From Haloarchaeobius iranensis (GTDB taxonomy: Archaea > Halobacteriota > Halobacteria > Halobacteriales > Natrialbaceae): DNA of 32,425 nucleotides. Location: contig NZ_FNIA01000029.1 in NCBI RefSeq assembly GCF_900103505.1, forward strand, positions 1 through 32,425. The letters are read 5' to 3'. Shown one piece after another: positions 1 through 32,425 of the stretch. Position 1 is the stretch's first letter. Every line of letters starts with the position of its first letter. Made by a program: the position numbers and the translations under genes. The notes beneath the pieces are model-generated. The model had not been told where the DNA came from. It was given only the letters and a program-made list of their open reading frames with translations, and made no database searches.

Positions 1-1
1 C

Positions 2-319
2 GCAGGGGTCGTGCCAATCGCTCCATACAACCCGCGAAACACTGACCACCCGAAAGATATCGAGTACAGAGTCGAAGACCGCATCACCGAACACAGCGAG
101 GACGTTCAGCTCAAGCAGTCAGTCTTAGACGAGACGTACAACCACCGGACAGGGGTCGAACGGACCAACGACGCAGTCAAGGACTGCGGCCTCGGGCACG
201 TCCGCGCCCGAGGCCGCGTCCACGCACGAACAGAAGTGTTCCTGGCACTGTGTCTCCGGCTCGTCATTGCTATCACCAACTACGAGCGAGGAAACGAACC
301 GGGCTGTGAGAAACTATGA
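2..319 (+). CDS. Transposase C-terminal part (IS4-type, YREK motif), 5' truncated by window edge
   Basis: The frame is open from the window edge to a TGA at 317-319, giving about 105 residues of the C-terminus. It shows the Y-x2-R-x3-E-x6-K signature of IS4-type DDE transposases (YNHRTGVERTNDAVK), which carries the catalytic glutamate. A basic region (VRARGRVHAR) and a hydrophobic segment near the end (VFLALCLRLVIAITNYERG) follow. Up to the shared Pro-Gly, 75 of 90 residues match the copy at the right edge, after which the tails differ. The upstream catalytic Asp residues are outside the window, so whether this copy is intact cannot be judged. The family call rests on the motif; the exact IS name is unknown to me. 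Confidence 0.85.
   Translation, partial: AGVVPIAPYNPRNTDHPKDIEYRVEDRITEHSEDVQLKQSVLDETYNHRTGVERTNDAVKDCGLGHVRARGRVHARTEVFLALCLRLVIAITNYERGNEPGCEKL
186..217 (+). repeat. Perfect 12-bp hairpin inside transposase gene
   Basis: GCGGCCTCGGGC at 186-197 pairs perfectly with GCCCGAGGCCGC at 206-217 across an 8-base loop. The same arms recur in the right copy, extended by one pair, although surrounding codons have diverged. It falls in the codons just after the YREK motif. It could form in DNA or in the transposase mRNA. Confidence 0.7.
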
Positions 320-1364
320 GATGGATTCTATGACACGCTCGCAGGAGGAAGCCCGCCGGGAACGGGTCGTCGGGGTCGACAACGAACGTCTGCGTGCCCG
401 TGATATGTGCGCTCCCCCGCACCGTCGGGACGACCGCGTCGTACCCCTCGAACGCCGTCTCCTCGTCGTACCAGCCGGTGAACCGCGAGTCGACGATGCT
501 CTCGACCGTGAACCGCTCGCCAGGCCCGACCCGCTCGTCGGCCGCGAGGAGGGCGAGCCGGCCGCTCACACCGGTGCCCGTCGGGCAGCGGTCCACCTCG
601 CCGTCGGCGAAGACGCAGACGTTCCGGCTGTCCGCGCCCGATTCCGGCTCGTCGTCGACGAATATCGTGCCGTAGAGGAACGAGAGGTCGTCTTCCGTCG
701 GGTGCTGGATGGCGAGGTCGTCGGCGACCGCACGCTTGATTCGGCGGCCGACGTCCACCAGTTCCGCGGCGTCCTCCCGCCCGAGGCCGACCCCCACGTC
801 GGCGGCCTCGACGTACGCGTAGAACGCACCGCCGAAGGCGACGTCGTACGCGACCGCGCCGAGGCCCGGGACCGCGACGTTGCGGTTCCGGGCGTAGACG
901 AACGCCGGGACGTTCTCGAAGGCGACGTGGTCGACCCCGGACTCGTCCCCGCGTGTCGTGGCCGTGACGAGGCCGGCGGGCGTCTCGAACACGATGTCGT
1001 CCCCGGGCTCGCACGGGCCGGCCTCGACGAACGCGACGCCCAGCGCGACGATGCCGTGCCCGCACATCGTGCTGTAGCCCTCGTTGTGGGTGAACAGCAC
1101 GCCCACGTCGGCGCGCTCGTCGGTGGGCTCCGTGAGAATCGCGCCGTACATGTCGGCGTGGCCGCGCGGCTCGTGCATCAACAGGCGACGGTAGTCGTCG
1201 AACTCGTCGCGCATGTACCGGCGCTTCTCCAGCAAGGTCTCGCCCTCGAGTTCCGGGAGGCCGTCGAGCACGATGCGAAGGGGCTCACCGCCGGTGTGGG
1301 CGTCGAGCGTCTCCACCCGCCGCCAGTCGTCGGGTGGGTTCCAGTCGAGCGAGGTAGCGTCCAT
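273..1364 (-). CDS. Proline racemase-family protein, probable trans-3-hydroxy-L-proline dehydratase, with IS-derived C-terminus
   Basis: Proline racemase superfamily, 363 residues from the ATG at 1364. The first catalytic Cys is present (Cys101 in STMCGHG). At the second catalytic position the motif reads DRCPTGTG, with Thr262 in place of the Cys used by proline racemase and 4-hydroxyproline epimerase. A Cys/Thr pair is the hallmark of trans-3-hydroxy-L-proline dehydratase, which forms pyrroline-2-carboxylate. The family-like sequence ends at DPDDPFPAGFLL (residue about 341). The last 22 residues are read from the insertion sequence, so the native stop has been lost. A TTG nine codons upstream is a less likely start. 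The substrate could still be another hydroxyproline. The gene is the last of a minus-strand run. Confidence 0.85.
   Translation of the reverse strand: MDATSLDWNPPDDWRRVETLDAHTGGEPLRIVLDGLPELEGETLLEKRRYMRDEFDDYRRLLMHEPRGHADMYGAILTEPTDERADVGVLFTHNEGYSTMCGHGIVALGVAFVEAGPCEPGDDIVFETPAGLVTATTRGDESGVDHVAFENVPAFVYARNRNVAVPGLGAVAYDVAFGGAFYAYVEAADVGVGLGREDAAELVDVGRRIKRAVADDLAIQHPTEDDLSFLYGTIFVDDEPESGADSRNVCVFADGEVDRCPTGTGVSGRLALLAADERVGPGERFTVESIVDSRFTGWYDEETAFEGYDAVVPTVRGSAHITGTQTFVVDPDDPFPAGFLLRACHRIHLIVSHSPVRFLARSW
326..340. repeat. Inner terminal sequence of left IS (probable inverted-repeat end)
   Basis: TTCTATGACACGCTC is shared, with one change, by the inner end of the right IS when read in transposase orientation, and lies just after the transposase stop in both. 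It is the likely terminal inverted repeat, but the opposite ends of the elements are not in the window to confirm it. Confidence 0.6.
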
Positions 1365-1412
1365 CGACTGGGACTCGTCACGCAGCGCCAAGTAGGTTGG
1401 TCGTCGGACAGA

Positions 1413-1688
1413 CTACTGGTCGGTGAGCTGGTTCGCCCTGACGACCACGTAGATGAGCACGAGCCCGGTACCGACGGCCAGCACGAACTGCGTCGCGAGG
1501 GTGAACACGATGCCGAGAGCCGGCGTGATACTGAGGAGTTCGATGGCCAGCCAGTGCAGTAGCTGTGGCGTGAGTGCGACCGCACCGACGAGTGCGACGA
1601 GCTTCGCGAGCGGGATGGCCTCGTACAGGAGCTGTCCGGTGTCGAACTCGCCGGAGGGCGTCGTGAAGAACGGTCTGGAGGGCGACAT
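1413..1688 (-). CDS. Small two-helix membrane protein
   Basis: A 91-residue protein I cannot name. It has two clear membrane segments, at about residues 27-50 (LAKLVALVGAVALTPQLLHW) and 58-84 (a Leu/Val-rich stretch ending LIYVVVRA), and a short hydrophilic tail. It lies 55 bases downstream of the M50 protease gene on the same strand and 48 bases upstream of the dehydratase-like gene, so it may share transcripts with either. Its composition and size suit a haloarchaeal conserved membrane protein. No functional motif is visible. Confidence 0.6.
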   Translation of the reverse strand: MSPSRPFFTTPSGEFDTGQLLYEAIPLAKLVALVGAVALTPQLLHWLAIELLSITPALGIVFTLATQFVLAVGTGLVLIYVVVRANQLTDQ

Positions 1689-1743
1689 GCTCGCACGGAC
1701 TCATCTTGCCTGTAAATGTCTTGGGAGGGCCTTCGACGCCGGG

Positions 1744-2355
1744 TCAGGGCAGGTAGCCGATGAACGCCCCCGCCGCCAGCGAGCCACAGACGGCGAAGCT
1801 CGCGACGTACACCGGCTTGCTCCAGTTCCAGACCTTCTTGCCGTCGAGCGGACCGTAGGGAATCATGTTGAAGCCCGCGAGGAACGCGTTGATCCAGACG
1901 CCGAGGGAGCCGACGACGCCGACGACACCCGGGAACAGGTACAGCGGGTAGAACACCGCCAGCAGGGCGACGTTCGTCGCCGGCCCTGCCAGCGCGATGA
2001 GCCCGCTCTCGCGCTCGGTGGTCTGCGGGTGGTACACCGCGCCGGGCGCGGCGAACAGGAAGCCGACCATCGCGCTGAAGACCGCGAGCAGCAGCATGTT
2101 GTAGTCGGCCTTGAACGCCGCCGGGTAGCCGAAGCGCTGCGCGGTGAACTTGTGCGCGAGCTCGTGCAGCAGGAACGCGACCCCCGCTGTTACTGCACAG
2201 ATGACTATCGCTACCGGGAGACCGATGTCGAGGTTCGTCCGACTGCCGAATCCGTATACAACATAGAGAATCGCGAACGCGATGGAAATCCCAAGCCACG
2301 CAGCCACGAGGTCGCGAAGCTCGGTCTCCTTGATGGAGCGCATCGTCGTGCTCAT
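1744..2355 (-). CDS. M50 family (site-2 protease-like) intramembrane metalloprotease
   Basis: This 203-residue polytopic membrane protein has the zinc-binding motif HELAH (residues 64-68) within a hydrophobic helix. The second conserved motif near the C-terminus, NMIPYGPLDG (163-172), supplies the third metal ligand, Asp171. These are the two signatures of site-2 proteases, which cut substrate helices inside the membrane. It is short, with no PDZ or CBS domain, as in many archaeal members. The ATG at 2355 overlaps the stop of the TraB gene as ATGA, so the two are probably translationally coupled. A longer upstream frame runs antiparallel through the TraB gene's other frame and is not credible. 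The substrate is unknown; the TraB-domain membrane protein is the obvious candidate partner. Confidence 0.88.
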   Translation of the reverse strand: MSTTMRSIKETELRDLVAAWLGISIAFAILYVVYGFGSRTNLDIGLPVAIVICAVTAGVAFLLHELAHKFTAQRFGYPAAFKADYNMLLLAVFSAMVGFLFAAPGAVYHPQTTERESGLIALAGPATNVALLAVFYPLYLFPGVVGVVGSLGVWINAFLAGFNMIPYGPLDGKKVWNWSKPVYVASFAVCGSLAAGAFIGYLP

Positions 2356-4064
2356 AGCAGCCCCACGATGATCTCCGCGCTGTTCCGTGCGCCACGCAGC
2401 AGCACGTCCATCAGCTCGTTGACGGTGTCGATCTCGTCCGGCGCGAGCCACGGCAGGACGACGACCGGGAAGCTGAAGCTCGCGATGACGCTGCCGATGT
2501 TCGTCGCGGCGACGACCATGATGAGCTTGAACAGCGGCACCTCGAACATCCGCCGGACGACGTCCGCGAGCGGGCTCTCCTCGTCGCCGAGTATCTGGTT
2601 GAGCGTGGCGATGTCCCCGACGTTCACCGGGTCCTTCCGGAGCTCCATGTAGCCCGCGAACCAGCCGGGTGCGAGCACCGGGTTGAGGCTGGTGAGCCAG
2701 GCGATGGCTCCGCCGACGCCCGCGCTCGTCCAGCGTGCCCCGGCGAGCTTGGCGAAGCCGAAGGCGAAGAGGCCGTTGTAGAGGAACCACGCGGCGAAGA
2801 GCTTCAGGAGGAACAGGTCGTTCACGCCGGCCATCACGAGCAGGAAGAAGAAGGCGATGTAGCCGACGGTCAGCAGGTAGACGAACACCTTCATGATGGA
2901 GACGCGGCGCTGTTTCTCCGTGCCCCGGAGCGACGCCATCGGCGGGAGCGTGTCGGGGTTCTCGAGGTAGCCCTCGATGCCCTCGCGGTGGCCTGCGCCG
3001 ACGACCGCGACGACCGAGTAGCCCTGGTTCCGGAGCGCGACGAGGTTGTGAGCGATGTAGGCGTCACGTTCGTCGATGAGCGCCTGCGCACCGCCGGGGG
3101 AGAACCGGCGGAACTCCTCCATCATCGCCGTCACCACGTCGCCGTCGGTGAGGTCGTCGATGTCGAACTCGTCGTACTCCTCGACCTCGTCGGCGTCGTA
3201 CCCGGCCACAGCGAGGACGAGCCCGAGGGCGGCACCGACGCCGACGCCGGTGAGGATGCCGCCGAGCAGCCCGGCTGCGAAGGCGACGCCGAGTCCCCCA
3301 CCGAGGAGGGTGGCGACGTACGGGGCGGTGAGGCCGCTGGCAGCGACGCCAGCGCCGACGGTCGCGCCGCCGATTGCGCCGAGCGCGATGGACTGGTCCT
3401 CGCGCATCGTCCGCATCCCGCCCTCCCAGAGCAGGTAGCCGGCGAGCAGGCCGACGAGGCTCCCGCCCGCGACTGACTGGACGGTCGTCGTCCCGACGCC
3501 GAACAGCGCGGGGACGGCGAAGCCGGCCAGGGGGCCGAGGAACAGCCCCACGAACAGCCCGGCGGTGACGCCGACGACGAGCGCGTCCGCGACGCCGAAG
3601 ATGAGTCCCGACATCATCTTCACCTTCTCGAGCGCGGTCATCCGTCGCCAGAACCGCTGGATGGTCACCTGGATGTCCCGGTCGACCAGCGAGACGCCGA
3701 GGCCGTGCTCCTCGGCGGTCTCGACCGCCGCGAGCATGTCCGCCCCGGGCTCGATGTCGAACTGCTCGCCCATCCGCGTCTGGACGTACGAGAGCATCCA
3801 GTAGGCGATGAACTGGAAGACGGTGTTGCCCTCCAGCAGGTCGCGGGGCTCGATGTCGTCGGGCGTCTCCCCGCGCATCTGCCGGTAGCGGTCCTCGTCG
3901 AGCTCGACGGCGACGACGTCCGGCTGCTCCTCGGCGATGGTCTCGCGGACCTCCTCGACGCTCCGCTCTGACACGTGGGCCGTCCCGAGCACGCTGACCG
4001 AGCCCTCGCCGTCGCCAGGCGGGTCGGGGGGTTCAGGTGCCGGAGGGGCGGCTGAATCACTCAT
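2352..4064 (-). CDS. TraB/PrgY domain membrane protein
   Basis: About 570 residues. After a Pro-rich start comes a TraB domain with the GTAHVS motif (27-32) and the acidic motif VVAVELDEDRYRQ. The family is named after enterococcal TraB/PrgY, which act on peptide pheromones, and shares the Tiki/EreA-like fold proposed to be a metalloprotease. The last half is membrane-embedded: a Gly/Ala-rich group of helices, then a group near residues 400-460, then two more helices near the C-terminus. The ATG at 4064 is preferred; a GTG two codons upstream (4070) is equally in frame. The stop overlaps the start of the M50 gene (ATGA). Function in archaea is unknown to me; the coupling suggests a shared membrane process such as processing of a peptide or membrane protein. 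Confidence 0.85.
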   Translation of the reverse strand: MSDSAAPPAPEPPDPPGDGEGSVSVLGTAHVSERSVEEVRETIAEEQPDVVAVELDEDRYRQMRGETPDDIEPRDLLEGNTVFQFIAYWMLSYVQTRMGEQFDIEPGADMLAAVETAEEHGLGVSLVDRDIQVTIQRFWRRMTALEKVKMMSGLIFGVADALVVGVTAGLFVGLFLGPLAGFAVPALFGVGTTTVQSVAGGSLVGLLAGYLLWEGGMRTMREDQSIALGAIGGATVGAGVAASGLTAPYVATLLGGGLGVAFAAGLLGGILTGVGVGAALGLVLAVAGYDADEVEEYDEFDIDDLTDGDVVTAMMEEFRRFSPGGAQALIDERDAYIAHNLVALRNQGYSVVAVVGAGHREGIEGYLENPDTLPPMASLRGTEKQRRVSIMKVFVYLLTVGYIAFFFLLVMAGVNDLFLLKLFAAWFLYNGLFAFGFAKLAGARWTSAGVGGAIAWLTSLNPVLAPGWFAGYMELRKDPVNVGDIATLNQILGDEESPLADVVRRMFEVPLFKLIMVVAATNIGSVIASFSFPVVVLPWLAPDEIDTVNELMDVLLRGARNSAEIIVGLL

Positions 4065-4075
4065 TGCCACCGCTT

Positions 4076-4530
4076 CTAACTCGGACGGTAAACGGTTGTC
4101 GGAGCGCGTTCGTCACTGTCACACTCCCCGGCCGTGGTCGAGCGGTTCGACGCGGACCGGTCAGCGGACGGCCCAGGTCGCGGCCGCCGGGGGGTGCCGA
4201 GGTCGTCGTTCCCGAACCGGTCGGCGTGGTTCGGCCGGAGCGACTCGTCGCTGCTTGCGAACGCCCCGGGCGTCCAGAGCTCGGCGTCGGCGCGTTCGAC
4301 CAGCAGCAGGTGGTCCTCGTCGGCGACGAGCACACCCGTCCCCGGCACCGGGTTGTGGAATATCGGACGGTCGCAGTCGGTGCAGTAGCGGACCGTGCCG
4401 CCGTCGGAGTGGGTGACCCCGAGCTCGCTGCCGCAGTAGGGACAGAACTCCGGTGGGAAGTTGACCAGCGGGCGTCCGTACGTCGGTCCGGGTGCGTCGA
4501 ACCGGTCGTTCGAAGCCGACCGAACCCGGT
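4076..4530 (-). pseudogene. Decayed zinc-ribbon NUDIX hydrolase gene
   Basis: In one frame the minus strand encodes a zinc ribbon (CPYCGSELG, then RYCTDCDRPIFHNP) followed by the first strands of a NUDIX domain (VPGTGVLVADEDHLLLVERA, then ELWTPG). This is the usual start of haloarchaeal zinc-ribbon NUDIX proteins. The GG-x-E and REUxEE catalytic box that should follow ELWTPG is absent; the frame continues for about 60 residues of low-complexity sequence to a stop at 4076. No ATG, GTG or TTG is found in frame in the expected region before the ribbon. Both ends therefore look lost. This fills the otherwise gene-free stretch between the TraB and thioesterase genes. Confidence 0.6.
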
Positions 4531-4563
4531 AGGCTATTCCATCGGGATGGGGTACGGGGAGGC

Positions 4564-5001
4564 ATGCCCAGTCTGACCGAGACCTACGTCGAGAACCGCG
4601 TCATCGTCAACCCGAACGACGCGAACAACCTCGGCGCGGCACACGGGGGGAACGTGATGAAGTGGATGGACGAGGTCGCCGCGATGGCCGCGATGCGCTT
4701 CGCGGGCGAGACCTGCGTCACGGCCCGGATGGACCAGACGAACTTCAGACGGCCGATCCCCCAGGCCGACATCGCGCTCGTCAAGGCCTACGTGTTCGAG
4801 GCCGGAGAGACCAGCGTCAAGACCCGCGTCCGCGTGTTCCGCGAGGACCCTCACTCGGGCGAGACGGAGCTGACCACGGAGTCGTACATGGTGTTCGTCG
4901 CCATCGACGAGAACGACGAGCCCACGCCGGTGCCGGAGCTGACCGTCGACACCGAGCGCGGCCAGGAGCTCTTCGAGGCCGCGGTGAACGGCGAGGAGTA
5001 G
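4564..5001 (+). CDS. Acyl-CoA thioesterase (YciA/ACOT-type hotdog fold)
   Basis: A 145-residue single-hotdog protein that hydrolyses acyl-CoA to free acid and CoA. The N-terminal helix region NPNDANNLGAAHGGNVMKWM and the following Asp (D36 in KWMDEVAA) match the catalytic and binding signature of YciA/ACOT-type thioesterases. The TARMDQTNFRRPI segment and the VFVAIDENDEPTPVPEL segment are also typical. The ATG at 4564 is chosen because the homologous sequence starts there. The AT-containing stretch GGCTATTCC about 28 bases upstream could be the TATA region of a leaderless transcript. The gene faces the methyltransferase gene convergently, one base apart. Confidence 0.88.
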   Translation: MPSLTETYVENRVIVNPNDANNLGAAHGGNVMKWMDEVAAMAAMRFAGETCVTARMDQTNFRRPIPQADIALVKAYVFEAGETSVKTRVRVFREDPHSGETELTTESYMVFVAIDENDEPTPVPELTVDTERGQELFEAAVNGEE

Positions 5002-5002
5002 G

Positions 5003-5719
5003 TCAGTCAAGTCGCGCCCGCACGCAGAGGAAAACCGGGTACCGGGACTCCTTCTCGTAGCGTTCGGGCAGTTGCTCCCGGAACCCCTCCGTCGGCTGCG
5101 GCTCGACGACCGTCTCGAGCCGGAAACCGCTCTCCAGCAGCGGGTTCACGACCGCCGAGAACGGCCGACGGTAGTACGGCACCGGCACGTCCCACTCCTT
5201 GGTGAGCCGCTCGACCTCGAAGTAGTTCTCCGCGTCGACCGGCTCGCCAGCCTCGTCCAGCGGGAACTGGTCGAGCGGGTGGCCGGTCGAGAACACGACG
5301 AAGCCGCCGGGGCGGAGCACGCGGGCGAACTCCGCAAAGAGAGCGTCCCAGTCCTCGACGTAGCCGAGCGCGAGCGCGCTCACGACCCCGTCGAAGGCGT
5401 CGTCGTCGAACGGGAGCCGTTCTCCGAGGTCGGCCTGGTGGAGCTCCGCGCGGTCGCCGACCCTCTCGCGGGCGTGGGCCAGCATCGCCTCGCTCGCGTC
5501 GAGCCCGACGACGTCGGCACCGTCGTCGAGCAGGAACTCGGTGTAGACGCCGGTGCCACAGCCCGCGTCGAGGACGCGCTGTCCGTCCACCTCGGGTATC
5601 ATCGACGACGTGGCGGGAAACTCCAGGTGGGCGTTGTACGCGTTCGAGCGCACCTCCTCGGCGTAGCCGTCTGCCAGCTCGTCGTACGCGTCACTGGCGG
5701 TCGAGTCGTCGAAGGGCAT
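5003..5719 (-). CDS. Class I SAM-dependent methyltransferase
   Basis: A 238-residue methyltransferase with motif I VLDAGCGTG at 49-57, an acidic residue ending the next strand (VVGLDASEAML), and the later VLRPGGFVVFSTGHP strand-turn. This layout fits the UbiE/Methyltransf_11 group. The tail residues EKESRYPVFLCVRARLD are typical of a haloarchaeal subgroup that acts on small molecules of unknown identity. It ends one base after the convergent thioesterase gene. Nothing in the sequence fixes the substrate. Confidence 0.85.
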   Translation of the reverse strand: MPFDDSTASDAYDELADGYAEEVRSNAYNAHLEFPATSSMIPEVDGQRVLDAGCGTGVYTEFLLDDGADVVGLDASEAMLAHARERVGDRAELHQADLGERLPFDDDAFDGVVSALALGYVEDWDALFAEFARVLRPGGFVVFSTGHPLDQFPLDEAGEPVDAENYFEVERLTKEWDVPVPYYRRPFSAVVNPLLESGFRLETVVEPQPTEGFREQLPERYEKESRYPVFLCVRARLD

Positions 5720-5767
5720 GGAGTCCCGTCGTAGCGGGTCCGGGTGGAAATTTCTTGCGGAACCGGG

Positions 5768-6826
5768 CTACAGAAGCGTCAACGTCTCCGTTCCTGGCTC
5801 GATGCGGACCTCGCCGCCGATTGGCAGCGGGCACGTCGGGTAGGTGTGGCCGAACTCGCAGTCCATGACGACGGGCGCTTCGGGGTTGTACTCGCCGACG
5901 ACCGACTCGACGACCTCGCGATGCTGCTCCCGGAACCGCTCGCGTTCGTGGGCGGGCGTGTCGCCGGCTGGCGTGTGGTTCCGGGCGGCCGGCCGACCGA
6001 CGAGCACACCGGCGAACGCCTCCAGGTAGCCGGCCTCCCCCAGCGCCTGGAGCCAGCCCTCGACCATGCCCGGGTGGGGAAGCTCTTCGCTGGTCTCCAT
6101 CGCGAACACGCAGCCCTCCAGGTCCGCGGGCTCGGGCAGCCACTCGTCGTGGACGAACCACTGGTCGAGCACCTCGAAGCAGCCGCCCCAGATGCGGCCC
6201 TCGACCGGCTCCTCGCCGCCGGCCCAGCTCCGGCCGTCCGACGGCTCGATGTCGCGGTGGTAGTCGAGGCTCCGGGACTCCGCCCAGTCGCCGGCCTGGT
6301 CGGTGAAGCAGTCCGCAGCCTCCCACTCGCCGATGGACTCCTCGAACAGCGCGCGACCGATGTGCTCGACCGAGTAGTCGAACATCTCGGCGTCCATCGC
6401 GTACTCCAGCAGGGTCGAGCCGCCGTAGTAGGAGACGATACCCTGGTTCCAGAGGTAGCACGCGAGGTTCGTGTTGTCGGACCAGCCGTAGAACCGGGTC
6501 GGGTGCTCGCGCAGCACGTCGGGGTCGAGGTGCGGGAGGACCCGGATCTGGTCGTTGCCCCCGATGTTGGCGATGACGGCCGAGATGTCGGGGTCCTCGA
6601 AGGCGTCCATCACGTCCCGTGCGCGCTCCTCGGGGTGGTCGGCGAGCCACTCCGGGTCCTTCGTCGCGGTCGGGTACTCGACGGGCTCGAGGTCGAACTG
6701 CTCGCGCATCCGTTCGAGCCCCAGCTCGTAGACGTGGGCGAACTCGGACGGGACGTTCGACGCCGGAGCGATTACGGCCACCCTGTCCCCGCGCTCGACG
6801 GGCGGCGGCGTGACGAACTCCTGCAT
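5768..6826 (-). CDS. S66 family LD-carboxypeptidase/MccF-like serine peptidase
   Basis: A 352-residue protein of peptidase family S66, which includes LD-carboxypeptidase A and the microcin C7 immunity protein MccF. The nucleophile is Ser116 in FYGWSDNT. The likely remaining triad members are Glu244 (FAMETSEE) and His327 (CEFGHTYP). The N-terminus (RGDRVAVIAPAS) is also family-typical. Haloarchaea lack peptidoglycan, so the substrate is more likely a peptide or peptidyl-nucleotide, as for MccF-type members; that is inference. The ATG at 6826 fits the family start, and a longer upstream frame is spurious. A 48-base gap separates it from the downstream methyltransferase gene on the same strand. 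Confidence 0.88.
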   Translation of the reverse strand: MQEFVTPPPVERGDRVAVIAPASNVPSEFAHVYELGLERMREQFDLEPVEYPTATKDPEWLADHPEERARDVMDAFEDPDISAVIANIGGNDQIRVLPHLDPDVLREHPTRFYGWSDNTNLACYLWNQGIVSYYGGSTLLEYAMDAEMFDYSVEHIGRALFEESIGEWEAADCFTDQAGDWAESRSLDYHRDIEPSDGRSWAGGEEPVEGRIWGGCFEVLDQWFVHDEWLPEPADLEGCVFAMETSEELPHPGMVEGWLQALGEAGYLEAFAGVLVGRPAARNHTPAGDTPAHERERFREQHREVVESVVGEYNPEAPVVMDCEFGHTYPTCPLPIGGEVRIEPGTETLTLL

Positions 6827-6881
6827 GGGTGGTCCGACGAAAGCGGGCGGAAAAAGCGTTCGGTGGGCCTGTGACGCGTTC

Positions 6882-7706
6882 TCAGCCGAGGTCGGCGCGC
6901 TCGAACCGCCAGTAGCCCAGCGCGAGCGGGGCGACGATCCAGAACGCGAGGATGACGAACATGAACTCGGGCTGGAGGTAGAACGCGTTCGTGCCTGCAC
7001 CACTCCCCCCGGTGATGCGCTCCGGGAAGATAGGCTGGATGGCGTTGAAGTACGCACCCGTCGGGCTCAGCGACCAGACGAGGTCCTTGAAGTTGTCAGA
7101 CACCGAGGTGCCGAGCTTGTCCGCGACGAACTCGATGACGGTCGCGGGCTGGATGGGCAGGAAGTTCCAGAACACGTTCAGCACGAACCACGAGCCGATG
7201 GCCAGCCCCATGGCGCGGGACCGGCTGCTCGTCGCGGCGGAGATGCCGACCGCGATGGCGACGTAGCTCACCGCGTAGAGCAGCGTGACGCCGACGAAGG
7301 CGGCGAAGTCGGGCAGCTGGACCGACGGGAAGTAGTACGCGGCCATCCCGAGACCGACGACGAACGCGACGACGATGGAGACCGTCACGACGACCGCACG
7401 GGCGATGAACTTCCCGAGGACCACGTCACGGCGGCTGTTCGGGTACGAGAGCAGGAACTTCAGGTTCCCGGACTCGCGCTCGCCGGCGACGGAGAGGTAC
7501 GCCGCGACCAGCGCGACCAGCGGGATGATCAGGACGCCGATGCCCGCCATGGAGAACAGCGCGTTGTAGATGTCGGTGTCGCTGCTGGAGCCGATACCCC
7601 AGAACGAGAGCACCGCGAACAGCGTGTAGAGCAGGCCGACGCCCCAGACGAGCTTCGCCCGTCGAACGTCGAGGAAGTCCTTCTTGACGACTGCCTGCAG
7701 ACTCAT
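6882..7706 (-). CDS. ABC-2 type transporter permease
   Basis: A 274-residue membrane protein with about six membrane helices. It starts MSLQAVVKKDFLDVRRAK, a cytoplasmic segment typical of ABC-2/NosY-type permeases, and has the SRRDVVLGKF loop between helices two and three. Its ATG overlaps the stop of the ATPase gene by four bases (ATGA), so the two form one transporter. The cargo cannot be read from the sequence. ABC-2 pairs commonly export drugs, lipids, polysaccharides or peptides, or aid copper-enzyme maturation. Confidence 0.88.
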   Translation of the reverse strand: MSLQAVVKKDFLDVRRAKLVWGVGLLYTLFAVLSFWGIGSSSDTDIYNALFSMAGIGVLIIPLVALVAAYLSVAGERESGNLKFLLSYPNSRRDVVLGKFIARAVVVTVSIVVAFVVGLGMAAYYFPSVQLPDFAAFVGVTLLYAVSYVAIAVGISAATSSRSRAMGLAIGSWFVLNVFWNFLPIQPATVIEFVADKLGTSVSDNFKDLVWSLSPTGAYFNAIQPIFPERITGGSGAGTNAFYLQPEFMFVILAFWIVAPLALGYWRFERADLG

Positions 7707-8671
7707 GCTGTCACCTCGGCTTCCGCCTCGCGCTCCTCCGCGAGTTCGCGTGCGTCGTCGTCGAGGCCGTCGCGGCCGCCGCCGGTGTACTTGTTGAACA
7801 GCTCCTCGAGCGAGGTCTCGGTCGCGACGACGTTCGTCACTGTCGCGGCGCGGTCGACGTGCCGGATGACGTTCATCTTCGCCTCGCCGTTGTGGCAGTA
7901 GGCGCGGATCTCGTCGCCGTCGACCTCGACGTCGCTGACGTCGTCCATCACCTTCAGGCCGAGGTCGTTCGGGACGGTCTCGACGGTCAACTCGACCTCG
8001 CCGGCGTCGCCGGAGCGCTCGCGCAGGTTGTCGATGGTGTCGACGGTGACGAGCTCGCCCTGGCTCATGATGCCGACGCGGTCACAGACCGCCTCGACCT
8101 CGCTGAGGATGTGCGAGGAGAAGAAGACGGTCGTCCCGTCGGCGGCCTCCTCGCGGAGCAGTTCGCGCATGTGCTGGATACCGTTGGGGTCCAGCCCGGA
8201 GGAGGGCTCGTCGAGGATGATGAGGTCCGGGTCGCCGACCAGCGCCATCCCGAGCGCGAGTCGCTGGGACATCCCGGTGGAGAAGCCGCCGGCCTTCCGG
8301 TCGGCCTCCTCGGCGAGGCCGACGCGTTCGAGGACGGCCATCGGTTCGTCCGGCGCGTCCTTCATCTCGACGCAGAGCTGGAGGTGCTCGCGGGCGGTGA
8401 GTCGGTCGTACAGTTCGAGTCCTTCGGGGAGAACACCGACGCGCTCGCGGATCTCGCCGATCTCGTCCTGGGCGTCGAGGCCGAGGACGGTCGCCGAGCC
8501 GCTGGTCGGCCGGTGGAAGTCCAGCAGCATGTTGATGGTCGTCGACTTGCCGGCACCGTTCGGGCCGAGGAAACCGAATATCTCCCCCTCCCGGACGGTG
8601 AGGTCCAGCTCGTCGACGGCGAGGACGTCACCGAAGCGTTTCGTCAGGGCGGTCGTCTCGATGGCGGGCAT
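7703..8671 (-). CDS. ABC transporter ATP-binding protein (ABC-2 exporter type)
   Basis: A 322-residue ATPase. It has a Walker A motif, GPNGAGKST (36-44), an ABC signature in the variant form FSTGMSQRLA (130-139), Walker B LIILDEP (150-156) followed by SSGLD, and the H-loop region SSHILSEVEAVCDRVGIM. The C-terminal extension of about 90 residues with a small beta domain is usual for this class. The gene is transcribed divergently from a winged-helix regulator across a 100-base region with a TATA box on each strand, which makes that regulator the likely controller. It is the first gene of the two-gene exporter operon. Confidence 0.92.
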   Translation of the reverse strand: MPAIETTALTKRFGDVLAVDELDLTVREGEIFGFLGPNGAGKSTTINMLLDFHRPTSGSATVLGLDAQDEIGEIRERVGVLPEGLELYDRLTAREHLQLCVEMKDAPDEPMAVLERVGLAEEADRKAGGFSTGMSQRLALGMALVGDPDLIILDEPSSGLDPNGIQHMRELLREEAADGTTVFFSSHILSEVEAVCDRVGIMSQGELVTVDTIDNLRERSGDAGEVELTVETVPNDLGLKVMDDVSDVEVDGDEIRAYCHNGEAKMNVIRHVDRAATVTNVVATETSLEELFNKYTGGGRDGLDDDARELAEEREAEAEVTA

Positions 8672-8700
8672 CGTGTTCGCTTCGTGTCAGTCAGAGGTTG

Positions 8701-8707
8701 TATAAAC
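8701..8707 (-). promoter_or_regulatory. TATA box for ABC exporter operon
   Basis: GTTTATA on the minus strand lies 30-36 bases upstream of the ATPase ATG (8671). This spacing predicts a transcript with no leader or a leader of only a few bases. Confidence 0.55.
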
Positions 8708-8743
8708 AGCGATTCTACTTCACATCCAGAAAGTTTGGTTCGT

Positions 8744-8750
8744 TTTATAA
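8744..8750 (+). promoter_or_regulatory. TATA box for winged-helix regulator gene
   Basis: TTTATAA lies about 25-31 bases upstream of the regulator's ATG (8775), the spacing expected for a leaderless haloarchaeal transcript. It is back to back with the exporter promoter, so one protein bound between them could act on both. Confidence 0.6.
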
Positions 8751-8774
8751 GAAGGTCGGGCGAAAACCGGAGTG

Positions 8775-9116
8775 ATGAGTGATGAGGTGCTTGTAGACGT
8801 CGCGGGCTTGCTCGAGGACGAGTACGCCCGCACCATCCTCATCCACACGAGCTCCCGACCGATGTCCGCGAACGAGCTGGCGGAACACTGCGACGCGTCG
8901 CCCCCCACCATCTACCGGCGCATCGACAGGCTCCGCGAGCACGACCTCGTCACGTCGGACCAGGAGCTCGACCCCGACGGACACCACTACGAGGTGTTCG
9001 AGGCGAACTTACAGCGGGTGACCATCGAACTCGACGAGGACGGCTTCGACGTACAGCTCGAGCACCAGACCGACCCGGCCGACCGGTTCACCGACCTGTT
9101 CGAGGAGTTGAGATAG
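8775..9116 (+). CDS. Winged-helix (ArsR-like) transcription regulator
   Basis: A 113-residue DNA-binding protein. Helix-turn-helix residues run from about 31 to 53 (SANELAEHCDASPPTIYRRI), followed by the second helix and wing (DRLREHDLVTS, then HHYEVFEANL). This fits the ArsR/HTH_20 group common in haloarchaea. No Cys metal-sensor pair is present, so it is not a classical metal sensor. The ATG at 8775 is preferred over the GTG directly before it because of TATA spacing. Its TAG is followed immediately by the ATG of a small membrane protein. The divergent ABC exporter is the likely target, and the downstream membrane proteins may belong to the same regulon. Confidence 0.85.
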   Translation: MSDEVLVDVAGLLEDEYARTILIHTSSRPMSANELAEHCDASPPTIYRRIDRLREHDLVTSDQELDPDGHHYEVFEANLQRVTIELDEDGFDVQLEHQTDPADRFTDLFEELR

Positions 9117-9422
9117 ATGCAAGGCGTCACCACCACAGGCGGGCCGACGATACTGGTCCTGACGCTGTTCGTCGGGGTGTTCGTCTCCATCGCGCTCGCG
9201 GGCGTCATCGCCTATCGGGCGTACAGGGGCTACCAGCGCACCCGCAGCACCCGGCTCCTGGCGCTCAGTGCGGGGCTGTTCACCGTCGTCGCCGTCCCGA
9301 AGCTGCTGAACCTCGTGCTGTCGACGCTCCAGTACCCGGCCGACACGACGAGCACCGCCGCGGCGGCGACGCGGCTGGCCGGGCTCTGCGTCGTGCTCTA
9401 TGCGATCTACGCGGGTGACTGA
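9117..9422 (+). CDS. Small three-helix membrane protein, paralogue 1
   Basis: A 101-residue protein with three predicted membrane helices (about residues 12-34, 45-65 and 80-98). It contains the motif YRAYRGYQRTRSTRLLALS, closely matched by YQAYRGYLRNGSRAMRALA in the second small protein downstream, so the two are paralogues. Its ATG directly follows the stop of the regulator gene with no gap, which implies coupled translation. This arrangement of a regulator plus small helix-rich membrane protein recurs in haloarchaea. I know of no biochemical role. Confidence 0.75.
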   Translation: MQGVTTTGGPTILVLTLFVGVFVSIALAGVIAYRAYRGYQRTRSTRLLALSAGLFTVVAVPKLLNLVLSTLQYPADTTSTAAAATRLAGLCVVLYAIYAGD

Positions 9423-9424
9423 CC

Positions 9425-9490
9425 ATGTCCGGACCAACCACAGCGACGAACGAACGCCAGGACGACCGCGAGCCGGAGGTGTCGCGCTGA
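9425..9490 (+). CDS. Possible 21-residue micro-ORF bridging two membrane protein genes
   Basis: ATG at 9425 opens a 21-codon hydrophilic frame (MSGPTTATNERQDDREPEVSR). It starts two bases after the stop of the first membrane protein gene, and its TGA overlaps the ATG of the second (TGATG). It fills the gap exactly and could serve translational coupling or be a tiny protein. There is no homology evidence. Confidence 0.35.
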   Translation: MSGPTTATNERQDDREPEVSR

Positions 9491-9762
9491 TGGACCCGGT
9501 CGCCGTCCGGTCGGCGGTGGCGGCGGTCGGCGTCGTCGTCAGCCTGCTCGTCGTCTATCAGGCCTACCGCGGGTACCTCCGGAACGGGAGTCGGGCGATG
9601 CGCGCCCTCGCCGTCGGCATCGCCCTGCTGGGCACCGTCCACTTCCTGCTCCTCCTGCCGGGCGGGACCTCGTCGGAGCTCGACCTCGGGCTCTCCATCG
9701 TTCGCCAGCTGGTCGACATCGCCGGGCTGGCAGTCGTGTTCTACGCGCTGACGCGGGCCTGA
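9490..9762 (+). CDS. Small three-helix membrane protein, paralogue 2
   Basis: A 90-residue protein with three predicted helices (about 5-25, 38-57 and 70-88) and the conserved YQAYRGY loop shared with its upstream paralogue. Its ATG at 9490 overlaps the stop of the 21-codon frame before it. The last gene of the regulator operon, it is followed by a 51-base gap and the photolyase gene. The two proteins could form a hetero-oligomer; that is inference from pairing. Confidence 0.72.
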   Translation: MDPVAVRSAVAAVGVVVSLLVVYQAYRGYLRNGSRAMRALAVGIALLGTVHFLLLLPGGTSSELDLGLSIVRQLVDIAGLAVVFYALTRA

Positions 9763-9813
9763 CGGCCGGTCGTTCGGAACCGCGCTTTTACCGTCCCCGC
9801 TCCAACCACGGGT

Positions 9814-11337
9814 ATGACCGTCTGGGTGCTGGGCGACCAGCTCGCTGCCGACGCCGGACCGCTGGCGGACGTAGAGCCCGGCGAGGAAGCGGTGCTGCTC
9901 GTCGAGGCGCGCGAGTTCGCACGCAAACTGCCGTACCATCCACACAAGCTCGTCCTGGTGTTCAGCGCGATGCGGCACTTCCGCGACCGCCTCCGCGAGG
10001 CCGGCCACGAGGTCGACTACCGACGGGCCGAGACGTTCCGCGACGGCGTCGCCGAGCACCTCGCCGGCCACGCCCCCGACCGGCTGGTGGCGATGCGGCC
10101 GCCGAGCCACGGCGCGGGCGAGCGGCTCGGTGACGTCGTCGCCGAGGCGGCCGCGGGGACGGGGGTCGACGCGGAGCTGACGATTGTCGGGAACGACCTG
10201 TTCGTCTGTTCCCCCGACGCCTTCGACGAGTGGGCCGGTGACGAGCCGGTCCACGAGCAGTTCTACCGCTGGCAGCGCCGCCGCACCGGCTACCTGCTGG
10301 ACGGCGACGAGCCCGAGGGCGGCGAGTGGAACTTCGACGACGAGAACCGCGAGTTCCCCCGGCCCGAGGTCGGGTTCCCCGACCCACCGACGTTCGAGCC
10401 GGACGAGACGACCCGCGAGGTGATCGACTGGGTGACGGAGACGTTCGACACCTGGGCCGACGACGCGGCGGAACCGTTCCGCTGGCCGGTGACCCGCGAG
10501 GCCGCCCTGGAAGCCCTCGACGCGTTCGTCGCCGACCGGCTTCCGACGTTCGGGCCGTACCAGGATGCGATGGTCGAGCGGTCGTGGTCGCTGAACCACG
10601 CGCTGCTGTCGCCCGCGCTCAACCTCGGCCTGCTCCGGCCCGAGGAGTGCATCGAGGCCGCAATCGACGCGTACGAGGCCGGCGACGCCCCGCTCCCGAG
10701 CGTCGAGGGCTTCGTGCGCCAGCTGCTGGGCTGGCGCGAGTTCACCAGACACGTCTACCGCAGGGAAATGCCCGCGATGGCCGACGCGAACCAGCTGGAC
10801 CACGACCGGGCGCTCCCCGACGCGTACTGGACGGGCGAGACGGAGATGCGCTGTCTCGAAGCGTGCGTCGGCCACGTCCGGAAGCGTGGCTACGCCCACC
10901 ACATCGAGCGGCTGATGGTGCTGTCGAACTTCGCCACGCTGCTCGGTGTCGACCCGGCCGAACTCAACCGCTGGTTCCACTTCGGCTTCGTCGACGCCTA
11001 CCACTGGGTGACGACGCCGAACGTGGTCGGGATGGGCAGCTTCGCGACCGGCGCGATGTCGACGAAGCCGTACGTCTCGTCGGCGAACTACGTCGAGAAG
11101 ATGAGCGACCACTGCGACGACTGTCGCTACGACCACGACGAGACGACCGGCGCGAACGCCTGTCCGTTCAACGCGCTCTACTGGGAGTTCCTGGACCGCC
11201 ACGAGGAGCAGCTCCGGGCAACCGGCCGGATGGGGCTCGTCTACCATCACCTCGACAACAAGGACGAGGACGAACTCGCGGCCATCCACGAACGGGCGGC
11301 CGCGGTTCGCGGTGCAGCCGACGACGGCAGCCTCTGA
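9814..11337 (+). CDS. Iron-sulfur cryptochrome/photolyase (FeS-BCP, PhrB-like)
   Basis: A 507-residue protein of the deoxyribodipyrimidine photolyase-related group. These bind FAD, a lumazine-type antenna and a [4Fe-4S] cluster, and repair (6-4) photoproducts in the studied Agrobacterium PhrB. The N-terminus (TVWVLGDQL) is the Rossmann antenna domain; the C-terminal half is the helical FAD domain. Four Cys residues, 347, 434, 437 and 450, match the spacing of the PhrB cluster ligands. The segment GYAHHIERLMVLSNF is the conserved FAD region. The ATG at 9814 follows a TTTTA stretch at about 9790, consistent with a leaderless start. Light repair fits an organism of sunlit brines. Confidence 0.92.
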   Translation: MTVWVLGDQLAADAGPLADVEPGEEAVLLVEAREFARKLPYHPHKLVLVFSAMRHFRDRLREAGHEVDYRRAETFRDGVAEHLAGHAPDRLVAMRPPSHGAGERLGDVVAEAAAGTGVDAELTIVGNDLFVCSPDAFDEWAGDEPVHEQFYRWQRRRTGYLLDGDEPEGGEWNFDDENREFPRPEVGFPDPPTFEPDETTREVIDWVTETFDTWADDAAEPFRWPVTREAALEALDAFVADRLPTFGPYQDAMVERSWSLNHALLSPALNLGLLRPEECIEAAIDAYEAGDAPLPSVEGFVRQLLGWREFTRHVYRREMPAMADANQLDHDRALPDAYWTGETEMRCLEACVGHVRKRGYAHHIERLMVLSNFATLLGVDPAELNRWFHFGFVDAYHWVTTPNVVGMGSFATGAMSTKPYVSSANYVEKMSDHCDDCRYDHDETTGANACPFNALYWEFLDRHEEQLRATGRMGLVYHHLDNKDEDELAAIHERAAAVRGAADDGSL

Positions 11338-11403
11338 GTGGTGCCACGGCCGGCACAGCCCCGGACCTGCACCCTTATCGGACGGCGTACCCTACGGGCT
11401 CGC

Positions 11404-11859
11404 ATGGGACTTGACGTCGACGCGCCTGCGCCGCCCGAACTCGAGTACGTCGACCCGAACGAGTACGAGGACGCATCGGTCGCCGCAGACGCCGACTACC
11501 GTCGTGAGGAACTGGAGGCGTTCCTGCACGACGGCGCGTGGGAACGAGCGTTCGAGGAGTGGGCCGACCACGCCGACATGAGCGAGGAACAGTTCCGCAT
11601 CGCCGGCGAGATGGAGCTGTTCGAGGAGTTCGACTTCTTCTGGGACGACTTCGCGGACCGCGTCGGCTACCACGCACCGGGCATCCCCGAGGACTGGAAG
11701 GAGCGGACCTACCACACGGACCTCGACTCGTGGGGGACCGTCTCGGGCATCAACGCCGGACTGACCGAACTGGGACAGATCGTCTGCGAGGTGCTGAAAG
11801 ACGAGTACATCGACTGGGAGGCCGACTACGAGCCGCCCGAGGACCTGCCCGACTTCTGA
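11404..11859 (+). CDS. Conserved acidic haloarchaeal protein of unknown function
   Basis: A 151-residue soluble protein, strongly acidic and rich in Trp, Tyr and Phe, with no signal or membrane segment. I do not recognise a domain. Segments such as LEAFLHDGAWERAFEEWA and FDFFWDDFADRVGYHAPGIP suggest a compact helical fold. The codon use and the sharp start after a TTATCGG stretch about 28 bases upstream support a real gene. It sits between the photolyase gene and a convergent membrane protein gene seven bases away. Confidence 0.7.
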   Translation: MGLDVDAPAPPELEYVDPNEYEDASVAADADYRREELEAFLHDGAWERAFEEWADHADMSEEQFRIAGEMELFEEFDFFWDDFADRVGYHAPGIPEDWKERTYHTDLDSWGTVSGINAGLTELGQIVCEVLKDEYIDWEADYEPPEDLPDF

Positions 11860-11866
11860 CCGGTAC

Positions 11867-12493
11867 TCAGCCGTCCGCTGCAACCCGGCGGACCAACCTG
11901 CGGGCGACGAACCCCGAGGAGAGCGAGGCCCCGAAGTACCAGGCCAGCCAGAGCTTGACCGGGCCGACGACGGTGGCGGTCCACGACAGCTGGCCGACCA
12001 GCGGGACGAACACCATCGCTGGCGCGATGCCGGCCGCGGGGGCGAGGAACACCCAGCGGAGCCAGAGGAACGTGGGGATGGTCACCAGCATGCTCCAGAC
12101 GAGCGGCCGGAAGTTCGTCTTCAGCATCGCGACCATCGTCCGGTTCAGTTCGTGCTGTTCCTCGTCGAGATCATCGACCGTCAGGTCGTCGGCCTCGCGG
12201 GCCGCCCGGAGCCGGGCCTGGAGCTCTTCGGTCCGGGCCTGGAACCGTTCGACGCGTTCGGAGTCGCGCAGTTTCACCTGGGCGATAGCCGTGAACAGCC
12301 CGTTCACCCCGGCGAGGAGACAGAGGAGCACTGAGAACGGAAGGATGACGGCTAGTGGAGCCAGGACTGCGGACCAGGCCGTCGCCACTGCCCCCTGGAT
12401 CGGGGGAAGCACGTAGCCCGTCGCGAGGACCAGAGCGAGGAGTCCCGCGACCCGGTCGGCGGTGGTCCAGCCAGCATCGTCGGTGTCGACCAT
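11867..12493 (-). CDS. DUF106 membrane protein (EMC3/TMCO1/YidC-related)
   Basis: A 208-residue membrane protein. It has an N-terminal pair of helices (about 14-65), then a charged coiled-coil loop with NRTMVAMLKTNFRPLVW, then two or three further helices. This is the plan of archaeal DUF106 proteins, the archaeal branch of the Oxa1 superfamily (YidC, EMC3, TMCO1, Get1), which help insert short-tailed membrane proteins. The coiled coil (ERVERFQARTEELQARLRAA) is the cytosolic hairpin expected to meet ribosome or substrate. A TATA box 24-30 bases upstream predicts a leaderless mRNA. Haloarchaea usually carry a second copy near secY; this one stands alone. Confidence 0.8.
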   Translation of the reverse strand: MVDTDDAGWTTADRVAGLLALVLATGYVLPPIQGAVATAWSAVLAPLAVILPFSVLLCLLAGVNGLFTAIAQVKLRDSERVERFQARTEELQARLRAAREADDLTVDDLDEEQHELNRTMVAMLKTNFRPLVWSMLVTIPTFLWLRWVFLAPAAGIAPAMVFVPLVGQLSWTATVVGPVKLWLAWYFGASLSSGFVARRLVRRVAADG

Positions 12494-12516
12494 GCCAGGA
12501 CTTGACTGTTTGTAAG

Positions 12517-12523
12517 TATAAAC
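12517..12523 (-). promoter_or_regulatory. TATA box for DUF106 gene
   Basis: GTTTATA on the minus strand, 24-30 bases upstream of the ATG at 12493, as expected for a leaderless transcript. Confidence 0.6.
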
Positions 12524-12616
12524 GTTTCCGAATGTCGGGCTGCGTCGGTGTGACTGCGGCCCGCTCGCGCTCCGCGAGAACGGAATCGAGTGGTGATGAC
12601 CTGGCGGTGGGCTGTA

Positions 12617-12760
12617 CTACTCCCGCGAGACGGCGACGTTGCGGACCTCGCCGTCGCACAGCGGACTGTCACAGGTCGCACTGGGTGATTCGAGGCGTGC
12701 GCCACAGCGGACGCACTCGTACTCGGTCCGGCTCGGTGTGTATGGGTCTGTTCGCACCAT
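12617..12760 (-). CDS. Small zinc-ribbon (rubrerythrin-like domain) protein
   Basis: A 47-residue protein with four Cys in a rubredoxin-like arrangement: C16 and C19 (ECVRCG) and C30 and C35 (TCDSPLCDG). Proteins of this type are frequent in haloarchaea and usually called rubrerythrin-like zinc ribbons; their role is not established. A longer frame begins further upstream, but the ATG at 12760 lies 27-32 bases from a clear TATA box, which fixes the start. Stop at 12617. Confidence 0.8.
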   Translation of the reverse strand: MVRTDPYTPSRTEYECVRCGARLESPSATCDSPLCDGEVRNVAVSRE

Positions 12761-12786
12761 CGTACTCGTATGGTACGTTTTCCCAC

Positions 12787-12793
12787 TATAAAG
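12787..12793 (-). promoter_or_regulatory. TATA box for small zinc-ribbon gene
   Basis: TTTATA on the minus strand is centred about 30 bases upstream of the ATG at 12760. It predicts a leaderless mRNA and decides the start codon of the 47-residue gene. Confidence 0.65.
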
Positions 12794-12874
12794 TGTTATC
12801 CTGTAACACGCACTCACCCTACAGACGCACACCTATTCCTTAAACACGTACTAGCCACAGAACTGGACGTTCGT

Positions 12875-13432
12875 TCAGTTCGTTGTGGCGGCGACGAGCA
12901 TCGTCTCCGGACGCTCGTCGGCACGCTGGACGTCGAACCCCGCAGCCTCGTGGTGTGCGACTGCCTCGGACAGGTCGTACCGCTCCCCGCGCGGTGGTCC
13001 CGTCTCCCCCTCGCCCGCCGCGGACCAGTCCACGGTGACGAGTCGCCCCCCCGGCACGAGCACTCGATGCAGTTCGTCGAGCGCGCCCTCGCCGGCGAAC
13101 TCGTGGTACGTCATCGTCGAGAACGCGGCCTCGAGGGCATCGTCGTCGAGCGGCAGGTCGTCGACGGGTGCCGTCACCGGTTCGACGTTGTCCGGCAGGC
13201 CCTTCTCGCGGTAGATGTCGTGCATCTCCGCCTGCACGTCCACCGCGTACATCCGGTCGGCGAACGTCGCCACGTCGTCCGTATAGAAGCCGGTGCCCGA
13301 GCCGAGGTCGGCGACGGCCTCGGTCCCGTCGAGAGCGAGCGCGGCGACCAGTTCCTCGCGGGAGCAGTAGCGGTAGCGCGAGGGGTCCTCGAGTGCGTCG
13401 GCGCGGTCGATCGGGAACGTGTGGAAACCCAT
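12875..13432 (-). CDS. Class I SAM-dependent methyltransferase
   Basis: A 185-residue methyltransferase with motif I VADLGSGTGFYTD (from residue 40), the acidic end of strand two (MYAVDVQAEM) and the LVPGGRLVTVDWS motif. It resembles the Methyltransf_11/UbiE group. The N-terminus MGFHTFPIDRADALEDPSRYRYCS is typical of a haloarchaeal set whose substrate is unknown. The ATG at 13432 is chosen; an in-frame extension of 19 residues upstream is low in family similarity. It is divergent from the GrpB gene, with a 96-base intergenic region. Confidence 0.85.
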   Translation of the reverse strand: MGFHTFPIDRADALEDPSRYRYCSREELVAALALDGTEAVADLGSGTGFYTDDVATFADRMYAVDVQAEMHDIYREKGLPDNVEPVTAPVDDLPLDDDALEAAFSTMTYHEFAGEGALDELHRVLVPGGRLVTVDWSAAGEGETGPPRGERYDLSEAVAHHEAAGFDVQRADERPETMLVAATTN

Positions 13433-13528
13433 GGTACCCCTTGGCCCTGCAGCGTTGTAGCGATGATGGAAGTTAATCGGTGGCACCAACCACGGAGATT
13501 GAAGTGTATCGACCGACTCCGCCTACTA

Positions 13529-14092
13529 ATGGTCGACCTCCACGACGACCCCGTCGAACTCGTCGACTCCCGTCACGAGACGTGGGTCGAACGGTACGAG
13601 GCCGAGCGCAGTCGGGTGCACGACGCACTCAAAGCCGCCGGCCTCGTGGACAGCCTCGTTCGAATCGAACACGTCGGCTCCACGGCCGTCCCCGGCCTCG
13701 CCGCGAAGGACATCGTCGACCTCGACGTCGTCGTCGCGGACGGCACGGTCCGCGAGGCCGCGGCGGTCCTCGTCGACCGGCTCGGTGGCACGCGCTACGA
13801 CAACCACGACGGCTGGAACGTCGTGCCCCGCCGGGACGACGGGCAGCGGTTCAACGTCCACGTCTTCGCCGAGTCGGACGACGGCTGGAAGGTCAGCGTC
13901 GCCACGCGGGACGTGCTCCGGGAGCGCGACAGCCTGCGCGAGGAGTACGGAGCGGTGAAACGGCGGCTCGCCGACGAGACAGACGACCTCGGCGACTACT
14001 CGCGCGGGAAGACGGACCTCGTCGAGGCACTGCTCGAAGCCGCGAGAGACGGCGACTACGACCACGGGTTCACGGTGCCCGAGTCGGTCTGA
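13529..14092 (+). CDS. GrpB family (UPF0157) nucleotidyltransferase-fold protein
   Basis: A 187-residue protein of the GrpB/UPF0157 family, which has the DNA polymerase beta-like nucleotidyltransferase fold. The hallmark HVGSTAVPGLAAKDIVDLDV (48-67) holds the G-S-T loop and the two metal-binding Asp residues. Bacterial relatives are sometimes fused to dephospho-CoA kinase, but the reaction is not settled. The ATG at 13529 matches the family start; the longer open frame upstream runs antiparallel to the methyltransferase gene and is not used. It ends 19 bases before the convergent oxidoreductase gene. Confidence 0.88.
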   Translation: MVDLHDDPVELVDSRHETWVERYEAERSRVHDALKAAGLVDSLVRIEHVGSTAVPGLAAKDIVDLDVVVADGTVREAAAVLVDRLGGTRYDNHDGWNVVPRRDDGQRFNVHVFAESDDGWKVSVATRDVLRERDSLREEYGAVKRRLADETDDLGDYSRGKTDLVEALLEAARDGDYDHGFTVPESV

Positions 14093-14111
14093 GACGGTCT
14101 CTCGACGGTTT

Positions 14112-15119
14112 TCAGCGCAGTTCCGGCGCGACCTCGTTCCCGAGGCGCTCGATGCACGCCGTCATCGTCTCCGTCCCGATGCCGGGGTGGTACGTGCGGA
14201 AGATGACGTGCACGTCGTCGCCGAGCGCGTCGCGGTAGCGCTCCAGGTCGGCGACGACCTGCTCGGGCGTCCCGAAGATGGCCTGCTTCTTCAGCTCTTC
14301 CTTGCGCTCCTCGGGGAGTTCGTCGACGGGCTCGCCGGAGAATATCTCGGCGTAGCGGCGCTGGATGTAGAAGTAGCCGGGCTTCATCGCCTCCCACGCC
14401 GCCTCGCGGGAGTCGCCGACGAAGCCGTGGCGGATGACGTAGACATCGAAGTCGCCGTCGATGCCCTCCTCCTCGCGGACGGTCCGGATGTCCTCGATGC
14501 GCTTCTGCAGGCCGCCGATGGAGAGCTTCGAGGGCGCACACCACGCGTCGGCCGTGCGGGCGGCCCGGCGCACCGCCGGCTTTGCCCCGCCGCCGAGCAT
14601 GATCGGCACGTCGTTGTCGACGGGCTTCGGCGTCACCGACACGTCCGGGTCGATGTCGTGGAACTCGGCGTCGTAGTCGAGCGGGCCCTCGGACCAGGCG
14701 GCGCGCAGGAGCTTCACCTGGTCAGACAGGCGCTCGACGCGCTCGTCCCGGGGCACGCCGAAGGCCTCGAACTCGCCCGGGTTGGAGCCGATGGCCAGCC
14801 CGAGGGTCGCCCGGTCGTGCGAGAGGTGGTCGAGCGTCGCGACGTCCTCGGCCAGCCGGACGCCGTCGTACAGCGGCGCGAGCGCGATGCAGGTGCCCAG
14901 CTCTATCTCCTCGGTCCTGGCAGCGATGGCCGAGAGCGACGGCATCGTCCCGGGCAGGTACTCGTCCTCGGTGAAGTGGTGCTCGGACACCCAGATGCTG
15001 TCCAGGCCCGCGTCGTCCGCGGTCTCCGCGAGCGTGAGCATCTCGTCGTATATCTCGGTCGTGCTCCGCTCGTCGTCGGGACGGCGCTGGCAGGTGAACA
15101 GGCCGGTTCCCAGTTTCAT
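14112..15119 (-). CDS. LLM class flavin/F420-dependent oxidoreductase
   Basis: A 335-residue luciferase-like monooxygenase family protein with a TIM-barrel fold. Recognisable parts are MKLGTGLFTCQ at the start, the substrate loop SIWVSEHHFTEDEYLPGTMPSLSAIA, the LDHLSHDRATLGLAIG region and the phosphate-binding PIMLGGGAKPAVRRAARTADAW. Members use FMN or coenzyme F420. The EHHF motif is common to the FMN-dependent luciferase branch, but haloarchaea make F420, so the cofactor stays open. The ATG at 15119 fits the family start. It is divergent from the AT-rich islet beginning near 15190. Confidence 0.88.
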   Translation of the reverse strand: MKLGTGLFTCQRRPDDERSTTEIYDEMLTLAETADDAGLDSIWVSEHHFTEDEYLPGTMPSLSAIAARTEEIELGTCIALAPLYDGVRLAEDVATLDHLSHDRATLGLAIGSNPGEFEAFGVPRDERVERLSDQVKLLRAAWSEGPLDYDAEFHDIDPDVSVTPKPVDNDVPIMLGGGAKPAVRRAARTADAWCAPSKLSIGGLQKRIEDIRTVREEEGIDGDFDVYVIRHGFVGDSREAAWEAMKPGYFYIQRRYAEIFSGEPVDELPEERKEELKKQAIFGTPEQVVADLERYRDALGDDVHVIFRTYHPGIGTETMTACIERLGNEVAPELR

Positions 15120-15220
15120 GTAATCAACCCATGGCAGGAGGGGCAAAAGCAGTTTGCCCACAGGCAGGGATGTGGGTGACCGGGTCCGCTCATCCCACAC
15201 CAATAGAACTTACCATAAGA

Positions 15221-15230
15221 TATTTAATAT
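15221..15230 (+). promoter_or_regulatory. TATA region of the first AT-rich islet
   Basis: TATTTAATAT lies 25-34 bases upstream of the TTG at 15255 and 20-29 upstream of an out-of-frame ATG at 15250. A leaderless transcript could start at either. Confidence 0.55.
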
Positions 15231-15254
15231 CCGTATTCGGATGTCGTAAATGAG

Positions 15255-16145
15255 TTGTCGAGAGAAAAGAAAACTACCCGAAGAACTGTTATAAAACAGG
15301 TAAGTGCAGTTGGAACTGGAATATTTGGTGTTGGCAAAGCAGCGAGCATCGCGTCAGCAGCTCCCAGAGGACCGGACGAAGACGATAACACTGATGATCC
15401 AGGTGGCGGTGGCGACGCAAACTACGGAGAACATTCGATAGCGCGGTCCGCTGAATCAAACTTCATGGATGGTTCAGGAGTTAGTTACACTGCCGCAGGG
15501 AGCAGTTACAATATTTTGACAAATATACCGGAATGGGATTCCAGTATCGGTAAATATAGAGTGAACGTTCTCACAACCTCAGTTGCGTGTACGGGTTACG
15601 AGTTGGAGAACGGATCAACCGGGCATGAACGACTCTACAGGGGACAACACAGACTGATAGTAAACCATGATTATTCTAACCAGATATCCACGCAGGCGTA
15701 CGACGATGCTGAATGGGGAATCTCAACAATAAGTGATCACCAGACCGGCAGTTCACCGGGCAACGAGATCGCAGACTCGGTATATACGTTACTCTCGGGC
15801 TTTGGTGATTTTATTCCAACCTACTACGAGGCGATAGACCTCTACAACAGGCTCAATCAAGCGTATATCGACGGTGAAATAGATAAAACCTGGCTCGCAG
15901 AGAGCACCGGTCAGTCCCGGATGGGCCACATCGTGACATACAGACACGTGTATCCACCGCGGGAAGTATTGGGGACCGATTCGGTTAGCGTTTCTGTGAG
16001 GAACAAGCTTCACAATTCAATTTACGAGCCAGAAACAGACTGGACCGGGAACCGTGAACCGACGGACGTTTACGATCATACCCACGAATACGACCTGTAC
16101 GTACCGTACGCACCTGCCGACAGCAGTGTATCGAAGCGGAACTAA
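15255..16145 (+). CDS. Tat-exported, AT-rich secreted protein, halocin-like architecture (uncertain)
   Basis: A 296-residue protein with a twin-arginine leader (RR at 9-10 in TTRRTVIKQ, then a Gly/Ala/Ile hydrophobic stretch to about SASAA). An acidic Gly-rich linker follows (40-55), then a beta-rich part with one Cys (C112). Residues 171-204 form an amphipathic/hydrophobic helical section (ADSVYTLLSGFGDFIPTYYE). After a Trp at 213 come an aromatic strand (GHIVTYRHVYPP) and a Ser/Val strand (DSVSVSVRN). I know no name for it. The same order of parts occurs in the proteins at 19209 and 31435. The start is TTG; an ATG at 15250 is in another frame and reaches a stop after 14 codons, so a small start-region mutation is possible. 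DNA here is clearly AT-richer than its neighbours. The downstream membrane protein is a likely partner. Confidence 0.6.
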   Translation: MSREKKTTRRTVIKQVSAVGTGIFGVGKAASIASAAPRGPDEDDNTDDPGGGGDANYGEHSIARSAESNFMDGSGVSYTAAGSSYNILTNIPEWDSSIGKYRVNVLTTSVACTGYELENGSTGHERLYRGQHRLIVNHDYSNQISTQAYDDAEWGISTISDHQTGSSPGNEIADSVYTLLSGFGDFIPTYYEAIDLYNRLNQAYIDGEIDKTWLAESTGQSRMGHIVTYRHVYPPREVLGTDSVSVSVRNKLHNSIYEPETDWTGNREPTDVYDHTHEYDLYVPYAPADSSVSKRN

Positions 16146-16170
16146 TAGGGAGAAATACCAGCTAGCAACA

Positions 16171-16178
16171 AGAGGTAT
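16171..16178 (+). promoter_or_regulatory. Shine-Dalgarno-like site before islet membrane protein
   Basis: AGAGGTAT precedes the ATG at 16182, with GAGGT about six bases upstream. This is unlike the leaderless starts around it and supports translation from a shared mRNA with the gene before it. An AAATAC stretch at 16153-16158 could alternatively be its own TATA region. Confidence 0.45.
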
Positions 16179-16181
16179 AGA

Positions 16182-16967
16182 ATGAGTTATAAAAGAGCAA
16201 CTGTTCTCGTTTTAGTTGGTTTTGCGCTTATCCTGAATCCGTTCTATTTGTGGCCACATCATGGGGATGTTTCTTATTCTGTATCAACAAACGAGGTGCG
16301 GTCGGTCTCTGGGGACCCAATCAACGTGAGTACGCTTCCTCCCGAGACGGAAACCTTCGTGAAATCTCTGATTGAGCGCACTGAAGAGGGTGAAAGCGAA
16401 CAAGTAGTGTTCAAGGAGCGCTCAAGTATCCCTACAGATGGCCTCTCAGAGGCAGAGCCCTGGCCATTAGTTTCGCATAGTGGCGAAACGTATCGAATCG
16501 TCATTGAACAGGTGGAGCGTTCCCCACCATTACTCCCGGAGAACTGGATACTTCGAACCGCAATGGGAATGACTGGCTCCTTGCTCATCGCCCTCGGCGG
16601 AATTACTGCTATTACCGGGAGTAAAGAGCTGACTGCGAAGTCCTCGTGGGGCTGTGTCGGAATATGGGTTACAGTTCTTACCGGAACAGTAGCGTACGAT
16701 GGTGGAACACATGGACTCGGCCTCAGTACCGGGCTTGTGATCTTCGACCTACACGTGATTGGAGTACTCGCTCTCGTACTCCCGATGGTTGGAGTCGTCG
16801 CCGGTGTCGTCGTGCGGGGGTGGGGTACTGATATCACCTACGGTCCAGAGCAAATTCTCGTCATCGCGTTCATAGCAACAACGTTCGTATTGACTCTTCC
16901 CGGACTGTTAGTAGGCTATCTGTTCGGAGAATCAAATCAATCCGGATTGGTAGGTGGAGTAGATTAA
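16182..16967 (+). CDS. Five-helix membrane protein with extracellular domain, candidate immunity partner
   Basis: A 261-residue protein I cannot name. A first helix (7-25, LVLVGFALILNPFYLW) is followed by about 95 outward-facing residues (STLPPETETFVKSLIERT, then HSGETYRIVIEQVE) and four C-terminal helices at about 124-146, 152-172, 183-208 and 222-246. It begins 36 bases after the Tat-secreted protein gene on the same strand and shares its AT-rich composition, so the two probably moved and act together. In bacteriocin systems a polytopic membrane protein next to the toxin gene is often the immunity protein; here that is inference. Other options are a receptor or an anchoring protein. Confidence 0.6.
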   Translation: MSYKRATVLVLVGFALILNPFYLWPHHGDVSYSVSTNEVRSVSGDPINVSTLPPETETFVKSLIERTEEGESEQVVFKERSSIPTDGLSEAEPWPLVSHSGETYRIVIEQVERSPPLLPENWILRTAMGMTGSLLIALGGITAITGSKELTAKSSWGCVGIWVTVLTGTVAYDGGTHGLGLSTGLVIFDLHVIGVLALVLPMVGVVAGVVVRGWGTDITYGPEQILVIAFIATTFVLTLPGLLVGYLFGESNQSGLVGGVD

Positions 16968-17039
16968 CGAATCTCGGCGGTTGAAACCCAGAGATTCTGG
17001 ACGGGAGGCTACTTGACCCCCGCGTCCGAACCCCGAGCC

Positions 17040-18164
17040 ATGACCGACGACGCCTTCGAGCGACGCACACGCGCTTGCCAGCAGCGGCTCCGCGACGGCG
17101 CGGGTCACCTCGCCGTGCTGTTCCCGAGCCGGAACCTGTTCTACGCGACCGGCTTCGACGAGGAGCCACAGGAACGGCACCTGTTCCTGTTCGTCCCCCG
17201 CGAGGGCGACCCCGTCTTCCTCGTGCCGGCCCTCTACGGCTCCCAGGTCCGGGCCGAGAGCTGGGTCGAGGACGTGCGGACGTGGAGCGACGGCGACGAC
17301 CCCGTGGCGGCGGTCGAGAACGTCGTCGCAGACCTCGCCATCCCGGGCGACGGCCACGTCCTCGTCGACGACACGATGTGGGCGCTGTTCACGCAGGACC
17401 TCGAAGCCGCGCTGCCCGACGCGACGTTCGGACTGGCCAGCGCGGTGTTCGACGACCTTCGAATCCGGAAGGACGAGGCCGAACTCGACTGCCTGCGCCG
17501 GGCCGGCGAACTCGCGGACGAGGTGAGCGCCGCGGTCCGGCGCATGGGCGAGGACGCCGTCGGCTGGAGCGAGGCCGAACTCGCCGCCGAGATAGAATCA
17601 CGTCTCCTCTCTGGCGGCGGGGACTCACTCGCGTTCGACGTCATCGCCGGCTCCGGGCCGAACGGGGCGATGCCACACCACGCCCACGGCGACCGCGAGA
17701 TCGAACACGGGGACCCGGTCGTATTGGACTTCGGCGCGTACGTCGACGGCTACCCGGGCGACCAGACCCGGACCGTCGTGTTCGCGGGCGAGCCACCCGA
17801 GGGGTTCGCGGAGGTCCACGAGACGGTGCAGGCGGCGCTGGAGGCCGGGGTCGCGGCGGTCGAGCCGGGCGTGACCGCCGAGTCCGTCGACCGGGCCGCG
17901 CGCCAGGTCATCGACGACGCGGGCTACGGCGAGCAGTTCGTCCACCGGACCGGCCACGGCGTCGGCCTCGACGTGCACGAACCGCCGTACATCGTCGAGG
18001 GTAACGAGACGCGGCTGGAGCCCGGGATGGTGTTCTCGGTCGAGCCGGGCGTCTACATCGAGGGCGAGTTCGGCGTCCGCATCGAGGACCTCGTCGTCGT
18101 CACCGAGGACGGCTGCGAGCGGTTGAACGACTCGCCGCGGGGCTGGCGGCCGCCGGGCGAGTAG
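17040..18164 (+). CDS. M24B family Xaa-Pro peptidase (aminopeptidase P/prolidase-like)
   Basis: A 374-residue metallopeptidase that removes residues next to proline in small peptides. The N-terminal creatinase domain (SRNLFYATGF) precedes the pita-bread catalytic domain. All five metal ligands are present: Asp230 (VVLDFGAYVDGY), Asp241 (PGDQTRT), His306 (RTGHGVGLD), Glu335 (FSVEPGVY) and Glu349 (GVRIEDL). The enzyme should be cytoplasmic. The start is the ATG at 17040, with an AT-containing GGCTACTT near -30. It lies just after the first AT-rich islet and returns to high GC. Confidence 0.92.
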   Translation: MTDDAFERRTRACQQRLRDGAGHLAVLFPSRNLFYATGFDEEPQERHLFLFVPREGDPVFLVPALYGSQVRAESWVEDVRTWSDGDDPVAAVENVVADLAIPGDGHVLVDDTMWALFTQDLEAALPDATFGLASAVFDDLRIRKDEAELDCLRRAGELADEVSAAVRRMGEDAVGWSEAELAAEIESRLLSGGGDSLAFDVIAGSGPNGAMPHHAHGDREIEHGDPVVLDFGAYVDGYPGDQTRTVVFAGEPPEGFAEVHETVQAALEAGVAAVEPGVTAESVDRAARQVIDDAGYGEQFVHRTGHGVGLDVHEPPYIVEGNETRLEPGMVFSVEPGVYIEGEFGVRIEDLVVVTEDGCERLNDSPRGWRPPGE

Positions 18165-18192
18165 AGCCGGAGGGCGGCCCACGGGGGAACAG

Positions 18193-18198
18193 TAATAC
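18193..18198 (+). promoter_or_regulatory. TATA-like box for GNAT gene
   Basis: TAATAC lies 25-30 bases upstream of the acetyltransferase ATG (18223), spacing typical of a leaderless transcript. Confidence 0.5.
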
Positions 18199-18222
18199 CC
18201 CGCGGCCACGTCATATGTTACC

Positions 18223-18729
18223 ATGAAGTTCCGCCACGCCACCACGGACGACGTCCCGGAGATACTGCGCGTCGCGGAGCGGTCCTGGGAGCACGACTAC
18301 CCGGACATCCTGACCAGAGAGAGCGCCCGGGAGGCGGTCCACGAGTGGTACGACGCGGACCGGCTGGAGCTCGACGCCGTGACGGCCGACACCGCGCTCG
18401 TCGTCGCCATCGACGAGGCGGCGGACGAGGACGTCGCCGGCCCGGTCGTCGGCTTCGTCCACGGGGTCGTCGACGACGACACGGGCACCCTCCTCCGGGT
18501 GTACGTCGACCCCGACTACCGCGGGGCGGGCACCGGCCGCGCGCTCGTCGAGTACGCGATGGACGACTTCGGCACCCGCGGCGTCGAGCGCGTCGAGGCG
18601 ATGGTGCTCGTGGCGAACGAGCCCGGCAACGAGTTCTACGAGTCGCTGGGCTTCGAACTGGTCCAGCGCGCGACGACGACCATCGCCGGCGAGCCCTACG
18701 ACGAGAACATCTACCTGAAGCTGCTGTAG
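18223..18729 (+). CDS. GNAT family N-acetyltransferase
   Basis: A 168-residue acetyltransferase. The acetyl-CoA pyrophosphate loop reads YRGAGTGRALVEYA (from residue 99), preceded by the strand LLRVYVDPD and followed by MVLVANEPGNEFYESLGFE, the C-terminal motif B. It starts MKFRHATTDDVPEIL, a standard N-terminus. The substrate is unknown: protein N-termini, amino acids or small amines are all possible. The gene abuts the convergent lipoprotein gene with no gap. Confidence 0.88.
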   Translation: MKFRHATTDDVPEILRVAERSWEHDYPDILTRESAREAVHEWYDADRLELDAVTADTALVVAIDEAADEDVAGPVVGFVHGVVDDDTGTLLRVYVDPDYRGAGTGRALVEYAMDDFGTRGVERVEAMVLVANEPGNEFYESLGFELVQRATTTIAGEPYDENIYLKLL

Positions 18730-19149
18730 TCAGTCGGCTGGCGTGTCGGTGTCCCCGATGCAACAGCCCCCAAACGAGACGTTCAGCTCTCCCGAGTTCC
18801 GGTAGCCGACCATCGCCTCCTGTTCGGCCGGGTCGTCGGATGCGGTCTCCGAGACCGCCGCCCCCGTCTCGACGTCCTCGACCGTCACCTCGTACGGCGC
18901 TGGCGCGGCCGACCAATGCCGGTTCAGTTCGCTGAACTCGTCGGCACCGAGGTCGAACTCGCGGTTCGCGACCTGTTCCCCGTCTCGCTCGACCCGTACC
19001 CGGAGGCGATGCTCGCGGCTGTCGTGGTTGAGGACCATGCAGTTCTGCAGAACCGTCTCTGATTCTCCTGAATCACCGAAACAGCCACTCACGAGGACAC
19101 TGCTGCAGGTAGCGAGAAGAAATCCCCTTCGCGAATGAATACGAGGCAT
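18730..19149 (-). CDS. Small Tat-exported lipoprotein
   Basis: A 139-residue protein with a Tat leader (SRRGFLLATCSSVL) ending in a lipobox, VSGC (Cys23), so it should be anchored to the outer face of the membrane. The mature part looks like an immunoglobulin-type beta domain (HRLRVRVERDGEQVANREFDL, then PYEVTVEDVETG) and ends with two adjacent Cys (GGCCIGD). No enzyme motif is visible. It starts 59 bases downstream of the halocin-like gene on the same strand, and its leader region has the AT-rich start of that islet while the body is GC-rich. It may be cotranscribed and could protect the producer, but it may also be an unrelated resident gene. Confidence 0.75.
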   Translation of the reverse strand: MPRIHSRRGFLLATCSSVLVSGCFGDSGESETVLQNCMVLNHDSREHRLRVRVERDGEQVANREFDLGADEFSELNRHWSAAPAPYEVTVEDVETGAAVSETASDDPAEQEAMVGYRNSGELNVSFGGCCIGDTDTPAD

Positions 19150-19208
19150 ATAAAGTAACTTGATTAAGGTCTTTGGCCCTGTGGAGTAAAAAGGTTAGTT
19201 TCGATTTG

Positions 19209-20210
19209 TTATTCGTTTTTCGAGTCTTCCGTTCCCCTGATATCTGATATTACGAGACTCGGGTCTGCGTACTTGACAACTTTTCCATCGGCATCAGCGG
19301 AAAGTGTGGACGAGCGGGGAAGGTCTTCTTGATCGTATACTTCGAGGACAGCATCTCGACTCGGTACCCTTACTCCCTCTACTTCTGCTAATTCCACATC
19401 AGAAGAATCTTGATATGGGGGACAGGGATTTCCATCTGTCTGTAGCTCGAACTCTTGAGTCGTAATGGCAGAGTAGATTGTTGCCTCTGCATTGGCTCGG
19501 AATGTCACCTCTGAAGTTTCATTATTCGGTGCCTTCCATAGAACATGCATATAGTTCGAAGGTTCGGTCTGAGTACTCCAATAGTCCCATCCGAATCCGA
19601 CGGATTTCTGTACCGGCGGTTCGGGCTTGTCGTTGCTCATTGCATTAAGAACATCTATCGCAGCCACACCGACGGATACATAATTATTGAGAGTTGTTAC
19701 TGCGCCTTGAATCGCTGCAAGTGCCACATCCTCATCAATATATGGTAGTGGGCTCCCCTCAGCAGGAGTGCCACCAGCATAGACATCGTCGTCAAAATGA
19801 TTAGGATGAATTTCTGAATCATTGTTTGTTTGAACGACGGCCTCAACTCCGTGGCTGGTGAGTCCCACCGAGTCAACCGAGCAATCTTTGTCCTGCAACC
19901 GCCCCTTATATGTGTTGCTCATTACGAAATCGTGGAGCCGATAATCGAAGTTTGATCCACCAAGCGTACCCTTGTATATCAGCGAACTCCCAATATCACA
20001 GAGAGCTTCGTTCTGGCAATCAGACGGTGTTGTGGGACCAGTTGGAACAGCGTGATGTTCGTGAGCATTCTCTTGCCACACATACTCAGCGTTGGATGAA
20101 GCATTTCTCCCGTTTTCGACACTGTCTGCTTCGGCAGAGGAAGCTATCATTACAGGAACACTCATGGCTGCTGTCCGGCTTAGGAACTTCCGACGGTTGG
20201 TGCGAACCAT
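19209..20210 (-). CDS. Halocin H4-like Tat-exported protein (candidate antimicrobial)
   Basis: A 333-residue AT-rich gene product. The Tat leader has RR at 6-7 (NRRKFLSRTAAMSVPVMIA) and probable cleavage near residue 29. A beta-rich part with Cys65, Cys71 and Cys110 is followed by a central hydrophobic stretch (161-192). Then come GWDYW (207-211), an aromatic strand and turn (YMHVLWKAPNNETSEVTF), EGVRVP (278-283) and KYADP (313-317). From memory, halocin H4 of Haloferax mediterranei has a similar length, Tat leader, central hydrophobic core, a WDY motif, a YYVTFTAPDD-type strand, an EGxxRVP motif and a late ADP motif, in the same order. I have not aligned them. Protease, adhesin or surface protein roles are alternatives. 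It sits between an M24 gene and the lipoprotein gene. Confidence 0.6.
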   Translation of the reverse strand: MVRTNRRKFLSRTAAMSVPVMIASSAEADSVENGRNASSNAEYVWQENAHEHHAVPTGPTTPSDCQNEALCDIGSSLIYKGTLGGSNFDYRLHDFVMSNTYKGRLQDKDCSVDSVGLTSHGVEAVVQTNNDSEIHPNHFDDDVYAGGTPAEGSPLPYIDEDVALAAIQGAVTTLNNYVSVGVAAIDVLNAMSNDKPEPPVQKSVGFGWDYWSTQTEPSNYMHVLWKAPNNETSEVTFRANAEATIYSAITTQEFELQTDGNPCPPYQDSSDVELAEVEGVRVPSRDAVLEVYDQEDLPRSSTLSADADGKVVKYADPSLVISDIRGTEDSKNE

Positions 20211-20243
20211 CAGCAGTATCTAATCAATACGATAGTATGAATC

Positions 20244-20258
20244 TTTATATATATATTA
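20244..20258 (-). promoter_or_regulatory. AT-rich promoter of halocin-like gene
   Basis: An alternating TATATATATAAAG tract on the minus strand lies about 34-48 bases upstream of the ATG (20210), inside a longer AT-only stretch. It is by far the strongest TATA-like element in the window and predicts a leader of roughly 10-15 bases. Confidence 0.55.
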
Positions 20259-20306
20259 AATAAAATTTAATATTTTGCTAGATTATAAGATTTCTCCAAA
20301 TAATTG

Positions 20307-21575
20307 CTAATATTCTATGACGGTTATCTCCTCGACGGGCCACTGGCTCAGCACCTCGACGCCGTCCTCGCGGACGACGACCATCTCCTCGACGCGGACG
20401 CCCTGGCGGTCCGCGGGCTCCATCGTCTCGACGGCCATCGTCATGCCCTCCTCTATCTCGATGGGGTGGTCGGGCGAGAGGCCGCGCCAGATGAGCGGGA
20501 CCTCGTAGAGCTGCAGCCCCAGCCCGTGGGCCCAGTGGTTCGTCGTCATCTGCCAGTGGTCGGTCGCGCCGTACCAGTCGGCGTGCTCGCCCTCCATGTC
20601 GGGGAAGCCCTTGCAGATCTCGTCGGTCGTCGCGCCGGGCTCGATGCGGTCGAGCACGTCGTAGAGGTTGTCGACGGCCGTCTCGTAGGCGTCCTGCTGG
20701 GCCTGGGTCGGCTCGCCGAGGGAGAACGTGCGGTAGTAGCAGGAGCGGTAGCCGAGGTAGCCGATGTTGTAGAAGTCGGCGTAGACGATGTCACCCGGCC
20801 GCATCATCCGGTCGGTCGTGTTCGCCTGGTGCTTCGGCCAGGTGTTCGGGCCGCTCGTGACGTAGCCGCCCTGTGCCATCGCGCCGTGGCGCCAGATCTC
20901 GCGCACCGCGTCACCCCAGACCTCGGACTCGCGCTTGCCCGGTGCGGCGTTCTCGACGATCTGCTGGAAGCCGGCCTCGCAGATGGACGCGACCATGCGG
21001 AGGCACTCGATCTCGTCCTCGGTCTTGATCTTCCGGGCGTCGTGCATCAGGTCGACGCACTCCTTCGTCCGCACGTCGACGCCGTTGTTCTCGAACGCGT
21101 CGATGAGGCCCATGTTGCCCACGTCGAGGCCCATCGCCTCCTTGTGGACGCCGTACTCCTCCATCGCCTCGTAGACGAGGTCCGCCATCTTCTGCTTGAG
21201 CCAGCTCCGTGCCGAGTCCCGGCCGGACGCCCGCGGGACGTTTCCCAGACCGGGGCAGGCGTACCGGATGTCGTCGAGCCACGGACAGTTGAAGCGCTGG
21301 TTGCTCGCGTGGTCGGCGGTGTCCCAGTGGACGATGTCGCCGTCCTCGGTGAGCAGGGTGTAGTGGTCCGCGCCGGAGCCGCCGGTCATCGCCAGGCCGG
21401 TGACGTAGCGGATGTTCGGGTCCGAGACCAGCAGCATCGAGCCCATCTCCGACTCTTCGAGACGGGCGAGCGCCTTCGCGTAGCGCTCCTCCCGGAGCCG
21501 CTTCACGTCGATGCGTTCCTCCCAGTCGACCGCCTGGGTTCCCCGCGTTCCCTCCATGAACGAGCGTTCGTACAT
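20307..21575 (-). CDS. M24 family pita-bread metalloenzyme with altered metal site
   Basis: A 422-residue M24 protein, longer than ordinary prolidases and starting MYERSFMEGTRG. The catalytic domain keeps Asp267 (VYADFYN), His350 (HWAHGLGLQ), Glu383 (AVETMEP) and Glu396 (GVRVEEM). In the stretch aligning with GYxSDxTRTF of active peptidases it reads GYRSCYYRTF, so Cys279 replaces the second bridging Asp. Non-peptidase members of this fold include creatinase, ectoine hydrolase and the DMSP lyase DddP. Length and the altered site suggest such a role, but I cannot choose among them. The ATG at 21575 is preferred over a TTG or ATG further upstream. It lies upstream of the halocin-like gene on the same strand but has different base composition. 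Confidence 0.82.
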   Translation of the reverse strand: MYERSFMEGTRGTQAVDWEERIDVKRLREERYAKALARLEESEMGSMLLVSDPNIRYVTGLAMTGGSGADHYTLLTEDGDIVHWDTADHASNQRFNCPWLDDIRYACPGLGNVPRASGRDSARSWLKQKMADLVYEAMEEYGVHKEAMGLDVGNMGLIDAFENNGVDVRTKECVDLMHDARKIKTEDEIECLRMVASICEAGFQQIVENAAPGKRESEVWGDAVREIWRHGAMAQGGYVTSGPNTWPKHQANTTDRMMRPGDIVYADFYNIGYLGYRSCYYRTFSLGEPTQAQQDAYETAVDNLYDVLDRIEPGATTDEICKGFPDMEGEHADWYGATDHWQMTTNHWAHGLGLQLYEVPLIWRGLSPDHPIEIEEGMTMAVETMEPADRQGVRVEEMVVVREDGVEVLSQWPVEEITVIEY

Positions 21576-21656
21576 GGGAGGTGCTACCGGCAGTAGGCTT
21601 ATCAAACTACGGGCGTTCCCCGGCCCCTGCTGTCATTTCCCACGGTTCGAACAAAG

Positions 21657-21662
21657 CTTATG
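21657..21662 (+). promoter_or_regulatory. TATA-like box for Spo0M-like gene
   Basis: CTTATG lies 26-31 bases upstream of the ATG at 21688, consistent with leaderless transcription. Confidence 0.5.
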
Positions 21663-21687
21663 TTCCAGGGTGCGAATCTCCTGAAAC

Positions 21688-22416
21688 ATGAAGCGCGTGC
21701 TCTCCAGCGTCGGCATCGGCTCCGCAACCGTCGACACCATCCTCCCCGACAGCTCGTTCGTCCCCGGCGAGACCGTCGAGGCGACCGTCGAGGTCGAGGG
21801 CGGCTCCTCCGAGCAGGAGATCGAACAGCTCAACTTCGCGCTCGTGACCAGGTACCGCGGGGACGAGGGGTACGAGCAGTCGGTGTTCGAGCGGTTCACG
21901 GTCGCCGAGGCGTTCACCATCGGCGAGGGCGAGCGGCGGGAGATCCCGGTCGAGTTCACCATCCCGTACGGGGCCCCGCTCACGAAGAGCGGTGTGAAGG
22001 TCTGGCTCAAGACCGGGCTGGACATCGACTGGGCCCTCGACCCCAAGGACAAGGACCACATCGAGGTGGGGGCCGACGAGCGCATGGCGGCCCTGTTCGA
22101 GGCCGTCGAGGACCTCGGCTTCGGCTTCCACAGCTCCGAGGTCGAACGCACCCGGTTCGGCCACTCGCACCCGTTCGCCCAGGAGTTCGAGTTCCGGCCG
22201 CGCTCCGGCCCGTTCACCGGCGACCTCGACGAACTGGAGCTCATCTGTGCGCCGACCCCCGACGCGGTGCAGGTCCACCTCGAGATCGACCGTCGCGGAG
22301 GGCTGCTCTCCGAGATGGCCGAAACCGACGAGTCCCGGGACAGCTTCCGGTTCGACGGCACCGACACGGACAGCATCCGGTCGGAGCTCCGACGCCGCAT
22401 CGAACGCCACGCCTGA
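21688..22416 (+). CDS. Spo0M-like (arrestin-fold) protein
   Basis: A 242-residue protein of the SpoOM family, named for the Bacillus sporulation-control protein. The N-terminus MKRVLSSVGIGSATVDTIL and the strand pattern FVPGETVEATVEVEGG, then IPVEFTIPYGAPLT and VWLKTGLDIDWALDPKDKD, are characteristic of its two arrestin-like beta sandwiches. Archaea do not sporulate, and the role in haloarchaea is unknown; scaffold or membrane-stress functions have been suggested for the family. It lies divergent from the M24 gene, with 112 bases between starts. Confidence 0.88.
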   Translation: MKRVLSSVGIGSATVDTILPDSSFVPGETVEATVEVEGGSSEQEIEQLNFALVTRYRGDEGYEQSVFERFTVAEAFTIGEGERREIPVEFTIPYGAPLTKSGVKVWLKTGLDIDWALDPKDKDHIEVGADERMAALFEAVEDLGFGFHSSEVERTRFGHSHPFAQEFEFRPRSGPFTGDLDELELICAPTPDAVQVHLEIDRRGGLLSEMAETDESRDSFRFDGTDTDSIRSELRRRIERHA

Positions 22417-22467
22417 GGCTGCCTCGGTCGCGACGGTCCCCTGACACCCGCGACCTTGCCGACTGGA

Positions 22468-22476
22468 ACCTTTTTC
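22468..22476 (+). promoter_or_regulatory. T-rich TATA-like element
   Basis: ACCTTTTTC lies about 25-32 bases upstream of a GTG at 22500 that opens a frame running into the VOC gene. It is a possible promoter for that frame, or for a short leader ahead of the VOC gene. Confidence 0.35.
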
Positions 22477-22499
22477 CGCCCCGGCGGCGTGTACTCCGT

Positions 22500-22742
22500 G
22501 TGATACCATCTACGAGCGGCATCGCTCTCCAGCCGGAGTTCGACCCCGGCCCGAGCGGCATCGAGGTCGCGTTCAACCTCGGTGGTTCGGCGGGATCGGC
22601 GTTCCTGACGACGCTCGTCGTCGGCGGCATCGTCTCCTTCGCTATCGGTGCGGCCGGCTTCGGTGCGGGACTGGCTCGACTGACCCGAACGCCTGCCGGC
22701 ACCCGAATTGGTTTGTCACCGTCGCGCGTGTTTGTCGACCAC
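22500..22742 (+). other. Possible membrane-protein remnant in frame with the VOC gene
   Basis: This 326-base gap between the Spo0M and VOC genes is not empty. From GTG 22500 an 81-codon stretch reads without a stop into the VOC ATG. It includes a Gly-rich lead (PGPSGIEVAFNLGGSAGSAF) and one membrane helix (LTTLVVGGIVSFAIGAAGFG). This looks like the beginning of a haloarchaeal small membrane protein that has lost its end, or an N-terminal extension of the VOC protein. The first is more likely because VOC epimerases are soluble. Confidence 0.35.
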
Positions 22743-23225
22743 ATGACCCACGACGTTCCAATCCGGGTCGACCACGTCGGCATCGCCGTCGAATCCGTGG
22801 CCGACGCCGAACCCGTACTGCTCGCGCTCGGCTGCGAGAAGATGAACGACGAGACCGTCGAGGACCGCTTCAGGTGGGTGTACTACCGTCTCGGCGACGC
22901 CTCCCGGGTCGAGCTCATCGAACCAATCGAGGACGACAGCTTCCTCACGGGATTCCTCGCGGAGAACGGGCCCGGCCTGCACCACGTTACGCTGGAGGTC
23001 GCGGACCTGGACACCGTCGCGGACTCCCTCGAAGCCGAGGGGATCCGCGTCGTCGACCGCGCCGAGTTCGACACCTGGACCGAGGCGTTCGTCTCGCCCG
23101 GGAACCCCACGGGGACGCTGTTCCAGCTGATGGAGTACCACGAGGACTACCCCGAGGGACGCGACCCGCCCGAGGAGCTGTTCGTCAACGGCGGGCGCGT
23201 CGAGGAGGTGGCCGCCCATGAGTGA
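22743..23225 (+). CDS. VOC family protein, methylmalonyl-CoA epimerase-like
   Basis: A 160-residue vicinal-oxygen-chelate protein with two beta-alpha-beta-beta-beta repeats. Metal ligands are suggested by His11 (RVDHVGIAV), the His pair in GPGLHHVTLEVADL and Glu in FQLMEYHED. The pattern matches methylmalonyl-CoA epimerase, which interconverts methylmalonyl-CoA epimers in propionate and branched-chain catabolism, but the true epimerase gene in haloarchaea usually neighbours a mutase, which is absent here. A glyoxalase or dioxygenase-like role is possible. It overlaps the following thioesterase gene by eight bases, so both are probably made together and act on related acyl-CoA compounds. Confidence 0.8.
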   Translation: MTHDVPIRVDHVGIAVESVADAEPVLLALGCEKMNDETVEDRFRWVYYRLGDASRVELIEPIEDDSFLTGFLAENGPGLHHVTLEVADLDTVADSLEAEGIRVVDRAEFDTWTEAFVSPGNPTGTLFQLMEYHEDYPEGRDPPEELFVNGGRVEEVAAHE

Positions 23226-23658
23226 CGACGGGGGTCGCGGTGACGGCGTCGACGGGGACGAGGAGCCGGTCCCCGAAGCGGTTCGCGAGCGCATCGCCTC
23301 CGACCCGTTCTGCGAGAACCTCGGCATCGAACTCGTGGACCTCGGCCCGGGGACGGCCACGCTCGAACTGACCATCACCGAGGAGATGCTCAACTTCCAC
23401 GGGACGCCACACGGCGGGGCAGTGTACTCCCTCGCGGACGCTGCCTTCGCCGCCGCCTCGAACTCGCACGGGACGACCGCCGTCGCGCTGGAGACCAACA
23501 TGAGCTACCTCGACGCCGTCGAGGTCGGCGACACGCTCCGCGCCGAGGCCCGAGAGACCCACATGGCGGGGCGGACCGCGGAGTACCAGATCCCCGTCAC
23601 GGACGACGGGGAACGGGTCGCGACGTTCCGGGGACGCGTCTACCGCTTCGTCGACTGA
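23218..23658 (+). CDS. PaaI family hotdog thioesterase
   Basis: A 146-residue hotdog-fold thioesterase. The core GTPHGGAVYSLADAAFAAAS matches the PaaI signature HGG...LADxAFA, including the catalytic Asp. Family members hydrolyse hydroxyphenylacetyl-CoA and related aromatic acyl-CoA, releasing CoA from dead-end products of phenylacetate breakdown. Its ATG overlaps the VOC gene by eight bases. A PaaK-type phenylacetate-CoA ligase lies 1.4 kb further on the opposite strand, which supports an aromatic-acid setting, although the two are not in one operon. Confidence 0.88.
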   Translation: MSDDGGRGDGVDGDEEPVPEAVRERIASDPFCENLGIELVDLGPGTATLELTITEEMLNFHGTPHGGAVYSLADAAFAAASNSHGTTAVALETNMSYLDAVEVGDTLRAEARETHMAGRTAEYQIPVTDDGERVATFRGRVYRFVD

Positions 23659-23689
23659 CGGGTAATTTGCAGTAGTTCGTTTGCCATGA

Positions 23690-23695
23690 TTTATG
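23690..23695 (+). promoter_or_regulatory. TATA box for membrane protein gene
   Basis: TTTATG lies 25-30 bases upstream of the ATG at 23720 and predicts a leaderless transcript separate from the preceding thioesterase gene. Confidence 0.55.
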
Positions 23696-23719
23696 TAGCG
23701 GCACACAACATTCCACAGT

Positions 23720-24568
23720 ATGGGGGTAGAAATCAATCGAGTCCTCGAGGGGACGGTCCAGCGATTGCTGTCGCCGACCGGGCTCTTCGTGTTCCTCGGC
23801 TTCGCCGCCTTCCGTCTGTTCGAGATGGTGATGTACGAGACGGCGTGGGGTGCCGCGATCGAGTGGATCATCGACAACCACGGTGGACAGATCGCCCGAC
23901 AGTACCTCGGCTACGAGGTGAGCGACTCGCAGGTGACCGTCGAGCGGCTGCACATGGAACTACTCCAGCACGGCTACCCGGAGGCCGCCGCGTTCCTCCA
24001 GCAGGCCACCAGCACCGGTCTCGACCTCTCGCTCCCGGTCGTGCTCGCGTTCCTCGTGGCGTTCCCGTTCGTCGCCGAGATGCTGCACGTCCTCGGCGTC
24101 CGCGCCATCGCGGCCGCCGACCCGGACACCGACGGCATCCCGACCGGTGAGCTACTCGCCGGCCTGCCGGTCGTCTACCTGCGCTCGCTCGTCGCGAACT
24201 TCGTCGCCTGGCTGTGCATCGCGCTCGGACTCGTCCTCGGGAGCGTCCTCCTGTTCGTCCCGGGGCTCCTGCTCGCGATGGCGTTCCTGTTCGTCCGCCA
24301 GCGCATCGTCCTCGACGGCGACGGCATCGTCGCGGCGCTCTCGAACAGCTACGGACTGTTCCGCGAGCAGTTCGCGACGGTCCTCGTCGTGTTCGGCATC
24401 ACGCTGTTTCTCGGGGTCTTCTCGACCTGGGGCATCGCCCTCGGGTCCGGCTTCTTCGTGCCGATGCCCGGCTGGCTCTACAAGCTGTTCACCACGGGGG
24501 TCATCGTGTTCAACATGGCGCTCATCACGAGCGCGTACCTGCAGCTCCAGCGGCCGTCGGCCGTCTGA
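23720..24568 (+). CDS. Polytopic membrane protein of haloarchaeal type
   Basis: A 282-residue membrane protein with about five to six helices, including the pair LSLPVVLAFLVAFPFVAEML and the loop-helix LLAMAFLFVRQRIVLDGDG followed by IVAALSNSYGLFREQF. That last segment is typical of a large haloarchaeal family resembling the membrane domain of glycerophosphodiester phosphodiesterases, in which an amphipathic helix carries a NS.xL.R motif. No catalytic domain is attached. The role is unknown to me. It is preceded by its own TATA box and ends 23 bases before the convergent RidA gene. Confidence 0.72.
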   Translation: MGVEINRVLEGTVQRLLSPTGLFVFLGFAAFRLFEMVMYETAWGAAIEWIIDNHGGQIARQYLGYEVSDSQVTVERLHMELLQHGYPEAAAFLQQATSTGLDLSLPVVLAFLVAFPFVAEMLHVLGVRAIAAADPDTDGIPTGELLAGLPVVYLRSLVANFVAWLCIALGLVLGSVLLFVPGLLLAMAFLFVRQRIVLDGDGIVAALSNSYGLFREQFATVLVVFGITLFLGVFSTWGIALGSGFFVPMPGWLYKLFTTGVIVFNMALITSAYLQLQRPSAV

Positions 24569-24591
24569 GACCGGGCCACGGCCCGGTGCGG

Positions 24592-24981
24592 TCACTCCGC
24601 GACGACGGCTTCCGCCTCGACCTCGACCAGCATCGCGTCGTCGACGAAGCCAGCGACCTCGACCATCGTCGCTGCCGGTTTCACGTCCGCGAAGAACTCC
24701 CCGTGGGCGCGGCCGACCTCGGCCCAGTCGTCGGCGTCGGCGACGAACATCCGCGTCCGCACCACGTCCGCAAGCGAGGCGTCCGCCTCCGCGAGCGCCG
24801 ACTCGACGTTCCGGAACGCCTGCATCGCCTGGGCGTGCGGGTCGCCGTCGCCGATGACCGTCCCGTCGTCGTCCGTCGCGGTCGTGCCGGAGACGACGAC
24901 CCGGTCGCCGACCCGGACCGCCCGCGAGTAGCCGACCGTCGATTCCCACTCGGTGCCGGAGGAGACGTGCGTGCGTCGCAT
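24592..24981 (-). CDS. RidA family (YjgF/YER057c) enamine/imine deaminase
   Basis: A 129-residue protein of the RidA family, which hydrolyses reactive enamine and imine intermediates of amino-acid metabolism. Family marks are the central Arg in VVRTRMFVAD, the GTTATDDDG loop and the ending MLVEVEAEAV. It should work as a cytoplasmic trimer. The ATG at 24981 fits the family; a nine-residue extension upstream is not needed. It is 119 bases downstream of the PaaK-type ligase gene on the same strand and could be read through from that cluster. Confidence 0.88.
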   Translation of the reverse strand: MRRTHVSSGTEWESTVGYSRAVRVGDRVVVSGTTATDDDGTVIGDGDPHAQAMQAFRNVESALAEADASLADVVRTRMFVADADDWAEVGRAHGEFFADVKPAATMVEVAGFVDDAMLVEVEAEAVVAE

Positions 24982-25100
24982 GCCTCTCTCGAGGGGCGAC
25001 GACGGCAAGAAAGTACGTGCAGCGTGCGGTTCGAAAGCGGTGCACTCCGGCTATCTCCCGCGACACCCCAGGAGCGGCACGACCGGTGGCGGGGAGCGGT

Positions 25101-26393
25101 TCACTCCTCCCGGTGGTCGAAGACGCGCTTGACCTTCCCGACTTCGGTGCGCTCGATGACACCGGGGCCGACGACCTCGATCTCGTCGGGCTTCACGTCG
25201 AGGACTTCGTTCAGCTTGCCCTCGATGTCGCGCTCGAGTTCCTCGTGGCTGCCCTCGTAGGACTCGTCGTGCTCGACGGTGAGCTCCATCGTGTCGAGGT
25301 TGCCCTCGCGGTAGAGGTCGATGCGGTAGTACGGCGCGACGTCGGCCATGTCGACCATTACCTCCTCGATCTGGCTCGGGTAGACGTTGACGCCACGGAT
25401 GATGAGGAGGTCGTCCGCCCGCCCGGTGATGTTGTCCATCCGGACGATGGTGCGGCCGCACTCGCACTCCTCGTAGTTCAGGCGCGTCATGTCGCCGGTC
25501 CGGTACCGGATCATCGGGAAGGCCTCCTTCGTGAGCGACGTGATGACGAGCTCACCCTCCTCGCCCTCGTCGAGCACCTCGCCGGTCTGCGGGTCGACGA
25601 TCTCCGGGTAGAAGTGGTCCTCCCAGAGGTGCAGGCCGTCCTGTGCCTCCTCGCACTCGATGGAGACGCCCGGACCGATGATCTCGGAGAGGCCGTACAC
25701 GTCGACCGCGGTCACGCCCAGTGCCTCCTCGATCTCCTCGCGCATCGGGTCGGTGAACGGCTCGGCCCCGATGACGACGCGTTCGAGCGGGAAGTCCCTG
25801 ATGTCGAGACCGCGCTCCTCGGCTGTCTCCGCGAGGTAGAGGCAGTACGACGGCGTACACGAGAGCACGTCGGAGCCCATGTCCTGGAGCATGTCGAGCT
25901 GGCGGGACGTGTTGCCGCCGCCGGTCGGGATGACGCAGGCGCCGAGCTCCTCGACGCCGTCGTGGAAGCCGAGGCCACCCGTGAACAGCCCGTAGCCGTA
26001 GGAGTTCTGGACCACGTCGCCCTCGCGGACGCCGGCGGCGTACAGCGACCGCGCCATGACCTCGTGCCAGACCCCGAGGTCGTCCTCGGTGTAGGCGACG
26101 ATCTTCGGCTTGCCCGTCGTCCCGGAGGACGCGTGGACGCGGCGGAGTTCGCTGTGGTCGACGGCGAACAGGCCGTCCGGGTAGTTGTCGCGGATGTCCT
26201 CCTTCGTGGTGAACGGGAGCTTCGAGAGGTCGTCGACGCTCTCGATGTCGTCGGGCTCGATGCCCGCCTCGTCGAAGGCCTCCCGGTACCAGGGCACGTT
26301 CTCGTACACGTGCTCGACGGTGTCATGGAGGCGTTCGTTCTGCAGTTCGGTCATTTCGTCGCGTGACGCGGTTTCGATGTCGTTGTATGTCAT
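25101..26393 (-). CDS. paaK: Phenylacetate-CoA ligase (PaaK-type adenylate-forming enzyme)
   Basis: A 430-residue AMP-forming acyl-CoA ligase of the PaaK group, which activates phenylacetate or a related aromatic acid to the CoA ester. The P-loop is HASSGTTGKPKIVAYT (87-102). VDVYGLSEIIGPGVSIEC is the adenine-binding A5 region, followed by MIRYRTGDM. The C-terminal domain carries DDLLIIRGVNVYPSQIEEVM, and the NVPWYREAFDEAGI N-terminus is diagnostic of the group. Length is normal. The ATG at 26393 is chosen; longer frames run back into the LivF gene antiparallel to its coding sense. A CEECxCG-like pair (YEECECGRT) is present, as in many members. It follows the LivF gene by 61 bases. Confidence 0.9.
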   Translation of the reverse strand: MTYNDIETASRDEMTELQNERLHDTVEHVYENVPWYREAFDEAGIEPDDIESVDDLSKLPFTTKEDIRDNYPDGLFAVDHSELRRVHASSGTTGKPKIVAYTEDDLGVWHEVMARSLYAAGVREGDVVQNSYGYGLFTGGLGFHDGVEELGACVIPTGGGNTSRQLDMLQDMGSDVLSCTPSYCLYLAETAEERGLDIRDFPLERVVIGAEPFTDPMREEIEEALGVTAVDVYGLSEIIGPGVSIECEEAQDGLHLWEDHFYPEIVDPQTGEVLDEGEEGELVITSLTKEAFPMIRYRTGDMTRLNYEECECGRTIVRMDNITGRADDLLIIRGVNVYPSQIEEVMVDMADVAPYYRIDLYREGNLDTMELTVEHDESYEGSHEELERDIEGKLNEVLDVKPDEIEVVGPGVIERTEVGKVKRVFDHREE

Positions 26394-26454
26394 GTGTGGT
26401 GACTCCGTGTACCGAGTTGTTTCTCGTGCGATACCGTAACGATTTGCGAGGGCG

Positions 26455-27174
26455 TCACATGCTGATGCCGAGATGCCTGTCGCGGACGTCCTCGTCGGCG
26501 TCCAGCTCCTCCGGCGTGCCCTCGTAGACGATGCTCCCCTTGTCGAGGATGTAGACCCGGTCCGCCAGCGCGGAGGCGACGGCCACGTTCTGCTCGACGA
26601 GCAGGACCGTGATGCCCTCCTCGTTGAGCTCGCGAACGAGGTCGGCGACGCGCTCGACGATGATGGGCGCGAGCCCCTCCGTCGGCTCGTCCAGCAGGAG
26701 CAGGTCCGCCCCGGCGACGAGCGCCCGCGCGATGGCGAGCATCTGCTGTTCGCCGCCCGAGAGGTCGGTCCCCCGACTGTCCTTGCGCTCGCGGAGGTTC
26801 TCGAAGGCGTCGAGCTCCCAGATGTCCTCGACGCTCCGACGGTGGGCGGTGTCCGCACCGCCGAACCGGCCCATCTTCAGGTTCTCGGTCACCGTGAGGC
26901 CGGGGAAGACGCGGCGCTCCTCGGGGACGAAGCCGATGCCGTCCCGCGCGACCGTCTCCGAGGACGAGCCGGTTATCTCCTCGCCGCGGAACCGGATCTC
27001 GCCGCCGGTCGGCTCGACCACGCCGACGATGCTCCGGAGCGTCGTCGTCTTGCCGACGCCGTTGCGGCCGACGAGCGTGACGACCTCGCCCTCCTCGACG
27101 TCCATCGTGACGCCGGAGAGCACCTCCGTCTCGCCGTAGCCGGCGTGGACGTCGGCCAGTTCGAGCAGGCTCAC
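26455..27174 (-). CDS. livF: Branched-chain-type ABC transporter ATPase LivF
   Basis: A 239-residue ATPase of the hydrophobic/branched-chain amino-acid uptake family. Walker A is GRNGVGKTT (36-44); the signature is DLSGGEQQMLAIARAL; Walker B is DLLLLDEPTEGLAP. The ending VYEGTPEELDADEDVRDRHL is typical of LivF rather than LivG. Its ATG overlaps the stop of the LivG gene (ATGA), so both ATPases are made in step. It is the last transporter gene before the CoA ligase. Confidence 0.92.
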   Translation of the reverse strand: MSLLELADVHAGYGETEVLSGVTMDVEEGEVVTLVGRNGVGKTTTLRSIVGVVEPTGGEIRFRGEEITGSSSETVARDGIGFVPEERRVFPGLTVTENLKMGRFGGADTAHRRSVEDIWELDAFENLRERKDSRGTDLSGGEQQMLAIARALVAGADLLLLDEPTEGLAPIIVERVADLVRELNEEGITVLLVEQNVAVASALADRVYILDKGSIVYEGTPEELDADEDVRDRHLGISM

Positions 27175-27968
27175 AGCACACCACCGCCGAGGTAGGCCTG
27201 CTGGACCTGTTCGTTCTCGGCGACGGCCGCCGGCGGCCCGGTCGCCAGCTCCTCCCCGCGGTTCAGCACCGTGATGCGGTCGGACGCGTTCATGACGAGT
27301 TCGATGTCGTGTTCGATGAGCAGCACCGTGCGGTCGCCGAGCACGTCGCCGATGAGCTCCATCGTCGCGCGGGTCTCCTCGGCGCTCATGCCGGCCGTCG
27401 GTTCGTCGAGCATGACGAGCTGTGGGTCGGTCGCGAGCACGAGGCCGATCTCGAGCCGGCGGCGGTCGCCGTAGGCAAGGGTGCTGGCCTGCTCGTGTCC
27501 GCGCCCGTCGAGCCCGATACGTGCGAGCACGTCGTCGGTCCGGTCGTTCAGGTCCCCGAAGGAGTCCTTGTGACGGAACGCGTTCTCAAACGGTGAACGC
27601 TCCCGGATTGCGGCCTGTGCGGCGAGCCTGACGTTCTCGCGCACGGTGAGCCCGCCGAAGACGTTCGTGATCTGGAACGACCGGCCGATGCCCCGGTGCA
27701 CGCGCTGATGCGGGCGCAGCTGCGAGACGTCCTCGCCCTCGAAGACGACCGACCCCTCGCTCGGCAGCAACGCACCCGAGATGAGGTTGAACAGGGTGGT
27801 CTTCCCGGCACCGTTCGGCCCGATGATGCTCCGGAACTCGCCCTGTCCGACCTCGATGTCGAGGTCGTCGACGGCGACGAGTTCGCCGAAGCGACGGGTG
27901 AGGCCCTTCGTCTCGAGCACCGGCTCGCCGCCGCCGAACGTCGCCGTCGTGTCGTCTGCCGTCGCCAT
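27171..27968 (-). CDS. livG: Branched-chain-type ABC transporter ATPase LivG
   Basis: A 265-residue ATPase. Walker A GPNGAGKTT (50-58), the long helical insert typical of LivG (FGGLTVRENVRLAAQAA and onward), a degenerate signature, LAYGDRRRLEIGLVLA, and Walker B LVMLDEPTAGMS are present. The LAYG variant of the signature is normal for LivG. Its ATG overlaps the permease stop by one base (TGATG), and its stop overlaps the LivF start by four bases. Confidence 0.92.
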   Translation of the reverse strand: MATADDTTATFGGGEPVLETKGLTRRFGELVAVDDLDIEVGQGEFRSIIGPNGAGKTTLFNLISGALLPSEGSVVFEGEDVSQLRPHQRVHRGIGRSFQITNVFGGLTVRENVRLAAQAAIRERSPFENAFRHKDSFGDLNDRTDDVLARIGLDGRGHEQASTLAYGDRRRLEIGLVLATDPQLVMLDEPTAGMSAEETRATMELIGDVLGDRTVLLIEHDIELVMNASDRITVLNRGEELATGPPAAVAENEQVQQAYLGGGVL

Positions 27969-29992
27969 CAGTCGGACACCTCCGCGGGTTCACCCTCGGG
28001 CGGTGCCTCCGACGACGAGTCCATCCGCTGTTTGACCAGCGACGGGATGGAGACGATGCCGCGCGGGACGAAGATGACGAACAGGACGAACACGATGCCG
28101 AGGACGCCCTGCCACTGGTCGATGCCGTTGCTGAGCAGCAGCTCCTCAAGCGACAGGTAGCCGGCAGCCCCGATCATCGGGCCGTACAGGGTCCCCATGC
28201 CGCCGAGCAGGGTCATGACGATGACCTCGCCCGAGAGCAGCCAGTCGAGGAACCCCGGCGAGGCGCGCCCGAGGTTCTGCGTGGCACGCAGCCCCCCGGC
28301 GAGGCCGGCCAGCGCACCGCTGACGACGAACGCACGCCGCTTGTACATCGTCGTGTCGTAGCCGAGGAACGACGCGCGCTGTTCGGACTCGCGGATGGCC
28401 TGCAGCACGCTCCCGAACGGGGCGTCGATGAGCCGCCGGGAGACGAGGTAGGAGCCGACGACCAGCGCGAGGATGACGTAGTAGTACAGGTGGATCTCCC
28501 CGAGCAGTGAGACGTCCCCGAACTCTGGGCCGCCGGTCAAACCGTATGTTATCGCGTCGGCCCCGATGCCGTTGTCGCCGTTCGTCAGCGGCGGAATCGT
28601 CGGGAGTCCGAGCGAGTCCAGCGTCGGGTTGATCTGTGCGCGCAGGCCGGGCATCTTCAGCGCGAGGCTGGCGAACAGCTCCGCGAACGCCAGCGTGATC
28701 ATCGAGAAGTAGACGCCGGACACCCGGATGGAGAGGTAGCCGACGACCCAGGCGATGAGCGCCGCGACGAGGATGCCCGCCACCAGCGCCAGCCAGATGG
28801 ACGGCAGCAGGTACACCGCGAACAGCACCGTGGCGTACGCACCGAGCCCGTAGAACAGCACGTGGCCCAGCGAGACGAGTCCGGTGTACCCCATCACGAG
28901 GTCCAGGCTCAGCGCGAACAGCCCCCAGATGAGGATGTCCACGACGATGGTGTTCACGACGTAGCTGTTGTAGAGGACCCCGATTCCGAGCGGGGCGATG
29001 GCGAGCACGGCCACCATCCCCCCGCCGAGCAACCGGCGTCGTCTCGTGGAGAGGACACCGCTCCCGGCGGCGGTGAGCAGCTCACCCCCTTCACCGGGGT
29101 CGTGCCACTCGGGGCTACCGAACAGGCCCTGCGGGCGGATCAGCAGGACCCCGATCATCAGCAGGAAGACGACGAGTCCCTCGAGGAACGGGACCTGCCA
29201 CCGAACGAACGACTGGACGACCCCGACGAGCAGCCCGCCGGCGACCGCACCGCGGAAGCTCCCCAGGCCGCCGAGCACGACGACGATGAACGCCGGGATG
29301 ATGACCGAGCCGCCCATCCCGGGGCCGACCGACTGCCGGCCGGCGAAGACGACGCCCCCGACGGCGGCCAGGAACGCACCGAACGCGAAGACGAGCGTGT
29401 AGTACCGGTCGATGTCGATGCCGAGGTGACGGACCATGTCGCGGTCCATCGACCCGGCACGGACGACCAGCCCGAAGCGGGTCCGTTCGAGCACCAGCCA
29501 CGCGCCGGCGGCCACCACGGCTCCCATCACGATGACGAAGTAGCTGTACAGCGTCTTCTGGAAGCCGAGTATCGTAATCGTCCCCGAGAGGACCCCGGTG
29601 TCGAGCGGCCTGAACGGCTGTGTGCCCCAGATGAGTTCGATGGCGTCGACGAAGATGAGCACCAGTCCGAACGTCAGCAGGATGTGGTACAGCGGGTCCC
29701 TGCCGTAGAGGGGGCGGATCGTCAACCGCTCCATCGCGCCGCCGATGATTGCGACTGCGAGCGGTGCGACGAGCAACGCGACCCAGAAGTTCCCGATCCC
29801 CGCGGTCGTGATGGCGACGGCGAAGTACGCACCAAGTGCCAGCAGCTCCCCGTGGGCGAAGTTGATGACGTCCATCACGCCGAAGATGATGGACAGCCCT
29901 GCCGCGAGGAGGACGTACACCATCCCGACCGTGAGCCCGTTGATGAACTGGTCGAGCGTCTCCCCGGCCGTGACCAAGGGCAGCTCTAACAT
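27968..29992 (-). CDS. Fused LivH-LivM permease of branched-chain-type ABC transporter
   Basis: One 674-residue frame carries both permease subunits that are normally separate. Residues 1 to about 295 are LivH (VINFAHGELLALGAYF at 42-57, GGLGSFRGAVAGGLLVG at 241-257, ending LLIRPQGLFG). A charged linker with RRRR at 317-320 follows. Residues from about 325 on are LivM (DLVMGYTGLVSLGHVLFYGL near 364-383, GMGTLYGPMIGAAGY later). About 16 membrane helices are expected. No stop or start signal separates the halves. It starts one base after the LivK stop. Confidence 0.9.
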   Translation of the reverse strand: MLELPLVTAGETLDQFINGLTVGMVYVLLAAGLSIIFGVMDVINFAHGELLALGAYFAVAITTAGIGNFWVALLVAPLAVAIIGGAMERLTIRPLYGRDPLYHILLTFGLVLIFVDAIELIWGTQPFRPLDTGVLSGTITILGFQKTLYSYFVIVMGAVVAAGAWLVLERTRFGLVVRAGSMDRDMVRHLGIDIDRYYTLVFAFGAFLAAVGGVVFAGRQSVGPGMGGSVIIPAFIVVVLGGLGSFRGAVAGGLLVGVVQSFVRWQVPFLEGLVVFLLMIGVLLIRPQGLFGSPEWHDPGEGGELLTAAGSGVLSTRRRRLLGGGMVAVLAIAPLGIGVLYNSYVVNTIVVDILIWGLFALSLDLVMGYTGLVSLGHVLFYGLGAYATVLFAVYLLPSIWLALVAGILVAALIAWVVGYLSIRVSGVYFSMITLAFAELFASLALKMPGLRAQINPTLDSLGLPTIPPLTNGDNGIGADAITYGLTGGPEFGDVSLLGEIHLYYYVILALVVGSYLVSRRLIDAPFGSVLQAIRESEQRASFLGYDTTMYKRRAFVVSGALAGLAGGLRATQNLGRASPGFLDWLLSGEVIVMTLLGGMGTLYGPMIGAAGYLSLEELLLSNGIDQWQGVLGIVFVLFVIFVPRGIVSIPSLVKQRMDSSSEAPPEGEPAEVSD

Positions 29993-29993
29993 C

Positions 29994-31277
29994 TTAGAGT
30001 GAGCACTCGGTCTCCTCGCACGGGATCATCGCGTCGGGGCCCTCGACCTTCTTGAGGAGCTCGACGTCGGCGACCTCGCCGGAGGACGGTTCGACGCAGC
30101 GGCCCATCCACGTGGGGTTGAGCGCCTGGTGGTCACAGGCCCGGAACTGATTGTTGCCGAGGATGGAGTCCATCTCCAGCCCCGCCAGCGCGTCGATGAC
30201 GTCGTCGACGTTGGTCGAGCCGGCCTCCTTGATGCCCTCGGCGGTCATCATGATGGACTGGTAGCCGACGCGGGCGAAGTTGTCCGGCGGGCCGCTGGTC
30301 TCGTCCATGTTCATGTACGCCTCCCGGAACGTGTTGTTCAGCGGGTTGTCGAGGGTCGAGACGTAGCGGACACCGCCGTAGAGCCCGTACGCGGCCGACC
30401 CGAGCGCGCCCCGGACGACCTGGAACGTCATCGTCGGTGCCATGATGTCCTTGTCCTCGGTGAGGCCTGCCTCGACGGCCTGCGCGGTGAAGTTGATGAG
30501 GTCACCGCCGGTCATCCCGACGACCACCACTTCCGCGTCGGAGTTGTCGATCTGGCTGATGTACGTGTCGAAGTTCGAGGAGCCGAGTTCGGAGGCGGTG
30601 CTCCCGACGACGTTCAGGTCCGAGTTGGCCTGGCGCATCCGAGCCTCGACCCGGTTCCGGACCGAGGTACCGTACGCGTAGTCGGCGATGTGGAACCAGA
30701 CTTCCGTGCCGAGGTTGTTTACCGTGTACTCGGAGACGGCCTCGGCGATCTGGGCGGTGTTCGTCTCCGCGCGGAAGACGTACTCATTGCAGCCGCTGCC
30801 GGTGATGGGGACGGCCGCCGCACCCGGGTTGTAGATGACCTGCTCTTCGGCCGCGAACTCGTTCATCGCCAGCGCGACCGAGCTGGAGATACAGCCCATG
30901 ATGAAGTTCGCGCCGTCCTCCTGGACGAGCCGCTCGGCCGCCTGCACCGAGGCCGTGTCCTCGGTCTGGCCGTCCGCGTAGACGCCCTCGATCTCGAAGT
31001 CGAACTCGTCGTCCTCCTTGAGCGTCTCGATGGCGAGCTTCGCGCCGTTGCGCTGTCCGGGCGCGAGGCTGCTGTACGCCCCGGACATGGGACTGACGAC
31101 CCCGTAGGTGATCGTGTCCGAACCGCCGCCACCACCGCCGATGTTGCTCAGACAGCCCGCAAGTCCGAGTGCACCTGCCCCCGCTGTCGCCTGCAGGAAG
31201 GTACGCCGTGAGCCGAACCTGCTAGAACTCCCCTGGTCAGTCGTGCGCTGCTTGCGATTACTGGTACCCCGTGCCAT
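29994..31277 (-). CDS. LivK-type substrate-binding lipoprotein of ABC transporter
   Basis: A 427-residue periplasmic-binding-protein family member. It has a long Tat leader (SRRTFLQATAGAGALGLAGC, RR at 24-25, lipid Cys42), then a Gly/Ser linker and the two-lobed leucine-binding fold (TYGVVSPMSGAYSSLAPGQ, NGAKLAIETLKED, GANFIMGCISSSVALAMNEF). The C-terminal region (GNNQFRACDHQALNPTWMG) resembles binders in clusters for aromatic or short-chain acids and amides rather than the Leu-specific protein; that is inference. It lies first in the transporter cluster and one base before the fused permease gene. It captures substrate outside the cell. Confidence 0.9.
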   Translation of the reverse strand: MARGTSNRKQRTTDQGSSSRFGSRRTFLQATAGAGALGLAGCLSNIGGGGGGSDTITYGVVSPMSGAYSSLAPGQRNGAKLAIETLKEDDEFDFEIEGVYADGQTEDTASVQAAERLVQEDGANFIMGCISSSVALAMNEFAAEEQVIYNPGAAAVPITGSGCNEYVFRAETNTAQIAEAVSEYTVNNLGTEVWFHIADYAYGTSVRNRVEARMRQANSDLNVVGSTASELGSSNFDTYISQIDNSDAEVVVVGMTGGDLINFTAQAVEAGLTEDKDIMAPTMTFQVVRGALGSAAYGLYGGVRYVSTLDNPLNNTFREAYMNMDETSGPPDNFARVGYQSIMMTAEGIKEAGSTNVDDVIDALAGLEMDSILGNNQFRACDHQALNPTWMGRCVEPSSGEVADVELLKKVEGPDAMIPCEETECSL

Positions 31278-31330
31278 GCATGAACATTTATTAAATAGAG
31301 CCTAAATCAGTTCGCCCCCATATGTTCGGG

Positions 31331-31340
31331 GTATTTATGT
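31331..31340 (-). promoter_or_regulatory. Candidate TATA box for LivK operon
   Basis: ACATAAATAC on the minus strand lies 54-63 bases upstream of the LivK ATG, which would give a leader of about 30 bases. A second AT stretch (ATTTAATAAA, 31287-31296) is too close to the ATG for a standard start unless translation begins further in. Confidence 0.4.
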
Positions 31341-31434
31341 AGTGCGTGTTCGGCACCGGTCGCCCAATCACCGTTCCGTCTGTGAGAAACGCGAAAATAG
31401 TATGGTTAGTTGAACCTACATACAGATTCAATCC

Positions 31435-32100
31435 CTATCTTTCAGGAAATGTATTCGCCGTTGGTTGACCGAATATAATCTCATGGTCGTCCGGGTAGGA
31501 TTCGATTCTTGAATTTGGAATCGGGTATCGATTCGGTGCTCTCTTTATTTCAGATATCGTCGCACTGTGGAAGCCATTATCTCTCATCTCCGCGGTGGTC
31601 ATCTGCTTAACCGTGGACGGAGAGGTACTCGGAGCAGTCACATTGATATCGTGTTGGTTTTCTAGATCGATTCTAGTGTAGTTTTCACTAAGCTCACACC
31701 CTGTCCAATTTTCGAGATCTAGGTATGCCGTCTCGTCTGGATCCATTCCAATCACCTCAAATTGTAGGAAGTAACAGACCTGTGGCTGTTGATAAATATC
31801 ATATGGGCGGTTCCCGTTCAGCCAGTCCCACGTCCTGTTAATATCTCCCTGGTAGTTCTCCCCATTGTACGCGAGTGTCATCTTCCCTAATATCAGACCC
31901 GCATCCATTACCCAATTCCACCCAGGGAGAAGGCTTGCCCCTTCTTCAACCACAGTACTCGCGAAGTTGTCATAATTTTCACTACTCTCTGAATCAGAGA
32001 ACCGAGAGGCACCGATCCATTCTTTTAGATTCTCAGAGGTTACTTGTCCGTTATTTGCATCACACCATATTTTCAGTTCGGTGTCTTCTATTGCATTCAC
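31435..32100 (-). pseudogene. 5'-truncated secreted protein gene, halocin-like architecture, cut by right IS
   Basis: A 221-codon AT-rich frame opens with GTG only six bases inside the insertion-sequence boundary, and a stop lies in frame within the IS end, so the native start and any leader have been removed. The remnant has a Cys-containing N-terminal part, a hydrophobic section (about 43-79, with ASLLPGWNWVMDAGLILGKM), RTWDW (89-93), an aromatic strand (VCYFLQFEVIGMDPDETAYL) and a Pro/Thr-rich tail. This is the order of parts seen in the protein at 19209. The reading frame itself is intact to its stop. It lies upstream of the LivK gene on the same strand, 157 bases away. Confidence 0.6.
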
Positions 32101-32105
32101 GTTAT

Positions 32106-32120
32106 GAGGGTGTCATAGAA
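32106..32120. repeat. Inner terminal sequence of right IS (probable inverted-repeat end)
   Basis: GAGGGTGTCATAGAA is the reverse complement of the left element's inner end with one mismatch (base 5, G here and C there). It borders the truncated gene directly. Confidence 0.6.
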
Positions 32121-32126
32121 CTCTTC

Positions 32127-32425
32127 TCACACCGTGATGATCGTACTTCCCGGATTGTCTCCGCGTTCGTAGTTGGTGATAGCGACGACGAGGCGAAGGC
32201 ACAGGGCGAGGAACACCTGCGCTCGTGCGTGGACGCGGCCTCGGGCGTGCGTTCGCCCGAGGCCGCAGTCCTTCACTGATTCGTTGGTTCGTTCGACTCC
32301 AGTACGGCGGTTGTACGTCTCATCCAACGTGGACTGCTTCAGCTGCACGTCCTCGCTGTGTTGTTCGATGCGGTCTTCAACCCTGTACTCGATGTCTTTC
32401 GGGTCGTCAGTGTTTCGCGCGTTGT
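32127..32425 (-). CDS. Transposase C-terminal part (IS4-type), 5' truncated by window edge
   Basis: The frame is open from the right edge to a TGA at 32127, about 98 residues of the C-terminus. The YREK signature is present (YNRRTGVERTNESVK). Up to the shared Pro-Gly the protein matches the left copy in 75 of 90 residues; the last six residues (STIITV) differ from the left copy's CEKL. The start and the upstream catalytic Asp residues are outside the window. Confidence 0.85.
   Translation of the reverse strand, partial: NARNTDDPKDIEYRVEDRIEQHSEDVQLKQSTLDETYNRRTGVERTNESVKDCGLGRTHARGRVHARAQVFLALCLRLVVAITNYERGDNPGSTIITV
32235..32266 (-). repeat. Perfect 13-bp hairpin inside right transposase gene
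   Basis: Arms at 32235-32247 and 32254-32266 pair perfectly across a six-base loop. The core is the same as in the left copy, where the stem has 12 pairs and an eight-base loop; the loop codons differ while the arms stay paired. Confidence 0.7.

Follow-up and report, generated by a model that had tools for sequence, protein, structure and literature searches.

A halocin H4-superfamily gene paired with a lipoprotein gene in an AT-rich islet of Haloarchaeobius iranensis

Introduction

Halocin H4 (HalH4; HFX_5264 of Haloferax mediterranei) reportedly has to be cleaved by HlyR4, a halolysin, to release its active C-terminal part (PMC12893001), and was proposed by its authors to perforate the cell surface (PMC6759562). 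As far as we found, no curated family model exists for it and no immunity factor is known. A stretch of 32,425 nucleotides from Haloarchaeobius iranensis (contig NZ_FNIA01000029.1), here called the window, holds a gene for a possible relative of this halocin. A sequence-only reading had likened the product of this gene, P0001, to HalH4 and suggested that it is a diverged archaeal antimicrobial protein. Here, this suggestion is followed up by profile searches, comparisons of loci and genomes, and structure prediction.

Sequence features of P0001

P0001 (333 aa) is encoded at 19209–20210 on the minus strand, as are all of its features listed below, by an intact ORF with an ATG start and four cysteines in its product. 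At 48.6% GC, where the window's left part has 68%, and with a Tat signal peptide consisting of RRKFL (residues 6–10; 20181–20195) and a subsequent hydrophobic stretch, it is indeed the Tat protein in an AT-rich stretch that had been described. The hydrophobic core in the middle of the protein, some 32 residues long, and the motifs GWDYW, APNNETSEVTF, EGVRVP and KYADP are likewise all present, in the order given in the earlier description.

Hydropathy and alignment place the core, a candidate membrane-inserting segment, at residues 162–193 (19632–19727), where 32-residue hydrophobicity peaks at a mean Kyte-Doolittle value of 1.06; the working HalH4 sequence (see below) peaks at 178–209 with the same mean. 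Ahead of the core, a GGTP segment (residues 143–157; 19740–19784) aligns with DWVGSTP of HalH4, and behind it follows a W-x-Y strand, where GWDYW (residues 207–211; 19578–19592) aligns with KWDY, the tryptophan being the most conserved residue in the superfamily alignment. AEVEGVRVP (19362–19388) aligns near EEEGIYRVP of HalH4, and KYADPSLVI (19248–19274) at the C-terminus corresponds to the family's C-terminal DP motif (YVADPKK in HalH4). Of the four motif correspondences originally proposed, one is shifted: in profile alignments, APNNETSEVTF (residues 227–237) pairs with the ...SNSYESFTI strand directly after KWDY rather than with YYVTFTAPDD.

Relationship to halocin H4

As the Haloferax mediterranei protein was absent from the collections searched, these comparisons used a working HalH4 sequence, not a database record, checked against homologues and published primers. 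It matches database proteins at 54% identity over the full length (Natrinema gari) and others at about 32%. Published halH4 primers (PMC6759562 Table 2; PMC12893001 Table 2) fit it in five places except for one residue, covering the start, the mature N-terminus, the middle and the C-terminus.

P0001 is only about 14–18% identical to HalH4-type relatives, and pairwise BLAST against a HalH4-type protein was not significant. Relatives were gathered by a chain that did not include HalH4, leading from P0001 to L002, from there to L004 and L011, and from L011 to further proteins. A 13-member profile built from chain relatives only, with P0001, L002 and all HalH4-type proteins left out, recovered P0001 at 4.5e-18; the working HalH4 sequence scored 6.7e-11 and its Natrinema gari counterpart 3e-11, while two of the five proteins of HalH4 type fell short of significance. 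A 34-member profile lacking the window proteins and the HalH4-type proteins gave 3.8e-22 for P0001, 3.1e-17 for the working HalH4 sequence, and 1.5e-20 to 1.6e-9 for the five HalH4-type proteins, with matches reaching position 309 in P0001 and 305–313 in HalH4-type proteins. The 13-member test is the stricter of the two because some of the 34 members had come via a profile containing P0001 and HalH4-type proteins.

The non-significant BLAST result would fit a chance likeness made up of similar composition and a few short motifs. Yet, besides the values from both held-out profiles, the profile–profile score of 80.4 for P0001 lies far above those of 105 natural control ORFs (at most 21.1) and 60 shuffled sequences (at most 17.2), which rules this reading out for practical purposes and leaves it with a negligible probability. 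The likeness is hence more than one of composition, as had been argued, and the profile alignment originally proposed as a check is significant, with no competing unrelated family matching P0001. On the evidence of these profiles, P0001 belongs to the same superfamily as HalH4, of which it is a diverged relative.

Extent of the family

Halocin-like proteins were found in 40 of 392 sampled Halobacteriales genomes, mostly with one or two matches each and up to five. The family is diverse (only about 13–21% identity to P0001) and poorly covered by databases: P0001 matched no family in Pfam, NCBIfam, PADLOC or PHROGs, 20 members searched against Pfam and NCBIfam gave nothing beyond signal-peptide or marginal matches, and a 20-member profile met only signal-peptide regions in the PDB. 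Searches of plasmids and phages by tblastn, together with four viral-contig scans, returned no relatives.

The window contains a second member, overlooked by the sequence-only reading, as was the lipoprotein gene adjacent to P0001. This protein, P0002 (221 aa; 31435–32100, minus strand), was identified by profile (3e-8 with the 34-member profile); it is N-terminally truncated and has no signal peptide. At its truncated 5′ end lies a transposase DDE fragment (PF01609; 32127–32423, minus strand) that runs off the contig end, and P0002 is probably a decayed copy of a family member. Elsewhere, the members at L121 4103–5091 and L087 6451–7480 are each split into two overlapping frames, meaning that decayed or frameshifted copies occur in the family.

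A lipoprotein gene beside halocin-like genes

Directly downstream of P0001, at 18730–19149 on the minus strand, a gene encodes a Tat lipoprotein of 139 aa with the lipobox VSGC, a candidate immunity protein by its match to a lipoprotein profile and by family-wide adjacency. A profile of mature lipoproteins lacking this protein recovers it at 1.8e-12 (1.1e-11 when jackknifed), and the same profile also retrieves several adjacent lipoproteins that a simple gene caller had missed.

Close pairing of halocin-like and lipoprotein genes is conserved across the family. Over 41 loci, small Tat lipoproteins are encoded by 27 of the 73 genes within 500 bp of a halocin-like gene, as opposed to 4 of 468 genes at greater distances (odds ratio 68, p 5e-22; leaving out near-identical loci hardly alters this). 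By jackknifed profile, a homologous partner is present in 25 of the 41 loci, in 23 of them within 600 bp; by all criteria, including divergent types, the count rises to 33, with HalH4-type genes among them, and 8 loci have no recognised partner. At one locus (L002 1288–3044, L122 9579–10058), a transposase-like gene with a zinc-ribbon N-terminus takes up the upstream side of the halocin-like gene, and a partner-type lipoprotein lies 1.9 kb off, beyond the transposase-like gene. As 308 of 392 genomes hold members of the wider lipoprotein superfamily, with several copies per genome, most of them not beside a halocin-like gene, an exclusive association with halocin-like loci is ruled out: the superfamily is nearly universal in haloarchaea, and the pairing claim is one of enrichment. 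Since the relative position and strand of the partner vary among loci, the two genes do not always form an operon.

Adjacency alone is no proof of neutralisation, and the lipoprotein of a halocin-type killer could instead be its chaperone in secretion, its anchor at the surface or a co-toxin. Such roles would accommodate the variable position and strand, and other halocins may follow a different logic, as a title cited in PMC12893001 has HalC8 immunity arising from that halocin's own gene. However, several clusters can be told apart among the partner sequences, and the two closest relatives of HalH4 have one of their own beside them, as cognate immunity predicts, and an extracellular, membrane-anchored lipoprotein is well placed to counter a killer that acts on membranes. 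A role other than immunity appears unlikely to us.

A probable mobile islet

Relative to their flanks, family members have a GC content lower by a median of 14.5 points (p 5e-12) and partners one lower by 10.5 points (p 2e-10). The window's lipoprotein gene, at 64% GC, is much less AT-rich than that of P0001 (49%). Genome comparison delimits a two-gene islet of 1.58 kb (18735–20310). In the same-genus genome G001, window position 18734 is followed at once by 20311 and the flanking genes are joined directly, so the lipoprotein gene and P0001 are absent as one block. G005 likewise lacks both, save for a few bases, and a third genome, G003 of the same genus, retains a truncated remnant of the partner lipoprotein beside the same M24 peptidase gene, with no P0001 (L145 2778–2879). 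The pair was thus gained or lost jointly, and a mobile AT-rich islet is the best reading of the two genes.

These traits also bear on whether P0001, though homologous to HalH4, might be a beta-rich surface or matrix protein involved in adhesion, DNA uptake or envelope remodelling, with the lipoprotein as its docking partner and killing as a sideline of a single branch. DNA uptake and the structure of the cell surface are both influenced by HalH4 (PMC6759562), the low identity across the family leaves room for functional drift, and lipoproteins of this superfamily often occur away from halocin-like genes. Against this, sporadic spread among genomes, location in AT-rich islets, differences in presence between close species and the truncation of one copy next to a transposase suit a gene of conflict better than a housekeeping surface protein. 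We regard a surface role as rather improbable.

The window has a second AT-rich islet (15121–17005, 50% GC), in whose place G001 and G005 have only about 100 bp. It holds the Tat protein P0003 (15255–16145, plus strand), which matches the uncharacterised PHROG 27821 at 1.7e-5, and, 36 bp downstream, P0004 (16182–16967, plus strand), probably a membrane protein given its several hydrophobic stretches. P0003 was considered as a third family member and rejected, its profile score of 15.7 being noise; together with P0004, it may form another killer and immunity pair.

Structure prediction

The structure model of P0001 is unusable (pLDDT 32). The HalH4-type protein of Natrinema gari, modelled at pLDDT 59 and pTM 0.60, shows a beta sheet, helices and a further beta sheet, and is matched best by pore-forming toxins of the leukocidin type and by the rim of MspA (best Foldseek E for the toxins 7e-3; VIA Z 8.0–9.3 over about 140–175 residues, weak against a background Z of 7–8). 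One could thus refine the halocin reading by proposing that the family forms pores and has the beta-sandwich fold of staphylococcal alpha-hemolysin and the leukocidins, its hydrophobic core replacing the stem. These toxins are among the highest-ranked matches, yet TM-scores are near 0.2, MspA and arrestins reach similar scores, and confidence in the modelled core is low. We consider this refinement doubtful and, as its scores barely exceed background, the likeness to leukocidins is a lead only.

A proposed killer and immunity pair

Taken together, the reading that we favour, and consider probable, is a mobile islet of two genes, one for a secreted killer of the halocin type and one for a lipoprotein that is anchored in the membrane and probably shields the producer. 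P0001 would be exported via Tat as a precursor in which two beta regions, one at each end, flank a hydrophobic, alpha-helical core. As in the case of HalH4, its release would probably be followed by cleavage by a halolysin-type protease outside the cell (eight strong subtilase matches were obtained in the same genome), whereupon the core may insert into the membrane of competing haloarchaea and kill them. The adjacent lipoprotein, anchored outside the producer's own membrane, would most likely neutralise P0001, and both genes would move as one AT-rich islet. Of this picture, membership of the superfamily, the layout of the sequence, the pairing across the family and the shared presence or absence of both genes are established; cleavage, membrane insertion, killing and protection are extrapolated.

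P0001 shares with HalH4 a Tat precursor of similar length, the domain order, a hydrophobic core of equal size (32 residues), the tryptophan of KWDY/GWDYW and the C-terminal ADP motif. It differs in the positions of its cysteines, and the relation is invisible to pairwise BLAST. HalH4 is a known antimicrobial; for P0001, we infer an antimicrobial role from its sequence. The HalH4-type proteins of Natrinema gari JCM 14663 and Natrialba aegyptia DSM 13077 are of the same superfamily and, like P0001, adjoin a small Tat lipoprotein gene; unlike P0001, they are about 54% identical to HalH4, which sets them on a separate branch, and their lipoproteins belong to a different cluster.

NisI-type lantibiotic immunity lipoproteins are membrane-anchored, extracellular and encoded near a secreted membrane-active antimicrobial. 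The window lipoprotein resembles NisI in anchoring and gene placement, but is an archaeal Tat lipoprotein for which no sequence relation is claimed. HmHapP (HFX_0892), likened here by description, is another secreted haloarchaeal precursor that is antagonistic and activated by halolysin, with the difference that its active part is N-terminal (PMC12893001).

Outlook

More broadly, it is conceivable, though we would put it somewhat short of probable, that P0001 belongs to a large, unrecognised mobile system of killer and immunity genes, in which halocin H4-type proteins, possibly with a leukocidin-like pore-forming scaffold and a helical insertion segment, each have a cognate Tat lipoprotein, in roughly one in ten Halobacteriales species. 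Earlier notice of the pairing may exist. Its conserved occurrence in a broad and diverse superfamily provides a named candidate immunity gene and would make halocin H4 immunity testable. If the proposal is true, inter-species warfare by paired killer and protector genes would be widespread in haloarchaea.
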